45,820 bases of DNA from Clostridiaceae bacterium (GTDB lineage: Bacteria > Bacillota > Clostridia > Lachnospirales > Lachnospiraceae): positions 1 to 45,820 of the forward strand of contig JAJQGL010000102.1 of the NCBI GenBank assembly GCA_021200535.1. The letters run 5' to 3'. The notes beneath the pieces were generated by a model. The model was not told where the DNA came from and did no database searches. It saw nothing but the letters and a program-made list of their open reading frames with translations. The stretch's first letter is position 1. Each line of letters begins with the position of its first letter. The position numbers and the translations under genes are program-made. Shown in pieces: positions 1 to 45,820 of this stretch.

Positions 1-17
1 ATTCTATCATAGATAGA

Positions 18-55
18 TTATTTGCACAAGAATTTTGAAAACGCTGTACTAGTAT
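18..55 (+). repeat. Dispersed 38-nt repeat, copy 1
   Basis: This stretch matches 7255-7292 at 31 of 38 positions without gaps, starting with the shared 11-mer TTATTTGCACA and sharing ACGCTG further on. It lies in non-coding DNA at the window edge, just before the hairpin at 95-135. A shorter piece, GAAAACGCTGTA followed by TAGTATAT, is also seen at about 551-574 next to the tmRNA 5' end. No open reading frame explains it. Function unknown. Confidence 0.45.
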
Positions 56-94
56 ATAGGAAGTAAGCGACAGGCAAAACCATTAGATCGAAAC

Positions 95-135
95 AAGCTG
101 CTGCAAAATCAATACAAAGAATTTTGCAGCAGCTT
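95..135 (+). terminator. Hairpin, possible terminator of an off-window gene
   Basis: Arms 95-109 and 121-135 are perfect 15-nt inverted repeats around an 11-nt loop. On the plus strand the stem is followed by a T-rich run (TTTTCTCTTTT counting the end of the stem), as in an intrinsic terminator for a plus-strand gene left of the window. It could instead be a second, back-up terminator for the minus-strand tmRNA, although the run on that side is less T-rich. Confidence 0.4.
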
Positions 136-159
136 TTCTCTTTTAGTGAAATAAAACGC

Positions 160-192
160 ACAAAATCCGAACTTAACAAGTTCGGATTTTGT
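160..192 (-). terminator. Intrinsic terminator of ssrA
   Basis: Arms 160-174 and 178-192 form a perfect 15-bp stem with a 3-nt loop, 10 nt past the 3' end of the tmRNA. Read on the minus strand it is followed by GCGTTTTATTT, a weak U tract. Position and symmetry fit a terminator for ssrA. Confidence 0.65.
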
Positions 193-201
193 ACACTTAA
201 G

Positions 202-542
202 TGGAGCTGAGGGGAATCGAACCCCTGTCCGAACCCGAATCCAACGTCCTTCTACTGTCATAGTCAGTGATTTTTCATTCCCTCTAATAGCCGCCCGCTG
301 ACAGGCTGCTATTTTCAGTAGCTTCATTCATTTTCTGCAGACGCAAAGCTTTGCCGGCAGAGTTTCCCGCAAGTCGATGCCGGTGATCCGAATGGCGGGG
401 CATTCGGGCCGACAAGCTGCAACTAGGCAGCTAAAGCTAAATTATCTTCAGCGTTTAAATTTAAATTCGAACTTTTAACGTGGTGTCCGACCACGGACAG
501 CTTCTCCGTCTTCAGCGAGCCCGTCGAAACCAGTACAACCCC
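202..542 (-). ncRNA. ssrA: Transfer-messenger RNA (tmRNA)
   Basis: One-piece tmRNA of 341 nt, which rescues stalled ribosomes by tagging the nascent peptide for proteolysis. The 5' end (from 542 downward) reads GGGGUUGUACUGGUUUCGAC, the hallmark start. The 3' end carries the T-arm GGUUCGAUUCC and the acceptor strand CAGCUCCA ending at 202. GGGGUUG and CAGCUCC pair over seven positions including two G-U pairs. The terminal CCA is not encoded (CTT follows). The tag frame lies at 423-452. A sigma-A-like promoter (612-640) and a terminator hairpin (160-192) flank it on the same strand. Confidence 0.95.
423..452 (-). other. tmRNA tag-peptide reading frame (AEDNLALAA)
   Basis: Within ssrA, GCU GAA GAU AAU UUA GCU UUA GCU GCC UAG encodes AEDNLALAA and stop. 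Clostridial tags such as AEDNFALAA start at the equivalent Ala, so I take GCU at 450-452 as the resume codon. The frame stays open further upstream, so the exact resume codon is inferred from family knowledge. Confidence 0.65.
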
Positions 543-611
543 CGGTTGTATGGAAAACGCTGTATCATTAGTATATGCATCTGGATAAAAAATATTCGCA
601 GACACTTAAAT

Positions 612-640
612 AAGATATCACAGCAGACCTGTTTTGTCAA
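612..640 (-). promoter_or_regulatory. Sigma-A-type promoter of ssrA
   Basis: On the minus strand TTGACA (635-640), a 17-nt spacer and TATCTT (612-617) precede ssrA. Transcription would start near 605, leaving about 60 nt of 5' precursor to be removed before the mature end at 542. Confidence 0.6.
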
Positions 641-925
641 GTAATAAAATGCTTGAGTTTCCGCATTTTTATCCACAACTTCTTGATTTTATCATATTTG
701 TTGTAAATAACTTTCAAAAAATAGCCAAAATATAAAGAATCTTTCAAACCGCCTTCCTAAACCGGAAAGAAAATTTATTGCCGATATTACTTATGGCATG
801 CTTGCATCTAACATCTGTCAGCAGACAGCCTTATAGTTGACGGCAGGGTTTTTTTAGGATAATCTTATAGTTGCAATGAAAAAAAGCAAAGGTAAGTACA
901 CCTGTGTGCAGAAAAGAGAGTGAAC
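641..925. other. Gene-free stretch between ssrA promoter and ATP-grasp gene
   Basis: About 285 nt, AT-rich, with no convincing gene. It holds a direct repeat CTTATAGTTG at 830-839 and 864-873. Between about 815 and 857 a weak CTGTC...GGCAG stem is followed by a run of seven T, which resembles a weak terminator or attenuator ahead of the gene at 926. I could not settle on a plus-strand promoter. Confidence 0.3.
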
Positions 926-2284
926 ATGAAGAGTGAAGAAATTATAGAAGAATATATCAGACTGATTGAGAAGTACCCGGAAGAGAACCGAAGAGGTGCA
1001 AAGCGGGTGCAGAGCTATCTGGACCATTCGGCTCTTTATTATCAGCGGCACAGCACCAGCAGATTTTATGCATTACAGATTCCTAAGGTTTTTACAAAAG
1101 AACAGATTGCAGCATTTGAAAAAATAACAGAGACCATGCATGGGATTTGCTGTAAGGTTATTTCAGAGTATCTGCACTGTGCGGATTACCGGAAACTGTT
1201 TCCGTTTTCTAAGGAGCTGGAAGAGCTGATTTTGGTGCCGAACCAATATGACGGACTGCTTCCAATGGCTCGTTTTGATATTTTTTATCAGGAAGATACC
1301 GGCAAATTTTATTTTTGTGAAATAAATACAGATGGAACAAGCGCGATGAATGAAGATCGTATTTTCAATGAGGCGCTGATTGTAAATCCGGCGCATCAAA
1401 GGATGCTGCAGAAGTACAGCATGAAAAGCTTTGAGCTGTTCGACAGCTGGGCGGATACATTTCTGGAATTGTACCAGACTTACGAAAAGGCAGAAAAAGG
1501 ACGGCTTCCGCAGGTGGCGATTCTTGATTTTCTGGACAATGGGACAATACATGAATTTGAGGAATTTGCAAGGCACTTTCAGGCAAAAGGGATGCTGTGT
1601 GCAGTCTGCGATATTCGGGATGTTTCTTATCGGGACGGAAAACTTTTTACGCCGCAGGGAATGCAGATTGATGCGGTCTACCGCCGTGCGGTCACATCGG
1701 ATATCATGAAACGGTATGATGATGCAGAGCCGTTCCTTCAGGCAGTCAGAGAGCAGAATGTTTTTTTGGCAGGTTCTTTCTGCACGCAGATCATTCACAA
1801 CAAATGGCTGTTTTATATATTACATCTGGAGCGGACAAAGCGTTTTTTGTCAGATTCTGAGGCTGCGTTTATCGAAGAGCATGTACCGCGCACGGGACTG
1901 TTAGAAAAATCAGATGATTTTACGGAGCTGATTGCCAATAAAGATGAATATATTATTAAGCCGTTGGATTTATATGCGGCAAAGGGCGTCTATGCGGGGG
2001 TGGAATATGATGATGCGGCATGGAGGGGCTATCTGGAACAGCATGCGTCAAAGGATTATATTTACCAGAAATATTGTCCGCAGTACCGCACGAAAAATAT
2101 CGATTTTGTGACGGGAGATGGTTCTGTGCAAAATTATATCAACATGGAGGGACTTTTCTGTTATAATGGAAAACTGGCAGGCATTTATTCCAGAATGTCG
2201 GCAGGAGACATTATCGTTTCTTATAAAAACGAAAGGACAGTGCCGGCATTGGTGCTGCAGGGAAATAGAAAGGATAATATATGA
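926..2284 (+). CDS. ATP-grasp enzyme of the glutathionylspermidine-synthase type
   Basis: About 452 aa. The layout resembles the GSP_synth type of ATP-grasp ligases, which join a carboxylate to an amine with ATP. RFDIFYQ near residue 116 is followed by an acidic metal-binding stretch CEINTDGTSAMNED (Glu about 132). IIKPLDLYAAKGVY (Lys about 345) looks like the ATP-binding lysine and glycine loop, and YIYQKYC (about 378-384) like the adenine-contacting strand. There is no amidase domain as in bifunctional GSP synthase/amidases. I chose ATG 926 because GAGAG lies 5 nt upstream; GTG 920 is also in frame. The stop is 1 nt before the start of the cyclase-like gene, so the two are translationally coupled. 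The true substrate is not evident; the glutathionylspermidine name should not be taken literally. Confidence 0.75.
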   Translation: MKSEEIIEEYIRLIEKYPEENRRGAKRVQSYLDHSALYYQRHSTSRFYALQIPKVFTKEQIAAFEKITETMHGICCKVISEYLHCADYRKLFPFSKELEELILVPNQYDGLLPMARFDIFYQEDTGKFYFCEINTDGTSAMNEDRIFNEALIVNPAHQRMLQKYSMKSFELFDSWADTFLELYQTYEKAEKGRLPQVAILDFLDNGTIHEFEEFARHFQAKGMLCAVCDIRDVSYRDGKLFTPQGMQIDAVYRRAVTSDIMKRYDDAEPFLQAVREQNVFLAGSFCTQIIHNKWLFYILHLERTKRFLSDSEAAFIEEHVPRTGLLEKSDDFTELIANKDEYIIKPLDLYAAKGVYAGVEYDDAAWRGYLEQHASKDYIYQKYCPQYRTKNIDFVTGDGSVQNYINMEGLFCYNGKLAGIYSRMSAGDIIVSYKNERTVPALVLQGNRKDNI

Positions 2285-2285
2285 T

Positions 2286-3398
2286 ATGAGTACATTTGGA
2301 GTAACGCTAAAAAAAGTAGTAGACGATAGCTACGATATTGAGATTGGTTTTGAACTGGAGGAAACACTTCTTCGGGATTTGCAAAATGGCCTGGTGGGCA
2401 GTGTGAAAAAGTATGCGGTGGTCACAGACAGCATTGTAAAGGAGCTGTATGCGGAGAAAATCTGCAGGATGCTGCAGAGCGCAGGTTATCAGGCAGAGCT
2501 GTTTGTCTTTGAACAGGGAGAGAAAAGCAAGACCAGAAAGACAAAGGAAATGATTGAAGATGCGATGCTGGCACATGGTTTTCGGAGAGATTGCTGTATC
2601 ATAGCAGTGGGCGGCGGTGTTGTAACGGATCTTGCCGGTTTTGTCGCCGGAACATTTGGACGGGGTGTGCCGTTCATCAACTATGCGACAACGCTTCTTG
2701 CGGCAGCGGATGCTTCAGTGGGGGGCAAGACTGCGGTAGATACGCCGTTGGCGACCAATCTGATTGGCTTATTTAACCAGCCGGAAAAGGTATATATTGA
2801 TATTGCGGCATGGAAGACACTGCCGGAGATACAGATTTCCAGCGGAATGGCAGAAACGATTAAGCATGCGTGCATGGCAAGCGGTGAGCTGTTTGCATAT
2901 CTTGAAAAGCATATGCAGGATTTGTTTTCTGTGCAGAGGGAAGTCTGTGAACATATTGCAGAGGAAAACTGCCGGATTAAATATCACGTTGTAGAAAAGG
3001 ATGAGAGGGAAAGCGGGCTTAGAGAAATCCTGAATTTGGGGCATACGGTGGGGCGCGCTGTCGAAACAGTCAGTGATTACCGGCTTCACCACGGTGAGGC
3101 GGTTGCCATCGGTCTGGTCGCACAGGCAAAGCTTTCCGTGCGTCTTGGCTATATGACCGGGCAGGAGGCTGACCGGGTTGTACGGCTTTTGCAGCAGGCA
3201 AAGCTGCCGGTAGCAATTCCGGCATATATTGACAGGGAGGCATTGGTTCAGAAGCTTTATACAGACAAAAAAGTACGGGATGGCAGGCTTCGCTTTGTGG
3301 TTCAGAAGGGCATCGGCGGTATTGTGGAGTTTGAGGACGGCGTATTTGCAACGCCGGTCACAGAAGATGTGGCAAGAGAGATTATCCTGCAGCTGTGA
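2286..3398 (+). CDS. 3-dehydroquinate synthase-like sugar-phosphate cyclase
   Basis: 370 aa, the usual length for AroB. It has the NAD-binding GGGVVTDLAGF (about 107-117), DASVGGKT (Asp142, Lys148), NLIGLFNQP (Asn158), the metal ligands Glu190, His253 and His269, Lys193, and a C-terminal DKK. So an NAD- and metal-dependent cyclase fold is clear. Two positions differ from ordinary AroB: GHTxGHA reads GHTVGRA (second His replaced by Arg257), and PLGKN reads PLATN (Thr157). Both lie near the substrate phosphate side in known AroB structures, as I recall them. It may be a true dehydroquinate synthase or a relative making another cyclitol; its coupling to an ATP-grasp ligase instead of shikimate genes favours a special role. 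ATG 2286 follows AAAGGA. Confidence 0.8.
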   Translation: MSTFGVTLKKVVDDSYDIEIGFELEETLLRDLQNGLVGSVKKYAVVTDSIVKELYAEKICRMLQSAGYQAELFVFEQGEKSKTRKTKEMIEDAMLAHGFRRDCCIIAVGGGVVTDLAGFVAGTFGRGVPFINYATTLLAAADASVGGKTAVDTPLATNLIGLFNQPEKVYIDIAAWKTLPEIQISSGMAETIKHACMASGELFAYLEKHMQDLFSVQREVCEHIAEENCRIKYHVVEKDERESGLREILNLGHTVGRAVETVSDYRLHHGEAVAIGLVAQAKLSVRLGYMTGQEADRVVRLLQQAKLPVAIPAYIDREALVQKLYTDKKVRDGRLRFVVQKGIGGIVEFEDGVFATPVTEDVAREIILQL

Positions 3399-3443
3399 AA
3401 ACAAAAAATCCCATCCAAAATGAAAAAAACTTTACAAAAGCTC

Positions 3444-3471
3444 TTTACATTTTTTGAGGGGAAGATATAAT
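3444..3471 (+). promoter_or_regulatory. Promoter of the por operon
   Basis: TTTACA (3444-3449), a 16-nt spacer and TATAAT (3466-3471) lie about 70 nt before porG. No clear terminator separates it from the cyclase gene, so read-through is also possible. Confidence 0.5.
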
Positions 3472-3539
3472 GAAAAAGTGTTGCGAGAAACCACAAACTT
3501 GTAATGTGCAAAGAATGTGCGTAGGAATGGAGATTATTT

Positions 3540-4148
3540 ATGAAAAACGGAATTGAAATCAGATGGCATGGACGCGGCGGCCAGGGAGCTAAGACGGCGG
3601 CGCTGCTTCTGGCAGATGTAGCATTTAAAACGGGGCAGAATGTACAGGGATTTCCGGAATACGGACCGGAGCGGATGGGTGCGCCGATTACTGCATATAA
3701 CCGGATCAGTACGGATCCGATTCGTGTTCATTCCAATATATATCATCCGGATTATGTTGCGGTCGTGGATGAGACTTTGCTCGGAACGGTAGATGTGACG
3801 GCAGGGCTGAAAAAAACCGGTGCGATTATTGTAAATACATCAAAGTCCAGAGAAGAGATTGCACAGCATCTGGACGGCTATCCGGGAAAAGTGTACACGG
3901 TGGACGCCAGAAAAATTTCAGTTTCTGCGCTGGGCAAAAATTTTCCAAATTCGCCAATGCTGGCAGCAGTTGTTGCAGTCAGTAAGATTATGCCGAGAGA
4001 TACTTTTATCGCGGAAATGGCAGCGTCGTATCAGCATAAATTTGCGAAAAAGCCAGAAGTAATTGAAGGAAATATGAAAGCGCTCGAGATGGCGTTTGAT
4101 GAAATGGAGCGTTCTATGGAGCAGGACAAAATGGAGCGTTCTGCATAA
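3540..4148 (+). CDS. porG: Pyruvate:ferredoxin oxidoreductase, gamma subunit
   Basis: 202 aa, matching the usual gamma-subunit length. It begins with the family signature IRWHGRGGQGAKTAALLLA, followed by FPEYGPERMGAPITAYNRIS. In four-subunit 2-oxoacid:acceptor oxidoreductases this domain packs against the alpha and beta subunits and helps bind CoA. GGAATGGAG lies upstream of the start. The 3' end carries a small duplication: AAATGGAGCGTTCT occurs at 4102-4115 and 4129-4142, giving the tail MERSMEQDKMERSA. It is first in porG-porD-porA-porB. The substrate assignment to pyruvate rests on the beta subunit. Confidence 0.9.
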   Translation: MKNGIEIRWHGRGGQGAKTAALLLADVAFKTGQNVQGFPEYGPERMGAPITAYNRISTDPIRVHSNIYHPDYVAVVDETLLGTVDVTAGLKKTGAIIVNTSKSREEIAQHLDGYPGKVYTVDARKISVSALGKNFPNSPMLAAVVAVSKIMPRDTFIAEMAASYQHKFAKKPEVIEGNMKALEMAFDEMERSMEQDKMERSA

Positions 4149-4209
4149 TGAAAACAAAGCATGCAGCCCAACGAAACAAGGCTGCGGCAAGAATGGAGAG
4201 TTTTATGCT

Positions 4210-4515
4210 ATGAGAACGGATATTACAAAAATCAATGAAAAAACTCCGCATGATCAGCTGACAGAAGGACTTATGGTTTTTGCAGGAGGAACTTCAAAGC
4301 TGTTTCAGACAGGAGACTGGAGGACAAACACACCGGTTGTTGACGAAGAGAAGTGTAAGCAATGTCTTCTTTGCACACCGGTTTGTCCGGACGGATGTAT
4401 TCCGGTAAAGGATGGAAAGAGACAGGCATTTGACATGATGCACTGCAAAGGGTGCGGTATCTGTGCTAATGTCTGTCCGTTTGGAGCAATTGAGATGAAG
4501 GAGGGAAATATTTAA
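4210..4515 (+). CDS. porD: Pyruvate:ferredoxin oxidoreductase, delta subunit (2x[4Fe-4S] ferredoxin)
   Basis: 101 aa. Two CxxCxxCxxxCP motifs are seen, CKQCLLCTPVCP and CKGCGICANVCP, each expected to hold a [4Fe-4S] cluster that carries electrons from the TPP site to free ferredoxin. The first start codon met after the GGAGAG site (ATG 4205) hits a stop after two codons, so ATG 4210 is the start. The upstream 61-nt gap contains a GCAGCC/GGCTGC hairpin. The stop codon overlaps the porA ATG by one base. Confidence 0.92.
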   Translation: MRTDITKINEKTPHDQLTEGLMVFAGGTSKLFQTGDWRTNTPVVDEEKCKQCLLCTPVCPDGCIPVKDGKRQAFDMMHCKGCGICANVCPFGAIEMKEGNI

Positions 4516-5696
4516 TGGCAATCAAAGAACGTATGTCGGGAAATGAGGCGGTTGCATATGCAATCCGTCAGGTTAATCCGGATGTTATGCCCGCATTTCC
4601 AATCACTCCTTCTACAGAAATCCCGCAGATGGTTTCTACCTATATTGCAAATGGAGAGATGGATACCGAATTTATTCCGGTTGAGAGTGAGCATTCTTCC
4701 ATGAGTGCAACGATTGGCGCCCAGGCAGCGGGAGCGAGAAGCCTGACGGCAACTTCATCGGCGGGGCTTGCGCTGATGTGGGAAGAGCTTTTGCTGGCGG
4801 CATCAAACCGCATGCCGTGTGTGTTGACGCTGGTCAACCGTACTCTGTCCGGCCCGATCAATATTAACTGTGACCATTCCGATGGAATGGGGGCGAGAGA
4901 TACCGGATGGATTCAGATCTATGCAGAGAATAACCAGGAAGCGTATGACAATTTTATTCAGGCGTACCCGATTGCGGAAAATGAAAAGGTTCATCTTCCG
5001 GTTATGGTTTGCCAGGATGGATTTATTACCAGTCATGCTGTGGAAAATATAGAACTTCTGGAGGACGAACCAGTCCGGGAATTTGTTGGCGAATATGAGC
5101 CGGAAGAGTATCTGTTAAACCCGGGAAAACCGATTGCCGTAGGACCGTATTCTGTCAGCAATTATGTGATGGAAGCCAAAAAGAATCAGGAGATCGCTTT
5201 AGAGCAGTCGAAGGAAGTGATTCTGGAGGTCGCCCGAAAATTTGCGGCGATATCAGGCAGGGAATATGGGCTGTTTGAGGAATATAAAACAGAAGATGCA
5301 GATTATATCATGCTGATTATGGGCTCTGCAGCAGGAACGGCAAAGCAGGCAGTGGATGATATGAGAGAGAATGGGAAAAAGGTTGGTGTATTGAAGCTGC
5401 GCGTGTTCCGCCCGTTTCCGGCAGAGGAAATTGCACAGGCATTGAAAAACTGCAAGGCTGTAGCGATCTTAGATCGCTGTGAAAGCTACAATGGCAATGG
5501 CGGTCCGCTGGGAAGTGAAGTGACAGCTGGTTTGTTCCGGGCAAAGGTGATGATTGAGACGGTCAATTATATATATGGTTTGGCAGGGCGTGATTTTACA
5601 GTCGGGGATGCAGTGGATGTGTTTGAAGAGCTGGAAGATATGATTGTGAACGGCAAAAAAGTGCAGCAGTATCAGTATATCAGACTGCGCAGTTAA
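4515..5696 (+). CDS. porA: Pyruvate:ferredoxin oxidoreductase, alpha subunit
   Basis: 393 aa. It contains the pyrimidine-binding domain with AFPITPSTEIPQM (about 27-39), the conserved ESEHSSMSATIGAQAAGARS, and the HSDGMGARDTGWIQIY segment. The domain II stretch near residues 260-340 ends in GVLKLRVFRPFPAEEIAQAL. With PorB it forms the active site that decarboxylates pyruvate and transfers the acetyl group to CoA. Its start overlaps the porD stop, indicating translational coupling. Residues 380-393 run to a short basic tail. Confidence 0.92.
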   Translation: MAIKERMSGNEAVAYAIRQVNPDVMPAFPITPSTEIPQMVSTYIANGEMDTEFIPVESEHSSMSATIGAQAAGARSLTATSSAGLALMWEELLLAASNRMPCVLTLVNRTLSGPININCDHSDGMGARDTGWIQIYAENNQEAYDNFIQAYPIAENEKVHLPVMVCQDGFITSHAVENIELLEDEPVREFVGEYEPEEYLLNPGKPIAVGPYSVSNYVMEAKKNQEIALEQSKEVILEVARKFAAISGREYGLFEEYKTEDADYIMLIMGSAAGTAKQAVDDMRENGKKVGVLKLRVFRPFPAEEIAQALKNCKAVAILDRCESYNGNGGPLGSEVTAGLFRAKVMIETVNYIYGLAGRDFTVGDAVDVFEELEDMIVNGKKVQQYQYIRLRS

Positions 5697-5733
5697 TCAC
5701 GAATCGCTGTATCACTATCATTGGAGGAATAAC

Positions 5734-6675
5734 ATGAGTGACTATAATTTAAAAACAATAATGAATAAACCGGAGCGTTTTGTGCCGGGGCATCGCATGT
5801 GCGCCGGCTGTGGAGCAACGATTGCCGTGCGTGCCGTGCTCCGTGCCCTTCATGAAGGGGACAGGGCTGTGATCGGTAATGCGACAGGCTGTCTGGAGGT
5901 GTCATCTTTTACATATCCGTATACCTCGTGGGAGGACAGTTATATTCACAATGCGTTTGAAAATGCAGGCGCTACGCTCAGCGGTGTTGAGACGGCATAC
6001 CGTGCCCTAAAAAAACGCGGGAGGCTTCCTGAGAACGAAACATTTAAGTTTATTACCTTCGGCGGGGATGGCGGAACCTATGATATTGGTTTTCAGTCCC
6101 TGTCAGGCGCCATGGAGCGCGGACATGATATGGTTTATGTCTGCTATGACAATGGCGCGTATATGAATACGGGTATCCAGCGTTCTTCTGCAACGCCGAT
6201 GTATGCAGATACGACAACAACCCCGGTGGGGAAAAATTCTGTTGGAAAGATGCAGAACCGCAAGGATTTGGCGTCTATCATTGCAGACCATGACGTTGCC
6301 TATGTCGCGCAGACTACTTTTACAACAGATTTTAAGGATTTGCACAGAAAAGCAGAGAAAGCAATTTATACAGAGGGCGCCAGCTTTTTAAATATTATGA
6401 CGCCGTGTCCGAGGGGATGGCGGTATGATACACCGGAAATCATGAAGATTTGCAAACTGGCAGTTGAGACGTGCTATTGGCCGATGTTTGAAGTAGAACA
6501 TGGGAAGTGGACGCTTTCTTATGAACCAAAGAAAAAACTGCCGATAGAGGATTTTTTAAGAGAGCAGGGAAGATTTAAGCACCTTTTCAAGAAAGGGAAT
6601 GAGGATTTACTGGTGCAATTCCAGCAGGAGGTCGACAGGCGTTGGGAGGATCTGCTGTATAAGTGTGCAAGATGA
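5734..6675 (+). CDS. porB: Pyruvate:ferredoxin oxidoreductase, beta subunit (TPP-binding)
   Basis: 313 aa. HRMCAGCGATIAVRAVL provides two of the cysteines for the proximal cluster. GNATGCLEV and GGDGGTYDIGFQSLSGAMERG give the TPP/Mg site. YDNGAYMNTGIQRSSATP is the pyruvate-type signature; branched-chain (Vor) and 2-oxoglutarate (Kor) enzymes usually differ here. It has its own GGAGG site and closes the four-gene operon. The single-chain NifJ at 22371 performs the same chemistry, so the cell has two routes. Confidence 0.92.
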   Translation: MSDYNLKTIMNKPERFVPGHRMCAGCGATIAVRAVLRALHEGDRAVIGNATGCLEVSSFTYPYTSWEDSYIHNAFENAGATLSGVETAYRALKKRGRLPENETFKFITFGGDGGTYDIGFQSLSGAMERGHDMVYVCYDNGAYMNTGIQRSSATPMYADTTTTPVGKNSVGKMQNRKDLASIIADHDVAYVAQTTFTTDFKDLHRKAEKAIYTEGASFLNIMTPCPRGWRYDTPEIMKICKLAVETCYWPMFEVEHGKWTLSYEPKKKLPIEDFLREQGRFKHLFKKGNEDLLVQFQQEVDRRWEDLLYKCAR

Positions 6676-6737
6676 TATGATTGCTTTATCAGGTATTAAA
6701 AACCGTAATGAATACTATGTTTTCGGGAGGTGGGTAC

Positions 6738-7235
6738 ATGAAAAAAAGAGTTTCTGTCTATGGGTTATTGCTGGCTGTCTGTCTTTTGTTTAGCGCTTGC
6801 GGGACAGACCCGGTAGCGGAGGAGCTGCGGCAGTTTGCAAATGAGGATATGTCAGAGGTAACGGAGAAGTATCAGAGCTTTGTGTCAGACTATCTGGATT
6901 TGGCGGGCTACAGCACAGACCCGCAGGAATATGCAGATTACATCAAAGAGACATTGCTGACCGATTTAGAGAGTATTTCAGAGGATTTGGATAATATTGA
7001 GACAGAGAGCAGTGAAATAACGGACTTAAAAGAAAAATACCGGACATTTATTGACGGATACTACAGTGCGTTTCAAAAGCTTGCCGAGGCGGCGGAGGAA
7101 GAGGATTCTGAGAGCCAGAAAAAGGCAGTGGAAGAGATTGATAACGGTGCAGAAGCCTTAGAGGCATATAATACTGCGCTGCAGGAGCTTGCAGATAAAT
7201 ATGATATACCGGTAGTCACTGCGCCGGCGGAATAA
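6738..7235 (+). CDS. Predicted lipoprotein, helical, function unknown
   Basis: 165 aa. The start at 6738 follows a strong GGGAGGTGGG site. A basic n-region MKKR, a hydrophobic core and the lipobox LFSAC give a signal peptidase II site with Cys about 21. The mature part is acidic and predicted helical (many E, D, L, S; likely coiled coil), with YxxFxxxY-like spacing and no catalytic motif I recognise. It lies 62 nt after porB and before the surface-glycosylation genes, so it may be an envelope partner of either or independent. Upstream in-frame ATGs (for example 6681) lack a signal sequence context. Confidence 0.7.
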   Translation: MKKRVSVYGLLLAVCLLFSACGTDPVAEELRQFANEDMSEVTEKYQSFVSDYLDLAGYSTDPQEYADYIKETLLTDLESISEDLDNIETESSEITDLKEKYRTFIDGYYSAFQKLAEAAEEEDSESQKKAVEEIDNGAEALEAYNTALQELADKYDIPVVTAPAE

Positions 7236-7254
7236 ACCGGTAAAATGATTTTTG

Positions 7255-7292
7255 TTATTTGCACAGGAGTTTTGGATACGCTGAACGAGTAC
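7255..7292 (+). repeat. Dispersed 38-nt repeat, copy 2, with adjacent hairpin
   Basis: Matches 18-55 at 31 of 38 positions. It is followed by a small inverted repeat, CGAATA (7295-7300) and TATTCG (7306-7311) with a 5-nt loop. The whole unit fills the gap between the lipoprotein stop and the GtrA gene. Function unknown. Confidence 0.45.
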
Positions 7293-7333
7293 CCCGAATA
7301 TTCATTATTCGCTGTACCAGATTGGAGTTAAAA

Positions 7334-7780
7334 ATGCTAGCAGGATGGAAACGTCTGGTTCGGGAAAAGGGCGGTTTGGCGCAGTTTATCCGCTATCTGT
7401 TTGTCGGCGGAAGCTCCGTGGTTGTTGATTTTGCTGTTTTTGAACTGCTGCTTCATCTTCTGGGGATAGAAGATTTGCTTTTGGCAGGGGCTTTTTTGGT
7501 CAAACCGGAGAAAGCGGCAAATGCGGCGGCCGTTGTGATCGGGTTTTTATATAGCTTTATCTTAAACCGTACATGGGCGTTTCAGTCGAAGGATAACCTG
7601 TTTCGCCAGCTTGGACTGATGATTCTTTTGCTTGCCTTCAATACGGTCATCACCAGTGAGGCAGTTTCTTTTTTGGGGAGAGAGCTGGGAGTTGCGTTTG
7701 CTGTGGCAAAACTGACAATGCAGTTTGCGGTGGCATTGTGGAATTATATAATATACGATAAAATAATTTACAGGAGTTGA
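7334..7780 (+). CDS. GtrA-like membrane protein (putative polyprenyl-phosphate-sugar flippase)
   Basis: About 148 aa with four likely membrane helices. FIRYLFVGGSSVVVDFAVF is the typical GtrA opening; a central FLYSFILNRTWAFQS and a C-terminal AVALWNYIIYDKIIY complete the family pattern. Family members are thought to flip undecaprenyl-phosphate-linked sugars across the membrane. The start ATG 7334 has GGAG 6 nt upstream; the in-frame TTG/ATG codons from 7259 lie in a repeat and lack a site. Its last codons overlap the next gene's ribosome binding region, and it forms a unit with the two glycosyltransferases that follow. Confidence 0.85.
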   Translation: MLAGWKRLVREKGGLAQFIRYLFVGGSSVVVDFAVFELLLHLLGIEDLLLAGAFLVKPEKAANAAAVVIGFLYSFILNRTWAFQSKDNLFRQLGLMILLLAFNTVITSEAVSFLGRELGVAFAVAKLTMQFAVALWNYIIYDKIIYRS

Positions 7781-7785
7781 ATGGT

Positions 7786-8739
7786 TTGAATGACATGCTG
7801 TCGGTAGTTATGCCGATTTACAATGAGACGGGCATTGCAGTTGGAGTAGAGCGCACCATGCATGTTTTGGAGGAAGCCGCAATCCCTTATGAGATGATTT
7901 TAGTGGATGATGGCTCCACCAATGGCAGTTGGAATGAAATGACAGATCTCACAAAGAAATACGATACGGTGACAGCGATTGCGCTGAGCAGAAATTTTGG
8001 CAAGGAAAGTGCTCTTTGTGCCGGATTGGATGCGGTACAGGGAGGATGCTGTGTCTGTATTGATTCGGATATGCAGCACCCGCCGGAGATGATACCGGAG
8101 ATGTACCGGCTTTGGAAGGAAGAAGGCTATGAGGTTGTCGAAGGAGTAAAAAATGCGCGGAGCCGGGAAAATCCTATTTACCGTATTTGTGCGAAAACCT
8201 TTTATGCGTTGTTAAAAAAGATGTCAGGGATTGATTTGCAGAATGCTTCTGATTTTCGGCTGTTAGATGAAAGCGCACTGCAGGCATGGCACGCCATGCC
8301 GGAAAAGGAAACCTTTTTCCGCGGGATGTCGTCGTGGATTGGCTTTCGGAGGACACAGGTTTATTTTGACGTGTCGGATCGGGAAAATGGAAGCTCGAAA
8401 TGGTCTGTGAAAAATCTGATTAAGCTGGCAGTCAATGCGATCACGTCGTATTCTTCTGTTCCGTTATATTTTGCGACAGGCTTTGGTGTGCTCTTTCTTT
8501 TCTTTTTTCTTGTGATGTTTGTGCAGACCATATATATGAAAGTAAACGGATATGCCCAGAGTGGATTTACCACGGTAATTATCCTTCAGCTGATTATTGG
8601 CACGGTTACCATGATCAATATCGGGATTATCGGGATTTATATAAAAAAAATTTACGAGGAAACGAAAAACCGTCCGCGCTATATTGTAAGACGGGTGGTC
8701 AAAGGAAGAAATGAGGTAGAAAATGGACACAGTAAATAA
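7786..8739 (+). CDS. GT2 polyprenyl-phosphate glycosyltransferase (GtrB/DPM1-like)
   Basis: About 317 aa. The GT-A domain starts MLSVVMPIYNETG, then VDDGSTNGS and the DxD motif IDSDMQHPPEM, then the FFRGMSSWIGF region common to dolichol/undecaprenyl-phosphate sugar synthases. Two C-terminal membrane helices (about 227-252 and 263-285) fit the GtrB type. It should transfer a sugar from a nucleotide donor to undecaprenyl phosphate on the cytoplasmic face. AGGAG at 7772-7776 best serves TTG 7786 (spacing 9); TTG 7777 is too close and ATG 7795 is too far. The 3' end overlaps the next gene by 17 nt. Confidence 0.85.
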   Translation: MNDMLSVVMPIYNETGIAVGVERTMHVLEEAAIPYEMILVDDGSTNGSWNEMTDLTKKYDTVTAIALSRNFGKESALCAGLDAVQGGCCVCIDSDMQHPPEMIPEMYRLWKEEGYEVVEGVKNARSRENPIYRICAKTFYALLKKMSGIDLQNASDFRLLDESALQAWHAMPEKETFFRGMSSWIGFRRTQVYFDVSDRENGSSKWSVKNLIKLAVNAITSYSSVPLYFATGFGVLFLFFFLVMFVQTIYMKVNGYAQSGFTTVIILQLIIGTVTMINIGIIGIYIKKIYEETKNRPRYIVRRVVKGRNEVENGHSK

Positions 8740-10375
8740 TGTGTTTCTTTGGGGAGCAATTCTTTTTTGCCTGATTTGTCTGTATCAGATGCTGACAGCA
8801 GCACAAAAGAGGCAGGAAAAAGCGGCAGAAATGGCTGTTTCAGATCGTGCATACCTGATTTTGCTTGCAGCGGCGGCACTGGCGGCGCTTGCGGTGCGGC
8901 TCTGGCAGTTTGGCTCCGTACCGGGCGGCTTCAATCAGGACGGCGCAATGGCGGCAGTTGACGGAAAGGCGCTGGCGGATTACGGAACAGACCGCTATGG
9001 CATGAAGCTTCCAGTACATCTGACCGCATGGGGATATGGACAGATGAGTGCGCTGCTCTCGTATCTAATGGTACCATTTATCAGGCTGTTTGGCTTTTCG
9101 CCGCTGGTTCTCCGGCTTCCGCAGCTGATTGTAAGCCTTGCCGGGCTTATCTGCCTGTATTTTTTCATTCGGGATGTTTTCGGGAAAAACATGGCGCTGG
9201 TGGTGCTTTTGTTTGCAGCAGTGAATCCATGGCATATTTTACAGAGCAGATGGGTTTTAGACTGTAACCTGTATCCGCATTTTTTCCTGTTTGGCATTTA
9301 TTTTCTGCACCGTGGGCTGCAAAAGAGATGGGCGCTGTATGTGTCTATGGTTTTCTTCGGGCTTTCTATGTATTGCTATGGAATATCCATTTATACAATG
9401 CCTGTGTTTCTGGTGATGGCCTGTGTTTATCTTCTGGTGACGAAACGGATTCGTATTCCGGATGCTGTTTTGTGCGCACTCGTCTATGTGCTGGTTGGCG
9501 GTCCGTTTATTCTGGTCATGATGATCAACTTCTTCCAGTGGGATACGATTGAGACGCCGCTGTTTACACTGCCGTATTTTTCGGAGAGCATCCGCTCCAA
9601 TGATATATTGTTTTTCTCGGAAGAGATTGGCACGCAGCTGGTGGAAAACATCAAATCCCTGTTAAATGTGACGCTGCTTCAGGTGAAGGACCTGCCGTGG
9701 AATGACATCGAAGGCTTTGGCACGATGTACTTATTTTCAATGCCTTTTGTGGTGCTGGGCCTGGTGTCGCTTTGGAAACGGTATCGGAAAAATCCGGGAG
9801 CCATATTGCTCTTTTTCTTTCTGCTGACCGGAATTTTATGCGGCATCCTGACGAATGGCGTCAATGTGAATCGGATTAATATCATCTATTATCCGATTAT
9901 GATTCTGGCAGGACTTGGCATTTTTGAGGCGGTGAGGTGGTTTTGGGTTTCCCGCTGGTGTCTGCTGGCAGTTTATGCCGTGTCATTCTGCCTGTTTGCC
10001 AATACGTATTTTACAACGTATGCAGCGGAAATCAGAGGATATTTCCATGGGGATTTTGGAGATGCGCTGGAGGCGGTAGAGGATGCAGAGGTTGATAAGT
10101 ATTATATTACAAACTACTGTGATGCATCTGATCTGACAGAAATTTTAATTCTTTTCCACCATGAGATCGATGCAGAATATTTTCAGGGGAAAACAGATCA
10201 GGGGGAATTGCCGTTCGCAGAAAAATATACGATTAGTGATATGTCACAGATTACCGTGAATCCGGAAGAGAATGCGGCATATGTGATTTCAATGGATGAA
10301 ATCATCTATTTTGATACAGCATATTATGATGTGCAGGAGTTTGGGAGCTATTGTGCGCTAACGCCGAAACAGTAA
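8723..10375 (+). CDS. GT39-like polytopic glycosyltransferase
   Basis: 550 aa with around a dozen membrane helices. The first extracytoplasmic loop has PGGFNQDGAMAAVDGKAL, where Asp of NQD fits the catalytic acidic residue of protein-mannosyltransferase/ArnT-like GT-C enzymes. WHILQSRWVLDCNLYP is another family-like segment. A C-terminal soluble part of about 110 residues follows the last helix. It would move a sugar from the lipid carrier to an acceptor outside the membrane. With GtrA and GT2 proteins it completes a three-component glycosylation system. The acceptor (teichoic acid, polysaccharide or protein) cannot be read from sequence. Confidence 0.8.
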   Translation: MDTVNNVFLWGAILFCLICLYQMLTAAQKRQEKAAEMAVSDRAYLILLAAAALAALAVRLWQFGSVPGGFNQDGAMAAVDGKALADYGTDRYGMKLPVHLTAWGYGQMSALLSYLMVPFIRLFGFSPLVLRLPQLIVSLAGLICLYFFIRDVFGKNMALVVLLFAAVNPWHILQSRWVLDCNLYPHFFLFGIYFLHRGLQKRWALYVSMVFFGLSMYCYGISIYTMPVFLVMACVYLLVTKRIRIPDAVLCALVYVLVGGPFILVMMINFFQWDTIETPLFTLPYFSESIRSNDILFFSEEIGTQLVENIKSLLNVTLLQVKDLPWNDIEGFGTMYLFSMPFVVLGLVSLWKRYRKNPGAILLFFFLLTGILCGILTNGVNVNRINIIYYPIMILAGLGIFEAVRWFWVSRWCLLAVYAVSFCLFANTYFTTYAAEIRGYFHGDFGDALEAVEDAEVDKYYITNYCDASDLTEILILFHHEIDAEYFQGKTDQGELPFAEKYTISDMSQITVNPEENAAYVISMDEIIYFDTAYYDVQEFGSYCALTPKQ

Positions 10376-10412
10376 AGGGGATGTGCGCAGTGCGCCATCT
10401 GTTTCTATATGA

Positions 10413-10490
10413 CAGCTCATCAAAACAGCTCGTCAAAACAGTTTATCATAACAGTTTATCAAGACAATTTATTAAGACAGTTCGTTTGTA
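10413..10490 (+). repeat. Six decaying 13-nt tandem repeats
   Basis: Six contiguous 13-nt units, consensus CAGYTYATCAARA, start at 10413, 10426, 10439, 10452, 10465 and 10478. The first two are almost identical and the last is most diverged. They lie between the GT39-like gene and the que leader, in no convincing reading frame. Confidence 0.75.
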
Positions 10491-10558
10491 CCATCCTGTC
10501 TCTAAAAAAAACCAGGGCTGCTAAATGGTTATTTATTTTATCAATGGTGATAGAAAAT

Positions 10559-10585
10559 GGCAGGCTCTGGCCTGCCGCTTTTTTT
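10559..10585 (+). terminator. Intrinsic terminator ahead of the que leader
   Basis: A 7-bp GC stem (GGCAGGC/GCCTGCC, loop TCTG, 10559-10576) is followed by GC and seven T. It would end transcripts of the glycosylation genes. Because the structured que leader starts at the very next base (10586), it could also be the attenuator of the que transcript itself. Confidence 0.7.
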
Positions 10586-10683
10586 GGAATTTGTGCGGAA
10601 GCGTCACAAATTCCGTCCTGCCGGAGCGGAACCTGGTATTTTGCCGGTTCCGTTTGGTGTAAACGCTTCGGAATGGAGGAATT
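10586..10683 (+). promoter_or_regulatory. Structured leader RNA of the que operon (candidate riboswitch-like element)
   Basis: Hairpin A: GGAATTTGTG (10586-10595) pairs perfectly with CACAAATTCC (10605-10614). Its loop segment GAAGCGT (10598-10604) is complementary to ACGCTTC (10663-10669), 5 nt before the Shine-Dalgarno GGAGG (10675-10679). Hairpin B, CGGAACC/GGTTCCG (10627-10633, 10646-10652), sits between. This is a hairpin-loop-to-downstream pseudoknot; an alternative long hairpin extends the same pairing with CAC/GTG and AAA/TTT (10605-10610 with 10653-10659) and excludes hairpin A. The same architecture, with a compensatory change, occurs at 34247-34322 on the other strand. preQ1-II and -III riboswitches have a comparable general topology, but I cannot match their conserved bases from memory. 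Confidence 0.6.
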
Positions 10684-11106
10684 ATGTATCAGATTACAGT
10701 GGAACAAAGTTTTGATTCGGCGCACTTTCTTTCTGACTATCAGGGGAAGTGCAGCAATCTGCACGGACATCGCTGGAGGGTGATTTTTGACATTCAGGGA
10801 GAAACATTGCGCACAGACAGCCAGCTTAGGGGGATGTGCGAAGATTTCTCGGATGTTAGAAAGGTGGTCCGGGATATGCTGGATGAATATGACCATACGC
10901 TTTTGGTTGAACAGGGAAGCCTGAAAGAGAAAACGCTGCAGGCAATGGACGAAGAAGGGTTTGCTATATTGCAGCTGCCGTTTCGCCCTACGGCGGAAAA
11001 TTTTGCAAGGCATTTTTATGATTTGATTTCAGAGAAAGGATATCAGGTGGCGAAGGTTTCTGTCTATGAAACACCTAATAATTGCGCCTCCTATTATGTA
11101 TCATGA
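10684..11106 (+). CDS. queD: 6-carboxy-5,6,7,8-tetrahydropterin synthase QueD
   Basis: 140 aa. Converts dihydroneopterin triphosphate to 6-carboxytetrahydropterin in queuosine/7-deazaguanine synthesis. The zinc ligands are FDSAHFL (His14) and NLHGH (two His near 27-29); the catalytic Cys lies just before (KCSNLHGH). YDHTLL and the C-terminal VYETPNNCA supply further active-site residues. GGAGG lies 5 nt before ATG 10684. The stop overlaps the queE start (ATGA). First gene of queD-queE-folE-queC-queF. Confidence 0.93.
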   Translation: MYQITVEQSFDSAHFLSDYQGKCSNLHGHRWRVIFDIQGETLRTDSQLRGMCEDFSDVRKVVRDMLDEYDHTLLVEQGSLKEKTLQAMDEEGFAILQLPFRPTAENFARHFYDLISEKGYQVAKVSVYETPNNCASYYVS

Positions 11107-11768
11107 CAGAATATAAAGTAGTAGAAATCTTTTTGAGCATCAATGGAGAGGGACCTAAGGCCGGTGAGCTGGCAGTATTTGTCAGACTGCAGGGCTGCAA
11201 TCTGAGCTGCAGCTATTGCGATACCGCGTGGGCCAATGAAGAACATGCCCCTTGTCGATGCATGACAGTGCCGGCGATTGTCAGGGAGGTTTGCCGTTTT
11301 GGCGTAAAAAATGTTACGCTTACCGGAGGGGAGCCTTTGCTGCAGCCGGAAGTGAAAGAGCTTTTGCTTGCCCTTACCAGGGCAGAGATGGAGGTTGAGA
11401 TTGAGACAAATGGCAGTGTTTCATTAAAACCGTTTGCCGGATTGTCGGAAAACATCTCATTTACCATGGATTATAAGCTGCCGGGGAGCGGCATGGAGCA
11501 GGCGATGGACCGGAATAATTTTAAGGTGCTGACAGAGAGGGATGCGGTTAAATTTGTAGTGTCAGACAGACAGGATTTGCTCCGTGCCCTTGCGGTGGCC
11601 AAAGAGGATTTGTCCCAGAGTGGCTGCCAGATTTTTTTAAGTCCGGTTTTTGGAAAGATACAGCCTGATGAAATCGTAGCGTTTATGAAAGAGGAGCAGT
11701 TTACCAGGGCAAGGCTGCAGCTGCAGCTGCATAAGCTGATCTGGGATCCGGAACAGCGTGGTGTGTAG
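11103..11768 (+). CDS. queE: 7-carboxy-7-deazaguanine synthase QueE (radical SAM)
   Basis: 221 aa. Radical SAM ring contraction of 6-carboxytetrahydropterin to CDG. The cluster motif is CNLSCSYC (C-x3-C-x2-C, about 31-38), preceded by the substrate-side FLSINGEGPKAGELAVFVRL. TLTGGEPLLQ is the SAM-binding GGE motif. The C-terminal half (FKVLTERDAVKFVVSD, FLSPVFG) matches the family. ATG 11103 overlaps the queD stop by 4 nt. Confidence 0.93.
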   Translation: MTEYKVVEIFLSINGEGPKAGELAVFVRLQGCNLSCSYCDTAWANEEHAPCRCMTVPAIVREVCRFGVKNVTLTGGEPLLQPEVKELLLALTRAEMEVEIETNGSVSLKPFAGLSENISFTMDYKLPGSGMEQAMDRNNFKVLTERDAVKFVVSDRQDLLRALAVAKEDLSQSGCQIFLSPVFGKIQPDEIVAFMKEEQFTRARLQLQLHKLIWDPEQRGV

Positions 11769-11786
11769 ATAAAAAAGAAAGGCGTG

Positions 11787-12371
11787 ATGGAAATGGCAAT
11801 TAACACAGAGGCAATTAAAGAGCATGTAAAAGGAATTATTGAGGCGCTGGGTGATGATCCGGAACGCGAAGGGCTAAAGGAGACGCCGGAGCGGGTTGCA
11901 AAAATGTATGAGGAAGTCTTTGAGGGGATGAATTATACCAACCATCAAATTGCGGAAATGTTTAACAAAACGTTTGCAGACAATATGGATTTTGACGGTT
12001 CGGGGCAGGATATGGTCATTGTCCGGGATATTGATATATTTAGCTATTGTGAGCATCATCTGGCATTGATGTATGATATGAAGGTGTCGGTGGCATACAT
12101 TCCGCACGGAAAGGTGATCGGGCTAAGTAAAATTGCCCGGATTGCAGATATGGTAGGGAAACGGCTGCAGCTGCAGGAGCGGATTGGCTCGGATATTGCG
12201 GATATCCTTCAGGAGATTCTTGACAGCGAGGATGTTGGGGTGATTATTGAGGGGACGCACAGCTGCATGTCCGCAAGAGGAATCAAAAAAGCATCGGCAT
12301 CGACAAAAACCTATACCTTCCGCGGCGCCTTTAAAGAAGATCATGCGCTGCAGATGCGGATGGAACTATGA
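11787..12371 (+). CDS. folE: GTP cyclohydrolase I
   Basis: About 194 aa, type IA. Makes dihydroneopterin triphosphate from GTP, the substrate of QueD. The zinc ligands are in [11 protein letters not shown] (Cys and His) and in [10 protein letters not shown] (Cys). [18 protein letters not shown] and LQLQERIG are the core family signatures. AAAGG precedes ATG 11787; ATG 11793 is an alternative. Its place between queE and queC suggests dedicated supply for preQ1, though it may also serve folate. Confidence 0.93.
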
Positions 12372-12460
12372 TTATGCAGGCAGGGCTTTGACTATGCAGA
12401 TGGAGCAGATATTTGCTGCCAGGCCGGCGGGGCCGGTATTATAGAAAGGAATGATAAAAT

Positions 12461-13147
12461 ATGAAAGCAATGGTATTATCAAGCGGCGGTATTGACAGTA
12501 CGACCTGTCTTGGGATAGCAGTCGAAAAATATGGGAAAGAGCAAGTCGCTGCGCTGTCTGTTTTTTACGGACAGAAGCACGATAAAGAGCTGCAGGCATC
12601 GGATGCCGTTGCACGGTATTATGGCGTGGAACATGAAACGATTGACCTGAGTGCCTTTTTTTTGCACAGCAACTGTTCTCTGCTGAAACATTCAGATCAG
12701 CAGATTCCGCAGGAAGCATATGCAGAGCAGCTGAAATCGACCGATGGCAAGCCGGTATCCACCTATGTGCCTTTTCGGAATGGGCTGTTTCTTGCAGCGG
12801 CAGCCAGCATTGCGCTGTCAAAGGGATGCGATGTCATTTATTATGGCGCCCATGCTGATGATGCGGCAGGCAATGCATATCCGGATTGCAGCAGCGCATT
12901 TCACAAAGCAATGACAGATGCTGTTTTTATTGGAAGCGGGGAACAGCTTAAGTTAGAAGCGCCGTTTGTGGGCATGACAAAGGCGGAGGTCGTTAAAACA
13001 GGTCTTTCAATCGGGGTGCCATACCACCTGACATGGAGCTGTTATGAAGGGGAGGACAGGCCGTGCGGCGTGTGCGGAACCTGTATTGACCGGGCAGAAG
13101 CGTTTCGTTTAAATGGAATTGCAGACCCTGCAGCGAGGGAGGTATAG
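12461..13147 (+). CDS. queC: 7-cyano-7-deazaguanine (preQ0) synthase QueC
   Basis: 228 aa. ATP-dependent conversion of CDG to preQ0. The PP-loop is [13 protein letters not shown] (about 5-17). [10 protein letters not shown] and [17 protein letters not shown] form the substrate region. The zinc site is [15 protein letters not shown] near the C-terminus. It lies 89 nt after folE, with AGAAAGGA before ATG 12461, and nearly abuts queF. Confidence 0.94.
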
Positions 13148-13148
13148 C

Positions 13149-13685
13149 GTGAAAGAGCAAATGGATGTGAGAATAGAGAACGGGATGAGTGAATATAAAA
13201 ACAGGGAACAGGAAAAGAGCATTTCTCTTTTGGGCAGCCGGCAGACAAATTATCCGGATGATTATGCGCCGGAGATATTAGAGACATTTGTCAACAAGCA
13301 TCCGGACAACGATTATTTTGTGAAATTTAATTGTCCGGAATTTACCAGTCTCTGTCCGATTACCGGGCAGCCGGATTTTGCCAATATCGTTATTTCTTAT
13401 GTGCCGGGTGAGCGGATGGTAGAGAGCAAATCACTAAAGCTGTATTTATTCAGCTTTCGCAATCACGGTGATTTTCACGAGGATTGCGTGAACACGATTA
13501 TGAAGGATCTGATTCGTCTGATGGATCCAAAATACATTGAAGTCTGGGGGAAATTTACACCAAGGGGCGGAATTTCTATCGACCCGTACTGTAATTATGG
13601 AAAGGCAGGAACATGCTGGGAGGAAGTGGCAAGAAAACGGTTGTTTGAGCATGATTTATATCCGGAACGGGTAGATAATCGGTGA
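13149..13685 (+). CDS. queF: NADPH-dependent preQ0 reductase QueF (YkvM type)
   Basis: 178 aa, the short unimodular type. Reduces preQ0 to preQ1. The catalytic Cys is in [13 protein letters not shown], the following [22 protein letters not shown] supplies the Glu and Asp-His residues, and [19 protein letters not shown] is the conserved end. GAGGGAGGT with 6-nt spacing supports GTG 13149. It is one base from the queC stop. It completes the preQ1 route; the later tRNA-transglycosylase steps are not in this window. Confidence 0.93.
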
Positions 13686-13712
13686 TTTTTTGTAAAAAAT
13701 ATACAAAAAGAA

Positions 13713-13741
13713 TAGACTGATTTGACGAAATAGTGTACAAT
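13713..13741 (+). promoter_or_regulatory. Possible promoter of the chemoreceptor gene
   Basis: TAGACT (13713-13718), a 17-nt spacer and TACAAT (13736-13741) lie 190 nt before the chemoreceptor start. The long untranslated stretch also holds TCATTGACA twice (near 13848 and 13880). No gene is seen in 13686-13934. Confidence 0.35.
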
Positions 13742-13934
13742 ATATTAGTGAGAGTTCCTATTGCGTCTGTATTTTTTTGGCAGCGCATGCAGGCGCCATC
13801 GACAATGGATTCATTTTGTTTGTTCCAGCGTGCTGTATCATTGACAGTTAAGAAACAGGAAGGCAGATTTGCTGATTGTCATTGACACGCCGGGCCGGCA
13901 AATTAATGTGATAAGCAGAAAGGAATGTAGGCAT

Positions 13935-15656
13935 ATGAAAAAATTAAGCTTAAAGGTGGTCATACCACAGATTATTCTGGCAGTTGTATGTATTGCATCA
14001 GCTGCTTGGGGAATCAGCAGTATGCATAGTTTAAAGGAGGAGAGTCTGTCTCAGTCAGAGGAAAATATTGCGGCCATTCATTCGCTGGACACCCTGTCAA
14101 CAAATTTTCAGATTATGCAGAAACTTTTGCTGACCCATTTCCTAACCGGAAATGAAGATCAGATTGTTGTGGTCAGGAACACCATTGATGAAACGATTGC
14201 AGATGTAGAAAATGAAATAGAAGAATATCAGCAATACGTTTCGGATGCAAAGGAAAAAGAAAATTACGCTGCTTTTACAGAAAAGTATCAGGAACTTTAT
14301 GAATTGTATATGGAATCACTCGGATTGAGTGAGGAGGAGATGAAAGGAGACGCCATTGAGCTGGCGAATGGCGATATCGCAACGATTGAGGCAGAGATGG
14401 AGGACATGATTGCCACAATGATTGAGGACCGCCAGAACAACTCCGATGAATCGCTCGAACAGCAGGCGGATACGTTCAACCAGAGCATGATGATAAACTT
14501 TATTATGATTGTGCTGTCCGTTGTGATCAGTGTACTTGCTATTTTGTCGTGCTATATTACGATTGTCATGCCGACGAAGAAATCCATTCATAAACTGCGC
14601 GGCATTATCACAAAAATGGAGTCGAATGAATGTGACCTGAGTGAGAGAATACCGGTCAGGACAAAAGACGAGATCGGGCAGCTGGTGCAGGGAATTAATG
14701 CATTTTTGAACACGCTGCAAAATGTGGTTGGGGATATTTCACACAGCTCCGGCAATCTGGAAAATGTCATTGCCGATGTGACGGACAGTGTCGAAAGTGT
14801 CAACAGTAGTTCGAGAGATGTTTCTGAGGTTATGGAGCAGCTGGCAGCTTCGATGGAAGAGGTTTCCGCAACGATCTCAACGGTGGATGAGAGTGTGGAG
14901 AATGTGGAAAAAAGCATTCGTGAGTTTGCAAAAACCAGTGAGTCTATTCTGAATTATTCCAATGCCATGCAGACCAGGGCTGATGGTTTGGAGAAGAATG
15001 CGATTGAAAGCCAGAGTGTTACCGATCAGATGCTGGGCGAGATTATTGACAGCCTGAAAGCTGCGATTGAACACAGCCGGAGTGTTGAAAAGGTGAAAAA
15101 CCTTACGGATGAGATTCTTTCAATTTCCAGTCAGACAAATCTGCTTGCGCTGAATGCGTCCATTGAGGCGGCGAGGGCAGGAGAAGCAGGAAAAGGTTTT
15201 GCTGTAGTGGCGGATGAGATCCGCCAGCTGGCAGATGACAGCAGGGAGACGGCAAACAATATTCAGACAATCAATGAATCCGTAATTGCTGCCGTGAATG
15301 AACTGAGCTCCAATTCAAATCATATTGTAGAATATATTCATGAAAAGATTCTTCCGGATTATGACGGATTTGTGGATTCAGGACGTCAGTACAACAAGGA
15401 TGCAATCTATGTGAACAAAGAGATGAATACCTTTGCAGAGAAAACAGAGTCCGTTTTGATGGTGACAGAAAATCTGGTGAAATCCATCGAGGAGATTTCT
15501 CATGTCATCGAGGACAGCGCCATCGGGGTAGAGGATGCCGCAAAGGGAAGTTCCGCTCTGGCGCAGGAAATCCAGAAAATTCAGCAGGATATGGATATCA
15601 GTAAGGATGTGGCGCTTCAAATGAAAGATCAGTGCGACCGTTTTGAAAATGCGTAA
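13935..15656 (+). CDS. Methyl-accepting chemotaxis protein
   Basis: 573 aa. Membrane helix 1 (about 8-28), an extracytoplasmic four-helix-bundle-like sensor (about 30-185), membrane helix 2 (about 187-210), a HAMP domain and a long cytoplasmic coiled coil. The signalling tip [17 protein letters not shown] is fully conserved, followed by [16 protein letters not shown]. It would signal through CheW/CheA to the flagellar motor or another output. No CheR-tethering pentapeptide is seen at the C-terminus. ATG 13935 opens a normal MKKLSLK n-region with AAAGGA upstream; earlier in-frame codons from 13869 are not needed. The ligand is not predictable. Confidence 0.93.
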
Positions 15657-15714
15657 GTATTTACATAAGGAGCAGCTGAAAAAATATTCCGGCGTTTTTG
15701 CCGGTTAAAAAGAA

Positions 15715-15750
15715 CCGGACGGCAATGTGGGGTTGCCATCCGGCCTTTTT
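15715..15750 (+). terminator. Intrinsic terminator after the chemoreceptor
   Basis: CCGGACGGCAA (15715-15725) and TTGCCATCCGG (15733-15743) form a stem with one mismatch, followed by CC and five T. A smaller CCGGC/GCCGG hairpin lies at 15689-15704. Confidence 0.75.
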
Positions 15751-15865
15751 CTTGTTGCTTTTTTATTTGATATCATTTATCATATATCTGGAATAAAATG
15801 ATTATTCCGGATGCACAATTTAATGAATATGGATTGTGATTCTTTTGGATGAAAGGAAATAAATC

Positions 15866-17623
15866 ATGGATATTTTTAGCGTATTAACAGCTGTAGGCGG
15901 ACTGGCATTGTTTTTGTATGGAATGCATATTTTGGGAGACGGACTGGCAAAAATGTCAGGTGGAAAGCTGGAGGCAATTCTGGAAAAATTCACTTCGAAT
16001 CCAATTAAGGCCGTTCTTTTGGGAGCAGGTGTTACTGCGGTTATCCAGTCTTCTTCTGCAACGACGGTTATGGTCGTGGGATTTGTCAATTCAGGAATGA
16101 TGACGCTGACGCAGGCAGTAGGCATTATTATGGGAGCGAATATTGGAACGACGGCAACCTCATGGATTTTGAGTCTGACCAGTATTGATGGGGATGGAAT
16201 CATCATGCAGATGTTAAAGCCGACTTCTTTTTCGCCGGTCCTTGCCCTGATTGGCGTCAGTATGCTGCTTTTTTCGAAGAGCGACCGCAAAAAAGATATC
16301 GGAACCATTCTTGCCGGATTTGCCATTTTGATGACGGGAATGGATACGATGAGCAGCGAGCTCAAACAGCTTGCGGATATCCCGGAGTTCAGGGAGCTGT
16401 TTTTAATGTTTAAAAATCCGGTTCTTGGCGTGATTGCCGGTGCGATCCTGACCGCCGTCATTCAAAGCTCTTCTGCCTCAGTGGGAATTTTGCAGGCGCT
16501 TTGCCTGACTGGTTCGGTGTCATATGCATCTACCATCCCAATTATTACAGGACAGAATATCGGCACCTGTGTGACTGCATTGCTGTCCGGTGTCGGCGCC
16601 AGCAAAAATGCAAAGAGGGCGGCACTGATCCATTTTTATTTTAATATCATTGGTACGATTTTGTTTATGTCTGTGTTTTATTTACTGAATGCGGCGGTTG
16701 GATTTTCCTTTATGGACAAGCCGGCAAATGCAGCGGGCATTGCCGTGATACACAGTCTGTTTAATATTACGGTAACGCTTGTGCTGATTCCGTTTCGAAA
16801 CGGACTGGTTCGCCTGGCTACGCTGACGCTTCGAGATGATGAGGAGGCGGAAGAAAGCAATGGACTGAAGCTTCTGGATGAGCGTTTTTTGGAGAAACCT
16901 TCCTTTGCGATTGCGCAGGCGAAAAAAGCTGCGGTCAATATGGCGCATGTTGCGGTGGATGCATTAGAACTGTCGATTCAGCTGTTTGACTCGTATGAAA
17001 AAAACAAAGCGAAACGGATTTTGGAAATGGAGGATCTGGTAGACCATTATGAGGATGAGCTGGGAACCTATCTGATGAAAATCAGCAATGCAGATTTGTC
17101 CAACAGGGATTCCCAGACCGTATCGCTGATGTTGCATTGCATCGGGGATTTTGAGCGTATCTCGGATCATGCATGCAACATTCTGGAAACAGCAAAAGAT
17201 AAAAAAGAAAAAAAATCAGATTTTTCTGACAAAGCGAAGGAAGAGCTTGCTGTTTATGAGGCGGCTATCCGCGAGATTCTCAAAATAACCTGCACGGCGT
17301 TTGAGACGGAGGATGTCAGTCTGGCAACCAGGGTCGAGCCGTTAGAGGAAGTTATTGATACGCTCAATGATGAGATTAAAAAGAAGCATATTAAGAGATT
17401 GCGGAAAGGGAAATGCACAATAGAGCATGGTTTTATTTTGTCTGATCTCACAACAAATTTTGAGCGGGTTGCAGACCACTGCTCTAATATTGCTGTCTCT
17501 CTGATTCAGACAGGAGAGGATGGTTTTGAAGCCCATGAATATCTGGATAAGCTAAAGGAAGAAGATCATCCGGAATTTACGGCGAAGTATAAAGAATACC
17601 GCAAGAAATACAGGCTGCCGTAA
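15866..17623 (+). CDS. Na/Pi cotransporter family protein with C-terminal PhoU-like domain
   Basis: 585 aa. Two inverted Na/Pi repeats carry the signature QSSS: VIQSSSATTVMVVGF (about 54) and VIQSSSASVGILQAL (about 203), within eight or so membrane helices to about residue 320. Residues about 345-560 are helical and PhoU-like. It likely imports phosphate with sodium. It lies 43 nt before a PhoP/PhoR-type pair, which fits phosphate control. GAAAGGA lies upstream of ATG 15866. Confidence 0.9.
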   Translation: MDIFSVLTAVGGLALFLYGMHILGDGLAKMSGGKLEAILEKFTSNPIKAVLLGAGVTAVIQSSSATTVMVVGFVNSGMMTLTQAVGIIMGANIGTTATSWILSLTSIDGDGIIMQMLKPTSFSPVLALIGVSMLLFSKSDRKKDIGTILAGFAILMTGMDTMSSELKQLADIPEFRELFLMFKNPVLGVIAGAILTAVIQSSSASVGILQALCLTGSVSYASTIPIITGQNIGTCVTALLSGVGASKNAKRAALIHFYFNIIGTILFMSVFYLLNAAVGFSFMDKPANAAGIAVIHSLFNITVTLVLIPFRNGLVRLATLTLRDDEEAEESNGLKLLDERFLEKPSFAIAQAKKAAVNMAHVAVDALELSIQLFDSYEKNKAKRILEMEDLVDHYEDELGTYLMKISNADLSNRDSQTVSLMLHCIGDFERISDHACNILETAKDKKEKKSDFSDKAKEELAVYEAAIREILKITCTAFETEDVSLATRVEPLEEVIDTLNDEIKKKHIKRLRKGKCTIEHGFILSDLTTNFERVADHCSNIAVSLIQTGEDGFEAHEYLDKLKEEDHPEFTAKYKEYRKKYRLP

Positions 17624-17666
17624 GGGATAAGGTTTCAAAAATGCGGCAGAAGAAATGAGGATAGGT

Positions 17667-18338
17667 ATGGCTCTGGTTTACATTGTAGAGGATGATACGA
17701 ATATCAGGGAGATTGAGGAATTTTCCCTGAAAAATTCGGGTTATCAGGTGGAAGAATTTGACTGTGCCAAAAAGTTTTGGAACAGGATTAACGAAAAGCT
17801 GCCGGACATTATTTTAATGGATGTAATGCTGCCGGATGAAGATGGGCTGACTGCGGTCAGCAAAATACGAAAACGGTCTGATACACGAAGGATTCCGGTT
17901 ATTATGGTGACGGCGAAAAGCTCGGAGATTGACCGCGTTAAGGGGCTTGATATCGGCGCTGACGATTATCTGGTAAAGCCGTTTGGCGTAATGGAACTGA
18001 TTTCGAGGGTAAAGGCGCTCCTGCGCAGGACAAAGGATTTGGGCAGCAGTAAAAGCTTTGAGCTGGGAGAAATTTACCTGGATGATGAGAAGAGGCGTGT
18101 GTATGTGGGAAAACAGCTTGTGGAGCTTACCTATAAGGAATATGAACTGTTAAAATATTTTTTGCAGAATGCGGGGATTGTTTTGCAGAGAGAGGACATT
18201 ATGGTACGTGTCTGGGGAACGGATTACGAGGGGGAGTCCCGTACGCTGGATATGCATATTAAAACGCTGCGCAAAAAGCTGGGAGAGGCCGGAAAGCATA
18301 TTAAAACCATACGCAATGTCGGTTATCGCATGGAATAA
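17667..18338 (+). CDS. OmpR/PhoB-family response regulator
   Basis: 223 aa. Receiver domain with VEDD (acidic pair near 8-9), phospho-acceptor in IILMDVMLPDEDG (Asp about 52), TAKSS and the DDYLVKPFG lysine. The C-terminal winged helix has LTYKEYELLKYFLQN and RTLDMHIKTLRKKLG, ending RNVGYRME. GAGG with 6-nt spacing favours ATG 17667 over ATG 17655. Placed between an Na/Pi transporter and its kinase, it is probably a PhoP/PhoB-type phosphate regulator, though ligand sensing is inferred from context only. Confidence 0.93.
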   Translation: MALVYIVEDDTNIREIEEFSLKNSGYQVEEFDCAKKFWNRINEKLPDIILMDVMLPDEDGLTAVSKIRKRSDTRRIPVIMVTAKSSEIDRVKGLDIGADDYLVKPFGVMELISRVKALLRRTKDLGSSKSFELGEIYLDDEKRRVYVGKQLVELTYKEYELLKYFLQNAGIVLQREDIMVRVWGTDYEGESRTLDMHIKTLRKKLGEAGKHIKTIRNVGYRME

Positions 18339-18372
18339 AAGCGCAAAACGTTTCGGAGATTTTTAGAAAGAC

Positions 18373-19722
18373 ATGAAGAAAAAAATTAATTTTTATTTTT
18401 TCTTATTTTCTGCGGTATCCATTTTACTGGCGGTTATTTTGTCTAATATTGCCAGCTATACGATGCTGCAAAAGGAAGTATACTCGGATTTGGAGGCCTG
18501 TGCCCGTGCATTGGAAGGGACAGGCTCTTTTCAGGATGTGAATCATATATCGTATACGCATGACGGAGTTACCTTTCGGGTCACGCTGATTGCTTCGGAC
18601 GGGGAGGTTATTTATGACTCGGATGCAGAACTTTCACAGGTGCAGAACCATAACCAGCGCGAAGAGGTTCAGGAGGCAAGGAAGTACGGAGAGGGCAGGG
18701 CAGTACGCCGGTCAGAAACCATGCAAAAAAACACCTATTACTTTGCTATCCTTTTAGACAATGGCTGTGTGCTCCGTCTGTCAAAGGATGCGAACAGCCT
18801 GTTGTCTGTTCTTTTGTCTGAGCTGCCCACACTGTTTATCATTTTAATTATTTTAATCCTGCTCAGTATTTATGTAACACATTTCCTGACAGGGAAGATA
18901 CTTGCGCCGATCCAGCAGATGGCAAACAATGTGGATACCATAGAAATCAATGAGGTTTATAAAGAGATTCGCCCATTTATCCGGAGAATCCAGTCGCAGC
19001 ATAAAAGCGTTTTGCAGAATGCACAGATGCGGCAGGAATTTACGGCAAATGTTTCCCACGAGTTAAAGACGCCTTTGACTGCAATTTCAGGGTATGCGGA
19101 GTTAATGGAAAATGGGATGACATCACAGCAGGATAACATCCATTTTGCAGGAGAAATTCATCGCAATGCGAACCGGCTGCTGGGATTGATTAACGATACC
19201 ATCCGTCTGTCGGAGCTGGATTCGATGCAGTATGAAATGCCGGCAGAGAGGTTAGATTTAAGTGAAATTGCACAAAACTGCGTAAACACGTTACAGATAA
19301 AAGCAGATAAACATGGCGTAAAGTTGCATTTTGCCGGTCAGCCGTGTCTGATGAATGCGAGCAGGGAGATGATGGCGGAGCTGGTCTATAATCTGTGTGA
19401 CAATGCAATCCGTTATAACAAAAAGGATGGAAGGGTTCTGGTTTTTGTTGGGGAAAACGAGGAAGGATGTCCTTTCCTGGAGGTAAAGGATACGGGCATT
19501 GGCATTCCAAAGGAACATCAGGAACGAGTGTTTGAACGCTTTTACCGGGTTGATAAAAGCCGCTCTAAGAGCACAGGCGGAACAGGTCTTGGACTGGCGA
19601 TTGTTAAGCATATTGCTGTCCAGAATCAGGCAAGGCTGGTTTTAGAAAGCGAACCAGACCAGGGGACAAGAATCCGGATTATATTTCCGGCAGACAATGC
19701 ATGGAGGTTAGAAGATGAGTGA
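18373..19722 (+). CDS. PhoR-like sensor histidine kinase
   Basis: 449 aa. Membrane helix 1 (about 7-29), an extracytoplasmic sensor of about 125 residues, membrane helix 2 (about 156-177), then a HAMP-like linker. The H-box FTANVSHELKTPLTAISG carries the phospho-accepting His. NLCDNAIRYN, DTGIGIPKEHQERVFERFYR and TGGTGLGLAIVKH are the N, G1/F and G2 boxes. It sits 34 nt after the regulator gene. Its 3' end overlaps the methyltransferase gene by 8 nt. Confidence 0.93.
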   Translation: MKKKINFYFFLFSAVSILLAVILSNIASYTMLQKEVYSDLEACARALEGTGSFQDVNHISYTHDGVTFRVTLIASDGEVIYDSDAELSQVQNHNQREEVQEARKYGEGRAVRRSETMQKNTYYFAILLDNGCVLRLSKDANSLLSVLLSELPTLFIILIILILLSIYVTHFLTGKILAPIQQMANNVDTIEINEVYKEIRPFIRRIQSQHKSVLQNAQMRQEFTANVSHELKTPLTAISGYAELMENGMTSQQDNIHFAGEIHRNANRLLGLINDTIRLSELDSMQYEMPAERLDLSEIAQNCVNTLQIKADKHGVKLHFAGQPCLMNASREMMAELVYNLCDNAIRYNKKDGRVLVFVGENEEGCPFLEVKDTGIGIPKEHQERVFERFYRVDKSRSKSTGGTGLGLAIVKHIAVQNQARLVLESEPDQGTRIRIIFPADNAWRLEDE

Positions 19723-20917
19723 GGCGATTGTTACATTAAAAAAGCGGGAGGGAAGAACCGTTAAAAGTGGAGGGGCATGGATTTTTGACAATGAAATTGC
19801 GTCCGTGATGGGAGCGTACCAGCCCGGAGATATTGTGATTGTACACGATTTTGACGGATATCCCCTGGGGAAAGGGTTCATTAACCCGCATTCGAAAATC
19901 AGAATCCGGATGATGACAAGAAATCAGGAGCAGCAGATTGACCGCCGTTTTTTGCGCATGCGTCTGCAGGCGGCATGGGATTACCGCAAAAAGACAGTAG
20001 ATACCGGAAGCTGCCGGATTGTATTCGGGGAGGCGGATTTTCTGCCAGGGCTGATTATTGATAAGTTTCATGATGTGCTGGTGGTGCAGTCGCTGGCTTT
20101 GGGAATAGACCGCTACAAGGAGGAGATTGCAGAGCTGCTCCGGGAAATACTGGAAGCAGATGGCATTGCAGTCCGCGGGATTTATGAGCGCAGTGATGCC
20201 AAAGTCCGTCTGCAGGAGGGCATGGAGCGCGTCCGTGGGTTTATCGGGGAACCATTTGATACGGAAGTGCAGATTGAAGAAAATGGGGTAAAATATTATG
20301 TCGATATCGTAGAGGGACAAAAAACGGGTTTCTTTTTGGATCAAAAATACAACCGGAAGGCAATCCGCCGTCTGTGCAAGGATGCAAAGGTGCTTGATTG
20401 TTTTACCCATACAGGCTCATTTGCTTTAAATGCTGCCCAGGCGGGCGCAAAAGAGGTTTTAGCGCTGGACGCTTCGGAATCTGCCATTGCGCAGGCAAAA
20501 CAAAACGCACAGTTAAATGGATTGGCAGATACGGTATCGTTTGCGTGCGCGGATGTATTTGAAAGGCTGCCGCAGCTTGAACGCATGGGAGAACAGTTTG
20601 ACGTAGTCATATTGGATCCGCCCGCGTTTACAAAATCCAGAAGCTCTGTGAAAAATGCTGTAAAGGGATATCGGGAAATCAATCTGCGGGCAATGAAACT
20701 GATACGGGACGGAGGCTATCTTGCAACCTGTTCCTGCTCTCATTTTATGACATATGAGCTGTTTACCAAAACAATTTCACAGGTAGCTGCCAACACCCAT
20801 AAACGCCTGCGTCAGGTAGAGTTTCGTACACAGGCGCCGGACCATCCGATCCTCTGGGCGGCAGATGAGTCCTATTACCTGAAATTTTATATTTTTCAGG
20901 TGTGCAGCGAACACTGA
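19715..20917 (+). CDS. rlmI: RlmI-type class I SAM-dependent rRNA methyltransferase
   Basis: 400 aa. N-terminal PUA-like domain (VKSGGAWIFDNEI, IVIVHDFDGYPLGKGFINP) and a central EEHRE-like beta domain (VQIEENGVKYYVDIVEGQKTG in pieces). The Rossmann methyltransferase has KVLDCFTHTGSFALNAAQAG (SAM-binding) and VILDPPAFTKSR (catalytic motif with DPP), then ATCSCSHF with conserved cysteines. E. coli RlmI makes m5C1962 in 23S rRNA; this is the closest assignment. Exact target base is inferred. Translationally coupled to the kinase gene by overlap. Confidence 0.85.
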   Translation: MSEAIVTLKKREGRTVKSGGAWIFDNEIASVMGAYQPGDIVIVHDFDGYPLGKGFINPHSKIRIRMMTRNQEQQIDRRFLRMRLQAAWDYRKKTVDTGSCRIVFGEADFLPGLIIDKFHDVLVVQSLALGIDRYKEEIAELLREILEADGIAVRGIYERSDAKVRLQEGMERVRGFIGEPFDTEVQIEENGVKYYVDIVEGQKTGFFLDQKYNRKAIRRLCKDAKVLDCFTHTGSFALNAAQAGAKEVLALDASESAIAQAKQNAQLNGLADTVSFACADVFERLPQLERMGEQFDVVILDPPAFTKSRSSVKNAVKGYREINLRAMKLIRDGGYLATCSCSHFMTYELFTKTISQVAANTHKRLRQVEFRTQAPDHPILWAADESYYLKFYIFQVCSEH

Positions 20918-20934
20918 TGTGTTCGTGCTGTTGA

Positions 20935-20990
20935 TAAAAAAGTGTCTTCGACACTTCAACCGCCTGCGCGCAGGATGCCGCAGGCGGTTG
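20935..20990 (-). terminator. Terminator region of aroF (double hairpin)
   Basis: Reading the minus strand from aroF, a 12-bp stem (20957-20968 with 20979-20990) is followed by a second stem AAGTGTC/GACACTT (20940-20956) and a run of T. The first hairpin could also stop plus-strand transcripts of the methyltransferase gene, but it lacks a T run on that side. Confidence 0.65.
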
Positions 20991-20993
20991 GTA

Positions 20994-22022
20994 TTATAAT
21001 CTGTCTGCTATTTCGTAGATCAGTGTTTCGCTGTCTTTCCATCCGAGACATGGATCGGTGATTGATTTTCCGTATACATGTTCACCGATTTTTTGGCTGC
21101 CTTCTTCAATATAGCTTTCGACCATCACGCCCTTGATCAGTTTTTTCATATCGGCGGACAGGGTACGGCTGTGCAGGACTTCCTTGACAATACGAGGCTG
21201 TTCATAGAAGCACTTATTGGAGTTGGCGTGGTTTGCGTCAATCACGCAGGCCGGATTTTTTAAATTCAGTTTTTCGTACATGTCATGAAGAAGGCGAAGG
21301 TCCTCATAGTGATAGTTTGGCAGGGATTGGTCGTGCTTATTTACTGCACCGCGGAGAATGCAGTGTGTGAGCGGATTGCCCTCTGTTTTCACTTCCCAGC
21401 CGCGATACATAAACGTATGCTTTCCCTGTGCTGCAATACAGGAGTTCAACATGATGCTGAGCGTGCCGCTGGTTGGATTTTTCATGCCGCATGGAATGTC
21501 AATGCCGCTGACGGTCAGACGGTGCTGCTGGTTTTCTACAGACCGCGCTCCGATTGCGACATAGGACAGGATGTCCTGTACATAAGGCCAGTTTTCCGGA
21601 TAAAGCATTTCGTCTGCTGCAAACAGTTCGCTTTCATTGATTGCGCGCAGATGCATTTTGCGCATTGCAATCAGCCCTTCCAGCAGATCTGGTTTTTTTT
21701 CCGGGTCGGGCTGGTGGACGATGCCTTTATAGCCCTCTCCGGTGGTTCTCGGTTTGTTGGTATATATTCTCGGCACAATAATAATTTTGTCGCTCACTTT
21801 TTCCTGTACTGCGGCAAGACGGCTGATATAGTCGCAGACGGAATCCTCGTTGTCAGCGGAACACGGTCCGATAATGACTAGAAATTTATCGGAATTGCCG
21901 GTAAATACATCGGCAATTTCCTGGTCTCTTTTTCTTTTTTTTGCTTTCATGGCATCGGACAGAGCATACTCTTCCCGCAGCTGTTCTGGTGATATCACTT
22001 CTTTTACATAGGTAACGCCCAT
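20994..22022 (-). CDS. aroF: 3-deoxy-7-phosphoheptulonate (DAHP) synthase, class I
   Basis: 342 aa from the chosen start. Condenses phosphoenolpyruvate with erythrose 4-phosphate, the entry to aromatic amino acids. Signatures: LVIIGPCSADN, VPRIYTNKPRTTGEGYKG, GARSVENQQHRLTVSG, PCGMKNPTSG, CVIDANHANSNK. This is the AroF/G/H type without a chorismate mutase domain. The ATG at 22022 gives an N-terminus of about the E. coli length; an in-frame TTG at 22073 would add 17 residues. The gene stands alone and faces away from nifJ. Feedback type (Phe, Tyr or Trp) is not readable. Confidence 0.93.
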   Translation of the reverse strand: MGVTYVKEVISPEQLREEYALSDAMKAKKRKRDQEIADVFTGNSDKFLVIIGPCSADNEDSVCDYISRLAAVQEKVSDKIIIVPRIYTNKPRTTGEGYKGIVHQPDPEKKPDLLEGLIAMRKMHLRAINESELFAADEMLYPENWPYVQDILSYVAIGARSVENQQHRLTVSGIDIPCGMKNPTSGTLSIMLNSCIAAQGKHTFMYRGWEVKTEGNPLTHCILRGAVNKHDQSLPNYHYEDLRLLHDMYEKLNLKNPACVIDANHANSNKCFYEQPRIVKEVLHSRTLSADMKKLIKGVMVESYIEEGSQKIGEHVYGKSITDPCLGWKDSETLIYEIADRL

Positions 22023-22304
22023 AGCTTTTTGTTTCCTCGCTTTCTCGTTTTCATTGATAAAACTTTGGAGCAATATGTAATTTTTTCCGGAATATAGGAT
22101 TTAGCTGAAATATATGGAATTTTTACAGGCTCCTTCTGCTACGTTATTGTAGGTCACTTTTTCTGGTTCGTCAAGTCTGCTGTGGATAACACTGTTTCCG
22201 GCGGGATATTTCCGGTTTTCAAAAAGTCGTTTTTTCGGTGCAAAAAGCAATGTAAAAATTTGGGTTATGACGGTCAAAAGTCGACAAAAAAGGCTTTGAT
22301 TTTC

Positions 22305-22333
22305 TTTACTTTTAAAAGGAAAGGTGCTAAAAT
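22305..22333 (+). promoter_or_regulatory. Promoter of nifJ
   Basis: TTTACT (22305-22310), a 17-nt spacer and TAAAAT (22328-22333) lie 37 nt before the start codon, followed by a strong AAGGAGG site. The remaining divergent intergenic DNA (22074-22304) holds no gene and no T-box-like element that I can see. Confidence 0.6.
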
Positions 22334-22370
22334 ATTGAGCAGAATTTAAAATAAGGAGGAATAAACAAAA

Positions 22371-25300
22371 ATGGCTAGAGCAAAACAGTCTATGGATGGA
22401 AATACAGCCGCAGCTCATGTAGCGTATGCGTATACAGAAGTTGCCGGTATCTATCCAATCACACCTTCCAGCCCGATGGCTGACTCCGTTGATATGTGGT
22501 CAGCAGCAGGCCAGAAGAACATTTTTGGCAACACAGTTAAAGTCGTAGAGATGGAATCTGAGGCCGGTGCAGCGGGTACCGTTCATGGTTCTCTTGCAGC
22601 AGGTGCCCTTACGACTACTTTTACAGCATCTCAGGGACTTCTTTTGATGATTCCTAATATGTATAAGATTGCAGGCGAGCAGCTTCCAAGCGTATTCCAT
22701 GTGTCTGCACGTACCGTATCAACACATTCATTAAATATTTTCGGTGATCACAGCGATGTCTATGCATGTCGTCAGACGGGTTTTGCAATGCTTGCTGAGA
22801 CAAACCCGCAGGAGGTTATGGACCTGAGTCCGGTTGCCCATCTTGCGGCATTAGAGGGAAAGGTGCCGTTTATTAATTTCTTCGATGGTTTCCGTACATC
22901 CCACGAAATTCAGAAGATTGAAAAATGGGATTATGAGGATCTCAAAGAAATGTGTCCGATGGATGCAGTGGAAGCGTTCCGCAGCCACGCTCTGAATCCG
23001 GAGCATCCGGCATCCCGCGGCTCCCATGAAAACGGCGACGTCTTCTTCCAGCACCGCGAGGCTTGTAATAAGGCATATGATGCACTTCCTGCAGTTGTTG
23101 AGAAATATATGAAAAAAGTCAATGAAAAGCTGGGGACAAATTATGACTTATTTAACTACTATGGCGCTCCGGACGCAGACCGCGTTATTGTAGCAATGGG
23201 TTCCATCTGTGATGTGGCAGAAGAGGTTATTGATTATCTGACCGCAAAGGGAGAAAAGGTAGGCCTGATTAAGGTTCGCCTGTACCGTCCATGGTCTTCA
23301 GAGGCAATCTTAAAAGTGCTTCCGGAGACAGTAAAGAAGATTGCTGTGCTTGACCGTACAAAGGAGCCTGGTTCTCTGGGTGATCCGCTTTATCTTGATG
23401 TTGCTGCAACGCTTCGCGAGGCAGGAAAGAATGACATCATCCTGACAGGCGGACGTTACGGACTTGGTTCAAAAGATACGCCTCCTTCTTCCGTGTTTGC
23501 AGTATACAAAGAACTGGAGAAAGATGAGCCAAAGGCACGTTTCACGATTGGTATTGTGGATGATGTTACAAACTTGAGCCTGCCAGAGGTTAAACCGGCT
23601 CCGATCACTTCAGCGCCGGGTACAAAAGAATGTAAATTCTGGGGTCTCGGCGGAGATGGTACCGTAGGTGCAAACAAAAACTCTACGAAGATCATCGGTG
23701 ACCACACAGATAAGTACATCCAGGCATACTTCCAGTATGACTCCAAAAAGACCGGCGGTGTTACCATTTCGCATCTTCGTTTTGGCGACAATCCGATCAG
23801 AAGCCCATATTACATTAATCAGGCAGATTTTGTGGCCTGCCATAACCCATCTTACGTTGTAAACGGTTACAAGATGGTTCAGGATGTAAAACCGGGCGGG
23901 GTATTTATGATTAACTGCCAGTGGTCTGATGAGGAATTAGAATCCAAGTTAAATGCCGAGGCAAAGAAATATATTGCAGATAACGACATTCAGCTCTATA
24001 CCATTAATGCGATTGACAAGGCAATCGAGATCGGTATGGGTAAGCGCACAAACACGATTCTCCAGTCTGCATTTTTTAAGCTGGCAGATATCATGCCGAT
24101 CGACGAAGCAGTAGATTATATGAAGCAGGCAGCAAAGAAGTCCTATTCAAAGAAGGGCGACGCAGTTGTAGAGATGAACTACAAAGCGATTGATGCCGGT
24201 GTAGATGCTACGCATAGGGTTGAGGTTCCGGCTTCCTGGTCAAATCCGGAGGCAGATGCACCTGCAAAAGAGCTTTCAGGCCGTCCTGAAGTTGTTAAGA
24301 TGGTGAAGGAGCTTCTTGAACCGATTTCCAGAATGGATGGCGACAGCCTTCCGGTATCTGCATTTATGAGCAATCCGGACGGACAGTTTGAGACAGGCGC
24401 ATCTGCATATGAGAAGCGCGGTACAGCAGTAACTGTTCCTGTATGGGATCCGGATACCTGTATTCAGTGTAATAACTGTGCATTTGTCTGCTCACATGCA
24501 ACGATTCGTCCATTCCTGCTGAGTGACGAAGAGGCAAAGGCTGCTCCGTCTAATATTAAATTAGCAGATACAAAGCCAAAAGCCGGCGAGTTTAAGTTTA
24601 CAATGAGTGTATCACCGCTTGACTGCATGGGCTGCGGTGAGTGTATTACAGTCTGTCCAAAGGCTGCAGAAGGTGCGATTAAGATGGTTCCGCAGGAATC
24701 ACAGGCAGAAGAGCAGCCGGTATTTGATTATCTGGTTGCAAATGTCGGCAAGAAAGACAGTGGATTTGCTGATACTACGCCAAAGGGAAGCCAGTTCAAC
24801 CAGCCGCTGCTTGAATTCTCAGGAAGCTGTGCGGGCTGTGCAGAGACATCCTATGCAAGACTGGTAACACAGCTGTTTGGTGAGCAGATGTATATTTCAA
24901 ATGCCACAGGATGTTCTTCTATCTGGGGTAACCCGGCAGCTACTTCGCCATATACAGTAAATAAAGATTCTAAGAAAGGTCCGGCATGGTCTAACTCATT
25001 ATTCGAGGATAATGCAGAGCATGGTCTGGGTATGTATATTGGACAGAAGTATCTCCGTGAACAGGCAATGGAATCAGTAAAAGCCTGTGCAGATTCAGAT
25101 AAGGCATCTGCTGAGCTGAAAGCCGCTGCAGACAAGTTCTTTGAGACAAAGGACAATACAAAGGCAAATGCCGCTGCAACAGAAGCGCTGGTAGCAGAGT
25201 TAGAAAAGGCTGCCGAGGCAGGCTGCCCGGATGCAAAAGCAGCACTCGGAAAGAAAGATTATCTGTCTAAGAAGTCTGTATGGATTTTCGGTGGTGACGG

Positions 25301-25934
25301 ATGGGCATATGATATTGGATTCGGCGGTCTGGATCACGTACTGGCATCCGGAGAGAACGTCAATGTAATGGTATTTGATACAGAAATGTATTCCAATACC
25401 GGAGGACAGGCGTCTAAGGCATCCAACATTGGTGAGGTTTGTCAGTTCGCTGCAGCCGGTAAGGAAGTTGGCAAGAAGAGCCTTGCTGAGATTGCCATGA
25501 GCTATGGATATGTCTATGTGGCACAGATTGCACTCGGTGCAAATCCGGCACAGGCAGTTAAGGCAATCGCAGAGGCAGAGGCATATCCGGGTCCGTCTTT
25601 GATTATCGGTTATGCTCCATGTGAGCTGCACGGAATTGCCAAGGGCGGTATGAATCACTGCCAGGATGAGATGAAGAAGGCGGTTAATGCCGGATATTGG
25701 AATCTCTTCTCATTTAATCCGCAGCTGAAGGCAGAGGGCAAGAATCCGTTTACCTTTACATCTGAGAAGACAGCGAAGTTTGAAGGGTATCAGGATTTCT
25801 TAAATAACGAAGCTCGTTATACCCGTCTGATTAAGCCGTTCCCAGAGCGTGCGGAAAGACTGTTTAAGGAGTCAGAGGAAGCGGCAAAGGCGCGCTATGA
25901 GCATTTACAGAAATTAGTAGAGCTTTATAAATAA
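22371..25934 (+). CDS. nifJ: Pyruvate:ferredoxin (flavodoxin) oxidoreductase, single chain
   Basis: 1187 aa, standard length. Domain order: pyrimidine-binding domain with YPITPSSPMAD and VEMESEAGAAG; CoA-side domain (VRLYRPW); gamma-type domain with GLGGDGTVGANK near 425 and HLRFGDNPIRSPY; two ferredoxin motifs CIQCNNCAFVCS (about 695) and CMGCGECITVCP (about 750); TPP domain with GSCAGCAETSYARL, NATGCSSIWG and FGGDGWAYDIGFGGLDH (about 973), and DTEMYSNTGGQASKAS. It makes acetyl-CoA, CO2 and reduced ferredoxin from pyruvate. Codon choice (frequent CGT/CGC, GGT, AAC) looks more biased than in its neighbours, as in highly expressed genes. It has its own promoter and terminator. Confidence 0.97.
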   Translation: MARAKQSMDGNTAAAHVAYAYTEVAGIYPITPSSPMADSVDMWSAAGQKNIFGNTVKVVEMESEAGAAGTVHGSLAAGALTTTFTASQGLLLMIPNMYKIAGEQLPSVFHVSARTVSTHSLNIFGDHSDVYACRQTGFAMLAETNPQEVMDLSPVAHLAALEGKVPFINFFDGFRTSHEIQKIEKWDYEDLKEMCPMDAVEAFRSHALNPEHPASRGSHENGDVFFQHREACNKAYDALPAVVEKYMKKVNEKLGTNYDLFNYYGAPDADRVIVAMGSICDVAEEVIDYLTAKGEKVGLIKVRLYRPWSSEAILKVLPETVKKIAVLDRTKEPGSLGDPLYLDVAATLREAGKNDIILTGGRYGLGSKDTPPSSVFAVYKELEKDEPKARFTIGIVDDVTNLSLPEVKPAPITSAPGTKECKFWGLGGDGTVGANKNSTKIIGDHTDKYIQAYFQYDSKKTGGVTISHLRFGDNPIRSPYYINQADFVACHNPSYVVNGYKMVQDVKPGGVFMINCQWSDEELESKLNAEAKKYIADNDIQLYTINAIDKAIEIGMGKRTNTILQSAFFKLADIMPIDEAVDYMKQAAKKSYSKKGDAVVEMNYKAIDAGVDATHRVEVPASWSNPEADAPAKELSGRPEVVKMVKELLEPISRMDGDSLPVSAFMSNPDGQFETGASAYEKRGTAVTVPVWDPDTCIQCNNCAFVCSHATIRPFLLSDEEAKAAPSNIKLADTKPKAGEFKFTMSVSPLDCMGCGECITVCPKAAEGAIKMVPQESQAEEQPVFDYLVANVGKKDSGFADTTPKGSQFNQPLLEFSGSCAGCAETSYARLVTQLFGEQMYISNATGCSSIWGNPAATSPYTVNKDSKKGPAWSNSLFEDNAEHGLGMYIGQKYLREQAMESVKACADSDKASAELKAAADKFFETKDNTKANAAATEALVAELEKAAEAGCPDAKAALGKKDYLSKKSVWIFGGDGWAYDIGFGGLDHVLASGENVNVMVFDTEMYSNTGGQASKASNIGEVCQFAAAGKEVGKKSLAEIAMSYGYVYVAQIALGANPAQAVKAIAEAEAYPGPSLIIGYAPCELHGIAKGGMNHCQDEMKKAVNAGYWNLFSFNPQLKAEGKNPFTFTSEKTAKFEGYQDFLNNEARYTRLIKPFPERAERLFKESEEAAKARYEHLQKLVELYK

Positions 25935-25984
25935 TACAGGCATCAGAAAATCGATGTGATTTCTACAGTTTCAAACAGGAAAAT

Positions 25985-26015
25985 CCACAGGGAAATGTTC
26001 TCTGTGGGTTTTTCT
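25985..26015 (+). terminator. Terminator of nifJ
   Basis: CCACAG (25985-25990) pairs with CTGTGG (26002-26007), extended by a G-U and two further pairs inside, then GTTTTTC. It ends the nifJ transcript. Confidence 0.75.
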
Positions 26016-26132
26016 TTATCCTATTCAAAAGGAATGTTACCCAAACCTGAATACATTGGATATTAGGTTATTTTAGATTGAATGCAAAATCCATTTTGTA
26101 AAACAAAGCAGGAAAGAAAGGTGGAGATTTTT

Positions 26133-26714
26133 ATGGAGTCACGGAAAGAAATGGCACAGAAGCTTTTTAAAGAGGGTTATAACTGTTCCCAGTCAGTATT
26201 TGCAGCGTATGCAGATCGGTATGGAATCGACAGGGAAACCGCGCTAAAGATTTCGGCATCCTTTGGAGGTGGGATGGGGAGAATGAGAGAGGTCTGCGGA
26301 GCAGTTTCCGGAATGTTTCTGGTTGCAGGCCTGGAGACCGGTTCGACAGACGGAAAGGATGCTGCAGGGAAAAAATATAATTATCAGATTGTGCAGGATC
26401 TGGCAGAGGAGTATAGAAAACAAAATGGTTCTATTATCTGCCGGGAATTGCTTGGCCTTGTGCCAATGTCTGGAAGAGCGCCGGAAAGCCCTGCAGACGC
26501 AGGGGCACAAAATACGGCTGCACCGCATACGGCAGAGCCGGCAGGGCAGAGCGCGGAAGGGGAAACGGGATTAAAGGCTGCTGAATTTAAAGATACTACG
26601 CCGGAAGCGAGGACAAAGGAATATTATAAAAAGAGGCCCTGCATGAAGCTGGTTGGGCAGGCGTGTGAAATTTTAGAGCAGATTTTATATGGCGGACAGA
26701 TTCAGGAGGATTAA
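26133..26714 (+). CDS. C-GCAxxG-C-C family protein
   Basis: 193 aa. The N-terminal part has GYNCSQSVFAAYADRYG, SASFGGGMGRMREVCGAVSGMFL and ICRELLG, the cysteine pattern that gives this family its name; RPCMKLVGQACEIL supplies the last cysteines. Members are thought to be redox- or metal-linked; no reaction is established. Between about 118 and 160 lies an Ala/Pro/Glu-rich, probably disordered insert that lengthens the protein beyond the common size of about 150. ATG 26133 follows AAAGGTGGAG. The stop overlaps the convergent tmcAL stop by 4 nt. Confidence 0.8.
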   Translation: MESRKEMAQKLFKEGYNCSQSVFAAYADRYGIDRETALKISASFGGGMGRMREVCGAVSGMFLVAGLETGSTDGKDAAGKKYNYQIVQDLAEEYRKQNGSIICRELLGLVPMSGRAPESPADAGAQNTAAPHTAEPAGQSAEGETGLKAAEFKDTTPEARTKEYYKKRPCMKLVGQACEILEQILYGGQIQED

Positions 26715-28069
26715 GCCTCTTCTGATTGTGAAGGGGGGATAATGGGTCCTCTGGTCAGCTCCGGTATGGGTTTCCGGCCTGACAGCCCGGCCTGTACCTG
26801 ATTATACAGGTTGCCGGAGAACAGATCTTTTTGGTAGAGTGTTTCCGCATAGTGGAGTATTTCGGAAAGCTTTTTGCTGTCTGCCGGCGGATGTTTTTTA
26901 TCGGAGGCATTTACGGAATACAGGGCATCGGTATAAAACGCCCGGATATTGCGTATGCCGTCTGCCGGTTTTGTGAGAACCGGAATGTGCCGTACCTGTC
27001 GCAGCAGGCTGCTTTTTTCTTTTTGAAAACCAAGAAGCCTTGCGTAAGGCGTCATATAAGGAAAACAGTCAGGACAGCTATCCGGCAGCTTTGTCATGGT
27101 GTCAGTGATTCCCAGTAAAATATGAAGTAATACGCGGCTAATCCGGCAGTAGGTGTATTGTTTTGTTTTCAGGGCAGAGACAAAATCAGAGAAGGCCTGA
27201 TAGTTTGGAAGAAGCTTTGCAATGCGGTCAAGCAGCTCCGGCGTGATATCAGAAATGGCGGCATCCTGCCCTGTCAAATGGCAGAGACGGTAAAACAGCA
27301 GTTGGGAAAAATCATCCTCTGTCACAGGATAGTCCTTTGGATGCTTTTGTAAAAGAGAGCGGACCGGCAGTGGAACAGAGCCGCTGATCCGGTGCAGGAA
27401 GCCATCCGCCTGCAGGCTTTCTTGCCGGATAGCAGCCGCAGAGGAATAGCCATTGGTCAGCGCATCACAATGATAGCCGTTTCCATTGCGGCGGATGGTG
27501 AAGGGGGTCAGCGGGCTGTCAAGCATTTGCAGTGCCTTCAGGTATTCGATGGCAAGGATATTGTTCGGAGTGCCAAGGATTTTTTTGATTGTGGCTTCTG
27601 TAAGGGAGCCTGCAGGGAAAAAACGAACCAGAGCATTTTCTCTGGCGGCAGGATAACTGACGCCCTGTGCGGTTTGTTCTTTGATCAGAAGGTCAAAAGA
27701 GGCAGGCGGATGGTTAAGAAATTGTGCAATTTTTCGTAAAGCAGATAAGTCGCCGCATTCGCTGCCAAAACAGATGCCGTCGACAAAGCCGAGGGCAGTC
27801 AGCAGGCAGACGCCGGCTCTCGCAAACAGTGAGGCGCTTGCGGTGGAAAAACAGACGGGCAGCTCAAAGACAAAATCAACGCCGCACGCAAGAGCCATCC
27901 GGGTGCGCAGATATTTGTCTGTCCATGCCGGCGCGCCGCGCTGCACAAAATTACCGCTCATTACAACAACAATATTTTGTGCTCCGGTTTGTTTTTTGAT
28001 TTCCTGAATCTGATAGAGATGTCCGTTGTGAAATGGGTTATATTCTGCAATGATTCCGATTGTTTTCAT
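26711..28069 (-). CDS. tmcAL: tRNA(Met) cytidine acetate ligase TmcAL (YlbM)
   Basis: 452 aa. Adenylates acetate and places it on the wobble cytidine of elongator tRNA-Met to give N4-acetylcytidine. The nucleotidyltransferase start is MKTIGIIAEYNPFHNGHLYQ, with the HxGH-type NGH motif; VVMSGNFVQRGAPAW, DKYLRTRMAL and FELP follow. GVSYPAAREN and LGTPNNILAIEYLKAL are family segments. ATG 28069 has AAAGGA at a spacing of about 9; the upstream in-frame extension lacks family residues. It stands alone on the minus strand between convergent and divergent neighbours. Confidence 0.9.
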   Translation of the reverse strand: MKTIGIIAEYNPFHNGHLYQIQEIKKQTGAQNIVVVMSGNFVQRGAPAWTDKYLRTRMALACGVDFVFELPVCFSTASASLFARAGVCLLTALGFVDGICFGSECGDLSALRKIAQFLNHPPASFDLLIKEQTAQGVSYPAARENALVRFFPAGSLTEATIKKILGTPNNILAIEYLKALQMLDSPLTPFTIRRNGNGYHCDALTNGYSSAAAIRQESLQADGFLHRISGSVPLPVRSLLQKHPKDYPVTEDDFSQLLFYRLCHLTGQDAAISDITPELLDRIAKLLPNYQAFSDFVSALKTKQYTYCRISRVLLHILLGITDTMTKLPDSCPDCFPYMTPYARLLGFQKEKSSLLRQVRHIPVLTKPADGIRNIRAFYTDALYSVNASDKKHPPADSKKLSEILHYAETLYQKDLFSGNLYNQVQAGLSGRKPIPELTRGPIIPPSQSEEA

Positions 28070-28202
28070 CTGCCTTATTCCTTTCTCCCAGGGTGTCTGG
28101 CGTATGGTTTGTTTAGCGCCCCGCTGCGACTGCTCTTTTTTGACCGGCACTCCCGGAAAAATATCCTGTGCATAAAGTCCGGTTATATACGAAACATTGT
28201 AC

Positions 28203-28231
28203 TAGACAAAGAAAAATGAATCAAGTATACT
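28203..28231 (+). promoter_or_regulatory. Promoter of degV
   Basis: TAGACA (28203-28208), a 17-nt spacer and TATACT (28226-28231) lie 42 nt before degV. The rest of 28070-28202 holds no gene. Confidence 0.55.
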
Positions 28232-28273
28232 TTATTATGTACGTTTTTAGCAAATGCACACAGGAGGACGCCT

Positions 28274-29149
28274 ATGGAACAGGATTATGTCATTGTAACA
28301 GACTCAACGGCGAATTTACCAGTTCATATGATTTCGGAAAATGGGATCCGGGTTTTGCCGTTAAGCTATTATGTAGATGGACAGAAATACCAGGGCTATC
28401 TTCAGGGAGAAAATATTGACCTGTCCTCCTTTTATGCACGGATGCGGGAAAAAAAGGAGATTACTACCTCGCCTGTTTCGATGGCGGCTGCAAAGGAGCT
28501 TTTTGAATCCCTGCTGCAGGATGGAAAAGATATTTTTTATATTGCATTTTCTTCCAGCCTGAGCGAGACGTTTTTTACGGTATCTATGGTGCTGGAAAAG
28601 CTAAAATTAAAATATCCGGACCGGAAGCTCTATGCGGTGGATACGTTAGCGGCAGCTTTGGGGGAGGGGCTTTTGGTACATTATTGTATCGAAAACCGGA
28701 AAAACGGAATGAGCATTGATGACAACGCAAACTGGCTGCTGCATCACCGGCTTAAATTGTGCCACTGGTTTACGGTAGATGATCTTTTCTTTTTGAAGCG
28801 GGGCGGCAGAATTTCTGCTGCGACTGCTTTCGTTGGGACGACACTGAATATTAAGCCGATTATGCATGTGGATAATGACGGGAAATTGGTTCAGGTATCT
28901 ATGGTGCAGGGGCGGAAAAAGTCTCTGGATACTCTCGTTGAGCATATGAAAAATAGTGTGCTTGAGCCAGAAAATCAGGTGATTTATGTCAGTCACGGCG
29001 ATTGTCCGGAGGATGCAGAATACGTTGCAAAATTAGTCAAAGAACGGTTTCCGGTGAAAGAGGTTATGACTGGGATATTGGATCCGGTTATCGGAGCGCA
29101 TTCCGGGCCGGGAACCATTGCATTGTTCTTTTTGGGGCAAGAGAGATAA
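28274..29149 (+). CDS. DegV family fatty-acid-binding protein
   Basis: 291 aa. Signature segments: VTDSTANLP, the TTSPVSMAAAKELF serine motif, IAFSSSLSETF, FLKRGGRISAATA, and the C-terminal GAHSGPGTIALFFLG. Related FakB proteins present a fatty acid to the kinase FakA for phosphorylation; whether this paralogue does so is inference. CACAGGAGG precedes ATG 28274. It lies 35 nt before ackA and probably shares its transcript. Confidence 0.9.
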   Translation: MEQDYVIVTDSTANLPVHMISENGIRVLPLSYYVDGQKYQGYLQGENIDLSSFYARMREKKEITTSPVSMAAAKELFESLLQDGKDIFYIAFSSSLSETFFTVSMVLEKLKLKYPDRKLYAVDTLAAALGEGLLVHYCIENRKNGMSIDDNANWLLHHRLKLCHWFTVDDLFFLKRGGRISAATAFVGTTLNIKPIMHVDNDGKLVQVSMVQGRKKSLDTLVEHMKNSVLEPENQVIYVSHGDCPEDAEYVAKLVKERFPVKEVMTGILDPVIGAHSGPGTIALFFLGQER

Positions 29150-29184
29150 AATACTTAGCCAGGCATGGCGGAAAGAGGTTTGTT

Positions 29185-30369
29185 ATGAAGATTTTAGTTG
29201 TAAATTGCGGCAGTTCATCTCTGAAATTTCAGTTGATTGATTCAGAAACGGAGGAAGTTAGTGCTTCCGGACTGTGTGAAAGGATTGGCCTTGACGGAGC
29301 AATCACCTACAAGGCGCATGGAGAGATCTATGAGGAAGAGATTGCACTCCCGGATCATGGAGTGGCAATCCAAAAAGTGCTTTCCATGCTTTCGGATGAA
29401 AAGAAGGGCGTTTTAAAATCCCTGGAAGAAATTCATGCGATTGGGCACCGGCTGGTACACGGCGGTGAGAAGTTTTCTTCTTCGGTGGTTATTACAGATG
29501 AGGTAATCCGTCAGATTGAGGCCTGCAATGACCTTGCTCCGCTTCACAATCCGGCAAATCTTTTAGGGGTACGTGCATGTCAGAAGGTTATGCCGAATGT
29601 GCCGAACGTTGCCGTTTTTGACACTGCATTTCACCAGACAATGCCTGCAAAGGCCTATCTTTATGCCTTGCCAAAGGAATACTATGAGAAATATGGTGTC
29701 CGCCGGTATGGTTTCCATGGAACGAGCCACAGCTTTGTCTCGAACCGGCTGGCTGAAGTGGCAGGCTTGGAAAAGAGCAGTGCGAAGCTGATTATCTGCC
29801 ATATTGGAAGCGGAGCGAGCATTACTGCTGTAAAAGGCGGAAAGAGCATTGACACCAGCATGGGCATGACGCCGTTGGAAGGACTGGTGATGGGAACGCG
29901 TTCTGGTGACATTGACCCGGCGATTATTGAATTTATCTGTAAAAAAGAAAATATTTCAGTAGAAGAAATGACGATGATTCTGAATAAACAATCCGGGGTG
30001 CTGGGACTTTCCGGGGTATCAAATGATTACAGAGACCTGTCTGACGCCATGGAAAGCGGCAATCAGGATGCGAAAAATGCATTGGATGTGCTGGTTTACC
30101 GTGCCATAAAATATATCGGAGCATATTTTGCGGCTATGGGCGGTGCAGATGCGATTGCATTGACTGCAGGTGCAGGGGAAAACAACTGCTGGATTCGCGA
30201 ACAGATTATTAATGGGCTGGGTGCTTTGGGAGTTGTTTTAGACCCAGAGGCAAATCAGGTCCGGGGAGAGGAAAAGCTTATTACTGCACCGGAAAGTAAG
30301 ATTCCGGTCTGGGTTATCCCAACCAACGAAGAGCTTGCGATTGCCCGTGAAACAGCCCGGCTGGTATAG
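29185..30369 (+). CDS. ackA: Acetate kinase
   Basis: 394 aa. Acetyl phosphate plus ADP to acetate plus ATP. Begins MKILVVNCGSSSLKFQLID (phosphate 1 region); HRLVHGGEKF, FDTAFHQTMP (catalytic Asp), RRYGFHGTSHSFVS, CHIGSGASI, DTSMGMTPLEGLVMGTRSGDIDP and FTAGAGEN-like LTAGAGENN complete the family set. GAAAGAGG supports ATG 29185; the long in-frame upstream extension overlaps degV and is not used. No phosphotransacetylase gene is next to it. Confidence 0.96.
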   Translation: MKILVVNCGSSSLKFQLIDSETEEVSASGLCERIGLDGAITYKAHGEIYEEEIALPDHGVAIQKVLSMLSDEKKGVLKSLEEIHAIGHRLVHGGEKFSSSVVITDEVIRQIEACNDLAPLHNPANLLGVRACQKVMPNVPNVAVFDTAFHQTMPAKAYLYALPKEYYEKYGVRRYGFHGTSHSFVSNRLAEVAGLEKSSAKLIICHIGSGASITAVKGGKSIDTSMGMTPLEGLVMGTRSGDIDPAIIEFICKKENISVEEMTMILNKQSGVLGLSGVSNDYRDLSDAMESGNQDAKNALDVLVYRAIKYIGAYFAAMGGADAIALTAGAGENNCWIREQIINGLGALGVVLDPEANQVRGEEKLITAPESKIPVWVIPTNEELAIARETARLV

Positions 30370-30421
30370 TGTTTTTCAGGGGATTTTACGAACCTGGTAA
30401 AAATAATTTTTGCAATACATT

Positions 30422-30500
30422 CAGTAACGCATTCAGTGAAAAGTTCAGTGAAATATTTGCAGTGAAATGTTTGCAGCGAAATATATTGCAGTGAAATGTT
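30422..30500 (+). repeat. Decaying CAGTGAAA tandem array
   Basis: Six CAGTGAAA-like cores start at 30422, 30434, 30446, 30460, 30474 and 30489, spaced 12 to 15 nt with partly conserved TTTG between. The array fills the gap between ackA and the rpmF promoter. No reading frame explains it. Confidence 0.65.
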
Positions 30501-30512
30501 TTGATAAAAAGA

Positions 30513-30541
30513 TTGACAAAAAAACACAAAATTGGTATAAT
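30513..30541 (+). promoter_or_regulatory. Consensus sigma-A promoter of rpmF
   Basis: TTGACA (30513-30518), a 17-nt spacer and TATAAT (30536-30541): a perfect consensus, about 49 nt before the rpmF start. Confidence 0.85.
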
Positions 30542-30589
30542 CGAAAAAGTGTTGTAAAAACGAAACAGGAATTTAGGAGGTGGAATAGA

Positions 30590-30772
30590 ATGTCTATTTG
30601 TCCAAAAAATAAATCTTCCAAATCAAGAAGAGATAAGAGAAGAGCAAACTGGAAAATGTCTTCACCAAATTTGGTAAAGTGCAGCAAGTGCGGAGCATTA
30701 ATGATGTCTCACAGAGTTTGCAAATCTTGTGGATCATACAATAAAAAAGAGATTCTTGCAAATGCAGAGTAG
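30590..30772 (+). CDS. rpmF: Large ribosomal subunit protein bL32
   Basis: 60 aa, normal size. Begins SICPKNKSSKSRRDKRRANW, and keeps the zinc ribbon CSKCGALMMSHRVCKSCG with all four cysteines (the zinc-binding, C+ form). AGGAGGTGG precedes ATG 30590. The YceD/DUF177 gene that often comes just before rpmF is absent here, and rpmF has its own promoter. Confidence 0.95.
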   Translation: MSICPKNKSSKSRRDKRRANWKMSSPNLVKCSKCGALMMSHRVCKSCGSYNKKEILANAE

Positions 30773-30828
30773 TACATCGAATATTAAGTAATTGGCAGTT
30801 CGCAGGATTAAAAAAATGAGGGCAGGGT

Positions 30829-32067
30829 TTAGCAGATATTTGGCAGAAGATTTGCAAGATAGCTGCGCCAGAAGCCTGTATTGACAGGATAATCGTCCGG
30901 CAATTCCCAAAATGCTGTTTTCTCTTTGTAGGAACAGAAAAATGGATGCCGGGCAGTTTTTATCTCAGGGATACAGACCTGTTCTGTTTTTTTTCGAATC
31001 GGTATGAGAGGGATAAATTGTCCCTCTTTTTTTGTGTAACAGGTTGCGGCAGTTGCCTTTTTGCGGCGGGCGCTGTCCATAAACGCCGCAACGCTTTTGT
31101 GGATGGCCACATCTTCGTCCGGCAGATAAAAATAGTTTGTATAATCGGAGAAAAAATATTTCAGTGTCCCATGATAGACAGGAAATTCGAATACTGCCTG
31201 CTGTTCCTGTAATGTGACAGACAGGGAAAGCGGAGGGAAAGATGCTTCCTTTATGGGAAAAGGAAGCTGCAGGGAGGCCTTTTTGGGCACTGCATCCGGA
31301 AGCTCTAATGTCAGACGGAGCATACGGATATTTTTTTCTACAGGATGCGTCTGGCTGTCATTTATAGAAAGACTGTTCAGGAAATTTTCCGTCAGAAGGC
31401 GGTCTGTACAGTGTGCAGAGAAATATTCGCTGTAGGAGAGCAGACTGCAAAGCTCCAGCATTTTTGCTACGTCCTCCCGGTTGTGCAGAAGCAGTGTCTT
31501 TTCTAACATTGCTGCATTTTGGGGCTGCAGAATTTTTTGCTGCATATATTCGGAATATACTGAGATCAGTTCACCGCCGGAGAAAGGATCGTTTCTTTGG
31601 ATTCCCAGATAGCATTCCAATGCAGTCTGGCTGCATTTGTCCAGAAGCAAAAGCTGTTTCATCGGGCGGATTTTTGCCAGCAGATCAATCGAATATATGC
31701 CGGAATCGTCAGACAGGAGCTTCTGGCAATGTTCAGTCAGGGAGATTGCATGGCGTTTGCATTTTTTCAGTACATAGGGAATGTCAAAAGTTCTGCCGTT
31801 AAAATGAATGAGAATTGAAAATTGTTCCAGCTTTTCGAAAAAGCAGGATAAGATTTCCTTTTCGCTTTGGTAGTTGTCTGCGAACCATTGGCAGAGCTGC
31901 CATTGGTGATTTGCTGAATCAAAGTACATCATGCCAATGAGATAAAGGGAGGAAGCATTGGGGGAGAGCCCGGTTGTCTCAATATCAAAAAAAGCAATTT
32001 CCGGGTTTTCGGATATGGGAGTATAGGTATGCGTCGGGGCCGGGATTGGGGAGATAATCGTTTTCAT
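30829..32067 (-). CDS. YprB-like RNase H-fold exonuclease domain protein
   Basis: 412 aa. The N-terminal half has the acidic exonuclease motifs FFDIETTGLSP (DxE), HFNGRTFDIPYV, IYSIDLLAKIRP and LLHNREDVAKM (HxxxD type), as in the RNase_H_2 family. The C-terminal half (about 230-412) has no motif I recognise. The nucleic-acid substrate is unknown. GGAGG lies 9 nt before ATG 32067. Last gene of the minus-strand run and 42 nt after ruvB, so a DNA repair or processing role is possible. Confidence 0.75.
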   Translation of the reverse strand: MKTIISPIPAPTHTYTPISENPEIAFFDIETTGLSPNASSLYLIGMMYFDSANHQWQLCQWFADNYQSEKEILSCFFEKLEQFSILIHFNGRTFDIPYVLKKCKRHAISLTEHCQKLLSDDSGIYSIDLLAKIRPMKQLLLLDKCSQTALECYLGIQRNDPFSGGELISVYSEYMQQKILQPQNAAMLEKTLLLHNREDVAKMLELCSLLSYSEYFSAHCTDRLLTENFLNSLSINDSQTHPVEKNIRMLRLTLELPDAVPKKASLQLPFPIKEASFPPLSLSVTLQEQQAVFEFPVYHGTLKYFFSDYTNYFYLPDEDVAIHKSVAAFMDSARRKKATAATCYTKKEGQFIPLIPIRKKTEQVCIPEIKTARHPFFCSYKEKTAFWELPDDYPVNTGFWRSYLANLLPNIC

Positions 32068-32108
32068 AGGGTAATTCCTCCATATGGGATTCTTTTGTAC
32101 GGTCTTGT

Positions 32109-33107
32109 CTATTCGTTTTTGGAAATGCCAAAATGCAGATATGCCTGTTCGGAAGCGACACGTCCCCTTGGCGTGCGCAGCAGCAGGCCGTTCTGCACCA
32201 GATAGGGTTCGTAGACATCCTCAAGTGTACCGGCGTCTTCGCCAATGGTGGCGGCAAGCGTTTCTAAGCCCACCGGGCCGCCGCCAAACTGATTGATCAT
32301 GGTCAGAATAATATTGCGGTCTGTACGGTCTAATCCCAATTTGTCTACTTCTAAAAGGTCCAGTGCAAAATTTGCCACTTCTTTTGTGATATTGCCATCG
32401 TATTTGATTTGGGCAAAATCGCGCACCCGTTTTAAAAAACGGTTGGCAAGCCTTGGTGTTCCGCGGGAGCGCCTTGCCAGCTCCATTGCGCCTTCTGTGT
32501 CAATTTCGACATCCAGTGTTTTGGCGGAATGCAGGATAATCTGGCATAGTTGTTTGGTTGTGTAAAATTCCAGATGGCTGACTACGCCAAAACGGTCGCG
32601 GAGCGGGGCAGACAGCATGCCCGCCCTGGTAGTAGCGCCTACGAGTGTAAATTTTGGCAGGTCAAAACGGATGGAGCGTGCAGCGGTACCCTTGCCGATG
32701 ACAACGTCAATCACATAGTCCTCCATTGCCGGATACAGCACTTCCTCTACCTGGCGGGGAAGTCTGTGGATTTCGTCCACAAACAGAATGTCGCCATCTT
32801 TGAGATTATTTAAAATGGCGGCCATTTCTCCCGGTTTTTCGATTGCCGGTCCTGCTGTTACACGCAAGCTGCTTCCCATTTCGTTTGCGATAATGCCGGC
32901 TAACGTTGTTTTTCCGAGTCCCGGCGGACCGTACAGCAGGACGTGGTCCAGAGCATCGCCGCGCTGCTTTGCAGCTTCAATGTAGACTTTTAAATTGCTC
33001 TTTACCTTATCCTGCCCAATATATTCATTTAAAGAATGGGGACGGAGGCTTGTCTCGATTTTGCTGTCCTCTTCCGTAAACTCAGTTGTGATCATTCTTT
33101 TTGCCAT
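32109..33107 (-). CDS. ruvB: Holliday junction branch migration ATPase RuvB
   Basis: 332 aa. AAA+ motor: Walker [11 protein letters not shown], Walker [10 protein letters not shown], sensor [18 protein letters not shown], and the C-terminal winged helix with [15 protein letters not shown] and [20 protein letters not shown] is the usual start region. GAGG with 6-nt spacing supports ATG 33107. It drives branch migration with RuvA, encoded upstream; ruvC is not in the window. Confidence 0.96.
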
Positions 33108-33146
33108 AGTTTTCCTCGTTTTTGAGTGGTTTTTCACACTATTTCG

Positions 33147-33258
33147 TGATTTTTGTCTTACAGTTCTTTACATGGTTCTATGATTTTTGTCTTATGGTTC
33201 TTTACATGGTTCTATGATTTTTGTTTTGCAGTTCTTTATATGGCTTTATGATTTTTTT
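33147..33258 (-). repeat. 34-nt tandem repeat between ruvA and ruvB
   Basis: Units at 33147-33180, 33181-33214 and 33215-33248, plus a partial fourth to 33258. Units 1 and 2 differ at 2 of 34 positions; unit 3 is more diverged. Each starts TGATTTTTGT on the plus strand. The array fills most of the 177-nt gap between ruvA and ruvB inside one operon and is not in a reading frame. Confidence 0.9.
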
Positions 33259-33284
33259 GCTTTTTATATTTTCATTTTTTTGTA

Positions 33285-33905
33285 TTACAAATTTTTCAGG
33301 CTGGCTTTTAACAGCTCTTCAACGCTGATTTCTGCCGACAGCGGTACCTTGTGGACTGCTTTGGCAGCGTCTGCTTTCGGATAGCCAAGCACAATCAGCG
33401 CTTCAATGGCATCCTGTACTGCCTGTCTGTCTGCATTTGCCTGTCCCGCTGTTTCTGCGGGTTCAGAGGAAACCGGCTCTCCGGCTGGCAGCATATCGTC
33501 CAGGTTAATTTTATCTTTTAGCTCCAAAATTAGTTTATGTGCTGTTTTGGTGCCAATCCCCGGAGCTTTTGCAATCGTTTTGGCATCTTCTGCGACAACT
33601 GCGTAGCGGATATCATCTGCCGTCAGTGTTCCCAGTATACCAAGTGCCGCCTTTGGGCCGATTCCGTTTACTGTGATCAAAAGCTGAAACATTTTCAGGT
33701 CATCTCTGGAAAGAAAACCAAAGAGCTGTAGTGCATCTTCACGCACATTCATATAAGTGTAAACAAAAACGGTTTCTCCGATGGGAGGAAGCGCATCTGA
33801 TACAGACAGCGGTACGCTGACCAGATAGCCGATTCCCTGGTTTTCTATTACGATTTCCTGTGCATTTTCTATCATCGCTAAAGTGCCTTTGATAAAGCGG
33901 ATCAT
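33285..33905 (-). CDS. ruvA: Holliday junction DNA helicase subunit RuvA
   Basis: 206 aa. Domain I OB fold (MIRFIKGTLAMIE, GIGYLVSVP, YTYMNVREDALQLFGF), domain II helix-hairpin-helix pairs (LLITVNGIGPKAALGIL and APGIGTKTAHKLILELKDK), a flexible linker rich in Ala/Glu/Pro, and domain III (AIEALIVLGYPKADAAKAV) that binds RuvB. GAGGG 5 nt before ATG 33905; in-frame upstream codons lack a site. An inverted repeat GCGCACG/CGTGCGC at 33922-33958 lies just before it. Confidence 0.95.
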   Translation of the reverse strand: MIRFIKGTLAMIENAQEIVIENQGIGYLVSVPLSVSDALPPIGETVFVYTYMNVREDALQLFGFLSRDDLKMFQLLITVNGIGPKAALGILGTLTADDIRYAVVAEDAKTIAKAPGIGTKTAHKLILELKDKINLDDMLPAGEPVSSEPAETAGQANADRQAVQDAIEALIVLGYPKADAAKAVHKVPLSAEISVEELLKASLKNL

Positions 33906-33985
33906 AGTTTCCCTCATTTCTGCGCACGCCCTGCACATGTTCCGGCCCGTGCGTGCGCCCATAATTGGCCGGTGCTTTCGCTGTA

Positions 33986-34246
33986 TTAGGAATGGTCCGG
34001 AAGCTTGCTGAACGTTCCATTTACGGTTCCAAGCCATCCTTCCTCCATAAATTTCAGAATTTCGTATGGATGAATGCCCAGCTCTTCAGAAATCTGCAGG
34101 GCATTGCTGTTTGGATATTCTTTTAAATACTGTACAATATCATCTAGCTGGTCCTCATCCTGGCTGCGGCAGTCGTTGCAGCACAAAGTATGGATTTTGG
34201 ATTTAAAGATTTTGTGGCAGTGTTTGCAGACATTCGTATAAAGCAT
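33986..34246 (-). CDS. Small zinc-ribbon protein with helix-turn-helix-like C-terminus
   Basis: 86 aa. An N-terminal CxxC pair (VCKHCHKIF) and a second CCNDC form a likely zinc ribbon within the first 30 residues. A C-terminal part IVQYLKEYPNSNALQISEELGIHPYEILKFMEEG (given here in outline) looks like a small helix-turn-helix ending in GWLG. The pattern resembles the YvyF-type protein of flagellar operons; this is recognition, not proof. GGAG with 6-nt spacing favours ATG 34246. It lies between cls and ruvA, behind a structured leader that is shared with the que operon. It might bind nucleic acid. Confidence 0.7.
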   Translation of the reverse strand: MLYTNVCKHCHKIFKSKIHTLCCNDCRSQDEDQLDDIVQYLKEYPNSNALQISEELGIHPYEILKFMEEGWLGTVNGTFSKLPDHS

Positions 34247-34322
34247 AATAATCTCCATTCCGGAGCGTTTCACAAGACAGGATGCCGTTAAAGCTATTTG
34301 TGACGCTCCTGCCCAAATAGCC
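34247..34322 (-). promoter_or_regulatory. Structured leader RNA of the zinc-ribbon gene (same family as the que leader)
   Basis: Read on the minus strand. Hairpin A: GCTATTTG pairs with CAAATAGC (34314-34321 with 34293-34300). Its 13-nt loop GGCAGGAGCGTCA compares with TGCGGAAGCGTCA at the que operon. Loop segment GGAGCGT (34303-34309) pairs with downstream ACGCTCC (34262-34268), 5 nt before the GGAG-type ribosome binding site. The block AAACGCTYCGGAATGGAG is shared by both leaders. An alternative 12-bp hairpin (34298-34309 with 34262-34275, 2-nt bulge) excludes hairpin A. The element fills the whole gap after the cls stop, so it must act within an operon transcript. Confidence 0.6.
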
Positions 34323-34333
34323 AAATCCCCGGA

Positions 34334-35998
34334 TTAAAACAATGTTGAAAACAGATTTAACACAGGCTGAATCATTTTGCAGGCTAATGGCCTGTTTAAC
34401 CATTCTTTATAAGTCATTTCTTTGCTGATTGAGAAAGTGTTATGAAAATCATTGTAAATATCCTGCTGAATTTTTTGGCCGGACATCCAGATACCGTTTT
34501 CGTAATGCAGATAAAAACTGCGGTAATCCATATTGATGGTGCCGACAATAGCAGAGTTTTCCGTGGCAATCTGTTTTGCATGCATAAATCCCGGTGTATA
34601 TTCATAAATGCGGACGCCTTCCTTCAGAAGCGGTCCATAATTGTAATTGGTCAGAAGCTTAGCATATTTTTTGTCCGGAATATTGGGAGTGATAATCCGC
34701 ACATCCACACCCCGGTGTGCCGCTTCAATCAGACTTTGCCGCATGTAGTCCTCCAGAATTAAATACGGCGTTGTAATATATAAATATTCATCTGAAAAAG
34801 TAATCATTTGATTATAAATGCTTTCAATCGGATTTTTCGGATTATTTGCCGGCCCGTCTGAAATAACCTGACAGAAGGTGTCGCCCTTTGGCGGGAAAGT
34901 TTTTTTGTATTTCAGGTAATCGATATGTTCCGTGTCGTCTATACGTTCACTGGCTTCCCACATCTGCAGGAAAACAACAGTCAGATTCCAGACAGCATCG
35001 CCGCGAACACGGATACCGGTATCCTTCCAGATGCCAAAGCGGTCAACAAGGTTTGCGTATTCGTCTGCCAGGTTAAAACCGCCGGTAAAGCCGACTTCGC
35101 CGTCTACCACAATAATCTTTTGATGAGAGCGAAAATTCATATACAGGCCGCTTGTGTATTTGTGTATCGGATTAAATACATGCACTTCAATTCCGTCATG
35201 CTCCAAAATTTGGCGGAAAAACTTCTGTATGCGGATTGCCGCGCCAAAATCATCATAGAGAAACTTGATCTCTACGCCCTGTTTTAGTTTGCGCAGCAGA
35301 ATTTCATATATTTTATCCCAGAGAGCGCCTTCAGCCACAATGAAAAAATCAATAAAAATAAACTCCTTTGCCTGTTCCAGTGCGCGGAAAATATCTTCAA
35401 ATGCATCTTCTCCCATGGAATAATATTTGATGTCATTGCCCTGTGTCAGGGGGAATCCTTCGTTCACCATATATTTTACCATACGGCCTGCGATTGGCTG
35501 CTCCTCAATATATTGATTGAAAACCGTTTCTTCCTGCGTCAGAAATATTTCGCCATATGAGAGCTGTTTTAAGATATACTGGTTTGCTTTCTTTTTTTTG
35601 CCGCTTTCCTGTCCCCAAAGATAGAAGAGGATAAAACCGGACAGGGGAAGAAGCATGACAATCGATATCCAGGCGATACGAAACGACGGGCTTTGATTTT
35701 TATTTACCAGAGTAACAATCGCAATAATAGAGCAGATTTCCAATATCAGATAAAAATAAACAGAGCTGCTTTGCAGGAAAAAGGCAAGGCTTACAACAAT
35801 CAAAAACTGGAACAGAACAACCAGTGCCGTTAAAATAATACGCAGCAGTCCGCTCAGGTTATTCTGGATTCTTCCTTTTAGCCCTTTGAGATAGCTTTCT
35901 TCCTTTTGTTCATTGTCAAAATAGTTCGTAGTTCCCTTTGTCTGGTTCTTTCGGTTCCATTTTTCATATGCCGCATCAGAACGCATTTTCTTTTCCAT
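34334..35998 (-). CDS. cls: Cardiolipin synthase (phospholipase D superfamily)
   Basis: 554 aa. Two or three N-terminal membrane helices (about 50-125), then two PLD domains. The first HKD motif is HQKIIVVDG, followed by GFTGGFN. The second reads HAKQIATEN, with Glu where the family has Asp, followed by AIVGTINMDYRSF. It should condense two phosphatidylglycerols to cardiolipin and glycerol at the membrane. ATG 35998 follows GGGA; the in-frame region upstream overlaps the end of the glycosyltransferase gene and is not used. Asp-to-Glu in motif 2 could lower or change activity. Confidence 0.88.
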   Translation of the reverse strand: MEKKMRSDAAYEKWNRKNQTKGTTNYFDNEQKEESYLKGLKGRIQNNLSGLLRIILTALVVLFQFLIVVSLAFFLQSSSVYFYLILEICSIIAIVTLVNKNQSPSFRIAWISIVMLLPLSGFILFYLWGQESGKKKKANQYILKQLSYGEIFLTQEETVFNQYIEEQPIAGRMVKYMVNEGFPLTQGNDIKYYSMGEDAFEDIFRALEQAKEFIFIDFFIVAEGALWDKIYEILLRKLKQGVEIKFLYDDFGAAIRIQKFFRQILEHDGIEVHVFNPIHKYTSGLYMNFRSHQKIIVVDGEVGFTGGFNLADEYANLVDRFGIWKDTGIRVRGDAVWNLTVVFLQMWEASERIDDTEHIDYLKYKKTFPPKGDTFCQVISDGPANNPKNPIESIYNQMITFSDEYLYITTPYLILEDYMRQSLIEAAHRGVDVRIITPNIPDKKYAKLLTNYNYGPLLKEGVRIYEYTPGFMHAKQIATENSAIVGTINMDYRSFYLHYENGIWMSGQKIQQDIYNDFHNTFSISKEMTYKEWLNRPLACKMIQPVLNLFSTLF

Positions 35999-36033
35999 GT
36001 ATATAACATCCCTTCTATGATGAATACCTTTCA

Positions 36034-37233
36034 TTATACCCGATCGTGATTTTGAATGCAAGCGATCAACTGGTTCAGAGACTCAGCGCGGTGAAGCCAG
36101 GTGTGTTTTTTCAGGGTTTCTGTGTAGCCGGCGTCCGCTATGTACTGCAGCTTGTCCGGGTTTGCCAGAAGGGAGGCGGTAAGCTCCGGCAGGGAATCCA
36201 TGTGATTGAGATCATAAAAAGCAATGTTTTCCCCGTCCTGAAAGCATTCGTCCAGATATTTGCTATGGTCAGAGAGAGACACGCTTCCGTTTGCCATTGC
36301 GTTAAATACCCGGTCGTGTGCGCCGTCTTTAAACCACGGCATTACATTTAGGGAGAGTTTTGCATCTGCCATCCGCTGCAGGCATTCGTGGGAAAAAAGC
36401 CCTTCTTCATAGCTTAAATTTTCCGAATGGCGGCATGCAAGACGATTCCAGCCCATGCCAAGACAGTGGACGCGGATGCCGTGGTCAACCAGAATCTGGA
36501 CAGCTTTTGCGCGGTAGTAGCTGCGGATATACGTGTCAATAAAAATCATATTGGCAATGGCCTCGCAGATTTCACCGTTGGAAGCATCCGGAAATTCCTC
36601 GCGCAGACGGCGTTCCATTAATACATCATCCGGCGTGTCAGGACAGTCGATCAGCTCCTGAAGGATACTGCGGTAAAACTGAGCGTAATCTTTACCGAGC
36701 CGGTTGATGTATTTGTCAAAATCCTCTTTGGGCGTATAGTTCCCCGGAAAAACGATGTCATATTTCCGGCGGCTGACCGGCAGGTAATCCCCATTGGGAA
36801 ACAGTGAGGTTCCGGCGAGCGGAAGAAACAGATTGTTTGTGATATCCGGATAAAAAGTTTTGATATATTTCAGGTGGTAACGGTCGATGGAGACATGATA
36901 ATAATTCTTTGGGTGGATTGCGAGAAGCTCCGGGGCGTAAAAAGGATGATCCACGGTAATGTTGATACAGGGGATATCGCGCAGCTCCCAGAATAACTGT
37001 CCTTCTCCGTTATAGAGTGCTGTCTCCATGTGTAAACCGTCAAAATTAAAAGTGATGAGTACCGTGTCGGAATAACCGGCAAAATGAGCCAGCTTCTCAC
37101 TGCTTTTTTCTTCATCCGTAAGATCGAACAGAAAAATCTGATATCCCCATAATTGAAAAGCCTTTGCCAATTCACGGGAAAAATACTCCAGCGTTTCCGT
37201 GCCGCCAACCATGAATACGATTTTATTGCGCAT
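36034..37233 (-). CDS. CgeB-like glycosyltransferase (GT1_2 type)
   Basis: 399 aa. A GT-B-like protein: N-terminal VFMVGGTETLEYFSRELA, a central DIVFPGNYTPKEDF, and the C-terminal donor-side segment LSLNVMPWFKDGAHDRVFNAMANG typical of the Glyco_trans_1_2 family (spore CgeB/YkvP relatives). Transferred sugar and acceptor are unknown. No membrane segment or signal. It starts the minus-strand run, 35 nt before cls, and is divergent from dapF. Confidence 0.75.
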   Translation of the reverse strand: MRNKIVFMVGGTETLEYFSRELAKAFQLWGYQIFLFDLTDEEKSSEKLAHFAGYSDTVLITFNFDGLHMETALYNGEGQLFWELRDIPCINITVDHPFYAPELLAIHPKNYYHVSIDRYHLKYIKTFYPDITNNLFLPLAGTSLFPNGDYLPVSRRKYDIVFPGNYTPKEDFDKYINRLGKDYAQFYRSILQELIDCPDTPDDVLMERRLREEFPDASNGEICEAIANMIFIDTYIRSYYRAKAVQILVDHGIRVHCLGMGWNRLACRHSENLSYEEGLFSHECLQRMADAKLSLNVMPWFKDGAHDRVFNAMANGSVSLSDHSKYLDECFQDGENIAFYDLNHMDSLPELTASLLANPDKLQYIADAGYTETLKKHTWLHRAESLNQLIACIQNHDRV

Positions 37234-37311
37234 GTTTGTTCATTCCTTTCCTGGATGGTAAAAATCAGTTTGCCGCATTCGCGGCATCGTTTTAATTCAC
37301 CTTCATACTTC

Positions 37312-37353
37312 TTGTGAATTTGTCATAAATAGATTATACTAAGTATTAGTATA
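37312..37353 (+). promoter_or_regulatory. dapF promoter with overlapping palindrome
   Basis: TTGTGA (37312-37317), a 17-nt spacer and TATACT (37335-37340). TATACTA (37335-37341) and TAGTATA (37347-37353) form a perfect 7-nt inverted repeat around 5 nt, covering the -10 box and likely start site, where a repressor could bind. Confidence 0.55.
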
Positions 37354-37419
37354 AATGAAAAGAAGTGTTTTGGCACGCAGGAAATAGGAAAAAGGATTGC
37401 GGGAAGAAAGGACAGGGAT

Positions 37420-38277
37420 ATGGCAGAAAAAATGAAATTTACAAAGATGCATGGGTGCGGCAATGATTATATTTATGTGAATTGTATGGAAAAAGAACTG
37501 AAACATCCGCAGGAGGCAGCGCGGTTTGTCAGTGACAGGCATTTTGGGATTGGCTCAGACGGTCTGATTTTGATTTGTCCGTCTAAACAGGCGGATTTCC
37601 GGATGGCAATGTATAATGCAGATGGGTCGGAAGGGGAAATGTGCGGCAATGGCATCCGCTGCGTTGCAAAATACGTATATGATTATGGGCTGACGCAGAA
37701 AGAGCAGATTCGGATTGAGACAAAGAGCGGAATCAAATCGCTTGACCTTACGATTGAGCAAGGCAGGGTGGCGTTAGTAAAGGTGGATATGGGCGCCCCG
37801 ATTTTGAAACCGGATGCCATTCCGGTCAGGCTGGAGGGGGATGCCTGTATCGCCGCCCCGCTGACAGTGGATGGAAAGGAATATGAGATTACCTGTGTTT
37901 CCATGGGAAATCCGCATGCAGTTGTTTTTGTCAGTGACACAAAACAGCTGCCGCTTGAAACGATTGGCCCGAAATTTGAGCATCATGAAATCTTTCCGAA
38001 CCGGGTAAATACCGAATTTGTACAGGTGCTTAGCCGCAGTGAGGTGAACATGCGCGTATGGGAGCGTGGTTCAGGGGAAACGCTTGCCTGCGGCACAGGG
38101 GCATGTGCAACGGCAGTGGCCTGTGTGCTGAACGGAAAAACAGACGAGAGGATTACTGTGCATTTACTGGGAGGCGATCTGCAGCTGTTTTTTGACCGGG
38201 AAAAAGATACCGTCTGGATGACGGGGCCTGCCGCTGTGATTTGTGATGGGGAGATTGATATCAGTGCGGCAGAGTAA
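37420..38277 (+). CDS. dapF: Diaminopimelate epimerase
   Basis: 285 aa. Interconverts LL- and meso-diaminopimelate for lysine and peptidoglycan. The two catalytic cysteines are in EMCGNGIRC and LACGTGACA. KMHGCGNDYIYVN, GIGSDGLILI, YNADGS and MGNPHAVVF are further family segments. AGAAAGGA precedes ATG 37420. It lies 40 nt before murE, which uses meso-DAP. Confidence 0.96.
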   Translation: MAEKMKFTKMHGCGNDYIYVNCMEKELKHPQEAARFVSDRHFGIGSDGLILICPSKQADFRMAMYNADGSEGEMCGNGIRCVAKYVYDYGLTQKEQIRIETKSGIKSLDLTIEQGRVALVKVDMGAPILKPDAIPVRLEGDACIAAPLTVDGKEYEITCVSMGNPHAVVFVSDTKQLPLETIGPKFEHHEIFPNRVNTEFVQVLSRSEVNMRVWERGSGETLACGTGACATAVACVLNGKTDERITVHLLGGDLQLFFDREKDTVWMTGPAAVICDGEIDISAAE

Positions 38278-38317
38278 AAGAGGGTGCTGTTTTTGATAAA
38301 AAGAAAGGAAAAGAGGG

Positions 38318-39793
38318 ATGTCTGTGAAACTTACAGTTCTGTTAGAAGAAATGGAATATCAGTGTATTCAGGGAAAGACGGATACAGAGATTAGCACGCT
38401 GGTGTATGATTCGAGAAAGGTAGAGCAAAATTCTGCGTTTGTATGCATCTCCGGCGCGGTTCGTGATGGGCATGAATTTGCTGCAGATGTGGTGCGGGAC
38501 GGAGCCAGCGTTTTATTTGTCGAAAAACGGGTAGAGGTTCCCTTAGGTGTCACCGTGATTCTTGTAAAGGATACCCGTCTTGCGCTTGCGCAGGCATCGG
38601 CTGCTTTTTTTGGCCATCCGGCACGGGAGCTGACCACGATTGGAATAACCGGAACCAAAGGAAAAACAACGGCAACGTATATGGTGCGTTCCATCCTCGA
38701 GTCATCCGGTATTCAGACAGGTTTGATTGGCACGATTGAGACGATAATTGGCGACGAGACGATTGCGTCAGTCAATACGACGCCGGAATCTTACGTTGTG
38801 CAGGAGACCTTTCGGAAAATGGTGGATGCGGGCTGCCAGTGTGTTGTGATGGAGGTGTCCTCACAGGGGCTGATGCTGCACAGGGTAAGTGGTTTTGTAT
38901 TTGATTATGGGATTTTTACCAATTTGGAGCCAGATCATATCGGGCCGAATGAGCATAAAGACCTCGATGACTATATCCACTGTAAAAGCCTGTTATTCAG
39001 GCAGTGCCGTCATGGGATTTTTAATGCGGATGACAGTCATCTTTCCCGCATTTTGGAGGGGCATACCTGTCAGGTGGAAACATATGGATTTTCAGAAACG
39101 GCAGATTTGGTTGCAACAGATGTTAAGCTGTTTGACAGAGGCGGTGCGCTTGGGGTTTCTTATCATCTGAAGGGATTGTCGGAGATGGATGTCGAGATTG
39201 ATATTCCGGGTAAATTCAGCGTTTATAACTCGCTGACAGCGATTTCGATCTGCAGGCACTTTGGAGTGGAAAAGGAAAAAATTTTAAATGCTCTTGCGCA
39301 GGTGCGTGTCCGGGGAAGGGTGGAAATGGTTCCGGTTTCTCCGAAATTTACCCTGATGATTGATTATGCCCATAATGCGATGAGCCTGAAAAGTTTGTTG
39401 GGCACATTAAAGGAATATCATCCGAAGCGTCTTGTCTGCGTCTTTGGCTGCGGCGGCAACCGTTCCAGGGACCGGCGTTTTGAAATGGGGGAGGTTTCCT
39501 CTTTGCTGGCTGACCTGACGATTGTCACCTCGGACAATCCGAGAAATGAGGAGCCGGAGGCGATTATTCAGGATATTGTTACCGGTGTGCGGAGGGCGGA
39601 TGGAGAATATGTGACGATAACAGACCGTCAGGAGGCAGTGCGTTATGCGATTGAGCATGCACAGGAGGGCGATGTTATTGTACTTGCAGGAAAAGGACAT
39701 GAGGATTACCAGGAAATCCGGGGGAAAAAGTACCATATGGATGAGCGTGACCTGGTTGCGAATGTGGTAAAAGACGGAAATTTTATTTGCTGA
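38318..39793 (+). CDS. murE: UDP-MurNAc-L-Ala-D-Glu:meso-DAP ligase
   Basis: 491 aa. Adds meso-diaminopimelate to the peptidoglycan precursor. ATP loop GITGTKGKTTATYM (about 107), NTTPES, HSCL-type substrate region replaced by VMEVSSQGL, and the specificity motif DNPRNEEP, which marks meso-DAP rather than lysine. IDYAHN and FGCGGNRSRDRR complete the Mur ligase set, and AGKGHEDYQ lies near the end. GAAAGGA supports ATG 38318. Confidence 0.95.
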   Translation: MSVKLTVLLEEMEYQCIQGKTDTEISTLVYDSRKVEQNSAFVCISGAVRDGHEFAADVVRDGASVLFVEKRVEVPLGVTVILVKDTRLALAQASAAFFGHPARELTTIGITGTKGKTTATYMVRSILESSGIQTGLIGTIETIIGDETIASVNTTPESYVVQETFRKMVDAGCQCVVMEVSSQGLMLHRVSGFVFDYGIFTNLEPDHIGPNEHKDLDDYIHCKSLLFRQCRHGIFNADDSHLSRILEGHTCQVETYGFSETADLVATDVKLFDRGGALGVSYHLKGLSEMDVEIDIPGKFSVYNSLTAISICRHFGVEKEKILNALAQVRVRGRVEMVPVSPKFTLMIDYAHNAMSLKSLLGTLKEYHPKRLVCVFGCGGNRSRDRRFEMGEVSSLLADLTIVTSDNPRNEEPEAIIQDIVTGVRRADGEYVTITDRQEAVRYAIEHAQEGDVIVLAGKGHEDYQEIRGKKYHMDERDLVANVVKDGNFIC

Positions 39794-39831
39794 CAGGAAG
39801 CAAAAAGCATGTATTTGGGAAAGAGAGACAA

Positions 39832-42066
39832 ATGTTATTTGCAGAAGTGATTGTAGATATATCGGTGAAAAGCCTGGACCGTCCGTTTCAGTACCGGGTA
39901 CCGGAAGCGCTTGAGAAAGATGCTGTTGTTGGCGCTCAGGTACTGATTCCGTTTGGAAAGGGCGACCGCCGGATGAAGGGTTTTATTATTGGTTTATCCG
40001 GAAAGCCGGTATATGATGTGAACAGGACAAAGAGCATATTGCAGGTTGTGAAGCAGGGAGTGGTTGCGGAATCACACCTGCTTTCCCTTGCTTATTGGAT
40101 AAAAGAAAATTACGGGGCGACAATGAATGATGCAATCCGGGCAGTGCTTCCGGTAAAAAGGGAGATTCGGGAAAAGGTTGACAGGCGGATTGTGCCGCTG
40201 GCCGACCGGGATATGCTTGAGCAGAACCGCGCTGTTTTTGAACAGAAGCACAATACGGCGAGAGTGCGGGTACTGGATGCGCTTCTGGCGCAGGATTCTC
40301 TGCAAAACGGGCTGGAATACAGTTCCACGCTAAAAAGTCTTAAGGTTTCTGCAGGCGTGATCTCAGATTTAGAGAAAAAAGGCCTGATACAGGTGCAGTC
40401 AAACAGGCTGTACCGCAATCCGCTGCACGGCAGTACGGCATCCGGGGAGAGGAAGAAGCTAAACCGGGAGCAGCAGGCTATCGTGGATTCGTTCCGCCGC
40501 GATTTGGAACAGGGAATCCGGCGGGAATACCTGATTCATGGAGTTACCGGAAGCGGAAAAACAGAGGTATACATGAATCTGATCGAATTGGTGCTGCAGC
40601 AGGGCAAACAGGCGATTGTGCTGATTCCGGAAATTGCCCTGACGTTTCAGACGGTCAGCCGTTTTTACGACCGCTTTGGCGACCGGGTGTCGGTTATGCA
40701 TTCCAGGCTGTCAGCAGGCGAGCGGTATGATCAGTTTCAGCGCGCAAAGAATGGCGGATTGCAGATTATGATTGGCCCGCGCTCTGCGCTGTTTACACCG
40801 TTTGAAAATCTGGGACTGATTGTGATTGATGAGGAACATGAGACGAGCTATCAAAGCGAAAGTCCGCCGAAATATCATGCCAGAGAGGTAGCCCTGCAGC
40901 GCGGAAAGATGACAGGCGCCAGTGTGGTGATGGGTTCTGCAACGCCGTCTATCGAGGCATATTACCGTTGCCAGACAGGTCAGTATACGTTGTTTACCAT
41001 GACAAAGCGTGCGGGGGATGCCGTGCTGCCGGAAGTAGAAATTGTGGATATGCGGGAGGAGATACAGGCAAAAAATTATTCTGTATTTAGCCGCACACTG
41101 CGGGAGAAGATTCAGGACAGGCTGAAAAAGCGCCAGCAGAGCCTTCTTTTTATTAACCGCAGAGGGTATGCAGGATTTGTATCCTGCAGGAAATGCGGGG
41201 AAGCTATTTCCTGCGAGAGCTGTTCTGTCTCCATGAAACCGCATCAGGTCAGGGGAAAGGTAAGCCTGCTGAAATGCCATTATTGTGGTGCAGAAAAACC
41301 GATGCCGTCTGTCTGTCCCAAATGCGGCTCCCGCTATATTGGAACTTTTGGGCTTGGCACACAACAGGTAGAAAATCTGATTTGTCAGGAATTTCCGGAA
41401 GCGAGGGTTTTGCGTATGGATGCAGATACTACGGCGGGAAAAGAGGGACACAGCCGGATTTTAAAACGATTTGCGGATGGAGAGGCAGATATTCTGGTGG
41501 GTACGCAGATGATTGTAAAAGGCCATGATTTTCCCAGGGTGACGCTGGTTGGAGTGCTGGCGGCAGATTTGTCGTTAAATACCGGAAGCTACAGAAGTGC
41601 GGAACGCACGTATCAGCTGCTTGCACAGGCTGCGGGGCGTGCAGGGCGCGCAAGCCTGCCCGGTGATGTGGTGTTTCAGACTTACCAGCCGGAGCATTAC
41701 AGTATTACTGCTGCTGCGGCGCAGGATTACCAGTCTTTTTACCGGCAGGAGATTGCTGTCAGGCAAATCTTGCATTATCCGCCAATTTCCAATATACTGG
41801 AGATAATGGTGTTTTCTGGAATGCAGGAAAAGGCAAGGGAACTTTCCGGACAGCTGCAAAAGGAGGTGTCAGGCTGGGAAGGCATACAGGTACTCGGTCC
41901 GACGGACGCTTCCATTTTAAAAATGCGGGATGTATACCGGAGAGTGCTGTATATCAAATCGGCAGACTATCAGCTGCTGTGTCAGGTGAAGAATCATTGT
42001 GAGGCGTTTTTAAGAGAGCAGGAGAACTATCGGGACTGCAGGCTTACCTTTGATTTTAATGCGTGA
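39832..42066 (+). CDS. priA: Primosomal replication restart helicase PriA
   Basis: 744 aa. N-terminal 3'-DNA-binding domain (AEVIVDISVKSLDRPFQY), winged helix, Walker A GVTGSGKTEVY (about 240), DEEHE motif, SATPS, and the zinc-binding insert with eight cysteines from CRKCGEAISCESC to CHYCG and CPKCG. Motifs V and VI are GTQMIVKGHDFP and QAAGRAGRA. It reloads the replisome at stalled forks. GGGAAAGAGAG precedes ATG 39832. First gene of the priA-def-fmt-rsmB-rlmN block. Confidence 0.96.
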   Translation: MLFAEVIVDISVKSLDRPFQYRVPEALEKDAVVGAQVLIPFGKGDRRMKGFIIGLSGKPVYDVNRTKSILQVVKQGVVAESHLLSLAYWIKENYGATMNDAIRAVLPVKREIREKVDRRIVPLADRDMLEQNRAVFEQKHNTARVRVLDALLAQDSLQNGLEYSSTLKSLKVSAGVISDLEKKGLIQVQSNRLYRNPLHGSTASGERKKLNREQQAIVDSFRRDLEQGIRREYLIHGVTGSGKTEVYMNLIELVLQQGKQAIVLIPEIALTFQTVSRFYDRFGDRVSVMHSRLSAGERYDQFQRAKNGGLQIMIGPRSALFTPFENLGLIVIDEEHETSYQSESPPKYHAREVALQRGKMTGASVVMGSATPSIEAYYRCQTGQYTLFTMTKRAGDAVLPEVEIVDMREEIQAKNYSVFSRTLREKIQDRLKKRQQSLLFINRRGYAGFVSCRKCGEAISCESCSVSMKPHQVRGKVSLLKCHYCGAEKPMPSVCPKCGSRYIGTFGLGTQQVENLICQEFPEARVLRMDADTTAGKEGHSRILKRFADGEADILVGTQMIVKGHDFPRVTLVGVLAADLSLNTGSYRSAERTYQLLAQAAGRAGRASLPGDVVFQTYQPEHYSITAAAAQDYQSFYRQEIAVRQILHYPPISNILEIMVFSGMQEKARELSGQLQKEVSGWEGIQVLGPTDASILKMRDVYRRVLYIKSADYQLLCQVKNHCEAFLREQENYRDCRLTFDFNA

Positions 42067-42176
42067 TAGCTTTTGCATCAGGCTGATCAGGAAACATGGG
42101 AATAAAAATATGGAAAGAGAGCGTGTTAAAAACAGACATGGTTTTTGAGAATGCGCTGGAACAGGAGGCAGAAAGT

Positions 42177-42671
42177 ATGGCATTGCGGACAATTCGTACA
42201 ATCGGTGATGAAATTCTGACGAAAAAATGTCGGAAACTGACAGAGATGAAGCCAAGATATCAGGAACTGATTGGGGATATGCTGGATACAATGTATAATG
42301 TGCAGGGGGTTGGACTGGCGGCTCCTCAGGTGGGGATATTAAAACAGATTGTGGTGATTGATGTCAGTGAGGAAGGAGACAGCTCGGTGATTCTGATTAA
42401 TCCGGAAATCGTTGAACTGTCCGGTGAACAAACAGGGCAGGAGGGCTGTTTGAGCGTTCCGGGCAAGGCAGGGGTTGTCACAAGGGCCAATTATGCCAGG
42501 GTAAAGGCGCTCAACGAAAAAATGGAGGAAATTGTTGTCGAGGGGGAAGGGCTGTTTGCAAGGGCGCTGCAGCATGAGATTGATCATCTGTCTGGTGTGA
42601 TGTATGTCTCTAAAGTGCAGGGTCAGCTGTTAGATACACGTCAGGAGGAAGAACAGGAGGAACAGTCTTGA
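42177..42671 (+). CDS. def: Peptide deformylase
   Basis: 164 aa. Removes the N-formyl group from new proteins. The three family motifs are GVGLAAPQVG, EGCLSVPG and QHEIDHL, which carry the metal ligands Cys and two His and the catalytic Glu. AGGAGG with 9-nt spacing marks ATG 42177; the in-frame upstream ATG 42096 adds 27 non-family residues. A Glu-rich tail (RQEEEQEEQS) ends the protein. The stop overlaps the fmt start. Confidence 0.96.
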   Translation: MALRTIRTIGDEILTKKCRKLTEMKPRYQELIGDMLDTMYNVQGVGLAAPQVGILKQIVVIDVSEEGDSSVILINPEIVELSGEQTGQEGCLSVPGKAGVVTRANYARVKALNEKMEEIVVEGEGLFARALQHEIDHLSGVMYVSKVQGQLLDTRQEEEQEEQS

Positions 42672-43621
42672 AAATATTGTTTATGGGAACACCGGATTTT
42701 GCGGTGGACACATTGCAGACGCTGCTTTCGAGCAGCCATCAGGTAATTGGCGTGGTGACCCAGCCGGACAAACCGAAGGGAAGAAGTGGAAAGATGCAGT
42801 TTTCGCCGGTTAAAGAGGTGGCTGTAAATGCCGGTATTCCGATTTATCAGCCGCAGAAGGTACAGGATGAGGCTTTTTTGCACACGGTAAGGAGTCTCGG
42901 CGCGGATGTGATTGTTGTTGTGGCATTTGGCCAGATTTTGTCGAAAGAAATTTTAGACACGCCGCAATATGGCTGCCTGAATGTCCATGCGTCTTTGCTG
43001 CCGAAGCTGCGCGGAGCGGCGCCAATCCAATGGTCTGTGATTCAGGGAGAAAAAGAGAGCGGCGTGACCATTATGCAGATGGATGAAGGGCTGGATACCG
43101 GAGACATTCTTCTGGTTAAAAAATGTGTACTGGAACCGAAAGAAACCGGGGGAAGTCTTTTTGAGAAGCTGGCAAAGTTTGGCGGGCCGATGATTCTTAA
43201 GGTGTTAGAACAGCTTGAGCAGGGAACGGTGCAGCCGGTTCCGCAGAGAGAAGAGGAGCATACTTATGCAAGGATGCTTTCGAAGGCGAACGGGCAGCTC
43301 GATTTTCACAAGCCGGCGGCAGAGCTGGAGCGTTTGATCCGTGGGTTAAATCCATGGCCGAGTGCCTATTGCTTTGTAAAGGGCAAATTATTAAAGGTCT
43401 GGGAAGCGGATGTGATAGATCGCGAAGAAGCAGCAGATCCGGGAACGGTTGTCGCAGTCGGCCGGGATGATTTTATTGTCCAGACGGGAGAAGGCTGTCT
43501 GCGGATTTTGTCCGTGCAGCTGGAGGGAAAAAAACGAATGGAATGCGGAGCGTTCCTGCGGGGGTTTTCTCTGGCAGCAGGAGACTGCCTGACTGCCGAA
43601 AGAGAGGCTTGCAATGAATAA
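42668..43621 (+). CDS. fmt: Methionyl-tRNA formyltransferase
   Basis: 317 aa. Formylates initiator Met-tRNA with 10-formyl-THF. LFMGTPDFAVDTL, CLNVHASLLPKLRGAAPIQW (catalytic Asn/His region) and DEGLDTGDIL are conserved, and a C-terminal OB-like tRNA-binding domain follows from about 205. It starts with TTG 42668, overlapping the def stop, with AGGAGG about 8 nt upstream. Ends 8 nt into rsmB. Confidence 0.96.
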   Translation: MKILFMGTPDFAVDTLQTLLSSSHQVIGVVTQPDKPKGRSGKMQFSPVKEVAVNAGIPIYQPQKVQDEAFLHTVRSLGADVIVVVAFGQILSKEILDTPQYGCLNVHASLLPKLRGAAPIQWSVIQGEKESGVTIMQMDEGLDTGDILLVKKCVLEPKETGGSLFEKLAKFGGPMILKVLEQLEQGTVQPVPQREEEHTYARMLSKANGQLDFHKPAAELERLIRGLNPWPSAYCFVKGKLLKVWEADVIDREEAADPGTVVAVGRDDFIVQTGEGCLRILSVQLEGKKRMECGAFLRGFSLAAGDCLTAEREACNE

Positions 43622-44990
43622 TCCCAAACAGGCAAAAACAGTAAATATCCGAAAAGTGGCTTTGGATGTTTTTTTGGAGATTATGGAGGATAATGTATTC
43701 TGTGATCAGGCGCTCCACCATGCATTTGAAGTCTATACTTTGGAAAAACGGGACAGGAGCTTTTTAATGCGTCTGGTGGAGGGGACTGTCGAGCGCTGTC
43801 TGGAAATGGATTATATTATTGGCTGTTTTTCAAAGCTGCCGGTTTCGAAAATGAAGCCGGTTATCCGTGGAATTTTACGGCTCTCTGTATATCAGCTCTT
43901 TTATATGGACCAGGTTCCGGATGCCGCAGTCTGTAACGAGGCGGTGAAGCTGGCTGAAAAGCGAAAGCTGCACAATCTGAAGGGGTTTGTCAATGGTGTG
44001 CTGCGGGGAATTATCCGGGGGAAGGAAACCATTTCGTATCCGGATAGGGAACAAGATCCGTCTGCCTATCTGCAGCTGCGGTATTCTATGCCGGAATGGA
44101 TTGTGACAGATCTTACAGAGCAGTATGGTGTAGAGAGGACGGAACGGATTTTTGCCGCTTTTTTCAAAAAGCAGGGGAACGTAACAGTCCGCTGTATGCT
44201 GAGTAAATGTTCGGCGGCACAGCTTACAGATTCTCTGCGGCAGCAGGGTGTGGCTGTCAGGTCGGGGGCATTGTTTCCGTTTGCGCTGCAGCTAGGGCAG
44301 TTCGATACGCTGACACAGCTTCGTGCATTTCAGGATGGGTTGTTTCAGGTTCAGGATGAAAGTTCTATGCTGGCAGGAGTGGCAGCCCAAATTAAGCCGG
44401 GCGATATGGTGCTTGATATTTGCAGTGCACCTGGCGGCAAAGCAATGCATGCGGCTGATCTGCTGGCGGGAACCGGCCAGGTGACAGCAGCGGATTTGAC
44501 ACAAAAAAAGCTGGATAAGATTAAAGAAAACTGCGGCAGGCTTGGTTTAAAAAATGTTCAGGTGGTTAGAAACGATGCAACGGTGTTCCGGGAAGAATGG
44601 CGAGGCATGGCAGATGTACTGCTTGCAGATTTACCATGCTCCGGGCTGGGCGTTATGGGACATAAATGTGATATAAAATATAAAACGTCAAGACGGGATG
44701 TAGAAGAGCTTGCCAGGCTTCAGCGAAATATTTTGTCGGCGGCGGTTCATTACTTAAAGCCGGGAGGCAGGCTGGTTTATAGTACTTGTACCATTCACCG
44801 GTTGGAAAACGAGAGGAATGCGGAATGGCTGGAGCAGGAGATGGGGCTTTGCCCTGTCTCGATTGAACAGGTGCTGCCGGACAGACTGCGTGGACTGACA
44901 GGTGAAAAGGGATATCTGCAGCTTTTGCCGGATATGGCAGGGACAGATGGTTTTTTTGTGTCATGCTTTCAGAAAAGGAATGCGGAATAA
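43614..44990 (+). CDS. rsmB: 16S rRNA m5C967 methyltransferase RsmB
   Basis: 458 aa. N-terminal NusB-like helical domain (residues about 10-145, DVFLEIMEDNVFCDQAL), then a Rossmann methyltransferase: VQDESSMLAG, DICSAPGGKAMHAA (SAM-binding), and the two conserved cysteines in ADLPCSGLGVM and VYSTCTI. This pair marks RNA m5C enzymes. ATG 43614 lies within the last codons of fmt, so translation is coupled. Confidence 0.94.
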   Translation: MNNPKQAKTVNIRKVALDVFLEIMEDNVFCDQALHHAFEVYTLEKRDRSFLMRLVEGTVERCLEMDYIIGCFSKLPVSKMKPVIRGILRLSVYQLFYMDQVPDAAVCNEAVKLAEKRKLHNLKGFVNGVLRGIIRGKETISYPDREQDPSAYLQLRYSMPEWIVTDLTEQYGVERTERIFAAFFKKQGNVTVRCMLSKCSAAQLTDSLRQQGVAVRSGALFPFALQLGQFDTLTQLRAFQDGLFQVQDESSMLAGVAAQIKPGDMVLDICSAPGGKAMHAADLLAGTGQVTAADLTQKKLDKIKENCGRLGLKNVQVVRNDATVFREEWRGMADVLLADLPCSGLGVMGHKCDIKYKTSRRDVEELARLQRNILSAAVHYLKPGGRLVYSTCTIHRLENERNAEWLEQEMGLCPVSIEQVLPDRLRGLTGEKGYLQLLPDMAGTDGFFVSCFQKRNAE

Positions 44991-45034
44991 TGCAGACGGA
45001 AAAATAGCCGGTTTGCGGGAATGAGGATAGAAAC

Positions 45035-45820
45035 TTGGAATACAAAACAGATATCAAGAGCATGGATTATCCGGAGCTGCTTGCTTATGTACAGAAAGCG
45101 GGGCAAAAAAGCTTTCGGGGAAAACAGATTTATCAATGGATACATCAGCAGCTGGCAGCTGACTTTGATGAAATGACAAATCTGCCAAAGGGACTGCGGG
45201 AGGATTTGCAAAAGCAGTGCAGTCTTCGCGGGGCAAAAGCGGTGCAGCGCCAGACAGCATCCGATGGAACCAGCAAGTTTTTGATGGAACTGGCGGATGG
45301 GAATCATGTGGAAAGCGTGTTAATGAAGTATAAGCACGGAAACAGCGTTTGCATCTCCACGCAGGTTGGCTGCCGTATGGGCTGCCGTTTCTGTGCGTCG
45401 ACGGTCGGCGGACTTGTGAGAAACCTGTGTCCGGCAGAGATGCTGGATCAGATTTATGAAATACAAAGAATTACCGGTGAGCGCATTTCTAATGTCATTT
45501 TGATGGGAATCGGGGAGCCTCTTGATAATTTTGACCATGTGGTAAAAATGATCCGTATGTTGTCCGATGAGCATGGGCTTAACATCAGTCAGCGCAACAT
45601 TACATTGTCGACCTGCGGGCTGGTGGATCAGATTTATGAGCTGGCGAAAGAAAAGCTTACCATTACCCTGGCCATTTCGCTGCATGCGCCAAATGATGCG
45701 ATACGCAGGGAGATGATGCCGGTTGCCATGAAGTATTCGGTTGCCCAGATCAGAAAAGCATGTGAAGTTTATTTTGCAGAGACAAAAAGAAGGATTACTT
45801 TTGAATACAGCATGGTAGAC
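45035..45820 (+). CDS. rlmN: Dual-specificity 23S rRNA m2A2503/tRNA m2A37 methyltransferase RlmN (partial)
   Basis: 262 codons visible, running off the window end. Radical SAM enzyme methylating C2 of A2503 in 23S rRNA and A37 in some tRNAs. The cluster motif CRMGCRFCAS follows ISTQVGC; MGIGEPLDNFD, TLSTCGLV and AISLHAPND are further signatures. The second catalytic Cys would lie past the end. AGGA with 7-nt spacing indicates TTG 45035 (reading EYKTDIKSMDYPELLAY); ATG 45062 is the next in-frame option. Confidence 0.95.
   Translation, partial: MEYKTDIKSMDYPELLAYVQKAGQKSFRGKQIYQWIHQQLAADFDEMTNLPKGLREDLQKQCSLRGAKAVQRQTASDGTSKFLMELADGNHVESVLMKYKHGNSVCISTQVGCRMGCRFCASTVGGLVRNLCPAEMLDQIYEIQRITGERISNVILMGIGEPLDNFDHVVKMIRMLSDEHGLNISQRNITLSTCGLVDQIYELAKEKLTITLAISLHAPNDAIRREMMPVAMKYSVAQIRKACEVYFAETKRRITFEYSMVD

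Follow-up and report, generated by a model that had tools for sequence, protein, structure and literature searches.

A dispersed, structured repeat of Lachnospiraceae chromosomes that ends in a Shine-Dalgarno sequence, and its candidate role as a translational leader

The translational riboswitches preQ1-II, preQ1-III and SAM-II are built as H-type pseudoknots, in which a hairpin loop pairs with bases lying just before or within the Shine-Dalgarno (SD) sequence. Small interspersed repeats form another group of relevant systems. According to the available sections of PMC3049150, the BOX, RUP and SPRITE repeats of Streptococcus pneumoniae are over-represented between convergent genes, and a MITE is defined by its terminal inverted repeats and target-site duplication. 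In Beggiatoaceae, where canonical ribosome-binding sites are described as rare, translational regulation has been proposed for TAACTGA repeats (PMC4679880, in the sections available). Searches of an open-access literature collection found no description of the repeat family presented here, and the main text of PMC8040213 makes no mention of Lachnospir-, pseudoknot or Shine-Dalgarno.

The window analysed is a stretch of 45,820 nucleotides from a Clostridiaceae bacterium placed by GTDB in the Lachnospiraceae, and it contains two copies of the element (Table 1). A sequence-only reading had described two leaders sharing a hairpin and a 7-bp pairing between its loop and a downstream block. Direct reading confirms the 7-bp pairing in both, and also that the single difference between them is compensatory (A10599-U10668 in one, G34308-C34263 in the other). 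The 13-nt loop that it described is correct for the copy before the zinc-ribbon gene, where it results from one inner stem mismatch, but not for the queD copy, whose stem closes to a 9-nt loop. The inner hairpin, P2, differs in length between copies of the element. Copy 2 is separated by 11 nt from the stop codon (34334) of an upstream cardiolipin synthase reading frame. Its target protein gave no Pfam match at E<=0.001; the adjacent ruvA was identified by TIGR00084 above its cut-off. TIGR03826 scored below its cut-off. The window also carries a tmRNA gene at 199-542 on the minus strand (Rfam RF00023).

Table 1 Features of the two element copies and of the queD leader in the window. S1 is the hairpin, S2 the helix formed by its loop, and R1 the covariance model described in the text.
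Feature	Position	Strand	Basis
Element copy 1 (divergent type), S1 to last base before queD start codon	10586..10683	+	R1 57 bits, E 2.8e-13
Copy 1 S1 hairpin: GGAATTTGTG (10586-10595) / CACAAATTCC (10605-10614)	10586..10614	+	read directly
Copy 1 S1 loop, 9 nt, CGGAAGCGT	10596-10604	+	read directly
Copy 1 S2 5' strand GAAGCGT, inside S1 loop	10598..10604	+	read directly; covariation tests
Copy 1 inner hairpin P2, variable, CGGAACC / GGTTCCG	10627..10652	+	read directly
Copy 1 S2 3' strand ACGCTTC; alternative partner is the SD core	10663..10669	+	read directly; covariation tests
Copy 1 extended Shine-Dalgarno GGAATGGAGG, element 3' end	10670..10679	+	read directly
queD, target gene of copy 1, ATG 10684	10684..11106	+	TIGR03367 above cut-off
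Element copy 2 (common type), S1 to last base before zinc-ribbon gene start	34247..34322	-	R1 97.2 bits, E 3.5e-25
Copy 2 S1 hairpin, one inner mismatch: GGCTATTTGGG (34322-34312) / CACAAATAGC (34302-34293)	34293..34322	-	read directly
Copy 2 S1 loop CAGGAGCGT	34311-34303	-	read directly
Copy 2 S2 3' strand ACGCTCC, partner 34303-34309	34268-34262	-	read directly; covariation tests
Copy 2 extended SD GGAATGGAG	34261-34253	-	read directly
Copy 2 target: small zinc-ribbon protein gene, ATG 34246, immediately before ruvA	33986..34246	-	zinc-ribbon name from cysteines by eye
queD leader motif, terminator 10559-10585	10476-10521	+	

The two copies are members of a large family. The exact core pattern AGCGTCACAAATN{20,50}AAACGCT matches 18 places in the 2.89-Mb genome to which the window belongs, and the reversed pattern none. 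A looser pattern, AGCGTCAN{20,50}AACGCT, has one match in the window against 0.03 expected, and misses the queD copy because its gap limit is 50 nt. A covariance model, R1, was built from the 18 places. In the same genome it gives at least 87 matches at E<=1 and at least 67 at E<=0.01 (150 of 1572 first-look candidates scored). The earlier estimate of at least two members in the genome was a large underestimate, and the R1 search of Lachnospiraceae genomes bears out the expectation of a structured RNA family with further homologues.

At E<=0.01, R1 finds matches in 22 of 41 genomes: 20 of the 25 in the genus (the present one included) and 2 of the 16 in other families. Of these last two, G029 is marginal (E 0.0055) and G031 has 20 matches. 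Within the genus, the number per genome ranges from 0 to 66 (25 genomes, same threshold). Matches at E<=1e-4 are present in 44 of 299 genomes of the family, in each of which up to 15 candidates were scored. A pattern for the S1 loop matches at least 114 stretches among genome contigs. Names among the 80 of these matches listed include Acetatifactor, Eisenbergiella, Roseburia, Lachnospira, Lachnospiraceae bacterium and C-53, and a few of the 80 are labelled Clostridium, Bacillus, Clostridiales or Eubacteriales. The copies are thus many, near-identical and dispersed, and they differ between relatives, as is characteristic of small interspersed repeats. Rfam gave nothing at the gathering score for the leaders in the window or for 11 diverse element loci, and permissive searches of both leaders gave nothing near any gathering score. 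Carriage by phages or plasmids was considered and rejected, since three exact element patterns have no match in viral contigs, and a search of plasmids with one element copy as query found none.

The fold was analysed using five alignments, comprising 209 distinct sequences, of which 176 could be parsed into S1 and a 3' anchor and 33 could not. The S1 loop has 9 nt in 146 of the 176, and in many relatives S2 can be extended to 8–9 bp. When the register of S2 is fixed by sequence landmarks only (142 of the 209 sequences, 52 distinct combinations), 24 cells are changed on both sides, compared to 10.8 in shuffles, with none of 1000 shuffles reaching this value; for the inner seven pairs the numbers are 23 and 8.9, again with 0 of 1000. 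The proportion paired in this register is 84.4%, as against 82.2% after shuffling (6/1000), and the number of pair types is unremarkable (221 of 1000 shuffles). With the register chosen by pairing (68 combinations), 91% is paired and there are 46 both-side changes against 9.8 (0/1000); such a choice favours the structure, and the fixed-register covariation signal is clearly weaker. For S1, fixed landmarks (159 sequences) give 15 both-side changes against 8.5 (1/1000) and 73% paired against 70% (20/1000), the landmark being missing from 50 of the 209 sequences and itself restricting the 3' arm. Pairing-chosen arms (36 arm pairs) give 93% paired and 50 changes against 12.9 (0/1000). The shuffled controls leave sequence relatedness in place throughout. 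S2 is absent from the search model R1, which contains the S1 pairs, so that R1 matches lean towards S1.

The loop-to-downstream pairing is thus supported by compensatory change, in the fixed register as well, which answers the call in the sequence-only reading for a significance test of covariation. Outside the 9-nt class, S2 is retained with quite different letters (TCTGAGCGA/TCGCTCAGA, CTGAGAACG/CGTTCTCGG, CCGCAGGCG/CGTCTGCGG), and a divergent subtype keeps it as CCGCAGGCGTC/GACGCCTGCGG. S1 and S2 together are a predicted H-type pseudoknot immediately 5' of the SD. A 7-bp S2 with a 2-nt first loop fits the classical geometry of such pseudoknots; if the whole 9-nt loop were paired, S1 would have to give way. 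L443 (MT837007.1 6090-7393, reverse complement) also holds, at 597-709, an intact copy of a divergent kind whose S2 reaches 11 bp; MT837007.1 is an unannotated, unverified fecal scaffold named 'Bacteriophage sp.'.

Directly 5' of S1, 13 of the 54 rows from the present genome have a further hairpin, a module that occurs as two sequence types, AAATAAGCTTGATAGCT... and AAATCACACTGATGTGCTGATT... (L019, L020, L024, L030, L031, L032, L034, L035, L036, L037, L041, L042 and L077), and by eye L039 also has one. The module is optional, and the family is therefore modular. In some copies it is preceded by a second SD-like sequence, GGAATGGAGATTAGTGTG. Control by a leader peptide was considered, as a short reading frame can start at GGAATGGAGATTAGTGTG where a copy has the upstream module; by eye the frame differs between copies, and it is therefore not taken as conserved.

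In 167 of 205 R1 matches, a start codon lies 4–10 nt after the SD core and opens a reading frame that is at least 50 amino acids long or continues to the contig end, compared to 364 of 3207 random places (11%). The 205 matches, duplicates included, come from 52 of the 67 places in the present genome (54 matches), 68 loci in relatives (71), 29 in the wider family (30) and 48 of the 114 pattern-found stretches (50). Of the other 38, the SD expression failed to catch 15, and in 23 the frame is short or no start codon lies at that distance; copies in the present genome that have no properly placed start codon are L023, L078, L088, L091 and L094. The placement just before a ribosome-binding site that was first noted for two leaders therefore holds for most matches. 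Five copies (L011, L023, L025, L027, L038) begin 0–9 nt past the stop codon of an upstream frame on the same strand, of at least 295 codons from stop to stop. This leaves no room for a promoter between the upstream stop and the element, and for these five the promoter may lie inside the upstream gene.

The genes that follow the element are diverse. Those identified using Pfam include phosphofructokinase, galactokinase, a glutamine amidotransferase, a UvrD-type helicase, a MATE transporter and CodY; queD was identified using NCBIfam, and proB, proC, trpF, feoB, rseP, uppP, dnaJ, fabF, accA and others were named by eye. No common function is apparent among them. In G000 as well as in G020 the element precedes the same two small genes (L085/L119 and L082/L117, with similar proteins), a recurrence which implies that some copies may be old and common by descent.

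The 3' strand of S2 is also complementary to the SD, in a hairpin of only 4 bp (CTCC-GGAAT-GGAG). The sole real covarying variant of this hairpin is CTCA-GAAA-TGAG, which 6 sequences have, with a TGGG form in one more. Nested folding of 119 sequences gives a mean probability of 0.25 that the SD core is unpaired with S1 alone, and of 0.52 when the S2 strand is taken. The rise in accessibility is moderate, and is reversed in some copies, for example L002, L011 and L017.

Comparison of orthologous loci shows that the element is present in some relatives and missing in others. queD is found in 20 of 28 congeners, and within the flanks fetched the element is present at the window queD only, being missing from all 19 other congeneric loci. 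ruvA is found in 25 of 28; here G000 is the only genome with the element before the zinc-ribbon gene, and G020 the only one with it directly before ruvA, some of the flanks in this comparison being cut by contig ends (414 nt upstream in G042). The ruvA loci gave one weak, sub-threshold R1 match (L313, E 0.069). Among 15 codY loci, one of them a fragment, the element is present only in G006, and the orthologue in its close relative G019, with a protein 92% identical, has a 25-nt spacer instead.

The most detailed comparison is at a lipoprotein gene, where the element is present in G006 and missing in G019 and G024, the flanks being 80–86% identical. Here about 32 nt of spacer in G019 correspond to about 103 nt of element, and the 3' junction falls within the SD and leaves the start codon untouched. 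The G024 spacer is longer, and by eye it contains a small hairpin reminiscent of S1 (ATTTGCG...CGCAAAT); the last bases of both spacers are GCATAGAAATGAGGAG, which faintly resembles an element subtype; for these reasons the 'empty' sites could be decayed copies. R1 finds nothing in either spacer. No target duplication is seen at this junction, the one examined, for which the empty site is imperfect, and no inverted termini were seen by eye at the ends of the element. A further locus, L054, used as a DNA query, gave no usable empty site. Taken together, the comparisons of orthologous loci fit a mobile element that would replace the spacer of a gene as far as its SD.

Some copies appear to keep only their 3' end. 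In the present genome the 3' anchor CGCTYCGGAATGGRG occurs 57 times with at most one mismatch (control 1), and the S1 core 33 times with at most two (control 0). An S1 core lies upstream of 29 of these anchors and is missing at the other 28. By eye, these 28 consist of one full copy with a diverged S1 (C32:12689), three cut inside S1 (C41:2769, C82, C69), four cut in the P2 region (C67:51199, C108, C95, C5:12454) and 20 with only the last 20–25 nt in common with the element. These 20 could in part be ordinary ribosome-binding sites under selection, or another subfamily. Conversely, four S1 cores are found with no anchor, of which three have a diverged 3' end (L033, L044, L077) and one truly lacks it (L410). 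The same one-sided loss of the 5' part is seen in a 3'-anchored alignment, from which 7 of 54 rows were dropped for having no anchor, and in which the early ends of L011, L015, L079 and L085 reflect divergence rather than truncation. Over the 25 congeners the anchor counts track the R1 matches (Spearman 0.86); the 15-mer anchor does not occur in any of the five congeners that have no R1 match, and G001 and G013 have R1 matches but no anchor. A common native SD was considered as the source of the 3'-only copies, and is disfavoured because the anchor is absent from those five congeners. Four 3'-only copies in G000, C78:3804 (L454), C44:58880 (L445), C50:23883 (L447) and C84:3530 (L455), have a common piece, GCGGCG...CTTTTTCAAT, before CGYTYCGG, which at C78:3804 can form a simple GGAGCG/CGCTCC hairpin. 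Copies with this piece are perhaps a further subfamily that has no S1.

On the basis of these observations we hypothesise, with moderate confidence, that the element is a dispersed, SD-anchored leader that puts the translation of whichever gene it lands on under a choice between pseudoknot and SD hairpin. This builds on the computed family and fold, the position at start codons, the lineage-dependent copy number, the presence and absence at orthologous loci, and the 3'-only copies. Selection for usable ribosome-binding sites could explain part of the same picture. The repeats, of about 80–130 bp, have multiplied in many Lachnospiraceae chromosomes. On the 3' side, copies end in an extended Shine-Dalgarno (CGCTYCGGAATGGAG) that is followed within a few bases by the start codon of whichever gene comes next, and a copy would so become the ribosome-binding leader of that gene. 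The element itself is presumably transcribed. In the mRNA, the S1 loop would pair through S2, over at least 7 bp, with the bases just 5' of the SD, and P2 would sit in the long third loop. Two states may then alternate: with the pseudoknot formed the SD would be free, and with it open the SD would be sequestered in the hairpin. In this way the element would set translation for many unrelated genes, or make it respond to a single common condition; the direction of the effect and the signal are presumed parts of the model. New copies may be captured at existing SDs by short homology, or arise by copying from the 3' end.

A bolder form of the same idea, which we put forward tentatively and consider unlikely, is that of a ribosome-binding site that spreads itself. 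It would be a mobile leader RNA copied from its 3' SD end, by reverse copying or by short-homology capture at the SD present in front of every gene, which would give rise to the 5'-less copies and place dozens of unrelated genes in one genome under one pseudoknot switch.

If the hypothesis is correct, these gut bacteria harbour a mobile element that replaces the regions where translation starts rather than disrupting genes. Genes as unrelated as those for glycolysis, amino-acid synthesis, DNA repair and transport would have gained one structured leader, and translational control would evolve by the copying of a ready-made module. The differences between species offer pairs with and without the element for testing. 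There would also be a warning for riboswitch searches, in that a structured RNA upstream of a pathway gene is not necessarily a sensor for the pathway concerned.

The first alternative is a true regulon, in which a trans-acting factor (a CsrA- or S1-like RNA-binding protein, or a small RNA) reads the loop of S1 together with the GGA at the SD, and common control is the reason why the leaders persist. The main type does have GGA both in the hairpin loop and at the SD (GRA in the loop more generally), the S1 loop and SD region are conserved beyond what pairing alone requires, and the place before start codons is fixed. However, several subtypes, such as GAAGC and TGAGC, change the loop GGA yet keep S2. 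The target genes have no apparent function in common, congeneric orthologues of the three targets tested (queD, zinc-ribbon/ruvA and codY) are without the leader, and the copy number varies from 0 to 66 within one genus. We therefore regard this explanation as unlikely.

An ordinary interspersed repeat of the MITE or BOX type, with no regulatory role of its own and a position that reflects only the insertions that are tolerated, would account for the lineage-specific, near-identical copies, for their patchy distribution, and for the modular build with an optional upstream hairpin and P2 inserts. We consider it about as unlikely as the regulon. The element ends at the SD in a single orientation in 167 of 205 matches, unlike BOX, RUP and SPRITE as the available sections of PMC3049150 describe them; its S2 subtypes are kept by compensatory change; and no inverted termini were seen by eye, nor a target duplication at the one junction examined, with its imperfect empty site.

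A third possibility is that the fold acts in the DNA, as a hairpin for a recombinase or single-strand transposase, with the RNA structure incidental. The element looks mobile, and hairpin ends are used by some single-strand transposition systems. Such a role is nevertheless very unlikely, as placement is specific for strand and position beside the SD and start codon, and the end that is retained is the SD end, not the hairpin end.

The weakest is a metabolite riboswitch of the preQ1 or another type, which the aptamer-plus-SD layout, the H-type pseudoknot adjoining the SD and the one copy before queD might suggest, and which has hardly any probability left given the lack of an Rfam match, the dozens of unrelated targets in one genome, the absence of the element from all 19 other congeneric queD loci, and a loop that varies as long as pairing holds, leaving few invariant positions for a ligand pocket. 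The preQ1-type ligand suggested in the sequence-only reading is likewise not supported: the covariance models of the preQ1 family (Rfam RF00522 and relatives) match neither leader, at gathering or even at E<=10, and the target genes are not confined to queuosine synthesis or transport.

The que context is more plausibly explained, as queuosine control, by a separate queD leader than by the element. A conserved motif, AGTTC-N8..16-CCTGTC, lies upstream of queD in 16 of 20 congeneric loci. At most of these, TATAAA and an A-rich tail come next, and many have a T-rich terminator as well (the tail and the terminators were identified by eye). Element copy 1 sits between the terminator of the window leader and queD. 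The window motif weakly resembles a preQ1-I aptamer, scoring 10.9 bits against Rfam PreQ1, for which the gathering score is 39, and the queD leader is possibly a divergent preQ1 riboswitch lying below the Rfam threshold.

In its pairing of a hairpin loop with the SD region, the element resembles preQ1-II, preQ1-III and SAM-II. Those riboswitches each serve one ligand and a coherent set of genes, whereas the genes behind the element form no coherent set, and the element is scattered through genomes as a repeat. The Beggiatoaceae TAACTGA repeats, as presented in the available part of PMC4679880, are similar in that many copies lie within a few bases of the start codons of functionally unrelated genes; they differ in being heptamer direct repeats, with no such pseudoknot in that account, from other phyla. 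Like BOX, RUP and SPRITE, which the available sections of PMC3049150 describe as co-transcribed and likely to affect neighbouring genes, the element is a small, structured, modular interspersed repeat that has proliferated in one lineage, and we liken its candidate effect on adjacent genes to theirs. Unlike them, it mostly has a single orientation, in which it is anchored at the SD and start codon; its 5' part is often missing, and the ribosome-binding site belongs to the element itself.
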